A stretch of 64,000 nt of DNA from Tetramitus jugosus (Eukaryota; Heterolobosea; Eutetramitea; Acrasida; Vahlkampfiidae), in contig OW569351.1 in assembly GCA_937625935.1 (NCBI GenBank), positions 580,260-644,259 on the forward strand. The letters are read 5' to 3'. The position numbers and the translations under genes are program-made. Shown here piece by piece: positions 1 through 64,000 of the stretch. A model generated the notes under the pieces. The model did no database searches. It was not told where the DNA came from and saw nothing but the letters and a program-made list of their open reading frames with translations. Every line of letters begins with the position of its first letter. Within the stretch, counting starts at the first letter, position 1.

Positions 1-983
1 AAAGTTGTACTCGCTCCTGATTTCTTCTGTTCACTCTGATCAGAATCGTTATTTGATTCACTCGTGCTATTGTTTAACTGATCACCAGTCGCAGTACTGT
101 CATCCTCTGTTTGGTCAGTAGTGGGAGAATGACCCAACACTCCACGTATGCACACTCCAACAGATCGACTCGTTTTTTTTGATCTCTTCACATCTTCTTC
201 TGCTTGTGCAATGGCATTTGCAAAATCAGTGATTGATTTAACAATGATTTGTGGTCCACCTTTTTGAACACCTCCACTTGTTGTTGCTGTTGCTGGTTGT
301 TGTAATGTACCATCACCAACAACACCATTACAGTCATTATTATCATTACTAGATGTGTCATTATCAACAACACTAGTCACAGGATCCGTACCAGTCACCC
401 CTCCACTATTGTTATTCACCTCAACAGTAGCAGCAGCAGCATCAGAAGAAGAAGAAACAGAAGAATTCACCGCAGCAATCTTAACTTTCAATTCTTGACC
501 ATCATACAGTGATAAACTATCAAAATGAGACATTGAATTGATGGATAAGAGTTCATTGACATCCATTCCGAACCGAAGAGCAATCGATGCGATACTATCT
601 CCACTCTGTACCAAATATTTTTGAATCATTGATTTTGTTGTTGTTGTTGTTGCTGCTGCTGCGTTATTATTATTCGTGTTAGTAGTAGTAGTGTTTTGAG
701 AAGGAGTAGTAGTAGCGGTGGTAGTAGCGGTAGTGGACACTGGAGGATTCACAATAGTGGTTGATAGAGTAGTGGTTTCAACGGGTGGTGGAACAGATGC
801 ATTCGATGTCAATGATGATGATGATGATTCACTTTTGTTTGTAGTTACATTTTCGTCATTTGTCGAATTGATTATGTGATTTTCGGGGAGTACTACTGTA
901 GTTGTTGTGTGATTGGTATTATTGTTATTGTTGTTGTTTTGTGTGACGGACAAAGTGGTTGTCTCGTTACTGTTCTGATCCAT
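1..983 (-). CDS. LysM-domain protein, low-complexity N-terminus (C-terminus off the left edge)
   Basis: An open frame runs leftward from an ATG at 983 (in-frame TGA directly upstream) to the window edge with no stop, about 327 codons. The first 115 residues are Ser/Thr/Asn-rich. Near residues 119-165 there is a clear LysM domain, starting KYLVQSGDSIASIALRFGM and ending around YDGQELKV, followed by more low-complexity sequence. LysM domains bind glycans in secreted proteins, but cytosolic eukaryotic proteins such as OXR1/NCOA7 also carry an N-terminal LysM ahead of a TLDc domain. No signal peptide is visible, so the cytosolic type is more likely. That is inference, because the part that would decide it lies outside the window. 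Confidence 0.8.
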   Translation of the reverse strand, partial: MDQNSNETTTLSVTQNNNNNNNTNHTTTTVVLPENHIINSTNDENVTTNKSESSSSSLTSNASVPPPVETTTLSTTIVNPPVSTTATTTATTTPSQNTTTTNTNNNNAAAATTTTTKSMIQKYLVQSGDSIASIALRFGMDVNELLSINSMSHFDSLSLYDGQELKVKIAAVNSSVSSSSDAAAATVEVNNNSGGVTGTDPVTSVVDNDTSSNDNNDCNGVVGDGTLQQPATATTSGGVQKGGPQIIVKSITDFANAIAQAEEDVKRSKKTSRSVGVCIRGVLGHSPTTDQTEDDSTATGDQLNNSTSESNNDSDQSEQKKSGASTT

Positions 984-1537
984 TCAATAGTTGTGGACAA
1001 ATACAATTATTATTATTATTCTTTGTGTGTTTGATTGGTTCTAAACAACCAGTGTCCTTTTGTTTTTTGGTGTCGTCGTTGATAGTGAGTATTGATGGTC
1101 CGAATCGCAAATATGAATCAAATTGGAGTTGATTGATGAGATTTATATCATATGATTGTTTTTGTGCAAAAGAGTTGTGTTGTTTGAAACTATCGATATC
1201 AGCTGTTTTTTGTTTTTGGGCGTTTTTTTGGACAGCAGGGCTATTTTGTCTTTGTTTGGGGATGTTCTCTTTGCTTGTGTGTTTCAGTTTGAATGTTTTT
1301 GATGTGGGGTTGCGTGTTTTTTTTTGTGCCTAGGGATGACCTCCCAAGGTAAACGTGTGCGTGTCATTGCGGACCAAGTCACTGTCACACTACGGAAACC
1401 AATCATCTGAGCACAGGGATAGGCAGAAAAAAGAAGGTAAATGAGAAACAACCACAACGAATGAGGAGCTCCCACGTAAAACAAAAAATTTCATTTATGT
1501 TCTCTATCTTTATATTAAATTGTAGGTTGTTGTTTGT
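984..1537. other. Intergenic region, nothing recognised
   Basis: This 554-base stretch separates the start of the LysM gene from the stop of the bL20m gene. It is T-rich on the plus strand, with a short TTA run near 1010. Short open frames here lack family resemblance or a sensible start. It probably holds the promoter of the LysM gene and the 3' end of bL20m. Confidence 0.5.
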
Positions 1538-2434
1538 TTAGATATCTGGATCATCATCTGGTTCAGCAATCTTAGTCTTTGCCAAAAACTCTTGCAGCTT
1601 CTTCTCATACACCTCATCTTCCAACATTTCAGCATGTGCCAACTTCTCCATTGTTTGAGAAACGACAGCCATTTGATGTTTCACGTGTTCATTGATCAAT
1701 TCGTGCTCCTTTGTAGCGAATGCTGGGAACGGAATCAAGTGTGGATCCTTCTTTTCGGTTCTTGTCGCCGCATCAAATTTCACTTGTTCAAACTTTCTTC
1801 TCGCTTGATTCGACAATTCGACCACTGATCTCATGGACAATGGTTCAGTCTGAGCCAATTCTGACAACATTTTTCTGTTCAATTGACAACCTGAGAGAGC
1901 CAATCCGTACATGAATTGATGATACTTGATACCAAATTCCTGTGTAGAGGCCTTAATGTTCTGTATCCACAGTGCTCTATAATCACGCTTCTTTTGCTTT
2001 CTGCCCTTGTATGCATGTTGAAGACCGTGTTCAACTATTATTATTATTATTATTATTGTTTTGACATCAATCATTCATATAATTATCATCATCATCATCA
2101 TCACACCAATGGGAATGCAATATTTTTTGTCGTGTGGTCGGTCATTTTGTTTCAGTCATTCCACATTGCAATTGTTGACATGATGTTCGTTTGCGCGAAT
2201 GTATGGTTGTTGAGAGTAAATTCGTTTGATGTTCAACAGTAAATCACATATCATGGATGATAGATAATAGAGCAAAAACAACGAAATGATAAGTTTTACC
2301 GTCGTGTGTGAAAAATGCGAGTGATGGAAAAAAGAAAGTGACGTACCTCTGTTGGCGGCTAGTCGGTAGCTACTCTTGCTTCTGCCATAGAAACCCTTGG
2401 CCAATTCGAAAATTTTGCTTCTTCTGTTGGTCAT
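1538..2434 (-). CDS. MRPL20: Mitochondrial large-subunit ribosomal protein bL20m, two exons
   Basis: Exon 1 is 2434-2347 and exon 2 is 2034-1538, joined across a 312-nt GT-AG intron (donor AG|GTACGT). Together they give 194 residues. Exon 1 carries the bL20 N-terminal signature FELAKGFYGRSKSSYRLAANR in shortened form (FELAKGFYGRSKS then YRLAANR). Exon 2 continues with HAYKGRKQKKRDYRALWI and LNRKMLSELAQTEP. The core matches bacterial L20 and animal MRPL20, with an acidic C-terminal extension of about 80 residues ending EPDDDPDI, as is common in mitochondrial versions. The protein should bind 23S-like rRNA in the mitoribosome. The ATG at 2434 is the only in-frame ATG near the conserved start. 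The intron holds TTA and ATC microsatellites. Confidence 0.9.
2035..2346 (-). other. Spliceosomal intron of bL20m
   Basis: GT at 2346-2345 and AG at 2036-2035 on the minus strand. Removing 312 nt restores the continuous bL20 reading frame (phase 1). A TTA-repeat run lies directly beside the acceptor and an ATC run about 40 nt further in. Confidence 0.85.
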
Positions 2435-2564
2435 TTTTCGAAGTTTTAGTTTGTGGGTGTTGCACAATCAAAGAGAAAAATGTTTTGCGTTCTTTGTAAT
2501 GTGAAAAAGAATCGGCGACAACTATTCCCCGACTATTGATTTTGTATTGGGTTGGTATTGGCCT

Positions 2565-4376
2565 TTAGCTGACCATCACATGGACCATGCTCTTGTGTAC
2601 TTCTCCAAATATCGTGCTTTTCATATCCAACATTGATTCTCCATCGACTGAAATATTTTGAGGGAGCTTCTCAGGGTCGAGAAATTCAATTTTGTAAGCT
2701 CTTGTCTTCACTCTGGATATTTGCAGACGAGTGTCATTGGAAAACTCTCCCTTTCGACTCCAGTTGAAAGCTCCACGAAGGAGAACAACTCTTGGAAGTG
2801 GTACTGCATCGTTTGACAAATTTGATTCATGTTTTGAGCACTTTGACACCCACAAGAGCTCGACTTCACCGTCATTGAGAACGTTCTGCTCTATTTTCTT
2901 ATGACTTGCCGCAAATCGATCCAAATGATTGTTATTTACCGTCGCTATAAAGAGAAATTCTCCCTCAATCACCTTAACTCGATCCGATGGACTGTGTCGT
3001 CCCGTGGAATGCTCCTCGGTTTTATACTCTGGGAAGTACTTGTCGAGCAGTCTATGTTCCGTGTTTCCTTCGATGTACTGAATCCGTGCTCGAAAGTAAT
3101 GGTTTTTCGCGATGGCTTTCAGGGCTCCCAATAAGTAACGTGTGTCCCCATGAAGTCGATATCTCTTGAATTTGTCACTAAAGTGAACAATATCAGAAAA
3201 GAAACCCACTATCGACGTACACACAGCATATTGCTTCTCTCTGTTCTGATGGTACTCCAATACATCCATTGGTAGTGACTGTCCCTTGGCGATCATTGCA
3301 AAATAGAGACTGGCAAGTTGTCTATATTGAATGCTGGGAGTGTGGTGGTCAATGTCTGTCGGCACTGGATATCGATCTGCATTGAGAGTCATTGCTAATG
3401 AATTATTGGTTCCGGCAGGGATCACTGCAATGGATAACTTTCTATAAACCTCCTGTGCATCCGAGCGATTGCGTAACGCATTGACAATCTCGTGCACTAA
3501 GCCATCACCCCCAATGGCAACTATCACGTTATAGTCATAGATAAAATCACCTTCTGATATCAATGCAAAAGCATGATTGTAATACTTGGTTTCGAAGTGA
3601 GTGAAGGAGAAGAGATGTGGCATATTGTTTGAAGTGTTGCGGAACAGTGGGAATAGAACCTTGTTATACAACTTGTCACCACGAGAACCAGATTTGGGAT
3701 TCACGAATATCAATGCCTTCCCCGGTGTCTCAGATGTCCAGTGAGTAATCCTTTTCGTGAGAGCACTAATCCATCGATTACAAGCAGACATGTTGTCACA
3801 CAATATGGTGATGTAGCTCTCCTCTGGTGTCAATAGATGGCTCGTGTTGGGTATGGGAAGCACCATGATCTTGAACTGTTCGGGTAAACCGGATCGAAAC
3901 ACAGCGTAAATATCACTGTATGGAATGCTAAAGTACGGTATCGATTGTGTCACAGGTAGATGATCTGGATGAAAATTCAATTGACTCTCACCCAACTTCA
4001 ATTTGACTAGAACTGGATGTTTTGCGACATTCTCGACTTTTTCACTGTGAACCAAGTACCGAAAATCATAGGTCACCGTCAGTATCATTTCTGACAGGCT
4101 ATCACCCTCGATTTGCCTTTCGCGTAGATCAATATCGTCTAATCTGGCTTCCCTTCTTCTAAGGTTCTGCTGAGGTTCTGGCGATTGTCTTGGATTTTCA
4201 GGGACAGAATAGATCACATTGTTATTGTTGAGGGAGGTGCATTGATGATTGTTGATGGGCCACGAATGGACAGCGAGATACTCCTCAAGTTGAGGAAGAT
4301 GAGTATTAATGTATGAAAGGGAGTCATCGGGTGGAATTGTAGCTGGGCTTTGTGGTTGCTGGGGATATGAATTCAT
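2565..4376 (-). CDS. Sphingosine / long-chain-base kinase
   Basis: 603 residues from the ATG at 4376; the frame reaches a TAA upstream without another ATG. After a variable Pro/Gln-rich N-terminus and a PH-like region, the lipid kinase catalytic domain begins with KALIFVNPKSGSRG (nucleotide loop). It continues with VIVAIGGDGLVHEIVNALR (GGDG, catalytic) and VIPAGTNNSLAMTLN (the SGNALA-equivalent loop). The later segment HGDTRYLLGALKAI followed by RARIQYIEG is typical of sphingosine kinases rather than diacylglycerol or ceramide kinases. It should phosphorylate sphingoid bases to sphingosine-1-phosphate at cytosolic membrane faces. Substrate choice is inferred from family features. Confidence 0.88.
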   Translation of the reverse strand: MNSYPQQPQSPATIPPDDSLSYINTHLPQLEEYLAVHSWPINNHQCTSLNNNNVIYSVPENPRQSPEPQQNLRRREARLDDIDLRERQIEGDSLSEMILTVTYDFRYLVHSEKVENVAKHPVLVKLKLGESQLNFHPDHLPVTQSIPYFSIPYSDIYAVFRSGLPEQFKIMVLPIPNTSHLLTPEESYITILCDNMSACNRWISALTKRITHWTSETPGKALIFVNPKSGSRGDKLYNKVLFPLFRNTSNNMPHLFSFTHFETKYYNHAFALISEGDFIYDYNVIVAIGGDGLVHEIVNALRNRSDAQEVYRKLSIAVIPAGTNNSLAMTLNADRYPVPTDIDHHTPSIQYRQLASLYFAMIAKGQSLPMDVLEYHQNREKQYAVCTSIVGFFSDIVHFSDKFKRYRLHGDTRYLLGALKAIAKNHYFRARIQYIEGNTEHRLLDKYFPEYKTEEHSTGRHSPSDRVKVIEGEFLFIATVNNNHLDRFAASHKKIEQNVLNDGEVELLWVSKCSKHESNLSNDAVPLPRVVLLRGAFNWSRKGEFSNDTRLQISRVKTRAYKIEFLDPEKLPQNISVDGESMLDMKSTIFGEVHKSMVHVMVS

Positions 4377-4433
4377 TTGTTTCAAGTTATCTGAATGTAT
4401 GATTTGGTTGTATTCCAGAAGTTTTAATCCCAA

Positions 4434-4742
4434 AAAAGAAATGCCATATTTTTATCGTCAAAATTGGCAGATTCTCGCTACAATTTCTTTGCATAAAATT
4501 GCATCAAACACGCTTCCATGGAGTTCTTGGAGTTTATTCGACACGTTGTAATTCTCCGATGAGATAAGCTTCACCGAGCTTGAAGAAAACACGTTGTACG
4601 GAGCGATGTTCAAACCACCGGAGACAGCACTACGTGTTTTTGTTTCTTCTTGTCAACCATGCTACACCTTTATAAACAAGTTATTCCATCGGCATGACTT
4701 TTGTTCTCTCTCATAAAAACAAAAAACAATTAATTAAGAATT
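4434..4742. promoter_or_regulatory. Divergent promoter region, TATA-like box before the cathepsin gene
   Basis: This 309-base gap separates the divergently transcribed sphingosine kinase and cysteine protease genes. A TATA-like tttataaac lies near 4669-4677, about 70 bases upstream of the protease ATG. The protease gene has strongly biased, GC-richer codons, suggesting high expression. The TATA assignment rests on sequence alone. Confidence 0.4.
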
Positions 4743-5678
4743 ATGAGAGCTATCACTATTGCTTTGCTTGTAGCCATGTTTGTAGCATGTGCTTCTGCTT
4801 ACACCTTGATCAACGATGTCAACATGATTGACAGAGTTAACTCCAACCCAAAGGCTTCCTGGAAGGCAAAGGCCCACAAGAAGTTCGAAGGTATGACCAT
4901 GGAACAAATGAAGAAGACTCTTGGTAACTTTATGCCAGTCCAAGAAACTTTGCACATTGAGAGACACAACCCTGTTGTCAAGTCCAACATCCCTGACGAG
5001 TTCGACGGTAGAAAGGCTTTCGGTAACTGCATTGGTCCAATCAGAGATCAAGCTCACTGCGGTTCCTGCTGGGCAATGTCCAGCGCTGCTGCCATGTCCG
5101 ACAGATTCTGCATTGCTTCCAAGAACAACAGCTATGTTGAATTGTCCCCACAATACATTGTTTCCTGCGACTCTAGCAACTATGGTTGCGATGGTGGTTA
5201 TTTGGACTTGGTCTGGAAGTTCTTGGCTACCACTGGTACTGTCTCTGAGAAATGCGACCCATACTCCTCTGGAACTGGTCACGTTGAATCTTGCCCAAGA
5301 ACCTGCAAGGACGGATCCAAGATTGACACCTACAAGATGGACAGAAGCAGCATCAAGCTCTTCGACCCAAAGAACATTGAAGCTATGCAAGAGGACATCA
5401 TGACCTACGGATCTGTCCAAATCGGCTTCAGAGTCTACCAAGATTTCTTCTCCTACAGCTCCGGTGTCTACAGACATTTGCACGGTGGTTTGGCAGGCGG
5501 TCACGCTGTCAAGGTTATCGGCTGGGGTCACGATTCCGCTTCCAACCTCCCATACTGGATTGTTGCCAACTCCTGGGGCGAGTCTTGGGGCATGGACGGC
5601 TTCTTCTGGATCTTGAGAGGCGCAAACGAGTGTGACTTGGAATCTCAAATGTTCTCCGCTAGACCATTGTTGAACTAA
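4743..5678 (+). CDS. Cathepsin B-like papain-family cysteine protease, secreted/lysosomal
   Basis: 311 residues. A signal peptide of about 19 residues ends near ACASAYT, followed by a propeptide to about residue 85 and the mature enzyme starting near IPDEFDGRKAFG. The oxyanion Gln103 and catalytic Cys109 lie in QAHCGSCWAMSS, His254 in GGHAVKVIGWG and Asn276 in VANSWGESWG. The short propeptide and GCDGG motif fit the cathepsin B/C1A group. The mammalian His-His occluding loop is not apparent, so it is probably an endopeptidase without the dipeptidyl mode. Strong codon bias compared with its neighbours suggests abundant expression, as expected for phagosomal digestion. It is divergent from the sphingosine kinase gene. 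Confidence 0.93.
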   Translation: MRAITIALLVAMFVACASAYTLINDVNMIDRVNSNPKASWKAKAHKKFEGMTMEQMKKTLGNFMPVQETLHIERHNPVVKSNIPDEFDGRKAFGNCIGPIRDQAHCGSCWAMSSAAAMSDRFCIASKNNSYVELSPQYIVSCDSSNYGCDGGYLDLVWKFLATTGTVSEKCDPYSSGTGHVESCPRTCKDGSKIDTYKMDRSSIKLFDPKNIEAMQEDIMTYGSVQIGFRVYQDFFSYSSGVYRHLHGGLAGGHAVKVIGWGHDSASNLPYWIVANSWGESWGMDGFFWILRGANECDLESQMFSARPLLN

Positions 5679-5993
5679 TTCACTGATCGATTGATGTACT
5701 AGTAAATATTTGACATATTATTGCTCAAGCAACTCAACTTGTTTATCACGTCGTCTAAGAAGTTTGATTTTCCTTGTTTCTTCGTTCGAATCTCGTGTGT
5801 TCTTCTTCTTGCTAATCTTGAGGAGTAACTAACATCTTCTTCCACTTCACCTAGGATTCATCTTCATCCTCGAGGATTGCTTCGGTCTTTGCTCAATGAG
5901 AACTGAAGAACATTGTGTTGTTGCTCGTTGCAAGATGGTAGTACTTGACCACTGTTTGGTCCAAGAAATGATCAATAATGTGGATGATCAATC
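5679..5993. other. Intergenic region, nothing recognised
   Basis: These 315 bases between the protease stop and the acyltransferase start show no coding signal on either strand. They presumably hold the 3' end of the protease transcript and the promoter of the acyltransferase. Confidence 0.5.
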
Positions 5994-8027
5994 ATGTCCG
6001 CCTGTCGTAAATTAACAACTCCAAAAAGATCGTTCAACCAGGATGCAAAAATAAAGTTGTCCCTTGAAAGGAATTGGACCACAAGATCAGAAAAGCTGAA
6101 AATGAGCAAAAAGAACAGATCATCCTCGAGTCACACCAACAAGAAGAAGAACCAAGCACCAAAATCCATGTCTTCATCATCAGAGCCTCCCTTGGATAAA
6201 ATATCTGTTCTCCAGAGCGACGACAAGCACAATCTCGATCAGAATGCAACAGTTGCGTCTGGAGAACTGAAGAATCAGAGCTCCATGGTCATAATGAGAG
6301 CGAATGGTGAAAACAACAATCGTAGCGGTGATAACGATGAGATCATTGTTCCCAATGTGATTCAATTACAACAAGTGCAGCAGGACGAAGATGTGAACGA
6401 GATGCTCTTGAATGCACCTTCCATAGCAAACACCTCTACTCTCACTGATGCGGGTGCAGAGAAATTGTTGGAAGAGAAGCTCCATGAGATCAAAAATGAT
6501 CAACAGCAGTCTACGAGTGTCAATGCAGAGCATAAGGCAGATGAAATGAATAGTGATGTGGAGAGTGATGCAGAGGTTGAATCTCCGGAAGATCATGACG
6601 ATGAAGATGAACACAAGTCAGCCACCATGAGACGATCCATGAGTCACATGGGCAAATTTATGATTATTACAGAGTTGCCTACGAACAAGATGATAAGCAC
6701 AGGTGTTTTACTGTTTGAACACAATCCACAAAAGATGAATCAAGAAGTGTTCAAGAGACTGTTGTTTGAACGAGTCATTCGCAAGTACACGCGTTTTCGA
6801 AGCCTTGTAAACGAAGACACCAATGAGTTTGAAGAAATGTGCGATGACTCGTTCAATATTGACAATCATTTCCACACTGAGAGCATTCGTTTCACTCGCA
6901 AAAGAAGGTACAGTCCAGAGAAGAATGCCCAGTTGGAAGAAAGATGTCTGAGGCGATTGATGAGTCGTGTAATTACGAGGCCATTCAACAAGAGTCTACC
7001 ATTGTGGGATGTCATTACAGTTGACGACTATTCAAAGGGATTTCTAGTCATGTGGCGAATTCATCACTGCATAGGTGATGGAACATCGTTGGCCATGGTC
7101 GTAGCCGAGATGGGTGACAATTCTCATGTACCTGAACAATTCAAGAGCTTGAAAGAAAAGTATACTCCGAGTGAGACTCATCACTGGTTCTTGAGTCGGA
7201 AGCTCATTCGTTTGGTGCACTCTATATTGTTGGTGCTATTGTTCTTGCTTGGATGTATCCGTATTTTGATCAAATGGACATTTATGGCTTTAAGTGGACC
7301 AGATCCACCTACCAGATTCAAGGGGCAACTAACCGAGGAGAAAATTGTTGGATTCAAGAGCAAGAAAATAAAGTTGACACAGGTAAAGGAGGTGGGTAAA
7401 GTGCTCAAGACCACAGTGAATGATGTCGTCATGTCATGTTTCGCTGGAGCACTAGACAGATATTGTAAGGAAAAGGGAGATGAAGTAACTCAGAGAATGG
7501 TCCGATTGAGTATTCCTGTCAACATTAGAACTGACTTGCATGAGATGCTCACTCCTTCTAACAAGTTTGGTTTCATTGTTTGTAAGTTGCCGCTCGGTAT
7601 CAACGACACACTCATGAGACTAAAGCAAGTGAAGAAGGAGATGGATTATAACAAGAGACTGCCTGAACAGGTGTTCTCATACTATGTGGGATTGGTGACT
7701 GGTTATCTACCAAAATCATTCGTGAGACATAGTTTCAATCTATTGTCGTCCTATCAGACAGCAGTGTTGACAAACATTAGAGGACCGACTGAGGAGATCG
7801 CCATGAATGGTGTCAAAGTCTTGGATATAACGGCATTTGCTCCTCAACCTGGTGGGGTTGGTGTAGGAGCATTGGCCCTCAGCTACAATGGCTATTTGAA
7901 TATCACTGTAGTTGGCGATCAACATCTGTTGCCTGATGCGCATGTGATTGCTGATTATATTATCGAGGAATTTCAAGTATTGTATCAAATTATCAAGGCT
8001 GACACACTGGATAAGTGCTGGGAATAA
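5994..8027 (+). CDS. Wax ester synthase / diacylglycerol acyltransferase (WS/DGAT)
   Basis: 677 residues. The first ~215 are charged and low-complexity. The acyltransferase domain follows, with the catalytic HHxxxDG motif at residues 357-363 (HHCIGDG, within MWRIHHCIGDGTSLAMV). One strongly hydrophobic segment (VHSILLVLLFLLGCIRILIKW) near residues 405-430 should be a membrane anchor. The C-terminal DUF1298-type half contains NDVVMSCFAGALDRY and the conserved TNIRGP. The enzyme should transfer fatty acyl groups from acyl-CoA to fatty alcohol or diacylglycerol at the ER or lipid droplet. The sequence does not tell whether wax esters or triacylglycerol is the main product. Confidence 0.92.
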   Translation: MSACRKLTTPKRSFNQDAKIKLSLERNWTTRSEKLKMSKKNRSSSSHTNKKKNQAPKSMSSSSEPPLDKISVLQSDDKHNLDQNATVASGELKNQSSMVIMRANGENNNRSGDNDEIIVPNVIQLQQVQQDEDVNEMLLNAPSIANTSTLTDAGAEKLLEEKLHEIKNDQQQSTSVNAEHKADEMNSDVESDAEVESPEDHDDEDEHKSATMRRSMSHMGKFMIITELPTNKMISTGVLLFEHNPQKMNQEVFKRLLFERVIRKYTRFRSLVNEDTNEFEEMCDDSFNIDNHFHTESIRFTRKRRYSPEKNAQLEERCLRRLMSRVITRPFNKSLPLWDVITVDDYSKGFLVMWRIHHCIGDGTSLAMVVAEMGDNSHVPEQFKSLKEKYTPSETHHWFLSRKLIRLVHSILLVLLFLLGCIRILIKWTFMALSGPDPPTRFKGQLTEEKIVGFKSKKIKLTQVKEVGKVLKTTVNDVVMSCFAGALDRYCKEKGDEVTQRMVRLSIPVNIRTDLHEMLTPSNKFGFIVCKLPLGINDTLMRLKQVKKEMDYNKRLPEQVFSYYVGLVTGYLPKSFVRHSFNLLSSYQTAVLTNIRGPTEEIAMNGVKVLDITAFAPQPGGVGVGALALSYNGYLNITVVGDQHLLPDAHVIADYIIEEFQVLYQIIKADTLDKCWE

Positions 8028-8408
8028 GAAAACGGAAATGTCGGATGAGCGATTGTTCCAGAATACAGCCATGTTCTGTCCTTCATCTTTCCTAAACATG
8101 AACGGTACGACATGCAACCGGAAGAACAACAATAAAGGAGGAGTGGCAATTTCCATTCGATTATCAACACACATACAACCAATTGATGAGGGTTTGACAG
8201 TGGTGGTGGGTGGGGGATTGGATGGGGAATATTGGGTGTTGATTGGATCGTGGAGGACAAAGTGACGATTTTTGTTTTTTGTGTAATGTGAAAGTCCGTA
8301 CGTGAGAAAAACGCGGGAGAAAACAAGTCAGTTCATCTGTTGTCAACTTCAGATGTTGGCCGGCAAATTTTCAAGTAATTGCAACAATTCACATTCCAAA
8401 AACAAAGA
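8028..8408. other. Intergenic region, nothing recognised
   Basis: 381 bases between the acyltransferase and cupin genes. Open frames here cross both coding and non-coding sequence and show no family resemblance. A G-rich stretch (gtggtggtgggtggggg) sits near 8200. Confidence 0.45.
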
Positions 8409-8756
8409 ATGCTCGTCAATGATTTAAACACGATACCAGTGTCCTATCTCTCCCATGATCAAGACGTAGAGAAGAGAGTCATTTTGAAGAATGGAGACGT
8501 CCCGAACATCACCCAATTTGCACAAGCAATCCTCCAGCCAGGTCAAGTGGTTACGAGGCACAAACACAGTGATATGAACGAAGTATTCCTGGTCCAGAGT
8601 GGATCCGCTGAGATGGAAGTGGATGGTAGAGTGTTTGAAATTCGTAGAGGAATGGTCGTGACTGTTCAACCTGGAGAGTTCCATTCGATCGTCAACAATA
8701 ATCCAAAGGAAGAATTGGTTTTATTGTACTTTGGAGTGTTGCAGAACGCTGAGTGA
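8409..8756 (+). CDS. Small single-domain cupin protein
   Basis: 115 residues from the ATG at 8409; the frame opens slightly earlier but only from non-ATG codons. The compact beta-barrel shows both cupin motifs. Motif 1 is PGQVVTRHKHSDMNEVFLVQSG, with two His and the Glu metal ligands. Motif 2 is VQPGEFHSIVNNN, with the last His. A metal site is therefore likely intact. Proteins of this size are often sugar isomerases, dioxygenase-like enzymes or binding proteins. The substrate cannot be told from sequence. Confidence 0.85.
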   Translation: MLVNDLNTIPVSYLSHDQDVEKRVILKNGDVPNITQFAQAILQPGQVVTRHKHSDMNEVFLVQSGSAEMEVDGRVFEIRRGMVVTVQPGEFHSIVNNNPKEELVLLYFGVLQNAE

Positions 8757-8820
8757 AGAAGAAGAAGTTTACATGATAACCTACTACGACGACAATAAGG
8801 GATGAGTTAGAATCTCAACT

Positions 8821-11061
8821 TTAGATGGTTACATTTGGGTTGATCATATCCTTGATCAATGTGGAATAGTATGGAGGGATGACTGCTGTTGGATTCGATG
8901 CCTTCACTCTGTCAAAGTACTTCTTGTACACTTGGCCGTCATAGCAACCCAATGGTGAATTAATAATAAAATCTGAAAGATTGAAACTGTCGACAATGCT
9001 GATACTATCGCGTCTAATTTCCTTCATTAGTTCACGCACTCTTTGTCCAAGCATCTTGTACTGCTTGGATGACATGTAATCTTCTGACAATAGAATGGTT
9101 GCGTCCTGTTCGAGACACATGTGACAAACGAACAAATCGCAAATGTTCTTAAGGACGCGATGAACGGAGGCATCAGAGGTATTCTCAGCCACTGCTTCCA
9201 TGAAAGACTCTGCCATATAGAGATAGCAGTGAGCCTTGGCACAGGACAACAGGTCAACTTGACATTCGTTCCATGCAATCGGCATATTCTTTTTTCTGTC
9301 TTTTCCAATGATTTTTTGAGCGCGAAGACCAGTGTTGGACAACAGTTTAGCACTCTTGAATCTTAGGGCATGCAATTGAACTTTGACATCACTAAAGTCC
9401 TCTGGTGATTTAGCTTCACACTTTTCTGTCAATAAGGTCATCAGATCTGTGAGATAAGCGACAGATGTATTGGAAATATCGGACTTTGTTCTACCAGTTG
9501 TCACAGCAATAATAGTTTTCAACAAATAGCGAGACGTCTGTTGAGCTAGTACTGAGTTCTGCCCATCCCAAGTTTGCTGCACAGCAGAATCGGCCAACAT
9601 TTGTGGGAATCCACTATACGCACTATAGCCATGTCCCCCACAAGCTTGTCTACATGATTCAATACCTTCATAGGTGATCCATGTGGTGTATGCCTTCAGA
9701 CCAGCACTCAGATTGTGCAAATCTGGTAAAATAGAGGACACAATGCCCTTCTCTTGATCATGAAGGGCTCTGTTGTGCACATTATTGAGTTTTGCAGCAG
9801 AAAAATGCATGGCAAAGGCTGCACTCACGTATGGGAACAAGCGATATTGGTGACTCTGGTAGTCCATAATCTTCTGCTCAGCATCCAAGCTAGTCGTATG
9901 GAACTGGCGTCTCACACATCCATATCTAATAGCAATCGTCAATGCTCTTTGGAGATCGACTGAGGATTGACCAGCAATATCGATTCTGGCAGGCACTACA
10001 GCACCGTATGCCAACTGTGGCAGAGGAGGTGGAGTGTACTTTCCTTCTCTTGATACTTGAGCCCATTTCATCAACATGTGGCCTCTAGGGATACGCACGC
10101 GTGTAAACTGAATCCAACCATTATCGATTGTATCCCGACCCATCTTTTTTCCGATATCTCCGAACGCGACTCCCATCATTGGCTCATGCGTTCTCAAGTC
10201 ACGCAACTGAACCAAGAACGAGTGAGGTCCATAACTCTTTCCAGCAATGCACAGTTGGGCAAATACAACAGCATGAGTAGCCGTGGATCCAGCACCGCCA
10301 ATCCACCACTTGGTCGACGTGTCAGTAGGAGAATGAATCACGAATTCATCGCGATCCGCATCAAATGTCGCAGTGGTCTCTAATCCTCTCAAGTAACTTC
10401 CATGACCCAGTTCTGTCATTGCGAACACACCGTAAATCTGCAAGGATTCAGCCAATGGAACCACCTTGTTCCTCAACTCATCATGTCCCTGTCCCTTGAT
10501 TGCATTCATAAACAGACCACAATGAACTCCGAATCGAGTAAATGAACCGGGATCAGATACAGACAACAGACTCCATACGTGACGATTGGCAATACCAATC
10601 ATTCTCTCTCTTTCACTTGCATCCATATTCTTATCCTTGTTCAGAAGCAACTTGTCCATCTCTAATGCAATGTTTTTAAAAAACATGGGTCCCTTTCTCG
10701 CCTTTTTCATACTAATCTCTCTCAATTCCTCCAGATTCTTATCATAATTATCAACCTGTCCAAACACTACATCTCTCTCCATCAATTGCATTGCATATTC
10801 CTTGATCAGTGTCACGTCTTCACCTTCACTCAGAATGTGAGTCAATGCACGAATGGATTGAGGGTTCAAAATGGATTGACGTCGTTCCTCTTCCAGTGGA
10901 GATGACAATGATTGGACAGTAGCAGCAGCGTCAGCAGCAGCAGAAGTATGATTCAGTTGAATCGCTTGGGCCGAGTGGTTGTTATGGATTGATACTTCAT
11001 CAGCAGGTGTCAAGTGAGCCTGCAAAACTTGTAATCGGTTACGAATCTGTTGAGTGGACAT
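8821..11061 (-). CDS. Peroxisomal acyl-CoA oxidase with N-terminal PTS2
   Basis: 746 residues from the ATG at 11061. The protein has the acyl-CoA oxidase architecture: an N-terminal helical domain, an FAD-binding middle (FAMTELGHGSYLRGLETTATFD, WWIGGAGSTATHAVVFAQL), and C-terminal dehydrogenase and ACOX domains (RQACGGHGYSAYSGFPQ, QQTWDGQNSVL). Residues 9-17 read RLQVLQAHL, a perfect match to the peroxisome targeting signal type 2 (R-L-x5-H-L). The C-terminus (NPNVTI) is not a PTS1. It should catalyse the first step of peroxisomal beta-oxidation, producing trans-2-enoyl-CoA and hydrogen peroxide. Confidence 0.95.
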   Translation of the reverse strand: MSTQQIRNRLQVLQAHLTPADEVSIHNNHSAQAIQLNHTSAAADAAATVQSLSSPLEEERRQSILNPQSIRALTHILSEGEDVTLIKEYAMQLMERDVVFGQVDNYDKNLEELREISMKKARKGPMFFKNIALEMDKLLLNKDKNMDASERERMIGIANRHVWSLLSVSDPGSFTRFGVHCGLFMNAIKGQGHDELRNKVVPLAESLQIYGVFAMTELGHGSYLRGLETTATFDADRDEFVIHSPTDTSTKWWIGGAGSTATHAVVFAQLCIAGKSYGPHSFLVQLRDLRTHEPMMGVAFGDIGKKMGRDTIDNGWIQFTRVRIPRGHMLMKWAQVSREGKYTPPPLPQLAYGAVVPARIDIAGQSSVDLQRALTIAIRYGCVRRQFHTTSLDAEQKIMDYQSHQYRLFPYVSAAFAMHFSAAKLNNVHNRALHDQEKGIVSSILPDLHNLSAGLKAYTTWITYEGIESCRQACGGHGYSAYSGFPQMLADSAVQQTWDGQNSVLAQQTSRYLLKTIIAVTTGRTKSDISNTSVAYLTDLMTLLTEKCEAKSPEDFSDVKVQLHALRFKSAKLLSNTGLRAQKIIGKDRKKNMPIAWNECQVDLLSCAKAHCYLYMAESFMEAVAENTSDASVHRVLKNICDLFVCHMCLEQDATILLSEDYMSSKQYKMLGQRVRELMKEIRRDSISIVDSFNLSDFIINSPLGCYDGQVYKKYFDRVKASNPTAVIPPYYSTLIKDMINPNVTI

Positions 11062-11449
11062 TCTGAACAAGCAATTAATGGCACTAGTGTGATTGGATTG
11101 TTGTTGTCAGGTTTTTTTTTCCGGACAATATCCGCTTTGATCATCTTGTTCCGATATTCTCCATGAGACAATTTACTCCGTTGGCCGATGATGACAGCAA
11201 AAAAAAAAAAAAACAAGTTCGCCCACAAAAGAAGAACGAATTTTCTGCCTTGTTTCTTCACCAGTTCCACCACTCACCTTCCTCGAACCCCTATTACTTT
11301 CGTTAGACAGTTTGTTGCCTCTCAATACTACAGTGAAAAAAAATCATCTGAAGAATCATTTTTTTTTTGTTGCCACCATTGATTGATTTGAGCGAGAGCT
11401 AAAAAAGAATACATTTTTCACTCAGCAGCAGCAGCACACAGTGATAATA
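11062..11449. other. Divergent intergenic/promoter region
   Basis: 388 bases between the divergent acyl-CoA oxidase and PB1-NYN genes. The stretch has poly(A) and poly(T) runs near 11200 and 11360 but no convincing gene. It probably carries both promoters. Confidence 0.5.
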
Positions 11450-13798
11450 ATGATGACAAATATGCCATCATCTCCACTCTCCTCTCCAACAACCATGTTA
11501 ACCATTAAAACAACACTTTTACAGGAGAAACGACGATTTCAAATACCACTTGCGACACCATCAGATGACAACAATAATCAGATTGACAACAACAACAACA
11601 ATACGATGTATGATATGATTCGAAAAAAAATTGTTCAACTGTATCAATTGAACCCTGATTACGACACATTTCTGATACAGTACAAGGACGATGACGATGA
11701 TGATATAATAGTGACGAGTGACGATGATTTGCATGTTGCGATTCGATGCATGAACAGAACATTGACTAAAAAATTGTCGTCATTGGAAAATCAAATGATG
11801 GGTAGTAGTAGTGGTAGTGGTAGTGGTAGTAGTGGTGATATTGTGCTTCATTTATCAGTGGCAAAAACATTGAATCATCATAGTCAGAGTGCAGTAGATG
11901 GTAGCAGTGTTGGTATTGGTGCTATTGTGGATCGCATAGTAGAAGATCAATCTTCATCTTCTTCGAGTCATGGTGTCAACGTCATTGCTGCTGATACTGC
12001 TGATGGTAATGGTGATCCTAGGAATAATCATAATGATGATGTGAATAAGCGTGGTAATCGATCGTCGAGCAACCTTCTCGGTCGCATCTCGCGTATACTA
12101 AAGGATAAGAATCGTAGACGTCGTCATCGTCATCATGGTGGTAGTAGTAGCAACAATGACAATAATGACGATGAAAATGATAACAATACGGATCATGTGG
12201 TGAATGAAGAGGGATTGGATGATAATGGTGACGATGGAGATGATGTGGACGATGATGTTGATGATGCAGATTTGGATGATTTGGGTGCTGATTCCGGTAC
12301 GAGCTTTGATGAAGAGGAAAGCGAGCACAATACGCGGTCTATATCGAACGTACTGACAGCTCATACATCGACCGAGTATTTGGAAAATGAGATTACGAGC
12401 ACGAGTTTCTATTTCCCGCATGCCCTGCAACAGCACCATCACCAACAACAACACCGTCAAAACAATAGTGACGTTGTTGTGAGTTCGAAATTGGCTCCCA
12501 AGGAGAATCAACAACCCACGACAACAGGCAGAAGTTCTCCTGTTCCCATGGCTACGTTGCATCCCAGCAACTACCAAGGCATAATACCGCCTACTTCTCC
12601 TTCGTCGACTCCACCTCCCCTGGTTCCCTCTCAATACTACATCTCCATGTATCAACAACAGAGTAATGGTGGATCGAATATGGTGTATCCTCAGCAGGGA
12701 TATTATCACGTGCCCTATGGTAATTTGGTTGGTGCTGCGAGTCATGTTGACTCTCCTCTCCCTAGTCATCCGCATCATCCATACTTTACTCATCCACAAG
12801 TGGCTGCTTATCATCTGGGAGCTACAGGCAATACCACAGCCAACAATCGTTCCTATTCTCCTTCGGCTCAGTTCATGCAACAACAAAATGCAGCACTGGG
12901 ATTGGTGAGTGCCAGTAGTGGTGATATGGGAGTAGGATCTCATCGTATACCATTTCTACACGAATTGCCTCCTGTTCCATCACTAGCTCAAACGATGGCT
13001 CTCTATGAGGAACCTATTCCATTGAAACTACAACTTAAATTATTGAAATTAGAGTTCCAATTCAAGAGGCAACTTCTGATGAATGAATACAAGCAACAAT
13101 TTCTGCAATTGAAGCGAGACAATGCGAAACCAAATTCTCGGCTGGACAAAAAATTGCAGGTTCAGATGACGAATATCAGATTAACTGCCCAAAAGCAGCG
13201 ACTCTTGATCACGCATCAACAAGAAAAAGTACTCAACAGTTTCGAAAAGCTGAGGCTAAAGAGAAAAAATGTGGCCGTGGATGACGTAGATTTGTCATCT
13301 CGGTTGATGTGGCCCAACAACTTGGAGAAAGTCTATGTTCATGGAAATAACATGTTTGCCTTCAATCCGCTGAAGAAGTATGCAAAAAAGGATCGAGACT
13401 TTGCCAATAAGATTGTGATTGATCTGTGCTCAGCATTCTTTGGAGAGATGCAAAATTTGTCTCTAGTGCATGTTGTGTTTGACAACACTGGTCGTGTGGT
13501 CGAGACTGTAGATCCAAATCACGCCAATCGATCCTTCACAGTGAGTAGTGCTGCGTCGCAACAAAAGGATGCCGATGATGTTATTATTGACTTTGCAATG
13601 TACAGTAGAAAGAATACGGGAGTTGGCATACCTGAATCTTCAGTGTTTGTCACCTGCGATAGAGATTTACGACAAGTGTTGAAACAATTTGGATGCAAGT
13701 GTATTCATCCACAAAGATTTCTTGAATTTATTTACATCATTCTGGATGGTCATGACCGGACATTCGATGACTGGTTGACGCAGGATTTTATTCACTAA
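11450..13798 (+). CDS. PB1 domain fused to a YacP-like NYN/PIN nuclease domain
   Basis: 782 residues from the first ATG of the open frame. Residues ~15-95 form a PB1 domain with a basic cluster (QEKRRFQIPL) and an acidic OPCA-like motif (YKDDDDDDIIVTSDDDL). A long low-complexity middle rich in Asn, Asp, Ser and His follows, then a basic coiled coil around residues 520-605. The C-terminal ~160 residues look like a YacP-type NYN domain: VYVHGNNM (628-635), VVFDNTG (Asp678), DADD (707-710) and FVTCDRDLRQVL (Asp737, Asp739). NYN domains are RNA nucleases. Here the usual first acidic residue of the V-D-G-N start is His631, so activity is uncertain. The PB1 end suggests assembly with other PB1 proteins. 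The fusion is inferred from motif order. Confidence 0.75.
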   Translation: MMTNMPSSPLSSPTTMLTIKTTLLQEKRRFQIPLATPSDDNNNQIDNNNNNTMYDMIRKKIVQLYQLNPDYDTFLIQYKDDDDDDIIVTSDDDLHVAIRCMNRTLTKKLSSLENQMMGSSSGSGSGSSGDIVLHLSVAKTLNHHSQSAVDGSSVGIGAIVDRIVEDQSSSSSSHGVNVIAADTADGNGDPRNNHNDDVNKRGNRSSSNLLGRISRILKDKNRRRRHRHHGGSSSNNDNNDDENDNNTDHVVNEEGLDDNGDDGDDVDDDVDDADLDDLGADSGTSFDEEESEHNTRSISNVLTAHTSTEYLENEITSTSFYFPHALQQHHHQQQHRQNNSDVVVSSKLAPKENQQPTTTGRSSPVPMATLHPSNYQGIIPPTSPSSTPPPLVPSQYYISMYQQQSNGGSNMVYPQQGYYHVPYGNLVGAASHVDSPLPSHPHHPYFTHPQVAAYHLGATGNTTANNRSYSPSAQFMQQQNAALGLVSASSGDMGVGSHRIPFLHELPPVPSLAQTMALYEEPIPLKLQLKLLKLEFQFKRQLLMNEYKQQFLQLKRDNAKPNSRLDKKLQVQMTNIRLTAQKQRLLITHQQEKVLNSFEKLRLKRKNVAVDDVDLSSRLMWPNNLEKVYVHGNNMFAFNPLKKYAKKDRDFANKIVIDLCSAFFGEMQNLSLVHVVFDNTGRVVETVDPNHANRSFTVSSAASQQKDADDVIIDFAMYSRKNTGVGIPESSVFVTCDRDLRQVLKQFGCKCIHPQRFLEFIYIILDGHDRTFDDWLTQDFIH

Positions 13799-13804
13799 AT
13801 TAAA

Positions 13805-16800
13805 TCAAAACGTGCATACTGGAACAAACAGCTTGCTCAAATCAGATCCAATCTTTTGCTCATTAGTTTCTCTTTCCTTTTCATCTATTGGTGCGTTGGC
13901 ACTTGAAGCCACAGAATCAACCATCCGTGCCAATGGGGAAGTGAGCAGAGGTCCCGATAACTTTTGAATGACATCTTCAGCTAATTTGGAGAGCAATGAA
14001 AAGTCATACTGTCGCACATACTCTTCTGCTGTGTCTTGTGATGGAACAAGACAATCTTGGCAATGAGCTTCTGCCATCTTGGCTGCTTGAAGCTCAAGCA
14101 ACATTGTGAGTCGTTTGGGTCGAAGAGCACCGATCGCTTTCTTGCAAACGTATTCTCTGAGTTGATCCATCGATTTATGGGCGATCGGATTTTCAGGATC
14201 GAATCCAGGCAATCGTCTGTAGTTGACCAGTTTTTCCACAATGCGTGGAAGAAGCTCGTCCTTGAACCGAACTAGTCTCGCTGCCAAGTCTAACAGATCT
14301 TCTTCTCCATAGGGGCCAGTGATTGAGGACTCAATCTGCTCCAGATGGTTAGGTTTGGCGATTCCCTTGAGTTTGAGAGCAGTGAGCACTGTCTGCGTCT
14401 TTTGTGTTTGGCTGTTCTGCTGCTGAGACATGCTCTTTCGTGTTTGTTTCACTACTTCGATATGAAATCCATTTTGCTTGAGAATCGCGTCAAAACATGG
14501 AGCTACAAGGGCATGCAATATTTTCTGATTCTGCTTGAATTTGGGTATCGCTAGGAGATTGACTGGATTGTCCAGCGGAACAATATTCGTTTCATAATTA
14601 GCATTATACTTGAGTGTGTTAAGTTGGACTAGTCGGTCAGACTCGAACACTGACATGATGAGTATCGTACAATCAGCAGTTCGATATCTGTCCGATTTTT
14701 TAGATCCACTACTAGCTCGCTTATTCATCTTGAGTAAGATAGGAGCGAATGCAAAGTCTAGAGGAGTTTCATACGGAGAAGGTCCCAGTACCGAGACACG
14801 GGATAGATCTGATCTTCTTATTGTCCAATTTTTGTCTTCGAAGCACTTGAAAAATTTTGTGCTCATGGGAGGCAAGGTGTTCCTCATTTTTAAGTCCATA
14901 AACTTTGTACAAACGTCGTCAGTATTCAATTTGGCAACTACCACGGCCGTGTCACTCTCTTGTTCATTGCTCGTAATGAGCCTCTGCTTTTTGGCACCAG
15001 AAGATAGATCGAGTATCTGAATCTCACTTTCCTGTTTTCTCTTACGTTTTTGGGTTGTTTTTGTTGCAGCAGAGAGAGACACACTTCGAGCTTTTTGCTT
15101 TTGAGAGTCCGAGCCAAAGAATTCTATGATGGATCTATTAGTCGGTACTTCGTCTTCCTCACTATCTTCGTCGTCAATCTCCATGCTCTTCCTTGGATGA
15201 GGAGGATTATACTTGCTAGCTGCAAAAAATGTAGCATCCTGTGTCGTTGAATGAACTGGATTGGCATCATTGGCAGGAGGTGATACTCTTTTGTTCGTTA
15301 GATTGAGAGGAGGAGAGCGAGAAGGAGTAAGGTTGTTGTCTTCAATTTCTGCACGATCTTCAAAGTCAGCTTTGCTGCTCGATGATTTGCGGTAGTGATG
15401 CTGGAATTGTATCGGTTCCATTCGTTCTAGTACTCCTTCACTATTACGAAGCACAGGAATTGAACCTTTGTTCGGTGAAATTTCTCTAGATGCCGGTACA
15501 ATCTTTGCCACGATGGGAGATCTACTAGCAGGTGTCGTTTGCTCTACCGACGTCTTTGAGTTCAGTAAAAGCTCAATCTGAGTCGCGAGAGGAGCTCTCT
15601 GGGTATTACTTGATGCTAAAAGCACATCCATAGCTGTGGAAGTGCTGCAATTGGCTTGTCTCGCTCGATCTTCTTGAATTATACTGACGGTTTCGGGTGA
15701 TACTTGAGTGGATTTTACAGGCTTCAACAACTCAAGAATATCTCTTATGATTCTAATGATTTGAGTCTCCTGAGTGAATCGAACCTCTCGTTTGTTGGGA
15801 GCAAGGAAAATATCCACATGCTCATTCAAGGATTCAACAGATTCATACTCGATACAACAGATACCCAGGAACAGAATGGATGATATTTCCCTATAAAAGT
15901 TCTTCAGGGCAACCTTGATTCCAAAGTGGTCAATAGGTCGACCATTAAGAAAGATAAACAACTTGGTTTTCTTGGGTGTGTTGGGTAGGAGATCACCATT
16001 GTTCATTTTTGGTACATGCAATGCAATCTTAAACGCCACTCTCTTTGCCAATAAGTTATCTTCAGGTAGGCTATCAGAAGTGAGCATCACCATTTGAGGG
16101 AGGAGTTGTCGCGAGAATACGTTGCAAATGGCCTCACCCATATTGCTATGCTTTTGCTTTACGTACAATGGAGATGGATCTTGCTTATTCTTAACAGTGA
16201 TAATCGTACTACAATTCATTGGAGAAAGACAATACTCATGTATGACATCCATCATCGCATTAAACTCTTTTTGTAAATCATCGAGAAGTCTCTTTCTTCG
16301 AACGGGCAATCCCCGACCAAATATATTCCGTACAACTACGGTTGTGCCTCTCACACAACTAATTTTTTGCTCGTTGATAATGTTTCCATCGGAATCGAAC
16401 ACGACCTTTGTACCCAAATCATCATTCTCAGTCTTCGTAATGAGATGCACCTCTTCACAATTGGTACATAGGGAATGCATGGCTTCTCCTCTGAATCCCA
16501 ATGAACAAGAAAGATCTTCTCCGCTATCATTATCATCACTTGTGCTTGGTTGATCCTCATGATGACTACTCGACAACACAAACATGGACTCGTACTTTGA
16601 AGTATAAAATCGCTTAGCCACAAATGGTAAGTCCTCATATTTGATACCTGTACCATCATCTCTCACTGTGATACTATCATAACCTTGTCTCTCCAATGTG
16701 ATATCAACTCGTGTCGGTTTGGCATCTAAACTGTTCTCCAATAGTTCTTTGACGCATGTGGCCAATGAGTTGATTGTGAAACCGGAGCGGATTTGTTTAG

Positions 16801-16852
16801 ATACCTGATCAGGCAACAGGACAATCTTACCAGAAGGTATTGTTGTTGACAT
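13805..16852 (-). CDS. MutL homologue, PMS1/PMS2-like, degenerate endonuclease end
   Basis: 1015 residues. The N-terminal GHKL ATPase is complete: ELLENSLDA with catalytic Glu36 and Mg-binding Asn40, RDDGTGI, the FYTSK loop, GFRGEAMHSL and the GTTV motif. A long disordered linker (about 400-680) follows, then the MutL C-terminal dimerisation domain. The endonuclease motif expected near the start of that domain (DQHA-x2-E-x4-E) is not recognisable; the matching stretch reads TILIMSVFESDRLVQLN, and no CPHGRP motif is seen at the end. The protein should dimerise with MLH1 in mismatch repair but may lack nicking activity, as PMS1-type subunits do. Assignment to PMS1 rather than PMS2 or MLH3 is tentative. 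Confidence 0.87.
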   Translation of the reverse strand: MSTTIPSGKIVLLPDQVSKQIRSGFTINSLATCVKELLENSLDAKPTRVDITLERQGYDSITVRDDGTGIKYEDLPFVAKRFYTSKYESMFVLSSSHHEDQPSTSDDNDSGEDLSCSLGFRGEAMHSLCTNCEEVHLITKTENDDLGTKVVFDSDGNIINEQKISCVRGTTVVVRNIFGRGLPVRRKRLLDDLQKEFNAMMDVIHEYCLSPMNCSTIITVKNKQDPSPLYVKQKHSNMGEAICNVFSRQLLPQMVMLTSDSLPEDNLLAKRVAFKIALHVPKMNNGDLLPNTPKKTKLFIFLNGRPIDHFGIKVALKNFYREISSILFLGICCIEYESVESLNEHVDIFLAPNKREVRFTQETQIIRIIRDILELLKPVKSTQVSPETVSIIQEDRARQANCSTSTAMDVLLASSNTQRAPLATQIELLLNSKTSVEQTTPASRSPIVAKIVPASREISPNKGSIPVLRNSEGVLERMEPIQFQHHYRKSSSSKADFEDRAEIEDNNLTPSRSPPLNLTNKRVSPPANDANPVHSTTQDATFFAASKYNPPHPRKSMEIDDEDSEEDEVPTNRSIIEFFGSDSQKQKARSVSLSAATKTTQKRKRKQESEIQILDLSSGAKKQRLITSNEQESDTAVVVAKLNTDDVCTKFMDLKMRNTLPPMSTKFFKCFEDKNWTIRRSDLSRVSVLGPSPYETPLDFAFAPILLKMNKRASSGSKKSDRYRTADCTILIMSVFESDRLVQLNTLKYNANYETNIVPLDNPVNLLAIPKFKQNQKILHALVAPCFDAILKQNGFHIEVVKQTRKSMSQQQNSQTQKTQTVLTALKLKGIAKPNHLEQIESSITGPYGEEDLLDLAARLVRFKDELLPRIVEKLVNYRRLPGFDPENPIAHKSMDQLREYVCKKAIGALRPKRLTMLLELQAAKMAEAHCQDCLVPSQDTAEEYVRQYDFSLLSKLAEDVIQKLSGPLLTSPLARMVDSVASSANAPIDEKERETNEQKIGSDLSKLFVPVCTF

Positions 16853-16983
16853 GTTGTTGGATTTTTGGTGCTTTGTTTTGTTTTCGATTTTGGATCGAAT
16901 TCCAGAAAAACCAGGACCTTTTTATTGAGCGCTGTGGTAAATTCCAAGAAAAACGAGCAGCGAGTGAATCCGGTCAGCGAGTT

Positions 16984-19344
16984 TTATTTAAATGATAACC
17001 TTGTGACAGGAAGGTTGAGTAAAATGTTCAATGACAATGAGTAGCCTCTTGCTTCGTGAGCGATTTGATTCGAGCCAATGGATGGGAGAATCACTTTTGT
17101 GACAAAACTCCACAAATCAACCTTTGTTCCAGTGTAATCCTTTCTCCAAAGAAGGTGGTCTCGAATACATGGCTCAACAAGTGGTAACAAGTCTGACACA
17201 CCTACCGAATCAGAAGATACAATCGCACAATTATCCATCACAACCCGCTCAACATCTGGAAATAATAATAATATCATGAGCCACATGCCCAAATCCATGT
17301 GCAGATTGTGAAACTCGAGCCTTCTCACGGATTCACTGACATAAAATTGATCGTACGACCGTAATTTTAAGTCATCCAAACTATCCAGATAAACTTCTTT
17401 CAAACCCCTGCAATATGATAGCGCAATTGCGAGAACAGTGAGACCATCAGGTCCACTATTCTCTATTCGCAGTTGCTTTAGCATGGGGCAACTGTGATAG
17501 TTCGGTTCCAAATAGTATGGAACCTTCATTTTCGAACACTCAGAAATGCTATCCAAATGCAAGTATTCTAGACCAGAAAATACATCCAATAAACCACTAA
17601 ACTGCCGATAATTACAGAACTGGATGTCATCGATCCTTAACAATTTACAACTACTCATACAACCCGATTCATAAACAAGAGATGTCTCCTGAGAGTGAAC
17701 TTCGAGCACCAATTTTTCAATTCTGAAATGCAGAGCATTAGCTACTAAGGATCTTACTATTTGATTGGTGCACACCACTGGTACCTGTAGACTATTGACT
17801 TCGGAGCAGATACTGTGTTGAAATAGGGAATCGAGTAAAATGTCACTAGCAAAGTACTCATCGCTTATGGTTATTTCTTTGAGAGGAGCAACTTGCACGT
17901 ATTGTAAGAAGAAGATTAAACTATTAATATCCATCTGTAGCTTATTCAATCTCTCATATTGATTGTATCTATCGAACATTTGATCGTCTGATTGTTCGTG
18001 TAAAGTCTGTATAAACTCATCAAATATAAAATCTGAATTTTCGTAGCATAGTGATTCAATGTGGAGATACTTTGCGAATTGTAAGATGCATATTGGTGTG
18101 GTAGATGGACATTGCACAATGGACACAGATTGCAATGTCGCTGTATAACCTCTCTCTGTGCCAGTCCAAAAATGTTGATCAGTTATTGATCTACAATTCA
18201 TTAGCTGAAGTGTCTCTAGTGCTGTACTCGATAATAGACTCTGCAAATCATCACCAGATAACATTAATTCATTTGACTCATAAAACTTAAATCTTCGCAA
18301 TTTCAATTTGGATCGCTCAATCAATTGAGACACAAAGCATGTTTGAATGTGACGCCTCGCGCTTTGTACTCTTATTAAACATAAACTCTCTAGATTCTCC
18401 AGACCAAACTCGGAAAATTGAACCTCTCTCAGATCATTACTCATAACGATCACATCGCACAACTCCAACGTCCTCAACGATCTACAATAATTTAATAGAG
18501 ACACGAGCCAGGGATGAGATATGGAGACCGATTTGAAAGATAGTGTTGTTATATTGGTGCTAGGGTAACAAAACTGCAGTATTTGATAACTTAGATCAAT
18601 CTTGCACTTTGAACTGACACTCTGTACAATACGAAGATGATTGAACTTGCAAACTTCGTGAATATTCGTCCTTTCAGCCATGATTGAAATTTGATAGGGA
18701 GATATGTGCAATACTGAGCTTCTCCACAAGATGGAACTGTAGAGAGCTTCATGAAAAGATTGACAAACGAGACCCAATTGACAAAATAATTCATTCTGTA
18801 AGTGGATCATGCCTTGATAATCATATGACTCCTCTTCTATTGATGATAACTCATATGAAGAGGAATAGCTGTTTTCTCTGTAGAGACGTTCCTTGTTCAT
18901 ATCGTCTATAAGATCAGAGTTGTCACCACAGTACAAATCATTGAAATCATGATCATTGTCATCGTCACGATGATACCAAGACTTTTCCGTGTTTACAAAG
19001 AAGGAATAAATGACTTGAATCAGCTCTATCGGTAGTTGACTAAGCGACATGGGAGGAGTTTGCGAAGATGGGATCATAATCATGGAACGCTTGGTTGGAC
19101 GACACGTACCACCACCTGTTGTTGAAACGAGCCACAATTTGTCCTCTATTGTTGTAGTTTCCAACTGTGTTTCCCCTCCAACTGAGACACAGGTCGTCAG
19201 CATTTGTTGTTGCTGTTGTCGGTGATTATGACAGTGCTGTTTTTTAGTAGTATCCTCTTCAGTCTCCCAAACACCATACCCGCTCTTGCTCATTGCATGC
19301 GATCGTCTTCCTCGAGATATCGGTTGTTTTCTCTTTCGAAACAT
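16984..19344 (-). CDS. F-box / leucine-rich-repeat protein
   Basis: 786 residues from the ATG at 19344; the open frame extends further only through non-ATG codons. A basic, low-complexity N-terminus leads to an F-box near residues 110-150 (MSLSQLPIELIQVIYSFFV, continuing after an acidic insert with LGLVCQSFHEALY). The remainder is a run of irregular leucine-rich repeats (such as LESLCLIRVQSARR, LETLQLMNCRSITD and LEYLHLDSISECS). Such proteins are substrate receptors of SCF ubiquitin ligases. The target is unknown. The F-box is interrupted by an Asp/His/Tyr-rich insertion, which lowers certainty about Skp1 binding. Confidence 0.75.
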   Translation of the reverse strand: MFRKRKQPISRGRRSHAMSKSGYGVWETEEDTTKKQHCHNHRQQQQQMLTTCVSVGGETQLETTTIEDKLWLVSTTGGGTCRPTKRSMIMIPSSQTPPMSLSQLPIELIQVIYSFFVNTEKSWYHRDDDNDHDFNDLYCGDNSDLIDDMNKERLYRENSYSSSYELSSIEEESYDYQGMIHLQNELFCQLGLVCQSFHEALYSSILWRSSVLHISPYQISIMAERTNIHEVCKFNHLRIVQSVSSKCKIDLSYQILQFCYPSTNITTLSFKSVSISHPWLVSLLNYCRSLRTLELCDVIVMSNDLREVQFSEFGLENLESLCLIRVQSARRHIQTCFVSQLIERSKLKLRRFKFYESNELMLSGDDLQSLLSSTALETLQLMNCRSITDQHFWTGTERGYTATLQSVSIVQCPSTTPICILQFAKYLHIESLCYENSDFIFDEFIQTLHEQSDDQMFDRYNQYERLNKLQMDINSLIFFLQYVQVAPLKEITISDEYFASDILLDSLFQHSICSEVNSLQVPVVCTNQIVRSLVANALHFRIEKLVLEVHSQETSLVYESGCMSSCKLLRIDDIQFCNYRQFSGLLDVFSGLEYLHLDSISECSKMKVPYYLEPNYHSCPMLKQLRIENSGPDGLTVLAIALSYCRGLKEVYLDSLDDLKLRSYDQFYVSESVRRLEFHNLHMDLGMWLMILLLFPDVERVVMDNCAIVSSDSVGVSDLLPLVEPCIRDHLLWRKDYTGTKVDLWSFVTKVILPSIGSNQIAHEARGYSLSLNILLNLPVTRLSFK

Positions 19345-19537
19345 AACCAAACGACGAATGTGTGTGGAGGGTGAAACGAACGTTCGCTGATGTGCTTTGA
19401 GTTTTCGAATTGGGGCGCAATCCAATTTTAATTTACCAAAGGAGAGCAGCCCAAAAATTCCTCCGCTTCACGACGTCAACAACGTTTGCCAATTGTGAAA
19501 AAAATTGCGCGTTTATTCATTTGATTCTTTCGGTGCG

Positions 19538-21007
19538 ATGCTGTTTTGGGTTCAACTTTGTGTGCTTGTCGTCTTCTTCCTAGGAGTGTCGCCAACGAAT
19601 TGGTACTCCTCCACCGTGCATGGATACCGCTCTCGAACGCCAGTCGTTAGAGAAGCATCAACAAACACTTCCAGTTTGTTTTGTGGTGGAATTGTGCGGA
19701 TTAACATGAGAGAGCTCAACTATGTGTTTGATGGTCAATTTTCATCATTGGCAAAAATGATTTCTCCAGCTTCGCTCGACACTGATCAACAATTGCATTC
19801 GCTCATTCGATCAGAAATTGAACGAATTGAATTCCTCACCACCAAGAATGATGATTCCAGTGGTGGAGATGATGGACAGTGCGCAATACATGCAAGAGCT
19901 TTATCTCTTCCGAATTCACTGATCGAACAACAATATGTCCTAATGATGACATCAGATCAGAGTGATCCATTGGTTATGAGCATGTGGGATCATCGTACAA
20001 GATCTTTTTCACAGGAGCCTGTTGTCATGGGAATGAACTATCACATATCTGCACTCAACCATTCTCATGAACTAGTGGTACAACGAACATTGAATAATGA
20101 ACTATTTGTCACGCAGCATATTGTGCATAAGGATCAATTACGCATGGAGGAGTCATGCTTTGGACATGCACGTCGTTCTGTTAAAGTTCGATTTATGAGC
20201 ATGAATATTCAAAATTTTTTCAAGAGTTGGAGGATCAGAAGTAGAATGATTAGAAATATTGTAGAGAGTAACAACTCTCCCCGAGTGGATGTCATTGGAA
20301 TTCAAGAGGTTCGCCTAGATGAGTCTCGCTTGTTTGACAAGCATCAGATGGATCTCCTGAAGAAAGAATTGCGCGATCTTGGCTTTTATCATTATGTATT
20401 TCAACCAGCAATGAGCTATATTAGTAGTAGACCATTCAATGGAGTACATCGGCATGAAGAGGGACTGGCAATCTTTTCTCGATACGAGATTTTATCTACA
20501 GACACGCTTTTACTCGCTCGTAACCTATCAGACCATCTATCACATCAAAGAGTAGCTCTTAGAGCCCGCATACGTATATACAATGGTTTGGATATTGATT
20601 TTATTACGACTCACTCCTCTCTAAGTGAATCGGAGCGTGACATTAATGTCAATGATGTCGAGAATCATTTTAATACTTTTGGGCTTGTTCCTCAGGTGAT
20701 TGTAGGGGATTTTAACGCAGAACCATTTGAACAAAGTGTCAAATCCATGTTATCACACAAAATGAAATGGAAAGATAGTTATATTGAGGCAGTTGATCGT
20801 GGACAAACCGTGTTCAACAAAACATTCAGTATTGACACGAAGTATGATAAGAGAATTGATTACATCATGCACAGAGGCTCAAATAGCGTGGAAACAAAAG
20901 GTACCAACTACAATGTATTGCATGAGAAGCTCGATATGGGCCACAGCATCCTAAATATGAGTGATCACTACTTTATCCTGTCAGACATTGAATTTTCCGA
21001 ATCGTAG
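19538..21007 (+). CDS. Secreted endonuclease/exonuclease/phosphatase (DNase I-fold) protein
   Basis: 489 residues from the ATG at 19538. A hydrophobic N-terminus (MLFWVQLCVLVVFFLGVSP) should be a signal peptide. The C-terminal ~270 residues show the full series of DNase I-fold motifs: VRFMSMNIQNFF (Asn), VIGIQEVRLDES (Glu), a hydrophobic strand ending in FITTHSS (His), VIVGDFNAEPF (GDFN) and the final MSDHYFIL (SDH). The metal and catalytic residues therefore look intact. Candidate activities include DNase, sphingomyelinase or inositol phosphatase, which share this fold. The N-terminal ~190 residues are not recognised. Confidence 0.8.
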   Translation: MLFWVQLCVLVVFFLGVSPTNWYSSTVHGYRSRTPVVREASTNTSSLFCGGIVRINMRELNYVFDGQFSSLAKMISPASLDTDQQLHSLIRSEIERIEFLTTKNDDSSGGDDGQCAIHARALSLPNSLIEQQYVLMMTSDQSDPLVMSMWDHRTRSFSQEPVVMGMNYHISALNHSHELVVQRTLNNELFVTQHIVHKDQLRMEESCFGHARRSVKVRFMSMNIQNFFKSWRIRSRMIRNIVESNNSPRVDVIGIQEVRLDESRLFDKHQMDLLKKELRDLGFYHYVFQPAMSYISSRPFNGVHRHEEGLAIFSRYEILSTDTLLLARNLSDHLSHQRVALRARIRIYNGLDIDFITTHSSLSESERDINVNDVENHFNTFGLVPQVIVGDFNAEPFEQSVKSMLSHKMKWKDSYIEAVDRGQTVFNKTFSIDTKYDKRIDYIMHRGSNSVETKGTNYNVLHEKLDMGHSILNMSDHYFILSDIEFSES

Positions 21008-21083
21008 TGCGGAGTATTCACAATTTATGACGGGTGACGTCGTGTCACTGGAATCCAAAACACAAAAAGCACACTGAACAAAT

Positions 21084-22433
21084 ATGACAACACGCAACGA
21101 CGATGGAGATGACAGCAAAATGTATGGTTCTCTGACTAGAGACCAAAAGAAGGAAGCTGATGCAAAGTTATTGGCCAGATTAAAGGGCATGGGTTTCATC
21201 GGCAAGAAACCAGCAGCACCCGTGACTCGCTCCGATCACTCATGGCTCAAGAAGGATGACACAGCAACGACGACAAGTTCTTTCACCACTACCACCACCA
21301 CCAATAATACCATACCGACAAGTAGTAGTAGCAGTAGTTCTATCAGTCAAGGACGCCGCAACACTGTGATGGGCACGAGTAGCAGTAGCAGTAGTAGTCA
21401 ATTCATGAAACCGAGCAACACAACAACTACGACAACAACAACCGGTAGCAACAGAAACAGTACTCCATATAACAGCACCATTACCGGTGCAGGAGTAGTC
21501 AATAAGGAGAGATCTGCCTCTGTGCGACTGTCAAGTACAAGTGTCGCCTCATTTAATAATACTGTCAATCAAGCAAAACCAACAACGAGTACACTCGGCA
21601 ACTCTTCATCGCTCACTAAAACCATTGAACCGAGTACAAGTCCTGTATCAAGTAACAGACATAGTGTTGGTAGTACTTACAAGACCATGGGCTCAACAAC
21701 AACTACTACTACACCGGCATCATATGTTAGAAATAGCACTACTACCTCTCAGAGTAGTGTAACTCCCTCCTCGATATCGAGTACATCTTCTTCACCTTAC
21801 TCTAGCACCAAATTTGGTGCAAAGCAATCAAGTGTTGAAACTGCACCTAAACCTCAGTTGACTGCAACTGACAATACAACCAGTGTAAAAATCAACACCT
21901 ATACGACACCATCAGACACCAACTCGACAAGCAATGTAATTGTGTTGAACACAGCTCCACCCTCGGACAATCCAAACAGCAAATATACTGCTGAAATTGT
22001 TGCCAAGGTCTATTTGGGCAATGTTTCCGTAGCTAATGATGTTCAATTATTGAAAGGCATGTCCATTTCAGATGTAATAGTCCTGGGCAAAATTCCATCT
22101 CTCGTGCAACATGCTGGACTCAATTACACTCGCTTTGAACAAGCTGAAGATAGCACCGATTTTGAACTATTTGATCTATTTGATGATATTGCGGACGCCA
22201 TTCGTGCTGTTACCAAGAAGAGAAGAAGTAGAGTGATAGTTGTTGACTCGTCCGGTATATCAATGAGTCCTGCAGCCTTGATGGCATATTTGATGAGAGA
22301 ACACGAACAAACCTTAAAGCAAGCAACTGCCACTGTGCAGAGTAAGCTGAACTTTGCACAACCAAACTCTAGTTTTTTGGAACAACTTCTTGATTATGAT
22401 CTGGAGCTACAAGATGAAAGAAATGGAAAGTGA
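21084..22433 (+). CDS. Dual-specificity phosphatase-like pseudoenzyme with Ser/Thr-rich N-terminus
   Basis: 449 residues. After a charged start there is a ~240-residue Ser/Thr-rich tail. The C-terminal ~150 residues align with dual-specificity phosphatases: VYLGNVSVANDVQLLKGMSI, VIVLGKIPSL, then the P-loop region VIVVDSSGISMSPAALMAYL and the PNSSFLEQLLDYD tail. In the HCxxGxxRS loop the His is Val387, the catalytic Cys is Asp388 and the Arg is Met394, while Gly391 and Ser395 remain. It therefore cannot form the phosphocysteine intermediate and resembles the STYX class of pseudophosphatases, which bind phosphoproteins. The binding role is inferred. Confidence 0.8.
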   Translation: MTTRNDDGDDSKMYGSLTRDQKKEADAKLLARLKGMGFIGKKPAAPVTRSDHSWLKKDDTATTTSSFTTTTTTNNTIPTSSSSSSSISQGRRNTVMGTSSSSSSSQFMKPSNTTTTTTTTGSNRNSTPYNSTITGAGVVNKERSASVRLSSTSVASFNNTVNQAKPTTSTLGNSSSLTKTIEPSTSPVSSNRHSVGSTYKTMGSTTTTTTPASYVRNSTTTSQSSVTPSSISSTSSSPYSSTKFGAKQSSVETAPKPQLTATDNTTSVKINTYTTPSDTNSTSNVIVLNTAPPSDNPNSKYTAEIVAKVYLGNVSVANDVQLLKGMSISDVIVLGKIPSLVQHAGLNYTRFEQAEDSTDFELFDLFDDIADAIRAVTKKRRSRVIVVDSSGISMSPAALMAYLMREHEQTLKQATATVQSKLNFAQPNSSFLEQLLDYDLELQDERNGK

Positions 22434-22457
22434 GGATCATCATACATATAAAATGAT

Positions 22458-25006
22458 TTATATATCCAACAGTTCTCCATCCATCAAAAGGTATTCATCA
22501 TCTGCCTCGATCACTGAGAGAGGTGTTTGATTCTTTGTCCTCATCTTCATGTTCTTCCATGTTTTCAAGCGCTCAATGATCAAAGACTTGCCTTCTTCGT
22601 TCTTCACAACGTTGAGAATAGCAAATCGAACAGGCATTCTGTCCAAGTTCTTGTAGTCCTCCATGGTCTTCATCATGATTTGCTTTTGTTCTGCCTCCAA
22701 CATTACTAGGGCCTTATTGTATCGTGATTTGAACACGGGGCTGTTCATTGCTAACACACCATTGTTGAAGAAGGATATTAACTGTGGAATCAAGGGCATG
22801 ATAGCTATGGATAATCAGTTGATTCATTCGCAAGTAAACTGAAGTTTAGTTTCCATTTGGTCCACATGAACAATAATAAAGTACAACTACTTACTTCCAG
22901 TCACAATACCAAACAGGACATTATTGGATTTGCTGCTAAATAAATCAGAATTGAATGTCTGAGCAGCAAGATAGAACAAACAAATGACGAACAGAGTTAT
23001 AAAACCCTGGAGTAAACTGCCGTTAGTAATTTGGTTGATGTGAGACATCTTAGCCAATCGTGTAAACTGAGTCCAAGAAATAGGAGAGTAATAGAAATCG
23101 GCAGGAACCAGTTTAAGTTCCTCCTCTGTCAATTGACTCAATCGATTATTGTTCTTCTCAATATCTGCAGCGTTCATTGTGGGTCGATCAGTAAAGACGA
23201 ATTCTCTCATGGTGGCATAGGGCATCTCAATATCATTACTGAATTTGTATACTGTTGCAGCCAATGAGACAAGGTAGCCATAAGTCTTTTGATTGAAAAT
23301 ACATAAAGTTGAAGTTAGCATTGTATACACTCTTAGATAGTTGAAGTCATCAAGATGCAACATACCTTTACACTATCGCTGTTCAACAAAAAGTTAGACA
23401 CGGTACTCCAGGCAAATCGTCCAACAACCCCTCCAGCATTGAAGGCAACAACCACGCAACTCATAAACCAAAAGATATCCAGTGTATACGAACACATCAA
23501 ATAAAAGTAGTACTGGAACATGTCCAAAGCTTTCTCCTTTCGTTGAGAAGAACGGCAGCACAACTTCTCCAACACTGTCACAACGAATGCGTTTAGCTTA
23601 TAAACAGGAGATCTGTGAAGAGTGATGACCAATGAAATAATGATAACGACAGCTGCTGTCACATGAATCGCAATCTTTTCAATGATCAAATCAGACTCTG
23701 AGAAATAGGCATAAGTCAACCAGCCGATTCCAGCCAACGAACTAATGAACAGAGCAAATAGTACTTTGAAAGCTCTGGCAAAAAGGTTCTGAGCCTTGGT
23801 TTCATAGGTTTGTGTTTGTTTTCTAGCAGCCAATAACAACTTTAAAACTGCACACCAAAAGTTGATTGCAATTACCGGTATTGTCAACGAGAGAAACTTC
23901 AACCTCTCAGTCGTATATATTTTAGCAAATGATTTCTCGGGCCAATCATTTGGCACGATAACTGAAATCACCATCAAAGTATAGAGGAGAGCGAACACAC
24001 ACAGAAGCCATAGGCCCTCCCATATTCTGAAATTAGAAACCGTCTTGGCAGGTACACCACTGAGCAAGTTTTGCCAAAATGGTGGTCTATACAAAGAGTT
24101 GCTCATGTTCTTTGTCTTGGAGGCTCTCTGAATGACTCTCAACTTTCTCGTCAAATACTTGATCATGAAGAAAATGACCAAATATCTCAACACTTCAAAC
24201 GCATACTCAACAATCATACTGTCTCTAGGAGACTCTACAGACTCAATAGACTCCATTAGAGAAGCAGGATCCAATGGATCAGATCTCGATATAGTCAAAC
24301 AGTTGTAAATATTGCTCAATGAGAACTGATATTTGCTATAGGTGTTTCTATTGGTCACAAAACACACATAGTACTGAGACTTTTTCAACAAATCATTCAT
24401 CACTGACTCTCTCATGAAAACATCTCTCAAAAAAGTCATATTCATTCGCTGTTGCAAATCCTGTGACGTTCCATGCTCTGAAAACGTGAGTGAATCATAA
24501 AAAAATGATTCTGATATCGTTCTTTGAGTAAAGAATCGAGAGTATGGTTGCAAGAAGAGCAAACCCTTTGAGTCAACCACATAAATTGACCTTTTTCCAT
24601 TCTTAAATGTTGGTTTCAGAGCATTGTTCCCATCGACTTGAGTTGTTGATTTTTCTTCTTCGGCTGATAGTTTTGGTAAATGAATAACAATCATCTTTGC
24701 TGATGAAATTAAGAGTCTGGAGTTGATCACTTCCATGCTCTTTTTTGTAAAAATGAGCTCACTGTTCGTGTTGTTGTTATTGTCTGCTGCTGCCTCATTG
24801 TTCATATTATTATTGTGCATTGATAATGGAGACCAATCATTATCATCGTCATCATTGTCGTTGAACGAAGCTTCTTGTTGTTGCTCGTTTGTCAACAAGT
24901 GATTTTTGTGGTTGTTGAGAGCGTGCACTCTTGACTCCAAAAAGAGGAAAAGAATGGCTGCACACAACAGGAGCACAGATATGGTTCGCCCCAATCGAGA
25001 AACCAT
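22458..25006 (-). CDS. Polytopic membrane protein of unknown function, three exons
   Basis: Exons 25006-23366, 23285-22895 and 22804-22458 join across introns of 80 and 90 nt (donors AAG|GTATG and GGAA|GTAAG; acceptors AAAAG and CATAG) to give 792 residues in one frame. A signal peptide (ISVLLLCAAILFLFLESRVHA) is followed by a ~240-residue lumenal or extracellular domain. At least seven hydrophobic segments come next, including YLVIFFMIKYL, LWLLCVFALLYTLMVISVIV, LFALFISSLAGIGWLTYAYF, AAVVIIISLVITL and FITLFVICLFYLAAQTF. The C-terminus is hydrophilic and probably cytosolic. The layout resembles a receptor, but no family was recognised. Confidence 0.75.
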
Positions 25007-25575
25007 CAGTAATGTTCGACTCGTCTAAGTGTGTTGTAGTGTCTTGGTAATTTTTTGTTGTGGACAAAAACTACGACAAAAGAATTCGTCCGACAGATGT
25101 CATTTCGGAACTGGGCAACTACAAATTTAAGGTGTGAATCCACAGATCCGCAAACCAACGGCAACTACAATCCTTTGTTTCAGAAGCAACAAAAAATTCA
25201 CACATAAAGATGAAAATGGTGAAAGAACGATTGCCATCTTTTATCCTTGTGTGTGGCGTCTCTGTGTGAATCTTACCAGAGTAGCGCGCACAACGGTCAA
25301 AAAAACCAATATTGTGTTAATCTGGACTTCTGCGAACTTTTCCACCTTATTTTTAGCTGCGCTGTTCGGGACGTCATCCAGATATCAATCGTCATTGGTC
25401 GCAAAAGTAGTTCTGTCGTTTTTTTTCACCCAATTTAGAACTTTGTCATTACCACCTATGGTGGAAAAGCGAAGAAGGCAAATTCCTGCTGGAAAACAAA
25501 GACCTTCAAAATCCACAGAGCACATCACACAACATCACAGAGAAAAACAAAAGAAGATACCCGTAACACACAACG
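25007..25575. other. Divergent intergenic/promoter region
   Basis: 569 bases between the divergent membrane-protein and ankyrin genes. A 162-codon frame across this stretch has no family resemblance and runs into the ankyrin gene in another frame, so it is not called. Nothing else was recognised. Confidence 0.45.
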
Positions 25576-27315
25576 ATGAAGTTTTTTGGTACACTCAAGA
25601 GACAGCTCTCCCCAAGCAATGAAAGCCTCACCAATAATGGCACGACAGCAAACAAGTACGACAGAGGAAGCAATGGCCTTAAGAGAAGCAAGAGTCACTT
25701 TGACAAGCAGTCTATTGTTGATATTGCTGATGATTGGATCAATCATATCTCATTGAACACACCACGGTACTCCCAATACACTCGATCCCAATACAAGAGT
25801 TTGTCAATAAGTCATTTCAAGAACATGAATGATCTGAGAGTCACCGAATTTCCAATGATCAGTTCCTCTCCAGCCTCTTTTGCTTGCTCCCTCTCAGCAA
25901 TCTCTCAACCTCTGGAAGTTTCCATCAACAACAAGTGCACCTCTACTCCAAGCACCACTACACTCGATGGGCATTGCAATGAAATGAATGAAATGGGAGA
26001 AGAGAAATTGTGGGACGAGGTGATAACGGATGAAGATGAACTCTCTACAAGCACTGGTGTATTCATGGAAGACACTGAAAACTATTGTGGAACGAACACT
26101 GATGAGCTCTTTGATTCACGGACAACTAGCATGTACTGTTTCACACCACAGAGTCCTCAATCTGATGCAGAAAGAACCAACAGTCAACAAACGTCTGTCA
26201 TTGAGCAAATGGCAACTTGTTGTATGATGCCTAATGATTCTGGATATGGAATGTTGAGAATGTTGATTGAACAACATGTTGGCGACACAGTGAGCATTAA
26301 TTCTGTGAGAGATAAAACGAGAAACAATTGCACGCTGTTGCACTTGGCTGCAAAGCACGACAATATTGAGTGCATGTCTTTCTTGATCAATAATCAAGAA
26401 GCAGATGTGAATGTTGATGATTGGTGTGGCAGTAGTCCACTGCACTATTCTGTTTCAGGAAACGCAAGAGATGCCACAATTCTTCTCTTGAGCAGCAAAG
26501 CAAATCTTAACAAGAAGGATCACTATGGCAGTTCCCCTCTTCAAATTGCTCTATACAATAATAATCTCGACATTATGAGAGATTTGATTCTTTGGGGAGC
26601 AGATGTTCATCTGAGAGGCAAAAGAGGTGATACTGTGCTCCATCAAGCATGTAAGGGCGGCTTCTTGAAGCGTGTGAAGTTTCTGATTGAAAGCTGCAAT
26701 GCCTCTATTCTCAGAATGAACACCAACAATGAGCATGCTTTGTTCTCTGCTTTGGCTTATCCATCAGTTCTACAATACTTGTGTGATCACATCGAAACAA
26801 GTCAACAGTTTGTTAAACTGATATCATCAACGAACACATATGGAAAAACAGTGTTTCATGTTGCTGCTGAAAGAGGATACTTGGAGGGGTTACTAGTCCT
26901 CATAAGAGAGGTAAAGAAATGGGCAGACGAAGGAGAACAAGATTTGATTGAACAAATACTAGTTCAACGACTAAATGAATATGAGAATGAGAAGGGTTTG
27001 ACTCCATTGCATTTGGCAGTCTCACATGGGAGAGAAGAAGTCACCAAGTTTCTTGCAATGAGTCTTCAAGTTGATGTGAACAAAAAGTGTAGAGCACGCG
27101 GTGAATCTCCAATCCAGCTCGCTATTCGCAAGTGCAATAAATCAATATGCGAGATATTGATTGACCATGGAAAGGTTGAAGTGGCCAAGAATGAACTTGT
27201 CGCTTTCCAACTGTTGGGAGTAGATCCACAGTTGAATGAGATCAAGAAAAGACAATCCGTTGGTAGTGTAGCACTGACATCGATCAAAAAGAAAGCGAGC
27301 TCACTTTTCGTATAA
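25576..27315 (+). CDS. Ankyrin-repeat protein
   Basis: 579 residues. The first ~235 are not recognised and contain acidic and Ser-rich stretches. From about residue 240 to 555 there are seven or more ankyrin repeats: CTLLHLAAKHDNIECMSFLI, SPLHYSVSGNARDATILLL, SPLQIALYNNNLDIMRDLIL, TVLHQACKGGFLKRVKFLI, TVFHVAAERGYLEGLLVLI and TPLHLAVSHGREEVTKFLA, each starting near a TPLH/TVLH turn. There is no extra catalytic domain, so it is likely an adaptor that binds another protein. The partner is unknown. The gene is convergent with the SET-MYND gene, with only 23 bases between the two stops. Confidence 0.9.
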   Translation: MKFFGTLKRQLSPSNESLTNNGTTANKYDRGSNGLKRSKSHFDKQSIVDIADDWINHISLNTPRYSQYTRSQYKSLSISHFKNMNDLRVTEFPMISSSPASFACSLSAISQPLEVSINNKCTSTPSTTTLDGHCNEMNEMGEEKLWDEVITDEDELSTSTGVFMEDTENYCGTNTDELFDSRTTSMYCFTPQSPQSDAERTNSQQTSVIEQMATCCMMPNDSGYGMLRMLIEQHVGDTVSINSVRDKTRNNCTLLHLAAKHDNIECMSFLINNQEADVNVDDWCGSSPLHYSVSGNARDATILLLSSKANLNKKDHYGSSPLQIALYNNNLDIMRDLILWGADVHLRGKRGDTVLHQACKGGFLKRVKFLIESCNASILRMNTNNEHALFSALAYPSVLQYLCDHIETSQQFVKLISSTNTYGKTVFHVAAERGYLEGLLVLIREVKKWADEGEQDLIEQILVQRLNEYENEKGLTPLHLAVSHGREEVTKFLAMSLQVDVNKKCRARGESPIQLAIRKCNKSICEILIDHGKVEVAKNELVAFQLLGVDPQLNEIKKRQSVGSVALTSIKKKASSLFV

Positions 27316-27338
27316 ATATAGTTCATGTTTATATTCAA

Positions 27339-28634
27339 TTATTCTTTGCCACAATGTGATTTGTGGTGAGTCCAATTATTCTTTTGACAATCAGTGCTGC
27401 AATACTCAATCGACTTGCATCGCCCACATCGCTTGAGAGTTTTGTGTCCTTCACCACACTCTGCACAAACACCAGCAGCTTTCCCTAATAAAATTACCTG
27501 CTTATCTGACTTGCCAAAGTATGCTCTCCAATACTTGTAAACTTGTGTTGCTATCTTCATGAGTATGTCGTTTCCTTGAGCGGATAGTTTCATCGTACTC
27601 AGATGCATACACCATGTCACAAGTTGATCCAAGAAAATTGTTGTACCGATTGTGGCTTTGTCCAGGTAGTCCAAGTAGAGTTGTAATTTGTCGAATTGAA
27701 TCATGTCTGGTGATTTCATATACAATGCAAAGTAGAGACTCTTCTCGAATTGCATTTGCCTCGTTAATCCAATAATCCAATGCTGTTCATCAACAATGGC
27801 CAGAGCTGAAGATACAAAACCATCTAGATCTACATCTCTAGTCTCTAGAGCTTCTTGATTTTTCTTTACTAATTCTTCCAATATTTCTTCTCTTGAAAGC
27901 ATCATCTCATTATCCCTAAATTCTCTTGAAGTACAAGTGTTGCATTTCCAAGTTGACGTCGATGGATTTCTTATCGCTCTTCCATTCTTGCATTGAATAC
28001 ATTTCAATACTCGACTTAAGTCTGGAGAATTGCATCTGTCACAGGCACACTTGTACAATCTCCGTGGCATGATGTACTCATCTCGGTTTTTGGCAGATTG
28101 AAACCGAATAGAGTCTGGAATATAGGAAGCACAGATTACTTCTCCTTTTTCAATGTTTCGTTGGGCAACAAAGACCAAATTTTGTTCTTCAGTTATGTGA
28201 TACGCAACATTTGGTGAACAAGAGTGAGACGCTTTGGCTCCAATCCTAAACAAGGCAACATTACAGTCTCGAACTCCATAGCTGTTAATTCTACATATTG
28301 CAATGATTTTAGCAAGTGTAGTCTTATTACTCTTGAATGAAGCTGCTATCTCCTCTATTTCTTCTTCGACGCTACTGACGAGATCACTTGGAGCAAAACA
28401 GCTTTGTGCTTCAGATTGTATCTCTAACGAACAATTGTCAAAAGCGGAGCAGATGTTGGTCATGTATTGTTTCTCATCTTCAGATTCTTTCCAAAGAAAA
28501 AGTGGTCGGTCTGTAGCAACAGTAGTACCAAAAGGTATAAATTTTGCAGCTGCGAGAGTCTCTCCATATCGTTCATTGTAGCTCAGCACAACATGCTCCA
28601 TTTGCTCATCGATCCTTGTAGCTGCCATTTCCAT
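27339..28634 (-). CDS. SET-domain protein with C-terminal MYND zinc finger (SMYD-like)
   Basis: 431 residues. The N-terminal half is a SET domain: GETLAAAKFIPFGTTV at the start, the core GAKASHSCSPNVAYHITE (the NHSCxPN-equivalent, here SHSCSPN), then EKGEVICASYIPD. A post-SET-like Cys cluster follows (CACDRC, and CIQC with CNTC). The C-terminus is a complete MYND finger (CAECGEGHKTLKRCGRCKSI then YCSTDCQKNNWTHHKSHC). In animal SMYDs the MYND sits inside the SET domain, so this order is unusual. It should be a protein-lysine methyltransferase; the target is unknown. The first Asn of the NHS motif is Ser here. Confidence 0.85.
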   Translation of the reverse strand: MEMAATRIDEQMEHVVLSYNERYGETLAAAKFIPFGTTVATDRPLFLWKESEDEKQYMTNICSAFDNCSLEIQSEAQSCFAPSDLVSSVEEEIEEIAASFKSNKTTLAKIIAICRINSYGVRDCNVALFRIGAKASHSCSPNVAYHITEEQNLVFVAQRNIEKGEVICASYIPDSIRFQSAKNRDEYIMPRRLYKCACDRCNSPDLSRVLKCIQCKNGRAIRNPSTSTWKCNTCTSREFRDNEMMLSREEILEELVKKNQEALETRDVDLDGFVSSALAIVDEQHWIIGLTRQMQFEKSLYFALYMKSPDMIQFDKLQLYLDYLDKATIGTTIFLDQLVTWCMHLSTMKLSAQGNDILMKIATQVYKYWRAYFGKSDKQVILLGKAAGVCAECGEGHKTLKRCGRCKSIEYCSTDCQKNNWTHHKSHCGKE

Positions 28635-28916
28635 AAGTTTCTGTGGTCTGTTGTTGAATGAGAGTGTACTTACTCATCGTAGGGAGCGATTCATCTCGAG
28701 ATATCGTGCATTCCACCGTGTATTCGAAACGTGTCTTGATAAAACGTGTGCGAAAGTCCACCCGATTCGTGCGCGAAAAAAATCCGACGAACAAATATGG
28801 TTGTATTGTCCACCAATGAGTGGGCTAGTTCTTGGCCAAAGCGCCAAAGAACAGGCACACCGATGATCGACAGGCAGTAAGAAGCATATGAAGGCGATGT
28901 TTATTCACAATAAGAT

Positions 28917-30218
28917 TTACGCAAATACAAAATCGATATCTGTCCATCGCTTCAATTGTCTTGCCATTGTTAGTTTTTTCAAGAAAAGGATACTATCTGC
29001 TGAAGTATCATTCAAGGTGAAGACAATCGTATGGTGCTCACCACAAGCAATTGCTAAGCGTTGAGATGAGTTTGGAGTAATTGGACATCCGAAAGAAGAT
29101 CGAGCAACAGATCCATCTATCAGATCATCTTCATTCAACCCAGAGGAACTGAGGTTCAGTTCACCATCTTCATTTGTACCAGCTGAAAAGATCTCTTCAC
29201 GTGTCACGACATGGATAGAATCACGTCCCATCACTACATCGATCACTGGCGGTAAAGGCCGATTATTTGGCAATATGAATCGATATACTCCGCTGAAACC
29301 ATCAATATTGACTTCATCACAGTATTTCTTCTTCTTTGTCGATATTATGAACAGGTATACTTCATTGTCACACGTTACAATCACACTCGCATCACATTTA
29401 CATCGAACTAACTTTGCTCGTTTCTCTCCTAAAGCTGTTACAAGCCTAAAGCCATCAAACGTTCCACAATTGGAAGGCTGTGCCAATTTTGAAGAATTTT
29501 CTCCACCACTAAAAACTCGACCCATATTGGTCAATAACATACAATGAAAACTTCCTGCACTCAATCGAACGATATACTCTCCATGCATTAGATCATTGAA
29601 TGGTAGTAGGACTCTGGATGCTGAAAGACGATTGCTATTAAGCCAATTCTGACCCGAGACAAATACATACTTGTTGTTGCACACAAATGTCGTAAATGAA
29701 TAAGAACATGCTATATGAGTCACACTCAAGTCGTCATCAACACTATCAGAGAGACGGAAAGGCGGCAATAATTGTACGTCCCTGTAATCTGTCGGTTCTG
29801 TCAATCCCAATTGATAATACGTGTTAGATCCAACACCATACACACTTTTACCCTGATCTGAAACAAAGAAGGATCTGAGGGCGCCACATGAGATCCATTC
29901 GATCTTCTTGTTTTCGATGAGACTTCTGACACGCTGAAATTTGTGATGATGCCTTTCACTATTATTGTTGGATGCTTGTTGGTCATCAATGGCAATCTGT
30001 TGTGACACGGGTGTGACACCTGTTTGACCCTTGGTTTCAGCTCCTGAAGCAAACACTTGACCATCCTTTGTCAAAATAGTTGTAAAAGTGTAACCACAGT
30101 CAATTTGACGGATGGAAAAAGGGAAAAAGGTTGTAATCATTTGTTTAACACTGTGTGCGCCCGAAGAGACGCCACATTGAAGCTCACCATTTCGTCCAAC
30201 AACTCCGATCAAGCTCAT
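28917..30218 (-). CDS. RCC1-repeat protein
   Basis: 433 residues. At least five RCC1-type propeller blades can be seen: IDCGYTFTTILTKDGQVFASG, WISCGALRSFFVSDQGKSVYG (followed by VGSNTYYQLGL), IACSYSFTTFVCNNKYVFVSG, LSAGSFHCMLLTNMGRVFSGG and IACGEHHTIVF. Such propellers act as Ran exchange factors, as HERC ligase parts or as general scaffolds. There is no HECT or BTB domain, and the tail is short (LTMARQLKRWTDIDFVFA). Function beyond protein binding is not evident. Confidence 0.88.
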   Translation of the reverse strand: MSLIGVVGRNGELQCGVSSGAHSVKQMITTFFPFSIRQIDCGYTFTTILTKDGQVFASGAETKGQTGVTPVSQQIAIDDQQASNNNSERHHHKFQRVRSLIENKKIEWISCGALRSFFVSDQGKSVYGVGSNTYYQLGLTEPTDYRDVQLLPPFRLSDSVDDDLSVTHIACSYSFTTFVCNNKYVFVSGQNWLNSNRLSASRVLLPFNDLMHGEYIVRLSAGSFHCMLLTNMGRVFSGGENSSKLAQPSNCGTFDGFRLVTALGEKRAKLVRCKCDASVIVTCDNEVYLFIISTKKKKYCDEVNIDGFSGVYRFILPNNRPLPPVIDVVMGRDSIHVVTREEIFSAGTNEDGELNLSSSGLNEDDLIDGSVARSSFGCPITPNSSQRLAIACGEHHTIVFTLNDTSADSILFLKKLTMARQLKRWTDIDFVFA

Positions 30219-30243
30219 GGGTGTGATTCAGTTTTGTTTTTTT

Positions 30244-30259
30244 TTAAGGATGTAGTTCG
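30244..30259 (+). repeat. Left arm of 16-bp inverted repeat
   Basis: ttaaggatgtagttcg, a perfect reverse complement of 33908-33923. It lies between the RCC1 start and a TATA-like stretch (tataaatag, near 30273). Confidence 0.7.
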
Positions 30260-30340
30260 TTGGACCTCAACGTATAAATAGAACTCTACCTATAAATTTT
30301 TTTGGGCACGACACCCAATCACAAACACAAACTTACGATC

Positions 30341-30508
30341 ATGGTTGCCACATCTCATCAATGGTTCTGTTCCGGCTGTGGTTCCGTCTCAGCCAAGAGT
30401 ATTATAATGAATACTGCCTCATGGTTCTGCCCAGGATGCGGTCAAGTACTGGTTGATTCAACAAGCAATCAAAACAGGCACAAAAAATTTCCTTTGCAAT
30501 TTGCACGG
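30341..30508 (+). CDS. Small double zinc-ribbon protein, possibly first exon only
   Basis: From an ATG at 30341, two CxxC pairs are read: WFCSGCGSVSAKS and WFCPGCGQVLVDS, a short zinc-ribbon pair. The frame ends at a stop just after FPLQFAR. The sequence there (CACG|GTAAGC) is a good splice donor on this strand, so this may be exon 1 of a longer gene. TATA-like sequences lie 45-70 bases upstream. It overlaps the 3' end of the antisense F-box ORF by about 50 bases, so at least one boundary is probably wrong. Function is unknown. Confidence 0.45.
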
Positions 30509-30799
30509 TAAGCCTGACTTGCAAACGGCCAAACAGTGTGAGTACAAATTGTCCATATAAGACCTTATTGTTGATAGATTATTGACTATCGAAGATCGAA
30601 AATCCCGACACGTCAATACCAAATTCAACACATCTTCTACACCAAGGAACGAACCAACTAGATACACAAATAAATCAATATGTATATCGGTTATTCTTAC
30701 TTTTCTTTTGACTCCAAACTTTACCAATTGTTGGTGTTGGTTATGTCTTCTTTTGGCGCCTTTTCCTTGTTTTCCCATTTGTTCATTGATTTTTTTCAT
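30458..30799 (-). CDS. Small F-box protein
   Basis: 113 residues from the ATG at 30799; an earlier in-frame ATG at 30913 adds a hydrophobic stretch that looks non-coding. A basic N-terminus (KQGKGAKRRHNQHQQ) is followed at about 36-75 by an F-box (ITDIHIDLFVYLVGSFLGVE, then VLNLVLTCRDFRSSI). No substrate-binding domain is seen, and the C-terminus may be altered by splicing. It lies inside the inverted-repeat-bounded segment. A role as Skp1 adaptor is inferred from the F-box alone. Confidence 0.5.
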   Translation of the reverse strand: MKKINEQMGKQGKGAKRRHNQHQQLVKFGVKRKVRITDIHIDLFVYLVGSFLGVEDVLNLVLTCRDFRSSIVNNLSTIRSYMDNLYSHCLAVCKSGLPCKLQRKFFVPVLIAC

Positions 30800-30928
30800 C
30801 ACTTGCAAAAAACAGAAAACAAATACTCTGAAGGACATCGTGAATGCGAGTGACCTGATGATGAGTATGAGTTTTCTGATGTTTGTCAAATTCTGTCCTA
30901 CTATTGATACCATTAGAGAGGTGTTGAA

Positions 30929-31564
30929 TTGTCCGATAACTTGAGTATTCAGATCTCATTGATGACACTTGCTCTTCAAACATATCCTGATAACACTGAC
31001 TATGTCAACAAGATTATTAATAACATTGCTAGTCAATTGAATAGCACTGCACTTGCTTCAGATGAAATTGTAGAGATGTTGAAGCGATTGTTGTTGGTGC
31101 CACTCGAGTCATACAACAATGTGCTAACAGTTTTGAAGTTGGAGAAGTATGGTGATATTATTCATTCTCTTGGATATGAACAGAGAAAGTTTATTGCACT
31201 GAGCATTGTGAGATGCGCACTTGACAATGGACACAAGATTTCAACATTTGAACAAGTGAACAAACTGTTTGATTTGATTCGTCCACTGTTGAAGGATGAG
31301 GAAGACCAAACAACATTCTCACCTTCTGACGACTCACCAATAGCTGCAACATTGCTCGAAGATTTCGAAGAAGAACAGAACTTGATTGCCAGATTGGTTC
31401 ATTTGTTTGATAATAGCGATACTGATCAATTGTTTAAAGTTTTGGCCGCAGCCAGAAAGCACTTTGGTCAGGGTGGTGTCAAGAGAATTCAATACACATT
31501 GGTACCGCTTGTATTCTCCTACTTGAAACTTGCTCAGAGAATCTACAATGCACACTGCAAATAG
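30929..31564 (+). pseudogene. VPS35: Orphan internal fragment of retromer subunit VPS35
   Basis: About 211 codons match only the middle of VPS35. Recognisable blocks are LSIQISLMTLALQTYPDNTD, PLESYNNVLTVLKLEKYGDI, LGYEQRKFIALSIVRCALDN, EQNLIARLVHLF and KVLAAARKHFGQGGVKRIQY, ending LVFSYLKLAQRIYNAHCK and a stop. In full VPS35 (about 750-800 residues) these correspond to roughly residues 375-585, so both the N-terminal VPS26-binding half and the C-terminal VPS29-binding end are missing. Upstream in frame there is a TAG at 30914-30916 and no VPS35-like sequence. The frame is open and uninterrupted, so the copy may be recent or still expressed. A full VPS35 gene should exist elsewhere. Confidence 0.8.
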
Positions 31565-31920
31565 ACACCTCTTGTCGACTCTCCATCTTTTTTGATTGAT
31601 TTGGTTGTTGTTGTTGTTGTTGATGTTCGTTGTGCGACTTGTGTTTTTCGTTGTTGTTGTTGTCGTGTCAGAGAGAAAGTTTTTCGTTGTCTTTCGTTTG
31701 GTTCAAGATTGGATAGATAGGTGGATATATTATAAAAAAATACAATAAATGTTGTATCAGTTTCCTCTAAGCTGCGGAATTGGTGCAGTTGTAAAAATTT
31801 CCGTTGAGACTGTCTTTACAACGACAACGGCCATCTACCTCGGTTTAAAAAGCGCTGTCTTTTTCGCTGTTTGATTCAACTCACACAACAAACACAACAC
31901 ACAACAAATACAATAACATT
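31565..31920. promoter_or_regulatory. Intergenic region upstream of the Fanzor gene
   Basis: 356 bases with a GTT/TTG microsatellite near 31602-31665 and an A-rich stretch near 31735. The 60 bases before the Fanzor ATG are CA-rich (repeated acaaca), resembling a 5' leader. No gene was recognised. It probably holds the Fanzor promoter and perhaps the left end of the element. Confidence 0.4.
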
Positions 31921-33834
31921 ATGCCACGAGGCGTGCCTAAGGACGGCAAGAGAAAGAGAAAGAGAGAGACTGTCAAAAAGAATGAATACTCATCACATTA
32001 CGTGGTCAAGGTCGGTCTGAAGTCTCTGTTGTTGCATCATCCAACTCTGTTACCAATCATACAGACTCAAGCTCTGGAGATTACAAGGATTGCTCTTCGA
32101 CTCACAAGATTTATAAACATATTCGTTTTGAGGCACTTGGAGTCTGACTATCAAATCCCTTTATTAGATCAAGTGTTTCTTCAAAGATTAGGTTCTGTGT
32201 TGTTTGGACGCAATTCAAAACCAAGAGACAATAACTTAAGTCTCATCAACGAGTCTGTCAACATGGACGATGTAGTAGTCAAACTCAGAAAGATTTATCA
32301 GAGTTTTGCCACGTCCATCAATTATGTTGCCAGGTCTCTCAATGTCAACATCTCCAACATGCTCAAGTTCACATTGGAACCAAGACTGAGGAAGTATCTG
32401 AGGGTCAGAATGAATCAACTACACAGTGACTCATCTATTCCAAAGTCAGAACAAAGAAGGGTTGTTGAATACATTATCAGAAGGTTGACATTTAGCACTC
32501 CTGTCCACGATTTTATCAAATTGCCTCCAAAAGAGTTGATAGAGACGATTCCTGTGTTGATCCGAGAGGTTCGAACACTTGTTGATGCTAAAACTGATGA
32601 AGTAATTGATGAATCATTTGTGAAGAACAACACCAATAACATGCTGAAGTTTTACTGGCATGTTCAACAATTTCTGATCAACAATGATATGAAATCGTTT
32701 GCACTACTTCCTTTGTCTCATTTCAAGTGCAGGTGTATGGAGATTGGCACAAAGGAATTAGTTGATATGCTTAAACAGAAGAAACAAGGAAGACAAAAGA
32801 AGGGCGAGGAGTCAACTGAATTGAAGTGTAATCTCAAGTGTTTGAATGTTGGAACAAAGAAGATTCAAATCGACTCTATCAGAACTGACGGTATTCAGGC
32901 CTCTGTTGTTCTCAGACATCAACTCATTGGCAATCACAAGAACAATAAGGCAAAGGAATCCAAGGGCCAGAAAGAAGCAAAGAAGAGAAAGAAAGAAACA
33001 AGTATGAACGAAGGTGCTGAATATTTGGTTGGGATTGACCCGGGTATTGTTACGTTGGTGAGTTGTGCAGATTCAGATGGCAAGAAGTGGGAGTTTTCTA
33101 ACAAAACATATAGACATCTGTCCCACCATTCAAAAAACTCCAAGCGATTGCTGAAATACAAAGCAGAATGGAACGAAATGAATGAGAAGAACTTGGATGA
33201 ACTCCAAAACTCAATCAAACAGGCCGGTGTACCAACAAGTGGTCTGTTCCTTGAACACATCAATTCTGTGTTGAAAGTCGAGGATGATTTGTTGAATTTT
33301 TATTGCACCCCAAAGGTGAAGAGACTGAATTGGGATAGCTATATAATGAGAGATAAGACGATTGCCAATGTTATGAATGACTTTCGAAAGAGAGCAAATG
33401 GAAGAAGCATGTTAATTGGGATGGGCAATGCTGGTTTTGGTCATTGTTACAAAGGACATGCTCCAACACCAAAAGGAAAGCTATTGAAAAAGTTGAATGA
33501 GCACTTCAAAGTGAAAATGATCGACGAGTTCATGACAAGTCAGAAATGTCATCATTGCCATTCTCACATGAAGCCAGTCAAGCATAAGAGAATAGACAAG
33601 AATGGAACGTTGAATGTCTCTGTCGTCCGAGGAGTTAAACAGTGTGCAACCACTAAATGTTTAGTGACTCACAACAGAGACATCAATGCGGCCAAGAACA
33701 TGCTCCATCTACTGAGAACAGAAATGGATGGACAGTCACGTCCCGATGCCTTCAAGAGGAAGAAAAAGGTCGCAAAAGAATTAATCAAAATGGTGGAACA
33801 CCTCCAAGGCTCACTCCATCAAGCTGCTATGTAA
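31921..33834 (+). CDS. Fanzor, eukaryotic TnpB-like RNA-guided RuvC endonuclease
   Basis: 637 residues. A basic N-terminus (KDGKRKRKRETVKKN) is followed by a helical recognition region and then the RuvC-like nuclease. The first catalytic Asp is Asp373 in YLVGIDPGIVTLVSC. No Glu is seen at the canonical RuvC-II place; the likely replacement is Glu536 in MIDEFMTSQKCHHC. The last Asp is Asp587 in VTHNRDINAAKNML. A TnpB-type zinc finger uses Cys543, Cys546, Cys575 and Cys580. A relocated Glu before the TSxxC motif is known for Fanzor proteins. The family cuts DNA using an RNA made from the 3' end of the gene and element. All key residues are present and the frame is uninterrupted, so the protein may be active. 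Confidence 0.9.
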   Translation: MPRGVPKDGKRKRKRETVKKNEYSSHYVVKVGLKSLLLHHPTLLPIIQTQALEITRIALRLTRFINIFVLRHLESDYQIPLLDQVFLQRLGSVLFGRNSKPRDNNLSLINESVNMDDVVVKLRKIYQSFATSINYVARSLNVNISNMLKFTLEPRLRKYLRVRMNQLHSDSSIPKSEQRRVVEYIIRRLTFSTPVHDFIKLPPKELIETIPVLIREVRTLVDAKTDEVIDESFVKNNTNNMLKFYWHVQQFLINNDMKSFALLPLSHFKCRCMEIGTKELVDMLKQKKQGRQKKGEESTELKCNLKCLNVGTKKIQIDSIRTDGIQASVVLRHQLIGNHKNNKAKESKGQKEAKKRKKETSMNEGAEYLVGIDPGIVTLVSCADSDGKKWEFSNKTYRHLSHHSKNSKRLLKYKAEWNEMNEKNLDELQNSIKQAGVPTSGLFLEHINSVLKVEDDLLNFYCTPKVKRLNWDSYIMRDKTIANVMNDFRKRANGRSMLIGMGNAGFGHCYKGHAPTPKGKLLKKLNEHFKVKMIDEFMTSQKCHHCHSHMKPVKHKRIDKNGTLNVSVVRGVKQCATTKCLVTHNRDINAAKNMLHLLRTEMDGQSRPDAFKRKKKVAKELIKMVEHLQGSLHQAAM

Positions 33835-33925
33835 GTCCCGATTATGTAGGAGCGTTAAGGTGTCTTCTCGGGAAATCATAATTTTTTTATTATGGGTTTT
33901 ATTTCACCGAACTACATCCTTAAGG
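33832..33925 (+). ncRNA. Candidate guide-RNA scaffold (fRNA/omegaRNA) at the Fanzor 3' end
   Basis: Directly after the Fanzor stop lie two potential stems. TCCCGA (33836-33841) can pair with TCGGGA (33868-33873), and CATAAT (33877-33882) with ATTATG (33889-33894) around a T6 loop. The inverted repeat arm follows at 33908. Fanzor and TnpB guide scaffolds usually come from this position and may reach back into the ORF. The stems are seen; the RNA itself is inferred. Confidence 0.4.
33908..33923 (-). repeat. Right arm of 16-bp inverted repeat
   Basis: Reverse complement of 30244-30259, 74 bases past the Fanzor stop codon. The partly palindromic ccttaagg at its outer end recurs loosely as ttaaggtg at 33857 and 37217. 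Confidence 0.7.
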
Positions 33926-34009
33926 TGTGATGTGTTCATTTTATCGGCTTTGTAGCCAACCAGTGGTCAAAAAGCGGAACAACAGGAAACATTCACGAGT
34001 TCGATCATT

Positions 34010-34489
34010 GTGGATGCAAGGAGGTTAGTGATCAAGTGGCTACTTGACAGTTGCTTTGAATTGTCTGTTCCGTGTCTAAAGAGCACAAAATCAGAGCATG
34101 ACGAGGATGGTAGTGAGGATGGTGAGGAGGAGAATCATCGTGGAGATGCCTTCCCATCGAAAAAGCAAAAAAGAAGTGAAGAGATTGAGTTTGCCAGTGG
34201 TCCTGATGCGTTGCAAGTGATTGGTGAGATGGAACGTGACATGTTTTGTCAAAATTTACTCGCCTTGTTGAAATTGTCAGTGTCGGATCAATTGAGTACC
34301 AATACGTTTGTTATCGATGGTGTAAATCAGATTCAGATGCTTCAAGTGGGAGAAACGAAACAAGAAGAAACATTCAACTCGGACGAGTCGTTGTTTGCGG
34401 TTTTCCTGGAGCTTTGGCACTGCATTTCTTTTCACAATCTTAGCTCATGGCTAGTGGAAAGGAACTCTGGTGATTGTTGTGAATCATAA
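34010..34489 (+). CDS. Hypothetical protein, no ATG at the open-frame start
   Basis: 159 codons open from a GTG; the first good ATG is far inside, so a 5' exon or truncation is likely. The sequence has an acidic linker (SEHDEDGSEDGEEENHRGDA) with a basic KKQKR motif, and ends with FAVFLELWHCISFHNLSSWL. The last part loosely resembles GGLLEFWILIVSGHWIQELW in the unknown gene at 37670-38584, so the two may be distant paralogues. No domain was recognised. Confidence 0.4.
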   Translation: MDARRLVIKWLLDSCFELSVPCLKSTKSEHDEDGSEDGEEENHRGDAFPSKKQKRSEEIEFASGPDALQVIGEMERDMFCQNLLALLKLSVSDQLSTNTFVIDGVNQIQMLQVGETKQEETFNSDESLFAVFLELWHCISFHNLSSWLVERNSGDCCES

Positions 34490-34524
34490 GGAGAAGCAGG
34501 ATCATTTCATTTTGATATACAACC

Positions 34525-35592
34525 TCACTCAGCAGCTCTATTTACTATTAGTAGATCAGAAGCACCATCTCCACCTCCACCCCACCCAAATTTTTGAGTA
34601 ATATCGGACAAGGGTGTTCTCTCTTTTGAAGGTTGTACAGTCGACCTTCTAATCTCTTTGTTAATATTCTGAAGATGCTTCCATGCATCACTCATGTACA
34701 TTCTCTGACGCCAATCAGTAATCATACAGCCTCCAATTATCGCTTTTAGGTGATTGAAGCAAGGAGCATATTCTTCACCAAAAACTGAACTAAAGGTTTC
34801 GTATGCCTCATTCATGTATTTGGATATCATACTATGGCACTTTTGGTTTTCGATAGTGTTTGTGACAGGCTGAATGAAGCATTCATCCCCTGTCAACATC
34901 AATTTTAGATAATGGGCAAATAAAACACCAATCGAAAAGATATCCATGGCTGTATTGATAAGAAAATCGTCCCCACATACAAATGGTCGTGTTCTTCCAA
35001 TAGTACCCGTTATTGAATGAGTCAATGAGTAGCTGCAATTCATATCGATAATAACAGCATCATGCAATTCAAAGTCATTTTCCACAACTATGTTCGATTT
35101 TCTGAACATGACGTTCCAAATCGATAGGTCACCATGAATAATAGTCTTCCTATGCAATTCCTTTACACCTTTCATTATTCCAATCATTAGGTGACAAAGG
35201 ATTTTCAATTTAGATCCCCCTGAAAGTTTTTGAATCTTACTGTAACTCAAATATTGGTCAAAGGGTACAAGTGTTTCTGTAACTGTTAAGTAGCACATTT
35301 TCCAGTATTTCACTTGTATTTCACTCTCCATTTTAGTTTTCCACTCAATAGGTGCCTTATTCACTCGTTCATGTTTCAAAATTTGAACCAAATTCATATG
35401 TTTCGGCACTTCACTCATTACTTTCTCTTCATCAACTGTTCCAATTGAAAGTTTCACAAACACTGGATATTGTGTTGATTGTGATTTTTGAGAGATAAAA
35501 GCAAAGCATTTGCTATTGTGCATCAACTCTCTGTTAATCGTAAATCCTAGCTCCAGTACAATCTCTGCCATTGATGAACAGTAATTCGTCAT
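34525..35592 (-). CDS. Divergent protein kinase, overlapping the upstream gene by ATGA
   Basis: 355 residues from the ATG at 35592, or 348 from a second ATG at 35571 (MAEIVLELGF). Kinase motifs are a Lys in YPVFVKLSIG, the catalytic loop IIHGDLSIWNVMF (Asp and Asn kept, HRD changed to HGD), and VIIDMNCSYS in place of DFG. A C-lobe Asp lies in AMDIFSIGVLFAHYL. The C-terminal tail is glycine-rich. The first ATG overlaps the stop of the neighbouring upstream gene (ATGA), which is unusual for a eukaryote. Either the start at 35571 is used, or both ORFs belong to one gene broken by a frameshift. The catalytic residues suggest possible activity. Confidence 0.7.
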   Translation of the reverse strand: MTNYCSSMAEIVLELGFTINRELMHNSKCFAFISQKSQSTQYPVFVKLSIGTVDEEKVMSEVPKHMNLVQILKHERVNKAPIEWKTKMESEIQVKYWKMCYLTVTETLVPFDQYLSYSKIQKLSGGSKLKILCHLMIGIMKGVKELHRKTIIHGDLSIWNVMFRKSNIVVENDFELHDAVIIDMNCSYSLTHSITGTIGRTRPFVCGDDFLINTAMDIFSIGVLFAHYLKLMLTGDECFIQPVTNTIENQKCHSMISKYMNEAYETFSSVFGEEYAPCFNHLKAIIGGCMITDWRQRMYMSDAWKHLQNINKEIRRSTVQPSKERTPLSDITQKFGWGGGGDGASDLLIVNRAAE

Positions 35593-35654
35593 GAGATTTC
35601 TTGAGGAGCTTGAGGACGATGTAGAACCCCTATCTCTTTGCCCTTATATCCCTT
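35568..35654. repeat. 87-bp direct repeat, copy 1
   Basis: Nearly identical to 36835-36924. It covers the last codons of the 395-residue gene and the start of the kinase gene. A 3-base length difference lies in a ctct run. Both copies begin ccattgatgaaca and end cccttatatccctt. Confidence 0.9.
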
Positions 35655-36831
35655 GTTGTTACGACTGGAAGAATTATCTTTGTTGTTCTTTCGTTGACGA
35701 TAGTCATTGTTGTCATTTTCATCATTATTTTCATTATTGTTGTCATCACTATCATCATTATTGAGGTAATCCTGCTTGTTGTACGTTAATTCAAATCTTT
35801 TTTCAAAGATTCCGTGCCTAAGAGTTCCTTTTCTAACATGACAGCCATACTGGTCTCTCCAAATGAGATCAACTTCACAATTTCTTGCTCCCGAGAGAAT
35901 ATGCAATTGACTGTCTTGTTGGATAAAACCTAGAGAGCGTTTCGCTATTACTAGGGAAGTCAATAATCTATCTTGCAACTGTTGACTCATTTCCTCAGTT
36001 GTCATATCGACATCTAGTTGTCTCATAATTCTATGAACATTCGAAAATATCTTCATATCAATTTCTGGTAACTCTACACAGCATTTTTTGAGAGCAGCAC
36101 CACAAGCGAACATGTCGGTCACTATTTCACACTTTACAACAGATGTGGTAAGCTTCAGTTTTTTGGGTGTTTCTTGGATGAGTGTCTCTTCTTTTTTCTT
36201 TGGTTCCGGTGTTCTTGGGATCAAATCATCTGATGATCGCTCGGATGTTTCCTCTTGTTTCTTGAGAGGTGTATCATCATACTTAATCAACCAAGAATTT
36301 AGAAATTGTTCTAATGGTTGTGGCAAGGCAGGAATGTCAGCATTATGAACGACAACATCATTCTTGTGTTTCCCCCAAATTGGTTTGTTCAGTCGAAATT
36401 GCAGTTCAGCTGCCAAACCTCTTATCAATTCCACTTCATCAGAAAGTGTTCCTTGTGTCTCTAGCTTTTTAGTTACTTGGTTAATCTTTCTTAACAGCCT
36501 GGAGACCTCCTCGCTGTTGATCGTCCCACTTGATGAAACATGTTCTTGGATCCTATTGTTGATGTACTCTTCTTCATCTTCACTGCCACCACTGGGCTGA
36601 TAATTTTGGTCCTTCGAATCATCTGCTGGTTCTTCCTCTCTTTCATCTTCAGTCTTGTTCTTCTTGTTTGGATGACCTGAAGTACGTATTAGATGGCAGA
36701 GCACAGAGAAAAAAAACTGAACAATTCATACCATTTGCTTCAGCATCACGAACCCTCTTTCCATTCCTCAGCATTTTTTTCTTGTCCGTTAGGTCTTTTC
36801 GCGGGAAGGAAACAGCATCAAGCGAACCCAT
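35589..36831 (-). CDS. Acidic nuclear-type protein of unknown function, two exons
   Basis: Exon 1 is 36831-36732 and exon 2 is 36676-35589, joined by a 55-nt intron (AATG|GTATGA donor, TTCAG acceptor) into one 395-residue frame starting MGSLDAVSFPRKDLTDKK. A charged N-terminus with repeated KK/DE runs suggests nuclear location. Two predicted helical parts follow (INSEEVSRLLRKINQVTKKL; MTTEEMSQQLQDRLLTSLVI). Then comes a segment ending ARNCEVDLIWRDQYGCHVRK, and an Asn/Asp-rich tail. The EVDLIW segment could be a remnant of a PD-(D/E)XK nuclease strand, but the ExK half is not seen. Its stop overlaps the kinase ATG. The tail coding sequence is duplicated 5' of this gene. Confidence 0.6.
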
Positions 36832-36834
36832 GAA

Positions 36835-36924
36835 CCATTGATGAACAATAATTCGTCATGAGATTTCTTGAGGAGCTTGAGGACGATGTAGAACCCCATC
36901 TCTCTCTTTGCCCTTATATCCCTT
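36835..36924. repeat. 90-bp direct repeat, copy 2
   Basis: Matches 35568-35654 with a 3-base insertion and a few substitutions. It sits immediately 5' of the MGSLDAV start codon, just as copy 1 sits immediately 5' of the kinase start MAEIVLEL. Confidence 0.9.
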
Positions 36925-36943
36925 CTTTCTTTGAAGGCTGGTC

Positions 36944-37183
36944 ATGCACAACGGCCTTCTAGCATGGAGGACGAATCCATTTGTCAACAAGAGTTCTTGG
37001 ATGATTCCAGACTTGAATGGCCAACCATTCCATGGATTAGGATTATGGGATGTTCCGCCGGAGTATTGCGATTACAACAAAATTCAGTCACTTCAAAATC
37101 CACCCACAGCTGAAGCGTCAAAAGTACCCGTTGTTCGTTGTATAGTTTGTAGAGTTCTTCAATGGTTGTTGCATGAACAGTGA
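36944..37183 (+). CDS. Hypothetical small protein
   Basis: 79 residues from an ATG, starting MHNGLLAWRTNPFVNKSSWM and including WDVPPEYCDYNK and VVRCIVCRVLQWL. The composition is protein-like, and the frame begins 20 bases after the 90-bp repeat on the opposite strand to the gene it precedes. No domain was recognised. It may be a first exon of the unknown gene that follows. Confidence 0.35.
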   Translation: MHNGLLAWRTNPFVNKSSWMIPDLNGQPFHGLGLWDVPPEYCDYNKIQSLQNPPTAEASKVPVVRCIVCRVLQWLLHEQ

Positions 37184-37275
37184 ATCCTTGAGATTATTTT
37201 GATACAACCGCTTGTTCTTAAGGTGGCGGTTTGACTCGGCCAAGAAGACTCTCGTCGTATTTAAACCTTAAGTGA

Positions 37276-38584
37276 TTGTCATGGGAAAATGCTCTTTCTT
37301 ACGACAAGAAGCAAGATAATTTCAAAATTGCTGCTAGAGTTCTGAAACTTATACACTCTTTACAAACCATTGTAGAAAGCTTCTTGGTCCAACATACCTA
37401 CAGTCCCAAACCTAAGAGAGCTAAGAGGACTACAGAATCTGAGGAAGAGGGTGAGAATTTCCAACAATTGTGTTTTTCATTACTTTATCGGCTCACTACC
37501 TTCCATAGATCTTTGCCTTATCGTGTTGAAAGCCTTTCACAAAGACTAACGTCGCTGTGATCAAGTACATACATGGGAACTTCAACCATAGTGATTCTTT
37601 TTTATGCTGTTTTAGGAAATTCCCTGAGCCACAGTTTAGACTGTTCGAGAGAAAGATTATTAGTGGAATGCCCAGGCTAACTCTAGGTCCCACAACAAGG
37701 CGAAGTCGAGTGAAAGAAAAAACATAAGCCATCTATTCGAAAGTAGATTGAAGGGCAATGTACGCAGTGTGAAGGAGGTAATCCCCTCATACAGAGTGGC
37801 TAGGAATCAAGTCAAGGAGTTCATTTTCAAATTTCTATCTACAATGTATGATGATAATGAAGGTACGGAAAATAATTTGAACTCTAAAGTTGAAGATGAT
37901 GATTGGGTGAAGTTGAGGACTGAGTTGTGCAAGTATCAATGGGCAAAGAAAGGAGAGAACACATATGTGATCTATCAACTTTTGGCTATTTACTGTTCTG
38001 TGGCTAACTTTTTTTCGATCGATTTGCATAATGACCAACAAGGGGGGAACAGGATGTTCTTGTGGACCAAAATTTTATTCACATTGTTTGACTTGAACTT
38101 AATAGAGAGAGCTTCTCTAGACCGAATAACATTCGGAGGACTTCTCGAGTTTTGGATCCTAATTGTATCCGGTCATTGGATTCAGGAGCTTTGGGAGTTC
38201 ATCGATGATGAAGAAAATGCATGGCATGAACTTCAATCTTGTCCAAACCACAGGACATGTGTCTTATCTGGTCCTAATATGGATGAAACAGGGGATTATT
38301 TTATGTCCATGTTACAGCAAGGGGTGTACAGAGTATCTCACGATGAAGACGTAAAAATTCTGGACGAGGAGCAGGATTCATCTTCATTCCTGGATAAGGA
38401 AGAACTTCAATATTTGTTCGAGGGACTTAGATCCTCAACTGATGAGGATGAGGAGGTTTCAACTGTATCAAAGAAAGTAACACCCAAGAAGACCTCCAAG
38501 GCCTCCAAGAAACCTGATACTATTGACCAGGTCACAGTACTAACCAAACCAAGAAGTTCTTCAAGAAGAATTTCATCACCTTAA
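37276..38584 (+). CDS. Unknown protein, probably multi-exon
   Basis: Two open segments in different frames probably belong together. 37276-37557 encodes FKIAARVLKLIHSLQTIVES and an acidic/basic linker (PKRAKRTTESEEEGE). About 37670-38584 encodes RKNISHLFESRLKGNVRSVK onward to a Ser/Lys-rich tail ending SSSRRISSP. The second segment is open upstream to about 37670 without an ATG, so it must be spliced or truncated. The exact splice sites were not fixed. The body is helical and Trp-rich (LLEFWILIVSGHWIQELWEF), and the tail KKTSKASKKP suggests nuclear location. No family was recognised. Confidence 0.5.
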
Positions 38585-38975
38585 TTGATTTTAGTATAAA
38601 AAAATAAAGATGTCACTTTTGGCTTATGAAAGAAGTAACTCATCTCCTTCATTTACCAGAGCTGTTTCGTACATACACTGTTAATGTTGACTATTCGAAT
38701 CAGAACATTCCCAAAGCATCGCACCATCTCCTGACGCTCCAACGACGTTCTTAGATGCAAACCAATTTGAAACTCGATCTACACTAGGATCATGAATACG
38801 TATCGGGTGGCATACGCAGTTGGAATCACAACTACTGAAGTTCAACCGAACGTATTCAATGAACCGATTCTACCGAATACACAAGAACAAAAAGTCATTC
38901 CAATATTCAACTAAATCGGGGCAATTATCATGTTCGCCAAGTCGTGTTATTTTCTAGGCTTTTGCCCGCCGCCCG
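38585..38975. other. Intergenic region, nothing recognised
   Basis: 391 bases between the unknown gene and the JmjC gene. A polypyrimidine stretch ending ttttctag near 38956 could be a splice acceptor for a missed 5' exon of the JmjC gene. No other feature was seen. Confidence 0.4.
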
Positions 38976-41123
38976 ATGCATCCTTTTTCAAAAGGACAAG
39001 AGATGAGCAATTATCAAACCGGTCATCAGTCTTGGAACATTATTAATCAGCCACTTAAGAATCCGAACAATGGATTCCAGCTCGGACCTTCAGATAAAGA
39101 AGTTGTCACACCTGCCGTTGTTGTTAAAGACAAAAGAATGGTGGCTAAGAAGATGCAGGAAGCCAATTGGGAACCAATACTTTTTAAGGATGGTGCTACC
39201 TCTCTCTCAGTCCATAGTATTGATTCTGTTGATGATCTTGATTTTTCTGCTGTTTCTTCTTCGAAGATCCGTTCGAAGACCAGTTCCAAATCGAAGAAAC
39301 GTGGGACAAAATCGCATCGTGTTCTGTTGGATCAATTGAGAATCGAAGACAGTCTTCCAGTCGACCAAACCAAAATGGACGAAAGCATGTCGTATGTAGA
39401 ATTGGGTGTCGAGAGGGGTGACACGTTGGAACATGTTTATGATGAGCATATGAGAGTGGGAAACTACGCATATGATATCATTGTCCCTCATCATATTCTT
39501 GAGCCATTTCGACAGTTTGTACCCGCAGAATTGCAACCGGAGTATAGATACAATATATTTTCTCAAGAAAAGGAGCTGAAGACGCACTATGCCTACTTGG
39601 GCTGCCATGGAACTGGCACAGGCATTCACTGGGACATCTTTTCCTCCATTGGAATCAATCAAATGGTAGGTATCTACTACCCGGACAAGAAAGCAGATGT
39701 CTGTATCATCGGTTCCAAGGATAAAGATATCAAGGCTCAAAAAGACTCGATGTATGCTATATGGGTGTTTGGGGCTCCCCAACACCGTGAGGCTCTTCTC
39801 TCAAAGGTCCACAACTTGGCTACTGGTAAGAGATTCCTGCATTGGAGAAAGATATCAGATCTGGGATTGCCTTGTGTTTTTTTGAAGCAAAGTATTGGTG
39901 ATATCGTCATCATACCTCCTGGTTGGTTGCATCAGGTTTCCAACGTCAGTCATGACATGGATAAGGATGAGCGAGCCTGCTTAAAGATAGCATGGAACGT
40001 ACTGCATGTCAAGGATTTACCACTTACAAATGCAGAGTACGAAGTCCATCGAGCATATCACAGGGATACTACCTATGTGGTCCGCGCGTCTGCGTTTAGG
40101 TGTCTTTCTAATTTGCTAAACATGCATAAGCATAGTGATAAGGATAAGGAAGTCGTTCGAACGCTTTACAGTACCTTATCGCACTGGTTTGATGAGATAA
40201 GGCTTGATATTGATGTCATTCCCAGTTTGACACCAAACAAGGATTGTCTCACCTCCTATATGTGCTCTAGATGTGCCACTGATTTATTTGTCTTTGGATT
40301 CAACTGTTCTAGTTGTTACTCATTTCTCATTTGCCACAAGTGTGTCCTGATGAATGATACTTTGTGTCATCCTGAGAATTACAAGGTAGTTAGAACGAAC
40401 GATGTAGCATTCGAGGACGTCGACAAAACTCTGTCCAAAGCTCGAAGTCATCTGGAACAGTGGAATATTCAAATTGAACCAAATGAAGTCCCAAAGTTCA
40501 CTTGTGCCATGGCTCTTCAAAAGATTGAATATGAAAGAAGCAAGATGATGCTCCAGAAATTTCAACAATTGCTATTGAACGATAACGAACTGAAAGGCAA
40601 GTTGAAGAAATGTCACTTTTTTGAAGATGAAGAAAATGGCCTGGTTATCAGAGAGCTCACTCAACTGGAACTAATAATTGAAGCAACAAAGGTCGAACAA
40701 CATTACCTCTGGAAATTCAACTCTCGAAACATCTTACGTTTCGCAATCAAGGCCATAACTCCCGAGGATGTGATAGTGTTGAATATTCATCAAAACTTTC
40801 TATCCGATAATCACAAAGTCCAGATGGAGATTCTTTTGGGTCCAATGAAACCGTTGGTGTCAATATTGAATTTATTGAATGATAAACCTGAGGATGATCG
40901 AGAAGGTGCCATCATTGCTCTGACCGGCATTTTGCAATCAATCACGGATATAGGAAACAAGGCAATTAAGAGCAAAGGAGATGTACAAGAACCACCAAGA
41001 AAGAAACAAAGACTTCCAGCTGAAGGCTTCTGTTTGTCAATTGGAAAGCTGGTTCGAGTATGTGATAGTATTGATCAATGGTACTACCACAACGAACAAA
41101 AGAATATTATTTTCATGATTTAA
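38976..41123 (+). CDS. JmjC-domain protein with zinc finger
   Basis: 715 residues. Around residues 205-330 there is a JmjC oxygenase core: GTGTGIHWDIFSSIGINQMV (His-x-Asp iron ligands), IYYPDKKADV, and GDIVIIPPGWLHQVSNV (the last His). An iron site is therefore probably intact. A Cys cluster near residues 430-465 (YMCSRCATDLFVFGFNCSSC, then FLICHKC) resembles a ZZ-type finger. The C-terminal 200 residues are helical with a KKQR basic motif. It is likely a nuclear Fe(II)/2-oxoglutarate hydroxylase or demethylase; the substrate is unknown. It sits in accessory DNA between kinase-type genes. Confidence 0.85.
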   Translation: MHPFSKGQEMSNYQTGHQSWNIINQPLKNPNNGFQLGPSDKEVVTPAVVVKDKRMVAKKMQEANWEPILFKDGATSLSVHSIDSVDDLDFSAVSSSKIRSKTSSKSKKRGTKSHRVLLDQLRIEDSLPVDQTKMDESMSYVELGVERGDTLEHVYDEHMRVGNYAYDIIVPHHILEPFRQFVPAELQPEYRYNIFSQEKELKTHYAYLGCHGTGTGIHWDIFSSIGINQMVGIYYPDKKADVCIIGSKDKDIKAQKDSMYAIWVFGAPQHREALLSKVHNLATGKRFLHWRKISDLGLPCVFLKQSIGDIVIIPPGWLHQVSNVSHDMDKDERACLKIAWNVLHVKDLPLTNAEYEVHRAYHRDTTYVVRASAFRCLSNLLNMHKHSDKDKEVVRTLYSTLSHWFDEIRLDIDVIPSLTPNKDCLTSYMCSRCATDLFVFGFNCSSCYSFLICHKCVLMNDTLCHPENYKVVRTNDVAFEDVDKTLSKARSHLEQWNIQIEPNEVPKFTCAMALQKIEYERSKMMLQKFQQLLLNDNELKGKLKKCHFFEDEENGLVIRELTQLELIIEATKVEQHYLWKFNSRNILRFAIKAITPEDVIVLNIHQNFLSDNHKVQMEILLGPMKPLVSILNLLNDKPEDDREGAIIALTGILQSITDIGNKAIKSKGDVQEPPRKKQRLPAEGFCLSIGKLVRVCDSIDQWYYHNEQKNIIFMI

Positions 41124-42945
41124 TACAAGCAGAAGATAGACAGAGAGGGTACCGACTACATTGTAGATAATAAAGAGGTTTGAAAGTTGCCATACCTAGA
41201 AATTCATTTGCGGTATCTTCACTCCTTGATCCTATCCCTCGAACAGAGATACGTTTATCATCTCAAACATAGATGGAAGTGCAACTACGGACGATATTGA
41301 ACCAGGATACGTTTGTGATAGCAAACGTCTGTGAGTTCACAACTACGGTTGTTCAACTTTCCAACATGGACAAAACAGACAATGACAAGTTGATTTCAAA
41401 CAAATAACTAAAGAAATAAAATGAATCCCTGTAGTGACATCATCCTCTATTTATTCGACCAGTATATCGACACGCGTCAATACTTTTTCCATACAACCAT
41501 GACTGGATTGAAGTGCTACACACCAATCACGATTCCTGTTGGTCGCACTAATAAGGGCAATCCCCTCAGTCAAGGTCAAGAAGAATATAATGCCAAACAG
41601 AGAAGTGCGAGAGCTCGACCTATTTTTCGGTTGTAAAACCAAAATCCCGCGCCACCTTCGGGGAAATTAAAACAAAGTTGAAGAGTTTCACCACAGCATG
41701 GGCTGAAAGTGAACACCAACAAGATTACCTGTTTTCCATTGCTTGTGGAATCAGTTGTTGTTGTTGTATGAAAAGAATTGAAAAGATGTGCCACTTTTCG
41801 CATGTGTAACATGGTCAACCGAAAAAAAAACACCGACAACAAAAAATTGTTGAAAAAAAAACATCCAATCAAGCACAACCATCACAACAACTCAACAACA
41901 CTCTCTTGTTTTTTTTGAATCATGAAGTCAATGTTTGTGAGGCTTGCTTTGGTGCGACTCCACAGAGTACATCAAAGCACGAAGATTGAACATTGATGAC
42001 ATGAAGCCAAAATAACAAGTTGATATCATTGAGTCGTGTGCAAAGAGGCTGACTTTGGGAGATTGCTAAAGCTCTCTCTCAAGGTATGAAGATTGCACAT
42101 TGACTCAATAGATAGAACAAGTAATAATGTTGTTGCTGCTGTGAAGAGTGAAAATGATGATTGTTGTCTTGTTTAGGCATCTTTTTTCTGTCAAAACAAT
42201 CTTTTATTTGTGTTTGTCTCCCTCCCTCTTTTTTTTTGAATTACAACCAGAGTGGTTGCGCTGTAGATTTCGTAAAATGCCGTCACTTTGTTTGTTGTCA
42301 GTCAGAGCATTAACAACCATCTAGCTCCTTCGAGCTTGTGAAGAGGCGATGCATCACCTCAACACATCTCCGTTTCGTGTGGTGCACAAACAGATTTGCC
42401 TGCACCTTTTTGTGACCTCCTTCTGCACTGACTTCTTTGGTCACTTGCTTTGTCGCTCCTTTTCTCTTCACCAACCTTGTCTCTATGTTTTCTGGCCTTT
42501 CATAGTTGTTGTTTTCTTCGATCTCGAAGTTGTCCTTGCACATGAGGTGTGACTGGTGTTGTGTCGTGACTACACGGCGGAAGATCATCTTGAGTATATT
42601 TCTTTATCTCACTACACTCACTCCAAAGCTACTATACCTCTTGGTCAAATCAGAATTCTTTAACCCCTTGTTATTGGCGCCCAAAATATTTCGCTCTTGT
42701 GAGATTCCCTCTCCACCATAACTTTCCTTTTTATTTGTTTGATTGATATTTGACAGCCAGTAAAATTATAGTGTAGTCATATCGTTTGATGTTCGTGTTC
42801 TTGTAATTCGCACTCCTGAAACAACTTTCCCAATCCATCACATACTATGTGACACATCTCTCCTTCAACAACTGAGACTCTCTGTCTTCATATAAATTCT
42901 TCAGAATTCTACTAAATGCATTCTTTGGTGTACCAACTATCTCTG
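41124..42945. other. Long stretch without a confident gene
   Basis: About 1.8 kb. Short ATG-initiated frames are present (41421-41636 plus strand, 71 codons; 42310-42588 minus strand, 92 codons, basic), but neither resembles a known family. The sequence is AT-rich with poly(A) and poly(T) runs near 41820-41910 and 42220. The phrase acgaagattgaacattga near 41979 recurs loosely near 42089. It may be decayed DNA. Confidence 0.4.
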
Positions 42946-43401
42946 TCACTGCATTCTCATAGTTCTCTGATGATCTTTAGTGTAGGATGCATTCATCAAA
43001 AAGCACTTCAATTTGAACCTCTTATTATCTGCTGTTCCAGATCTGGACATCTCATACTGCTTCAAGTAGGTATCTAGATTCTTACCTTTGAGTAGAGCTA
43101 CTTCCTTCGTAGTTATAGCACGTAATACTATCTGTTGTTGCTTCTGCTGTTGTGTTGTATCTGCTGAGGTGGATGCCGATGTTCCAGAGTTAATCTGCTG
43201 CTGTGATTCTCTGATGAGGTCTGGCAGAGCTGTATTTTCAACATCTTCCTTCTGAGTCTGTTGTATCTCTTCTGGTTTCTTCTGCTCATACTCTCGAATG
43301 GCTTTCATCTGTATATACTTTGGATCAAAGATCTGGCAGTCATTGTCATAGAAAAAGCTCTCTCTAATCACATGTATAGTTCTATATCTGTTTGAGTCCA
43401 T
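42946..43401 (-). CDS. Hypothetical protein with a SAP-like segment
   Basis: 151 residues from the ATG at 43401. The middle is Gln/Thr-rich (STSADTTQQQKQQQ). The C-terminal part, ALLKGKNLDTYLKQYEMSRS followed by KRFKLKCFLMNA, has the helix-turn-helix spacing of a SAP DNA-binding motif, but the match is weak. The first 15 codons overlap the left arm of a 27-bp inverted repeat (43363-43501). This is unusual for an ordinary gene and suggests a mobile or recombined origin. Confidence 0.4.
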   Translation of the reverse strand: MDSNRYRTIHVIRESFFYDNDCQIFDPKYIQMKAIREYEQKKPEEIQQTQKEDVENTALPDLIRESQQQINSGTSASTSADTTQQQKQQQIVLRAITTKEVALLKGKNLDTYLKQYEMSRSGTADNKRFKLKCFLMNASYTKDHQRTMRMQ

Positions 43402-43501
43402 AGATACGCTTTAGATCGCAAACGTAGGTGGAACTTCACCTACAGTTCCGCAAATTGAAATATCACTTGAGACAAGATATAGAACTATACATGTGATTAG
43501 A
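43363..43501. repeat. Large perfect inverted repeat, 27-bp arms with 85-base spacer
   Basis: Arms 43363-43389 and 43475-43501 are perfect reverse complements. The spacer contains its own small hairpin (gtaggtg ... cacctac, near 43424-43443). Confidence 0.85.
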
Positions 43502-43989
43502 ATATCATCTAAGTGTATAGAGGAATTCTTGCTGCACATGTATCTTGTGTCACATACCTTTTTACCACGTACTACAAGTTTATCGAGTGATATCAGCCAT
43601 TGAGACATGTCGTTATCTTGGTCTGATAAACATAAGGTGATGATAAGAAGTATTTTGTATTTGATATGGATGTAGGAAGAAGCTGTGAGATCCGAAATGC
43701 AATATCATAGACGTTGAGACATCAATAGAATTTAACGATTTAATGAGTTTTGATACCCTCGGAAGAACTAAATCATTGGATGTCCTTTCTCCAAAAGAGC
43801 CAAAATCACCCACGATGAAAATCAAAGCCACCATACATCTGCTTCTGGTGCTAATGACAATTTCTAAGCATTGTCCTTTGGGACCAAGACTGTATTCAAA
43901 AAAATCATCATTTCATTTCTGAACACGTTTCCTATCTGGTACGTCGTGACAATGATATGACAGTAAGAATATAAAGGTTACAAATAGTC

Positions 43990-44290
43990 ACGAGATGGTA
44001 CGTGGATACGAAGAATGAGAAATCACACAAAAAGTAAAGTTGCATAGCTGTTCAAATTTATTGAGGATGAGTTGGAGGGGATGAAAGTAAGTAGTGGTAA
44101 TTATGACAGTGTGGTTGTTGATGTAGAAGAGGTGGTGTTCTGGTGTTGTGTGAACTGAAGAAGAGAAGCAGTGCATGGATACGAAGAATGAGAAGTGAGA
44201 AGCAATGCTATTGATGATGCGTTGGAGAGGATGAGAGCAGTGATAATTGTACATGTTCTGGGTGTGGTGTTGTGTGAACTGTTGAACAAA
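43990..44290. repeat. Two diverged tandem copies of a ~170-bp unit
   Basis: Three landmarks recur in the same order: ggatacgaagaatgagaa (44004 and 44175), gatgagttggaggggatga / gatgcgttggagaggatga (44065 and 44215), and gtgttgtgtgaactg (44142 and 44268). The repeat has no reading-frame logic and lies in decayed sequence. Confidence 0.65.
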
Positions 44291-45850
44291 GGTGTTCAAC
44301 AAGTTGACAATCGAGAAGTCTCAACTTACCCCAGGCAATTTGATATGAAAAGTGCAGAGGAGACAGCCAAGCAATTATTTGATGACTATAAATTGAAATG
44401 ATTACATCAAACAACGGTTCTTCAACAATTGAAGAAGGAAGATAAAAATTTGATGCAAGGTGAAGTGGGTAAGAAAAAGAGGAAAGCATGTAGTCAGTCT
44501 ATCTCGTCTGCAATGGAGATGGAGTCACCAACGAAAAAGGTTCAAGCTTCATCATTTGTTTCTGGTATCTCGTCAGAGCAGAGATATCTACAATTGGTAG
44601 AAAATGGTACCAAGTTAACAATTAATGATGTAGATTGGATACCGCATTTTGAGAAAAGAATGTTCCAAGAACAACTTGGGAGGTATCGGTTCGGCTGAAA
44701 CTCTTCGAACTCGATTATTTCAACAACTGTTCACACTGATCATCCTGAATTGGATGTGATTCAGTCAGTGGAATCAGCTTTGATAAGAATGGAAGCCAAG
44801 AAAAACGCGGATGAAACAGATAGAATATTAAATGAGCGTTTAGCTCAACTGGATGAAATCGACAGGAGAGAGATTGAACAATATTCACCGGTTTATCCAT
44901 CTCATTCGTCAGATTTTGTTGATATTGAAAACTGAAGAGTGCATGTGTGTTCTTGGTGGAATTGATGAAAGATGTTTATCTTGGAGTTTGAGTTGTGTCA
45001 CTGTATCCATCACTTGTTTGGTTGTTGTTACAAATGTCAGGTGTGAATGTTTCAATGAGGAGGCACTAGTTCAACATTGGGTCACGTTTTTCATCTGGGT
45101 CCTCATGGGTCCGGGAGTTTGGTGGCAAATATAACTGTTCAAAGCAGTTGGTTTCGTATTGATGAGTGTCATGGTCTGAGATGGATGTGAGACCCAGTTA
45201 GGAGTGTCATTGTCCTACAACACTTGATGTGCACAACAGGCCAATAAGGCATATGCAACAGCTCATGAAGCTCTCGTTTTCCGAAATTCAATCATTTTTC
45301 CACAGTACAAAGAGTGATGCATCACCATTGCGTGTTGAACCATTAGAACCATATGTCATTGGTGGTGGTAGTGGTGGTAGTGGTGGTAGTACCAATATGT
45401 CTTTTGGTTCCACCTCTTCCACGACACCGCATCATTTGGAAGCTCGGTCAGTAGTCCAAGTGTTGAGTACAATGCATCTCCTCCAATTTTTAACCCAATA
45501 CTTCCACCTGATGTCGTTCTAGTTTCAAGCACTGGTAGTGCATCATCAGGTATTGAGAAGGTGAAGACCCTATCTGATCCAACGGAGCAAGGTGAACTTG
45601 CATTCAAAGAGAACGATATCTTGACCGTGTTGGAAAAGAATCCTGATTGTTGGTGGTTTGGTGTTCTGTGACTTTTTCCCATCAAACTTTGTTGAGTCAT
45701 CGACCAGTGTTGACCCGCGAACCCTGCTCTGATGTCATTCCTCTACCGAAACAACTACTGCCCATCTCAGACAGTACAAAATCATGTACAAAATTGAAAT
45801 TGTACATATTACACAGTGGGAAGTCCAATTTTTCGTAAATACCTCCCAAT
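44290..45850 (+). pseudogene. Decayed SH3-domain protein gene
   Basis: Short coding-like pieces lie in different frames. Near 45556-45660 is an SH3 core (GELAFKENDILTVLEKNPDC then WWFG), which stops at a TGA. The expected SH3 ending FFPSNFVESS is found immediately after in another frame (near 45669-45700). The domain is thus broken by a small deletion with frameshift. Upstream pieces (around 44429-44698 and 44750-44935) are charged and helical and could be other parts of the gene. Their relation is uncertain. Confidence 0.6.
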
Positions 45851-46255
45851 ATCCATTCAATTGGTCATTCTTGTATCAGGTGAAACTCATCACAATGTTT
45901 TCTCTCTAACGACCACTGAGTTGCTGCACGTTGTATTGGTCGGAAAAACAATTGATGCAGAACAACGTGTTGGAAATTGGCGCACTGTACTGTGGGACAA
46001 GCAAAGCACCAAAACACTCAAATCGCCTGATCCAGATGCTGAGAAGCAAGAGGAAAAGCAAGGCGAAAGTTCAGCTCTTCCATCCCGAGGTCATCACCAT
46101 CATCATATGTAATGCAATATAATGTTCTACGGCTCGGTTTGGGGTCTGATTTTGCGCTGCCACGGAAGTTTTATCCGATTGTAACAATTTCGCGAAACCT
46201 TTTGCGATTTTTTGCGGTTGAGACCAACAAACATTCAACAAAAAAACAATCAATA

Positions 46256-47833
46256 ATGGAACAGCAAGACATCATCCAAGTTTTAGCGAACATCGCCAGT
46301 GAACGGGAGAAAACAAAACGAGAACAGGAGAAAACAAAACGAGAAATAGAACAGGAGAAAACAAAACGAGAACAGGAGAAAACAAAACAAATTGATATTG
46401 TAGAACGACAAAAGACCAGGAGAGCAGAACTAGAATTTCAGAGTGACAACAAAAGATACAAGTTGGATTCAACCACTTATGCATCGTATTATAGTAGGAT
46501 CAAACCCTTCGAGACTATCGTCCTTCCTGGGAGCCTTTGGAAACCAAAAACTTTGAACTATGACTTTCCTTCTCAAACCAGCACCAATGAGGTGTTTGTT
46601 CAAGAAACATTTGGGGAAATCTTTAAAGTGCTTGAAGTTGATTCCTCTCTCAAAGTTCATGACACGCACTCCAAAAACTGGCTAAAAGGCGAGGAGGAAC
46701 AGCTATTATCACCGGATTTTGCAATTACTCTGAGAAAATTTGAAATTGACTTGAAGGACAAGAATATCGGTCCATTACTGTCGAAGATTGTGATCGGTGT
46801 AGGTGATGTCAAAGCACCTCATGTCAATATTGAAACAGACACAATGCTTGGACAAATAACCTTCTATATGCGAACGATCCTAGAACTACATCAGACGAGA
46901 AGGTACGCAATCTATGGATTTTTATCCAATTACAATTCGATTATCCTCTTGAGAGCAGATAGAAACATGGATGGGAGAACTATACAAATTACACGAACAA
47001 AATCCCTACTCTTTGCTCCAACTGATGGATCACAGAGCACTATTGGTCTAGATATGTTGTCAGGACTATTGAACATGAAGTCTGACGAGTTAGATTCTAT
47101 AAATGCAATCATCGAACCAAATGAAAGTATGGCCCTTAGAAAATTCTTAGGAGAAGGTTTGACATCTTGTGTTTTTCAGAACCGTGACAACCAAGCAGTG
47201 AAGGTATGTCAAGAAGAAAAATTCTTAGCCTGTTTTGAAAATGAGGCTCGCATCCTCGAACATCTGCATGCTCATCTAGGGGAGTATAGTGCAAATATTC
47301 CCAAAATGATTCATCACTCTCGAGGATACATCACATTGGGGATACTGGCACCACTTGAGGTACTTACGAAGGAAAAAGGCTTGATATTAATTGACCTATT
47401 GAAGAAACTGCACTCGCTTTCTTTTGGTCATAGAGATATAAGACCAGATAATATTTTATTAGACAGTATTGGGCGTCCAGTTTTGATTGACTGGGGTTTT
47501 GCTCACAAATTGAATGAAGAATGTGTGTTTGCGGGAACTATTACCTTTTGTGCGAATGACTACCTGAGAGAGAAGCAAAATCGAACGATCAGTTTACGAG
47601 AGTACAAGGCTGTGTATGATTGTGAATCACTATTGAAAACATTCTGTTTTTTAAAAGATGATGACAAGTCTGTCTATCAATTTACTGGAACTGATGAAGA
47701 ACGATTCCGGCAATCCTACAACTTCTGGCATGACTATGACAGGTACAATTTTCAGGAGATTGCGACCAAATTGAAGTCGAGTGATATGTATGATGCTCTT
47801 ACTTCATTCTTCGATGAAGGACATTCACAATGA
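46256..47833 (+). CDS. Crinkler-like protein: PD-(D/E)XK nuclease domain fused to a protein kinase
   Basis: 525 residues from the ATG at 46256; an earlier ATG at 46112 gives an unlikely 48-residue extension. A coiled coil made of tandem EKTKRE/EQEKTKREQ repeats covers residues ~18-45. A PD-(D/E)XK-type nuclease core follows, with LLSPDFAITL (Pro153-Asp154) and IVIGVGDVKAP (Asp184-x-Lys186). The C-terminal ~190 residues are a kinase with LSFGHRDIRPDNILL (HRD 392-394) and LIDWGFAHKL (DWG at 412). This nuclease-kinase order is that of Crinkler-RHS-type proteins, seen as oomycete/chytrid effectors and in free-living protists. All key residues are present. The nuclease call rests on motif spacing. 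Confidence 0.75.
   Translation: MEQQDIIQVLANIASEREKTKREQEKTKREIEQEKTKREQEKTKQIDIVERQKTRRAELEFQSDNKRYKLDSTTYASYYSRIKPFETIVLPGSLWKPKTLNYDFPSQTSTNEVFVQETFGEIFKVLEVDSSLKVHDTHSKNWLKGEEEQLLSPDFAITLRKFEIDLKDKNIGPLLSKIVIGVGDVKAPHVNIETDTMLGQITFYMRTILELHQTRRYAIYGFLSNYNSIILLRADRNMDGRTIQITRTKSLLFAPTDGSQSTIGLDMLSGLLNMKSDELDSINAIIEPNESMALRKFLGEGLTSCVFQNRDNQAVKVCQEEKFLACFENEARILEHLHAHLGEYSANIPKMIHHSRGYITLGILAPLEVLTKEKGLILIDLLKKLHSLSFGHRDIRPDNILLDSIGRPVLIDWGFAHKLNEECVFAGTITFCANDYLREKQNRTISLREYKAVYDCESLLKTFCFLKDDDKSVYQFTGTDEERFRQSYNFWHDYDRYNFQEIATKLKSSDMYDALTSFFDEGHSQ
46305..46390 (+). repeat. In-frame tandem repeat encoding the coiled coil
   Basis: Four imperfect units of gagaaaacaaaacgagaac encode repeated EKTKREQ. 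Copy-number changes by multiples of three would keep the frame. Confidence 0.8.
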
Positions 47834-48089
47834 ACCTTGTAGTTGTTTATGCGAAATGAACAAGATAAGAGTTGCTAGGTGAATGAAGACTCTCTCCGGG
47901 ACTACCATCAGTGAGGTGCGTCAGTGTGTCATGTGTCATTTTGTAAAATTTTTGTTGCCATCGTCTTCAAAACACTCTTCTTGGCAATGCTTGGTCAATT
48001 CTGTTGTTTCTGGCTGCTCGGCCTTGTCTTCCAAAGAGCACAATAGCATATAGTGTGCAACCACAATCACAACATTAAATGACTCATTC

Positions 48090-48320
48090 TTCAGATACTC
48101 TAAAGAGACTGGTCCTGATTCTACTTGTGCTATCAAGGATAAGAATATTGCTTGTTGGGGAGGCTTGATGTACATTTCACCTACTTCTATTCCAGGAGGT
48201 AATGCAAACTTTACTCAAATTGTTTCTGGTGGAGGAGCGAGTGCTGGTGGAAGTTACATGCTTGACACTTGGATTTTGGCCGAAGGATTTGTTGGCGCAA
48301 AGATCGGAAGTTAGACATTC
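48090..48320 (+). pseudogene. RCC1-repeat gene fragment
   Basis: An open stretch reads STCAIKDKNIACWGG, then SPTSIPGGNANFTQIVSGGG, the hallmark pattern of an RCC1_2-type blade. It lacks a start, covers about one and a half blades and ends at TAG. No continuation was found nearby, so it is a remnant. Antisense frames here look like shadows. Confidence 0.5.
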
Positions 48321-48949
48321 CATCAAACACCGCTCAGGGCTAAACTCTGTCATTGGGCCTCTTCTACAGGTAGTGCCTACGATGATCCGTTTGTTGTGAA
48401 AAATTCAATGCTCTCGACATCCGTAGTCGATGATGGTATAATCGAAAGGATGCAAAGATCTTTGAACTAAACAATAAGTGACTAATTCAGCTGATATTGA
48501 TATGACTCGGGTTGTCTTCTTTCGCAGTCATCATTCACCATTGATTCATCGTGCTGAGATGAACGAGTCAAGTCAGTAGATGGAACCTCTGTCTCTTTGG
48601 CAGAGGACGCGTTGGATGCGGATCTCAGTGTCACCATCAGATGTAGATGGAGGGTTATGAGTCACAGTAGTTGGAACCTCAACTACCCCTCTGTTCACTG
48701 TTGATTCATCTTGCTGAGATGAACAAATTAACTGGGTTTCAGCTTGAGGTGGATTTGGTTTAACAAAGGTGCCTCTTTCCATGATTCCTACCATACGTGT
48801 TAATTGATGGTTTGACATCAAGGAAAAAGAATATTTACAACAATACATCCTGTATCCACAGACGCATCCATGGCCAACACAATGGCCAACTCGTCTTTGC
48901 TAAAACCATGAACAATATATTGCCTGGTTTCAACTGACTTGACAATGAA

Positions 48950-49620
48950 AACATCTTTACTGGGAAATTATTATTATAATTGATGTAGAATAGAAGTATC
49001 TATCAACAATAATCGCACCTCCACGGGTTGAACCAAAGAGAGAAATCAGTTCTTCATTCCCGTTACCACCAATCACACGAACAATTGAACGGTCAGGGAA
49101 GGAAAAGCAGAGCAAGAAAATATCTGATGTTGAGCCTGAACTATCCTTGTTTTGAAATGCGATGTTTGAAAATATGCTTAATTCTGATTGGTGACTTGAA
49201 ATTTCCTGCACGGAAAAATTGCCCAAACTCACCCACCAACCTGAAACCATAAAGATACTGAAAAGAAGGAGTAATAGTTCAAATGGAGATCACTTGTCTG
49301 AAGAGATGGAACAAAGTGGATTCACAACACACACATCATTTGTGTTCGATGGACCCTTGTTCTTCAACAAAGAAGCAGCTCCCACATTCAATGAACCAGA
49401 GTTAAATTCTCCCAGAACAATCACCTCTCTCTTTACTTGGTGAAGCAACAATTGCTTCACATTTTCATTTAAATCTCCACTCAAGTGAGTGGAAGTGATA
49501 TTTGGGCCATACTGAGCTCGAATACAACTCACAGGGTGATCCTAATTTGTGGAATGGAATTCTATGGAATCACAGCTAACAACACGAACCAACACAATAA
49601 ATAGACAAGTTTCATGATGC
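48950..49620 (-). pseudogene. Decayed SBBP (beta-propeller) repeat protein gene
   Basis: A signal peptide start (MKLVYLLCWFVLLAVIP) is readable at 49617 and stops shortly after. Two propeller pieces follow in separate frames. One has EVIVLGEFNSGSLNVGAASL and NDVCVV (49532-49290). The other has SDIFLLCFSFPDRSIVRVIG and GGAIIVDRYFYSTS (49250-48957). Both fit seven-bladed SBBP repeats (variants of V-x-V-x-G-x-F-x2-G-x-L-x-F/V-G). At least two frame breaks separate signal peptide and blades. It is related in type to the propeller remnant at 51742-53490. Confidence 0.6.
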
Positions 49621-49929
49621 TACGGTGATTGTTAAATTTTGTTATTTTCTTCTTGTTTCCAAACCCAAGCCCAAATGAACCGAGAGGTTTTGGATGAATT
49701 CGGAACTTTTGGTACATACAAAGAGTGTTATGCAGCAAAACCTCCTGACAAGGGCACGTAATAAAATCGATAAACGCTCCCTTTAGGTGCCATTGTTCTC
49801 ATTGTCGAACCAAACATGATCTACACGAACCTTCAATTGTAACATTTCTGCACTTTCCTGGTAGATTGCAAAAAGAACCACAAAAACCTTCCCGGCACTG
49901 GATATCCCATTTGTGCATTTCAAGAAGAA

Positions 49930-51675
49930 GTGAACAACTCTTCTCACGTATTCATCAGTGCCAATGCACTTTTTGTTGTAATGAGTTACTTTATTAGTGT
50001 TTTGGGCTCATTTACCGCCTTCCAAAGGAATTTGATCCATGAAACAAGGTATGCCGTCTCAAGGATCAAGAGACTGATATTCGTCATTTGTGCCTCCATC
50101 TCCATGAGTCTGTGTGCTATTTGGTCCATGCACTTTGTGGGTACTGTCTGTTTCAGCCATCGAAACAATGGGCAACGATTGAACATTACTTATAACGTTG
50201 CACTTACTGTCACGAGTGCCATTGTGCCATTTGTGGCCTGTTTTTTTGGATTCATCTGCACTACGATTCAATTATTCGTTCCAAAGTTTCGAATGTTGGC
50301 ATGGTTTCCATTCTCCTTGTGTTGGCCTGAGAATTCCTCTCATGACTCCGCAATCATAGAGAATATAGAGGAGCGTATGCGAAGAAAAAAGGAAGGCCGA
50401 CTCCGTAGACTAAAAAGATTTATGATTGCCAGTGTGATTGGTGATGAGTTCAGACCACATATTGCTCAGATTTTAATTGGAGCCCTGTTCGCAGCTGCCG
50501 GTATTTGTACGATGCATTACATTGGAATGCTTGCTACTCAAATTGAAGGCACAGTTCGAGTGTGGCATCCTGGTGTTATTGTTGCATCAGTTATCATTGC
50601 TTACTTGGCGTCCTGTGCAGCTCTGTGGATCGCTTTTGCTGTGAGAAAAGAGTATCAGCAAATTCTGAGTTCATTGGTTGCTGGTGTGGCTGTTTCTGGA
50701 ATGCACTACACTGGAATGGCTTCCGTCACTTACCATCATGTGGCTATAAAGAAGGGTAAACCTGGAGTTAGCATGTCTAACTATGATATGACGATGGTAG
50801 TTTCGATGCTTACATCTGCTACTTGCTTCCTCATGCTTATCATTGCATCATTCTCCAGTAGGAAACGATCTGGTGACTTGCGCAAATCAATGATGCAAAT
50901 AGAACAAGAGAAGAGAAAGGTACAATCCTCGGTAGATCAATTGAATGATATGTTCAGTCGAATGGCATCAGAGGAGCACTTAACTCGTCGTATTCTCAAT
51001 CTCATATCAGATGGAGTATGTGTAATTAACAGAAGAGGTCAAATCATGAAGGCGAATCAAGTGTTCGATCGTATCTGTGCTATCACAGATTCTGACTCTC
51101 GGGGAGAAGTTCAGCAGTATCTAGTGGGCGTGATGGACGTGGAGAGAGTTTTTCAAAGGCGAGCAAGATCAATCTCAAGTTACTATACGTCACCCATTCT
51201 CACAGTCTGAAAAGAAATTGCAAATAAGGAGTACTGTGGCAAATGATGATGGTCAGTACTGCATTCTCGTTTTCTAGGAGAACTCAGAAAAAGATTCATC
51301 CAACCAACAACCATTCTCCTCTGTGGAAGCAGATTATAACCGAGTATCACTGCTCGACCAAAGTTTGATGGATCCAGAATTTCTCTCTCGTTTCAAATCC
51401 TTTTGTGAATTGGAGATGTGTGGCGAAAATAATAGGTTCGCCAAAAGTACAAGAAGTGCCCGAATGTCTTGGATCGGATCGAAATTCAACGAGAAATCCT
51501 GAGTAATTTCGTGGAGCCAGGCTCTAAGAAACAGTTGAACTTGCCACTCAACATCCTCAGTCAATCATCCAGTCAAATAGAGCAGGCATACGGACAACTG
51601 GACTTGTTTGATTCCTTGGAGAAGCAAGTCAAAGTTATTCTTTCTGACAGTTACTTCCGGTTTACAAAATTGTGA
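49930..51675 (+). pseudogene. Broken MHYT-PAS-RGS receptor gene
   Basis: The first frame (49930-51210; first ATG 49981) has six or more membrane segments with three MHYT-type motifs (WSMHFVGTV, TMHYIGMLA, GMHYTGMASV), then a coiled coil and the start of a PAS domain (ILNLISDGVCVINRRGQIMK), and stops. Beyond it an RGS domain is split by frame. SLMDPEFLSRFKSFCELEMC lies in one frame near 51368-51430, and IQREILSNFVEPGSKKQLNL to QVKVILSDSYFRFTKL in another (ending 51675). At least two breaks would be needed unless unseen introns remove them. MHYT domains are proposed gas sensors; RGS domains accelerate G-alpha GTP hydrolysis. An intact paralogue probably exists elsewhere. Confidence 0.7.
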
Positions 51676-51741
51676 GAGCAACCATTTTTCATAAAGATAT
51701 TGTTTGTTCCTGTACATGAAATTGTTGCTTCTTGAATGCTT

Positions 51742-53490
51742 TCAATATTCGTTGAGTGAGTAGATTCCATTCAAACATTTAAAAAGATTTGGTTTGTAGC
51801 AAGCATTTCCACAAGTTTGTTGTCCTAATGGACAGAGCTGTTCATCAATACACGAGTAGATTTGGGATGAATAGCATGCAGTTCCACATCTGAGCTGGTT
51901 GACAGGACAGAGGAAATTTCCACTCAAACATGTATGAATAGATGGATTGTAGCAAGACGGTCCACATGATAAGGTCCCTGATGGACAGAGAACTCCCTGA
52001 CTAGTGCAAGCGTACACCGAAGTGCTGTAGCATATTCCATTTCCATTTGCTAAATTGCAGCAGTTATTGTTAGGAGCTATGCACAATGGACATCTATTGC
52101 TCGGTAAATTTCAACACAAAATTATTAGTTGCAGCAGCAGTCAAAATGACGAAATTAAGTGTTCCAAAATTGAGTTGACCTCTGAGACCTCCCCCAACAA
52201 CTATGGCGCCAGCTGTGTCCAGATTAAGAGAAATACCATAACTCAGACCACCAAGATCTGGACTATCACCGTTCACAATAAAATCTACACCACCCGAGGG
52301 ATTAAACCTAACCACCATTACCACGAAAAGTCCTGAACCAACATAGTGATAAATAAAGCTGCCAAATTGGAATGTTCCTCCACTTGCTGCAGATGAATCT
52401 ATCAGTGCTGTCATGTAGCATGTGCCCGCACTATTACAATCAATATCAGTACTTACTTGGACACTGACGCCTTGGGATGTAGTCATAAACAAGGGGGTGC
52501 CTGCTGAATTAAGCTTTGAAAAATAGTATGAAAATCCAGTTGCAGATGTGGCCACGAAAGGATAGAGAATTCTGAAAACTTCCAGATATGTAGCAGTTTC
52601 CAGCAGTATCAATATGAACTCCTCCTCCTCTGACTAAATTGGTGGAGCTAATTAATCTTAAATACTGAGGGACTTGAGCCGAATTGTATTTTACAACAAA
52701 AGCAGAAACTGTTCCAGATGAAACGATGGTAGGCAATGCATCAACTTTCAAACTTCTTCTGAATGTACCAACACATGATTCTCCATTTGTATTGGTATCA
52801 ATATTCACATCTGACAAGAATGTAGTACTATCATCCGAAGAAGTTCCAGACAAAAAGCCAAGTGTAGACGTAAACTTGTAGAGGTAGAATGCTGATAAGC
52901 TAGCAGTCAAAGTGGTAGTATCCACTCCAAAACTGACTGAATCAGCGAACGGTCCAGCAGCATAGATAGTATTCAATGAATCAATGCTGAGCTTTGGTGG
53001 AGATGCAGTTCCAATTCTCTTAGATACAGGTACTCCACTGGGATTAAGCTTAACTAAAAAGGTTGAACCCCCAGTCAATGGACCAACTGTATTTGGATCA
53101 TAGGAGAAAATAGCGCTACCAGTGATAAATCCTGAGATAAATACATTTTGATTGTTATCAACAACAACTGATGATCCAATTACATTATCATCTGGGGCCG
53201 CTGTGATATACAGAGTCCACAAAAAGGCTCCAGCAGAACTAATTTTAACCACATACACACCAAAATGACCTCCGGAGAGAGGAGGTGATGCAGATCCAAA
53301 GTTGATAGAACTAGTATAGTGGCCAATGATATTATATATTTCCTGAACGATCCACAGTTTGATCGTCTTGAGTAGCAGGAATTTCAAAGTTTGGTAAGTT
53401 ACCTGTGATGGTAACTCGAGGGATATGGTGCACTACTAACACACCAAATAATAATAATCAAATAGAATGCAATGAAAATTGATTTCATTT
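51742..53490 (-). pseudogene. Broken SBBP propeller surface protein with Cys-rich tail
   Basis: A start with signal peptide (MKSIFIAFYLIIIIWCVSSA) lies near 53488. SBBP blades follow in several frames, for example NVFISGFITGSAIFSY, NTIYAAGPFADSVSFG and GNCYISGSFQNSLSF. Frame changes are evident near 53340 and near 52560-52600, where one frame ends just as its continuation begins in another. The C-terminal part (52086-51742) holds three ~24-residue Cys-rich repeats with the pattern CP-x-G-x3-CG-x2-CY. The protein was probably secreted. Propellers of this type are common in bacteria and in this amoeba lineage. Confidence 0.65.
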
Positions 53491-53712
53491 TGTTTGTTGG
53501 GATGTTGCTAGTAAATGAAAAAAGTATACTGTCAGCACCTATCTACATGGTGTTACGTGAATACAATTTTTGTAACTTGGATGACCTAAAAAGGTTGTTT
53601 GGGTGCTAAAACAAGATTACCTTGATTTATTCTCTGTGTATGTCTGGCCTGGATCATTGGCAAGTAATTGACCAAAGACTGTTCATGATTGTCCACCGAT
53701 AGAATGTTTATT

Positions 53713-55333
53713 TTATCCCACCATTTCGATACCCTTCTCCAAGTCAACTTTCTTTACTGGCTTCTTCTTCTTGTTCTTGACCACACACAAACCCATTAAT
53801 GCAACAGTGACAGCAACACAACAGCTTAGTGCAAGACAGCCACCAACACCACCAACTACTCCACCGATGATGGCACTTTTTTTGCGGACCGAATTCTCTG
53901 TAGTTGGTAAGTCAAAAGACACGGTTACAGTGTACTCTGATGATTGATATGGACCATTGCTCACCCATGCAATAAAGCTTGGATTTTCTTGACTTCCATC
54001 ATGTACAAACTGTATTTCACCCTTGTCAATCTGCAGGTGAGTAAATTGAGTGATAACGATATTGAGATCACTCGTCAACACAAATCTTCCATGCTGCACT
54101 TGACTGACCATATAGACCAACTCACCAGGTGATGTGTCTCCATAACTGGCTTGGAAATGTGAGGAACCAAGCACTACCTTTTTTCCTGGTTTTACCGATA
54201 GCTGAAGAGTAACCAACCACGGCACTATGCGAAAATAAATGGTAGCTTCTTGTGGCGTTGTGCTCAAATAGCCATTGCTCACACTCACTTGATAGCTTGG
54301 TGCATTAAAACTACCTCATGTACCAACTGTATCTCTCCTACAATCACTTCTTGCTGAGTAAAGTTGGATATAGCAATGCCAGGTTGTGCAACTCGTTCAA
54401 ACTGACAATAGTCAACATTATTGACCATGAATAACAAGGTGTTGTTATCTATCATGTTATCTGAAGCATTCAATAAAGTGCTGTTCAGTACAATTGTTTC
54501 ACCCTGATACACAGTTAAAGATTGTTGGTTGAGTGTGGAACCTGGATGCCATACTCCACCAAACATCTGACCATAAAGGCCAGTAGCACTTTGCCAACTG
54601 ATGACAAAATTACCATCTTTTAGACCAGTGATGACAGGAAATTGCTGATTGCCAGTAGTATTCGTATTCACTTGAAGTTCTCTGCCCAGTTTGCTACCAC
54701 TTCGTTGAGCATAAATACCCAAACCATCGCCATCTTGCTTGTTACTCTGCCAAGTGACTACAAAGCCACCATCAGCCACACTTGCAACATTTGGATTCGT
54801 TTGAGCGTCAATGGTAAAAATTTTGACCTGAAATTCGCTTCCTTGTGCGACACCGGATGCAGTATATCGCTGCCCAAAGATACCATCACCATCTCCATCA
54901 TGGATATTACTTTGCCACACAATCACAAATCCACCACCGCTAAGACCAGCAACAACAGGAGAAATTTGATTGCCAGTTGTTCTAGTATTGACCCGAAATT
55001 CACCACCTTGTTCTTGGGCTATTTCATTGAAACGCTTGGCATATATTCCATTTCCATCGCCATCTTGACCAGCACTCTGCCAAACAGCAACATAGCCTCC
55101 ATCACTTAGACTGCAAATGTCTGCATTGGTCTGGTCACCAGCAGTGTAAGTATTAACAGGAATATCTTCCATCAAAGCTACACCACCATTGTCCATCCAG
55201 TGGCTCGCATATATACCATAACCATCTCCATCGTGAATAGTCGTTTCCCAGACAAATAGAAACCGATTGTTGGTCAAACTACCGGCCACGGCTGTTTTTC
55301 TCTTGTTGCCACTACTATTCAAACTCACCCTAT
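53713..55333 (-). pseudogene. Frameshifted and truncated surface protein: DGDG repeats, CSPG repeats, one TM
   Basis: Two adjoining frames (55361-54285 and 54288-53713) form one protein. At the junction the first reads IQLVHEVVLM and stops, while the other supplies GSFNAPSYQVSVSNG, as expected for a one-base loss. The N-terminal part has about five ~50-residue repeats (GGFVIVWQSNIHDGDGDGIF and similar), a type common in bacterial surface proteins. Two CSPG/cadherin-3-like repeats follow (FTQQEVIVGEIQLVHE; THLQIDKGEIQFVHDGS), then a TM helix (GGVVGGVGGCLALSCCVAVT) and a basic tail. The 5' end is missing: repeat homology stops at about 55330, exactly where the transposase gene begins. Confidence 0.7.
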
Positions 55334-58115
55334 GGTCGTTCCGGACAGTTCCACCAGTCAACTACTCAAAGGCTCTCTAGTGATTAAGAAGAAGGGTAAA
55401 AAGAATTACGCAATCATTGAACATAGCGAAACTGAATCATTCATCAACACAATTACTACCGAACGTATCAAACGTTATGATGATGACGTAGAGGCAACTT
55501 TTACATTGCATAACGAGCAAGATGATGACGAAGATATATTTACAGTGCAATGTCCCGACTTCCCGAACACTACAACTCATGTATTTGATGTCCAGGACGA
55601 TTCAGATACTAATTCAATGGTACATGATTTGAAAATGGCCCTTCGCAATGGTAGATTACCACCGGATGCAATCATAACACAGTTTCTAGCTTCACAATTG
55701 CGAAATATTAATGTACTGAACAAGCATGCATGGGATCATCCATTGTCACTGCAACTACTGGGCCACAATATCCGCACATACACTAGTCGTCGCAAGTATC
55801 AGTATTTGTTAGGCAAGAGCACTACTGCCAATGATAAGGGACATTATGATGTGAGAGATTTGTTGTTCATACTCCCATCAAACTCTCTTTTAGATCAGCT
55901 CAATCCACCATTGACTAATCAATTCGGTGTCATGAAGGATAACATTGAATTGTTTTCCGAGTTAATGGAGACATTGAAGTTACAGAATTTGTGGTCAATA
56001 ATGATAGATGGTATCCAATTAATGAGTGGGATCACTGTATCTAGAAACACAGGATACATCTATGGTGAATCACAGAAGGTGTATACTATTTCTGATGTTG
56101 ATGATGACGCAATGTTCCAGCATTTACTACATTTAGCAGATAACCAATTAGCCAAGAAAGCTGTTGTCTGCTTGCTTGTCCATGGAACTGGAGAGCCAGC
56201 ACAAATTCTGGGATTCACGTGCACATTCTCAGAGTCGACAGACGTGATTTCAAATTTAGTTACAGCAGGTATCGAATGCTGCAATGAGTATGGTATTAAT
56301 GTTGCTCTACTTGCTGCAGATGGAGGCAATATTGCTGCATTAAAGCTGCTCAAATCTCAAATAATGATACCATTGAAGGATGGATCGAGAATTAACATTC
56401 CAGCAGTGGTTTGTGCATGTCATTTAGTGAAAAGTGACAAGTGCAATATGAAGTTGAAACATATTTTGATTCCAGTTCATGAAAAATCTATTTTACAGAA
56501 TCGAACATTGAAGCCCAAGATGATCATCAAATCTAGGCATGAGGGAATTAACTATTTGCTCGTAACTGGGCAGTATTCGACCACATCATTTCAACTACAG
56601 TTACGAGCGAAGCACCGAGTCTATTATCATGGTATTTACTCTACAAAGAATCAGAATATGATGAACCACTTTGATGAGAAGATTGAGGGTGGTCACAAAT
56701 TTATTGGTAGTAGTTCTCTTCAGATTGGACTTTTGAATCCATATAGTTCATTCGATGAATTTGAGGTTATTTGTGACAGTGAGATTACACTCACAATTGT
56801 TGGATATACAACACATATCGTGGGACTGGACACAGTTGTATACACGTATCAGCAATCAGAATCAGTGAGGAGGGTATTGCAACCAACAGATATACTCACT
56901 ACAGACAAACAGAGTGAGTCTCACATGTCTGCAGTTTGCAGTGATGCATATTTACAAGTTCTGAGCATTGAGTACCCCCAATTCATCGGATTGATTCGTT
57001 TGATAACTCTGATGAATAACACATATCAACGTTGTGTGAAGAATAAGGATATATTGGAGTATTCTCATTGTTTAACTCGTGATTATAGTGATCTGTTACA
57101 GTGGAGCAAAATCTATGGAGTTCTCGACAGCAGCAAATTCAACTTTCCAGCAGCTACTCTAGAATCATATGAATTGAACTCTGAATCGGTCGCAGCATTA
57201 ATCAAAATTCTGAATGATCGAAGTATTATAGAATTTAATCTGCATTTGTTCATGACAAACATGCTGGAAGGATTATTTGGAGATCTCAGAGCTGTTCTAC
57301 GCAGATTCACAGTCTACACATTCTTGATAGTCCTCTCCAAAGTCAATCAGCAGAGAGTTTTGAAGTATCATCCAGAGAGCTTGCAACGAAGGAATAGTAT
57401 TGGTACAGCGAAACACTACGCTAACAGAGATGTCCAGCACACTAGAACAGCAACAGGAACAGTTATTGCTGCTGCGAAGAAGAAGAAGTATCTGAAGAAG
57501 CAGGCATCGTACACACAAGAACAGTTTGGGAAAGCTAAATTGATTGAAAAACAGCAATTGAAGCTCAAAACCAAAGAGAGTCGTGATTATATGATCAGTT
57601 CGTTTGCACAGGAGGCAATTAACTTCATGAAGCTCCGGACAAAGAGTGTCACAGTGGACTCTGCATTGATCAATGCAACAGAGATTGTGGATAAGGAGCC
57701 TGTAACAACAGAATACACTGGTGAGCTATCGACAGGAGTAGTGTATAGTGCCTTGTGGAAACGGCCAAACAGTATAGTAACTAGGCTTGCAGCAGATTAT
57801 GTGTATTGTGATTTTGAGTGGAACGGCAAGAGCCAGATCATATCTGTGTGTTTCTACCATCCCAGGTCAAGTACAGTGTTTTCCAGTTTGGTCAGACAGA
57901 GCAGTGCTGGTCTAGTGAAAGTTCATGGTCTTACAAACCACATGCTGAAGAATTCTCCAATGCCTATGCATGTGTGCTCAGAGATCAGAGCATTCTTCAC
58001 GATGATTAATGCAGAGAAGATTGCCTTGGCAGCATATTATGGTAGGAATCATGATTATCAATTACTGCAAAGAGGAACCCAGACAATCTGTTGTTCACAG
58101 ATATACAATTTGTGA
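55332..58115 (+). CDS. DDE-transposase-like protein with C-terminal DEDDh exonuclease (first part)
   Basis: 927 codons. A lysine-rich start leads to a transposase-like core with possible catalytic residues Asp226 (WSIMIDGIQLMSGI), Asp330 (ALLAADGGNIAALKLL) and Glu646 (NMLEGLFGDLRA). A Cys/His/Asp stretch (VVCACHLVKSDKCNMK) resembles the D-PHL-K motif of P-element/THAP9-type transposases. After a basic coiled coil, a DEDDh exonuclease begins: YVYCDFEWNGKSQI (Asp827, Glu829), VKVHGLTNHMLKN and YGRNHDYQLL (Asp908). The frame then stops, and the domain continues one frame over in the next ORF. The superfamily is a suggestion from motif order. It abuts the truncated surface gene. Confidence 0.65.
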   Translation: MVVPDSSTSQLLKGSLVIKKKGKKNYAIIEHSETESFINTITTERIKRYDDDVEATFTLHNEQDDDEDIFTVQCPDFPNTTTHVFDVQDDSDTNSMVHDLKMALRNGRLPPDAIITQFLASQLRNINVLNKHAWDHPLSLQLLGHNIRTYTSRRKYQYLLGKSTTANDKGHYDVRDLLFILPSNSLLDQLNPPLTNQFGVMKDNIELFSELMETLKLQNLWSIMIDGIQLMSGITVSRNTGYIYGESQKVYTISDVDDDAMFQHLLHLADNQLAKKAVVCLLVHGTGEPAQILGFTCTFSESTDVISNLVTAGIECCNEYGINVALLAADGGNIAALKLLKSQIMIPLKDGSRINIPAVVCACHLVKSDKCNMKLKHILIPVHEKSILQNRTLKPKMIIKSRHEGINYLLVTGQYSTTSFQLQLRAKHRVYYHGIYSTKNQNMMNHFDEKIEGGHKFIGSSSLQIGLLNPYSSFDEFEVICDSEITLTIVGYTTHIVGLDTVVYTYQQSESVRRVLQPTDILTTDKQSESHMSAVCSDAYLQVLSIEYPQFIGLIRLITLMNNTYQRCVKNKDILEYSHCLTRDYSDLLQWSKIYGVLDSSKFNFPAATLESYELNSESVAALIKILNDRSIIEFNLHLFMTNMLEGLFGDLRAVLRRFTVYTFLIVLSKVNQQRVLKYHPESLQRRNSIGTAKHYANRDVQHTRTATGTVIAAAKKKKYLKKQASYTQEQFGKAKLIEKQQLKLKTKESRDYMISSFAQEAINFMKLRTKSVTVDSALINATEIVDKEPVTTEYTGELSTGVVYSALWKRPNSIVTRLAADYVYCDFEWNGKSQIISVCFYHPRSSTVFSSLVRQSSAGLVKVHGLTNHMLKNSPMPMHVCSEIRAFFTMINAEKIALAAYYGRNHDYQLLQRGTQTICCSQIYNL

Positions 58116-58918
58116 TCAAACATATCATTGAGAAGGAGGGAATTGATCCAGATTCATTATCTCTGTCCAGTATTCATTCACACTATTTTGGCAAAGATAT
58201 GTATCAGCAGCATGATGCACACGCAGATACTATTGCCACTCATGATGTTGTTCTCACAGGATGCAAGAACAACAAGATTGATATTTCAACTACTCGGAAG
58301 CATTTTGATCTGCTTGTGACAACACAGCCTCAATCAGATAGTGAACTCACTGTTGAAGAATATACATTGAAATTAATTGAGAAGCGAGGTGAACCACTGA
58401 AATCAACTGGTAAACGGAAGAAGCGGAAGCCCTCAACAGTCAGTGGTAAACGCAAACGCAGTGGCGACAGTCAACAACAGAAGGCTCAGAAGACATCCAG
58501 TAGAGCTAGTAAGAAGCCCAGTGAACGAAATGCTGATGGTATTGACACTGTCAATATTGTTTCTAACAGACGTCAGCGATCTGCAATAGCGTCATACTCT
58601 CAGTTGCACAATGGTGATTATGGATCAGATACAGAATCAGAATCAGAACCAGATTATGATGGAGAGTATGAATCAGATGACTATGATGACGAGGAGCAAT
58701 CTCACAGAGACTATTGTATGAAATGTCACAAACATGGGGAGTTATTCATGTGTGAAGGTGAAGATTGTGCCAATGTCTGCTGTCCAACATGTGCTGGTTT
58801 CACTGCTCGTCCCAGCTCTGATGCACCAGTTCCACTTGATTGGCCAGACGACTATTATTGTCCACATTGTGAAGAGAAGGAGGATTATAATGAATTTGAT
58901 GATTCAATCCGTCAATAA
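58091..58918 (+). pseudogene. Continuation of the transposase-exonuclease: exonuclease end and PHD finger
   Basis: This frame has no ATG at its start. It carries on the exonuclease of the preceding ORF: LFTDIQFVIKHIIEKEGI, then YQQHDAHADTIATHDVVL with the closing His and Asp of the DEDDh set (H-x4-D). A basic disordered region (KRKKRKPSTVSGKRKR) and an acidic one follow. The C-terminus is a PHD finger: CMKCHKHGELFMCEGEDC, VCCPTC, then YYCPHCEE. It is offset by -1 relative to the first ORF, with the overlap at about 58060-58115. No strong slippery heptamer was seen, so a mutation or sequence error is more likely than programmed frameshifting. Confidence 0.65.
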
Positions 58919-59053
58919 TGATCAAAGTAAGAGACTTTATCAATTGAGCCACTGTAATGTTGATATAAAGGCTTGATAGATCCCAGGTGTGAAATGCTTT
59001 TTGTTCGAGTGGTCAAAAGCTTCAGTTCGCTACCTGTGGTTCGTGAGTTCGAA

Positions 59054-59914
59054 TCACAGTGAGCGAATGAAATAGGTCCAACTTTTTGACTTGTGAACCC
59101 CTGTAAAATTTCCTGTCGAGGGCCTAAAGCGTTTCGAGTTCCAATGATTGAACGTGTAGGGATGTATGTTGTGCAATGAGGGAGTTTCATACCCATCTCT
59201 TGTCAGAGAGTAGTTTTTCATATGTACAGTATGGATCACCTGAGATATATTAGGGGAGCATGAAAAACCGTCAGTCCAGTAGAAGCTCTCTTGCGCACTT
59301 CGAACCTTATCATAGATATCGGCTCTAATACTGCTAGTAAGTCCAGTTTTAGCAAGTCGATCGGCTGTGTTATTCTGAGTCGAATCGGCATGTCCTTTGA
59401 CCCACTTTAGAGTTGTAATCAAATTCTTTTCTCTCAGAGTCTTGAAACATAGAGAGGCAATGTCAGCATTTTTTGCCCACCTTGGACTACTGTCCATACT
59501 TACCGTTGTTTTGTTATCACACATTGCTAGGATGCTATCCTCGTTTGGTGCTAATAGGGCTGCCACAGTCATCGTTATAGTTTCTGCATGAGTAGAAGAG
59601 TTTGCGTATGGTATATGAAAGTATTGTTCGAGGATTGTGTTATCACTAGAATCAGTCCACACAATACCACCACCTCCTTTACCACTGACAGCGTCGAAGG
59701 AAGCGTCAGTCCAACAGTGTTTGATACTGGGGAGAAGCTCTTGAGGTATGTCTACAATGGTCCATTGATCTCGAGCAAATTCGACCCTTACTGGGTTTAG
59801 GTCATGATTATTCCTTTTGCCTAAGTAGATACCAGCGTTGTTCATTTCTTCAATTGTGGTGAGGTCTCTCCTCCAAGGGTTTGGGTTTGGGGTGCTATTC
59901 GCTGAACAACCCAA
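59054..59914 (-). pseudogene. RNase H domain of a truncated non-LTR retroelement
   Basis: About 286 codons open from a non-ATG start. An RNase H core has all expected residues: CWTDASFDAVSGKGGGGIVW (Asp), SSTHAETITMTVAAL (Glu), ILAMCDNKTTVSM (Asp) and KGHADSTQNNTADRLAKTGL (His/Asp). The approximately 85-residue tail is not recognised. No reverse transcriptase or endonuclease lies upstream; the sequence there is telomere-like repeat. It is therefore probably the 3' remnant of a 5'-truncated LINE. The gene points away from the telomere. Confidence 0.75.
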
Positions 59915-60270
59915 CCTTTTTCTATAACTCCTTACCCAACCTTTTAATAAGTCTAATCCAACCTTTTACCTGCGTCGTTAGACGCAGGTGTTATATAGTA
60001 GAAAATTGCTTTGCGAGCCTCAGCGAGCAATGCATAACAGGATTAAACTTCATTTTTGATGTTTTGCGAGCTACATGAATATACATTGCTTTGCGAGCAT
60101 AAGCGAGCAATGCATAACATTAGGACTAATGTTCATTTTACTTCGAGCTTTTTGGAAAAGCTCGCTTAGGCTCCTTTCATTTTGCGATCTTCAGCGAGCA
60201 ATACATAACATTTATTCTACTTTTCTTACGTTGGCAATTATTCCTAGTAGAATAATGAACAATACAGGAT
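59915..60270. repeat. Subtelomeric hairpin cluster
   Basis: The unit attgctttgcgagc...agcgagcaatgcataaca occurs about three times (near 60005, 60087 and, diverged, 60180), each able to form a stem (CATTGCT/AGCAATG). Perfect hairpins are also present: acctgcgtc/gacgcaggt (59968-59989) and cgagctttt/aaaagctcg (60144-60164). The phrase ccaacctttt is repeated three times at 59919-59967. Confidence 0.7.
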
Positions 60271-62560
60271 CTTTTCAATAATTTTTCATTGCTCTTGTCA
60301 TTTAATTTATTTTCTCTCTACCTAGGGGTCATTTATCCAAATCAACATGTTTCTTCTTGATACATCGCCTCAGTCATGGACATATTTGAATACATATAAT
60401 ATCTGGCGACTCCTACTATCTTAAAACGTTCTGAATCCAGGCGTTTTACAGTGAGAAGGACCTCACGAATACACCCTTTGTCCCTTGTCTTAACATCGGT
60501 GCAATGGAAAATACATGTCTTCCTTCTGTATTTACTTCCATTCGTTATAAATACAAGTTGCAGGAGAAGAATGTGTGTATTGTAACAATATTCTATCAGC
60601 AATAGGAGCATAAGAACACGAACGAAGAACAAATACAGGCTAGTATGAACAAAAAATTAAACTTAGAAGAAAGGCATAGCGACCTTCTTTTGTAGCGATG
60701 TTTTGAACGAATTATTGATCTGAATGAATAATTTTGAAGTATTCTGACATCTGACCTGGCTCCTTCTTGATATGAAATAAGAATTGCATGAGTGTGTCCT
60801 CAAAGGAGTGTATAAACCCAAACCCAACCAAGCGAGGACGCTTGATGATTAATAAGTGTTTGATTGAAGGAAAGTAATACGAATGTATTGTGGATACATC
60901 CAGGATTCCCCAACCTAAGGAAACGATTTCCTTATATGGTAATTTTTTTTTTGAGATTTTTTATTGCTCTGGGAGGTTCAGCTAGCATAGATGAAGAGAT
61001 TACCGTGGTTTTCAACTCGATTTGAGCTTTATCGGCTCGTAGAGCCGATATATCTGTGCTGTATTTAACATATTTTTATCTGCAACAGTGTTAAAACTGC
61101 AACAGATTTTAGACGACTTTGATTCTATGCTGGGGATAAGACGTACGAGTGAAACATGATTTATTTGTTTTGGATCTGAGTAATGGGACAATATTTGATC
61201 ATTTTTAACATGATTTCCTACTAAATATATTTTTTGACTTGATATCTTATGACTTGTTTTTCTGAAAGTTTGACTGACTTGATTTTGCGTTTATCTGAAT
61301 AGAATCGACAGTTTTTATCAAATAATCACGTTAGAACCAGATATTTTATCTATTAATGAGACTTGTCGATATGAAATTCTGAACGACAGTGAAATAGTGA
61401 AGTTTCAAATTTGAATCGAGTTTATAGTTGAAATGTCAGACTCAACCCGTCAGAAATCCAGAGTACTAGCTTTTGAGAATGGCAATACAGCTTTACGAAT
61501 GTATTAGACTGAAAATCTGGGTTGGGTTTGGGTTTGGGTCTGTCTTGTTGTTAAGGAAAACCCGAGAATTTAGCTGTATTTTGTATCAGAGCGTTGAAAT
61601 TTACAGTTTAGTGTAAAAAAAAATTTAGTTCGGTTGAGTTGTGGCTTATAGGTTGAGGGAGTAAAAAGAAGACATATAGGACAAGAGTTGCATGGATTTT
61701 GGAGTCTATTATCAGATCGGAGATATTGAGGTTCAACGAACAGGGAGGTTCACGGTCCAGGACCGTGAAATGATTTCCTGTATTTCATCTCAGGTCATTT
61801 GTCAGTGGAGCTTTTTGGATCCAGCAAAGAATTTCGACCAACGAGCGAAGTGATTGTAACGGATTAAGAAGGAATACCACACAGCAACATGATGCCAGAA
61901 GACTTGTGAAGGAGTTCAACCTGAAATACAATGGCAGTCAATAGTTAACTATATTTTGTCTTGATCATGATCTGTGACTACTAATTACGATTTATAGATA
62001 CGCCGCAACCTGATTTTTAAGTAGTTTGATTTGATGTCTTTCTGATCTATCTGTACTAAAGTGCAAGTGCTTCTGTTGAAAAGCAGATTTCGGTTGCATC
62101 GACCTCCAACCAGCATATAAACCCAAATCCCACCCTTTTTTACTTTTTGATTTTATCTTCAGAATAGGTCGTAGGGGATCTGTAGTCATTCAATGAATCT
62201 ACAATTTTATCTCTGTTGAATCGCAAATTAATTATGTCAAAAGTACATTTAGGGTTGACTTCTCCTCCAACCAGTATAAGGGTTAGGGTTAGGGTTAGGG
62301 TTGTCACATATCGGCTAGCCAAGACTGGCTGAATACAGTCAACTGTACGTTGTAAAGGTTGTTTTTGTATTCTTTATGGTCTGGAGTGTTCAACTTAAGC
62401 TTTGTGTGAAAAAACTCACTCTTGATTCCGAACTATCCCCCAAACTGTGATATGGAGTTGGGTTTTGAACTCAGAAAACCCAAATCTCTATGAGCTATTG
62501 ACTGATGAGTCGATAAAAAATAGGCTGAACCAGCCATTTCGGCCTAGAAAAGCTTTTTTA
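60271..62560. other. Subtelomeric non-coding DNA
   Basis: About 2.3 kb without a supported gene. It holds a perfect 9-bp hairpin (tatcggctc/gagccgata, 61030-61050), a 10-bp-arm palindrome with one central base (ttcacggtcc a ggaccgtgaa, 61749-61769), interstitial telomere-like tracts (60814-60828, 61519-61539) and a diverged tandem unit marked by ctccaaccag(c/-)ata near 62104 and 62265. Short frames here look random. Confidence 0.6.
62279..62302 (+). repeat. Interstitial (TTAGGG)4 tract
   Basis: Four perfect TTAGGG-type units, about 1.06 kb inside the terminal (TTTGGG)n array and in the same orientation. The unit differs from the terminal repeat by one base. Confidence 0.9.
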
Positions 62561-62564
62561 CAGA

Positions 62565-62854
62565 GGAACTATCTGGTTCCGCCTAAAAGTTGGACTCACA
62601 AGCGGAACCAGCTGGTTCCGCCTAAAAGAGCTTTTTTTCAGAGGAACTATCTGGTTCCGCCTAAAAATTGGACTCACAAGCGGAACTATCTGGTTCCGCC
62701 TAAATTTTCGACTTTACAGAGGAACCAGCTGGTTCCGCCTAAAACTTGACTTTGTCAGTGGAACTATCTGGTTCCGCCTGTAATACGACTTTTTCAGTGG
62801 AACCAGCTGGTTCCGCCTAAATGCACACATGTCTAAGAGGAACCAGATAGTTCC
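62565..62854. repeat. 39-bp tandem array of GGAACC palindromes
   Basis: Eight 16-bp motifs start at 62565, 62604, 62643, 62682, 62721, 62760, 62799 and 62839, so the period is 39 (once 40). Copies 2, 5 and 7 are the perfect palindrome GGAACCAGCTGGTTCC. Copies 1, 3, 4 and 6 are GGAACTATCTGGTTCC, and copy 8 is its reverse complement. Most are followed by gcctaaa. Spacers differ. As 39 is a multiple of three, long frames open across it. Confidence 0.9.
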
Positions 62855-63360
62855 GCATAAAAAGATTTCTACAGAGGAACTTGGAACTGAGATCAGAAAG
62901 GTTCGAACATCTGAAGGAAGATACATTGTGACCGAGACGGTTGAAGTGCAAGATTGAAGTCCTTCATAAATTGTTTGTAATGCTCAGTCGGTGAATACAA
63001 TAGCCTGATGAATGCATTCTCGACTGGGAATGGCATTGTCCAGTAACCGAAACGTGGGAGAAAAGAAAAGACGAAGGACACGGCAGGAAATATTTTGTAA
63101 CAAAGAATGATGAAGGAGCTTAAACTCCTTTGATGAAGGTTCAACATGGATGAAGGAGTGTTGTTAGAATTACAATGAGAGTTTTGACATCGAGTGCAGA
63201 GGTGCATGGAGCGAATGATTGAGTGAGAGGAAGTTGTAACACATGTTAGGAAGAAGTATCAAGGAAGTGAGAACAAGATTACAATGGTGGACATTGAATT
63301 CCTGCATAAAAATTGATTTTGAGATGATTTTGTGATTTTGATGAGAAAATAGATTTTGAC

Positions 63361-64000
63361 TTGGGTTTGGGTTTGGGTTTGGGTTTGGGTTTGGGTTTGG
63401 GTTTGGGTTTGGGTTTGGGTTTGGGTTTGGGTTTGGGTTTGGGTTTGGGTTTGGGTTTGGGTTTGGGTTTGGGTTTGGGTTTGGGTTTGGGTTTGGGTTT
63501 GGGTTTGGGTTTGGGTTTGGGTTTGGGTTTGGGTTTGGGTTTGGGTTTGGGTTTGGGTTTGGGTTTGGGTTTGGGTTTGGGTTTGGGTTTGGGTTTGGGT
63601 TTGGGTTTGGGTTTGGGTTTGGGTTTGGGTTTGGGTTTGGGTTTGGGTTTGGGTTTGGGTTTGGGTTTGGGTTTGGGTTTGGGTTTGGGTTTGGGTTTGG
63701 GTTTGGGTTTGGGTTTGGGTTTGGGTTTGGGTTTGGGTTTGGGTTTGGGTTTGGGTTTGGGTTTGGGTTTGGGTTTGGGTTTGGGTTTGGGTTTGGGTTT
63801 GGGTTTGGGTTTGGGTTTGGGTTTGGGTTTGGGTTTGGGTTTGGGTTTGGGTTTGGGTTTGGGTTTGGGTTTGGGTTTGGGTTTGGGTTTGGGTTTGGGT
63901 TTGGGTTTGGGTTTGGGTTTGGGTTTGGGTTTGGGTTTGGGTTTGGGTTTGGGTTTGGGTTTGGGTTTGGGTTTGGGTTTGGGTTTGGGTTTGGGTTTGG
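63361..64000 (+). repeat. Telomere: perfect (TTTGGG)n
   Basis: 640 bases, about 106 units without an interruption, running off the right edge. The G-rich strand runs toward the end, as at a right-hand chromosome terminus. Shorter TTTGGG tracts occur further in (59876, 61519). Confidence 0.93.

Follow-up and report, generated by a model that had tools for sequence, protein, structure and literature searches.

A Fanzor1 nuclease in a TTAA-type transposon of Tetramitus jugosus, and scars that may record RNA-guided cutting of its empty sites

A predicted Fanzor1 gene in a TTAA-type transposon

The window analyzed here is a stretch of 64,000 nucleotides from Tetramitus jugosus (contig OW569351.1). 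It holds a 3.7-kb element, bounded by TTAA and inverted repeats, that carries a Fanzor gene and a segment of a host gene. Its features, in window coordinates, are as follows.

30244-33923, + strand: whole transposon, including both TTAA target-site duplications (TSDs), with class A ends; from terminal inverted repeat (TIR) pattern matches and boundaries against other copies
30244-30263, + strand: left TTAA and left TIR, TTAAGGATGTAGTTCGTTGG; from the TIR pattern and copy comparison
30877-31564, + strand: captured segment of the host Vps35 gene, with a 211-aa open frame at 30929-31564 (Pfam Vps35, 1.4e-44)
31921-33834, + strand: Fanzor1 ORF, 637 aa, with catalytic D373, E536 and D587 and zinc finger C543, C546, C575 and C580
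33854-33923, + strand: predicted omegaRNA terminal hairpin, in which TTAAGG (33855-33860) pairs with CCTTAA (33918-33923); from folds and z-scores
33908-33923, - strand: right TIR and right TTAA; from the TIR pattern and copy comparison
33924-33945, + strand: predicted guide, the host DNA right after TTAA, which varies among copies; from where the hairpin ends and how the scars are built

The frame at 31921-33834 on the + strand runs for 637 codons with no stop. A sequence-only reading of the window had claimed as much, and had placed Asp373, Glu536, Asp587 and a four-cysteine zinc finger within it; these positions proved correct, and the three acidic residues align exactly with the triad of SpuFz1, the Fanzor1 of Spizellomyces punctatus. 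The protein has a Cas12f1-like TNB zinc-finger domain (Pfam E 7e-10, above the cut-off). A single-sequence search of the PDB matched it to SpuFz1 (8gkh) at E 1.9e-13, and a six-sequence profile found SpuFz1 again at E 4.2e-22 over profile positions 128-616 (489 positions). SpuFz1 was the sole strong PDB match in these sequence and profile searches; GtFz1, the Fanzor1 of Guillardia theta, was not among the matches. In the alignment to 8gkh, D373, E536 and D587 correspond to chain residues D777, E935 and D1000, which a chain offset of 394, counted by hand, turns into SpuFz1 D383, E541 and D606. These are named as catalytic residues in PMC11423790.

Two published signatures can be read from the same frame. 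The Fanzor-wide pattern D-X(125,275)-[TS][TS]-X-X-C4 zinc finger-X(5,50)-RD (PMC3627910) appears as D373, T539 S540, C543/C546/C575/C580 and R586 D587. According to PMC10711439, DPG together with E-alt, a glutamate six residues upstream of the zinc finger, parts Fanzors from most TnpBs; the window protein reads IDPG at 372-375 and has E536, six residues and then C543. The sequence-only reading was right about where this glutamate sits; as E-alt with DPG is a published Fanzor signature, the position of E536 is expected and ordinary. Both motifs are invariant across five aligned homologues. The search for public protein homologues returned 5, from 7998 candidates scored, and among viral contigs 86 stretches fitted the pattern used to look for relatives, with 0 confirmed. 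The NCBIfam model IS607_TnpB scored 16.5 bits against a cut-off of 350. By these sequence criteria the window protein belongs to Fanzor1 and sits in a eukaryotic TIR transposon, not in IS607, an assignment that draws on the PDB matches, the TIR/TSD element and the IS607_TnpB score. With triad and zinc finger intact, the window copy is predicted to encode an RNA-guided double-strand DNA nuclease.

We then consider the ends of the element. A 16-nt terminal repeat pattern, TTAAGGATGTAGTTCG, occurs at 19 exact places genome-wide, and its reversed control at 0. For the window copy the pattern matches at C8:610503 (+) and C8:614167-614182 (-), corresponding to window positions 30244 and 33923. The inverted-repeat arm that the sequence-only reading noticed in the 3′ flank is real: 33908-33923 is TIR plus TTAA, with matching sequence at 30244. 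That reading had held that its idea would fail were there no other copies with conserved ends, and had proposed comparing genomic copies to fix the element's limits. The 19 places supply such copies, and the comparison puts the ends at the TTAA of 30244-30247 and the TTAA of 33920-33923. The sequence-only reading had missed the full extent of the element, its TTAA duplications, its multiplicity, the Vps35 segment and the scars described below.

There are three TIR classes. A second end class, TTAAGGTGGCGGTC, was found at 34 places genome-wide (control, 0), and four long copies have a variant, TTAAGGTGGCCGTC, as their left end. When right ends were sought without requiring TTAA, it followed 31 of 32 of them; the exception, L014, has TTGG and was excluded from the right-end set. 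Both ends were recognized in 19/36 right-end copies, using patterns that include TTAA. The reading frames of four reference elements include no evident transposase. Elsewhere in the genome PF13843 matches 12 times; in the four of these loci that were fetched, neither TTAAGG nor matching ends occur. We classify the element as a Fanzor1 in a TTAA-type transposon with TTAA target duplications, as in piggyBac or another TTAA superfamily. In the available text of PMC3627910, a TTAA transposon is not among the Fanzor hosts and the word TTAA was not found.

Copies in the genome

We searched 26.3 Mb of genome in 56 contigs. The window Fanzor protein matches 66 stretches and its TNB domain matches 27; element copies number in the dozens. 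From the fetched loci we extracted 19 near-full-length open Fanzor frames, each of 628-649 aa. DPG and HNRD are present in all 19. A pattern search found E-alt in 17, and the remaining two (L023, L024) carry it in the printed sequence. In all 15 pairs computed, picked from these 19 open frames, dN/dS was 0.14-0.30, and the Fanzor protein is therefore maintained under strong purifying selection.

End class and Fanzor lineage disagree at two loci. L011 has class A ends, yet its Fanzor is 97.0% identical to that of class B L008 and 91.1% identical to that of the window; L006 has class B ends, yet its Fanzor is 97.6% identical to that of the window. This disagreement indicates that ends were swapped between element families. 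The L044 Fanzor is 42-44% identical to that of the window.

A predicted guide RNA at the right end

The sequence-only reading had proposed a structured 3′ flank with a candidate guide RNA, and the flank is indeed structured. The segment 33854-33924 folds at -17.4 kcal/mol (z -3.72), with 1 of 200 shuffles equally good. Single-sequence folds of the hairpin segment for five end types gave z values of -3.72 (window), -2.78, -2.90, -4.06 and -1.38, the last of them (L053) weak. An internal GTTAAGG lies about 65 nt before the right TTAA in 30/36 right-end tails and is kept in L044 and L053 despite their diverged Fanzors; in the six tails where it is absent, the region is deleted, changed or truncated. 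In the best fold, this arm pairs with the end repeat and TTAA in 22 of the 30 tails that have it, and the other 8, mostly class B, fold otherwise. The folds make the right end a plausible guide-RNA region, and in most tails TIR and TSD would be omegaRNA scaffold, not guide. Because the hairpin pairs TIR plus TTAA with the internal TTAAGG, the window copy's guide would be expected to begin at 33924.

We also considered the TIR itself as the guide, which would aim the Fanzor at transposon ends. We rejected this candidate, as the TIR can pair with the internal TTAAGG arm, kept even beside the L044 Fanzor, and as the scars described below contain flanking host DNA. The six tails without the arm and the eight arm-bearing tails that fold otherwise count against the rejection.

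The right TTAA directly precedes the predicted guide, so a nuclease whose TAM is TTAA only would cut the occupied locus it comes from. The two sides differ in the base before TTAA. On the left it is A/T in 26/27 sites (22 complete left ends and 5 scar sites); on the right, read as the reverse complement, it is A/T in 20/36 (p = 0.0004). With the scar sites dropped, the left count is 21/22 (p = 0.001). The A/T background in the window is 61%. CC precedes the right TTAA in 32/32 right ends, the end motif searched itself containing CC. We hypothesize that the TAM is WTTAA, which would spare the occupied copy. The A/T preference could instead reflect an orientation bias of the transposase.

Scars at broken left junctions

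Seventeen of the 36 right-end copies lack a recognized left end. We left out L051, which retains its left end with a small deletion, so that the class comprises 16 copies. Five of these 16 carry, at the broken left junction, TTAA followed by a 9-22-nt copy of the sequence that flanks their own right end. The repeated flank is 20 nt long in L041 (2 mismatches), 22 nt in L042 (one 1-nt gap), 11 nt in L054, 9 nt in L018, where the element has lost no more than the initial 43 bp of its left end, and 12 nt in the C3 copy (L060+L017), where 6 nt of filler follow. The joins of L041, L042, L054 and L018 show 1-3 nt of microhomology. At the 3′ junction, all five scarred copies have the exact DNA-transposon end and TTAA, with no poly(A). 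The other 11 copies have no scar. Two out-of-sample right ends, L070 and L071, found later by DNA similarity, have none either (0/2), which brings the overall count to 5/18.

As a control, we compared each left side with the flank of every other locus. An exact prefix of at least 12 nt was seen in 0 of 1260 swapped pairs, and one pair reached 11. Own-flank pairs reached at least 12 nt in 6/36 cases, including the C2a copy, which is not counted as a scar. The window copy has both ends and no scar; its 11-nt own-flank match lies about 5 kb away and is at the level that one control pair also reached. The control is strong, and we regard the scars, present at five loci in one genome, as suggestive. 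In a literature search, none of the papers listed, judged mainly by title and the start of the abstract, described such scars, which does not establish their absence from print.

Two further copies deserve description. In the C2a copy (L007+L057), a 13-nt match to its own guide was rejected as a scar, as it lies inside element sequence and not at the junction. These first 13 nt of its own TTAA and guide, within its own element, form a possible self-target and may be due to chance. In L070 (C11:254153), a truncated right end, about 18 nt separate a TTAA on the left from the broken junction, and these nucleotides are unlike its own guide.

How the scars may have formed

We propose that the element is a TTAA-type DNA transposon, non-autonomous, which carries a working Fanzor1 nuclease and its guide RNA as cargo, and that it is mobilized in trans by a putative TTAA-specific transposase. 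Upon insertion, TTAA would complete the right-end hairpin, and the host DNA past TTAA would become the guide. The Fanzor RNP would then recognize (W)TTAA and guide at the empty site, on the allele or sister chromatid that lacks the element, and, judging from the scars, would cut it within about 22 nt downstream of TTAA. The occupied copy would be spared by the C before TTAA at its right end. Repair of the cut empty site would copy the element back, with the occupied homologue as template. Where this copying, begun from the right, halts early and end joining follows, the product would read left flank, TTAA, 9-22 nt of guide, truncated element, right end, TTAA, guide. On the occupied chromosome, the guide lies only to the right of the element, and the TTAA and guide at the left would therefore come from the empty chromosome. 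A break 9-22 nt past TTAA, with copying from the right and end joining at the left, would thus give the scar order that is observed.

The proposal in its entirety, from the TTAA transposon and its Fanzor1 cargo to the empty-site cut and the partial copy-back scars, is in our judgment probable, with moderate confidence. For the narrower statement that the truncated copies are fossil records of a Fanzor in its own host, cutting empty sites under RNA guidance while the transposon is copied from the occupied chromosome, we see slightly better than even chances. Were this true, the scars would read out the TAM (W/TTAA), the guide start and the cut position straight from the genome. SpuFz1 is reported to cut 16-17 nt from the TAM on the non-target strand and 20-21 nt from it on the target strand, and the cuts of four assayed Fanzors fall between 9 and 21 nt from the TAM (PMC10432273). 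The upper limit of the scars, near 22 nt, agrees with these published positions.

We think it unlikely that the element is an ordinary mobile Fanzor1 with a functional protein whose scars arose with no RNA-guided cut, by aberrant one-ended transposition. In such an event, the right end would join TTAA and the other side would be captured at a nearby break by microhomology. In its favor, each of the five scars sits at TTAA in a copy anchored by its right end and comes with microhomology or filler, and complete copies show clear transposase-like insertion at TTAA. What one-ended transposition leaves unexplained is the second break. DDE-type insertion makes two strand joins spaced by the 4-bp TSD, and a break 9-22 bp away therefore does not follow from it. 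Nor did inspection by eye show the mirror case, in which left-flank repeats would stand beside truncated copies anchored by the left end (0/2; L036 and L038). No coding frame runs across the junctions of these two copies, so the mirror prediction of the cut is uninformative there.

That the Fanzor is kept for some other role, such as regulating or attacking related transposons, with site maintenance as a side effect, strikes us as improbable. It would then chiefly target the end sequences of the three TIR classes, and since near-identical Fanzors are found with different end classes, guides or scaffolds could act across families. However, in most tails the hairpin and the kept GTTAAGG arm assign the TIR to the scaffold and not to the guide, and the same placement is predicted for the Fanzor1 reRNAs of ascovirus and other insect viruses (PMC10711439). 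Finally, we give almost no credence to the 5′-truncated copies being retrotransposed, LINE-like transcripts with 13-26-bp target duplications: LINE insertions do share features with them, namely truncation at the 5′ end, short duplications and microhomology or filler, but the five 3′ ends are exact DNA-transposon ends followed by TTAA and not poly(A), which makes such an origin implausible, a transcript would be expected to bring the guide of its source locus beyond the end, and complete copies are bounded by TIRs and 4-bp duplications of TTAA.

Relation to known systems

Copying of the element into a cut empty site, the reading we prefer, has a counterpart in the logic proposed for TnpB of IS200/IS605, in which the nuclease cuts the empty site and homologous recombination refills it (PMC10432273, PMC11870625). 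That system is bacterial, with a single-strand transposase and no TSD, whereas the window holds a eukaryotic TTAA element. SpuFz1 shares the E-alt / RD triad with the window Fanzor and likewise resides in a multicopy element, flanked by inverted repeats between which no transposase was found (PMC10432273). Its right-end repeat is part of the omegaRNA according to the same source, as is predicted for the window element. SpuFz1 differs in reading DPN in place of DPG and in its CA/CATA context in place of TTAA target duplications. The window family further differs in its three end classes, its captured host gene segments and its candidate copy-back scars, of which the available account of SpuFz1 in PMC10432273 makes no mention.

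The TAM of GtFz1, given as TTAAN or TTAA (PMC10432273, PMC11423790), matches the target duplication of the window element in these four bases, and any base change in this TTAA abolished GtFz1 cutting (PMC11423790). The GtFz1 locus is reported to be seemingly without inverted repeats or a clear transposase (PMC10432273), whereas the window element has inverted repeats. For the Fanzor1 elements of SfAV and other insect viruses, the reRNA scaffold is predicted to include TIR and TSD, as in the window element; the reRNA extends about 15 nt past the TSD, and the SfAV element is non-autonomous (PMC10711439). These elements are of an unknown transposon family and have a different host, and the portion of PMC10711439 available to us does not mention repair scars.

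Fanzor1 as a kind is already known, and the element is a variant of it; it is the scars that set this case apart from a routine Fanzor. The biological role of Fanzors is stated to be unknown, with TnpB-like propagation only speculated, in the text available from PMC10432273. If the truncated copies are indeed fossil records of empty-site cutting, they would give Fanzors this missing role. Guide-length duplications at the predicted cut site in broken copies would make the role testable without genetics, and the same scar can be searched for in any genome with multicopy Fanzor elements. The present genome also offers a Fanzor1 naturally associated with TTAA, in many intact copies, along with end exchange between transposon families.

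Captured host sequence and neighboring features

Upstream of the Fanzor frame, the Vps35 segment of the window copy is 98.5% identical in DNA to the host gene at G000:C22:83284 (L049) over 681 bp. Six of 200 codons differ between the two, five of them silently, and the segment is probably a recent capture. Its protein has 26 matching stretches genome-wide, the host gene included. Other host-like fragments are also found in long copies. The C34 copy (L006+L056) and the C26 copy (L059+L015) differ in the mosaic of host-like fragments that they hold upstream of the Fanzor, and in the C34 copy the Vps35 tail reaches the native stop codon.

To the right of the element, beside a kinase-like gene, two direct repeats of about 93 bp (35568-35657 and 36835-36927), 93.5% identical, bracket an open frame at 35589-36704.
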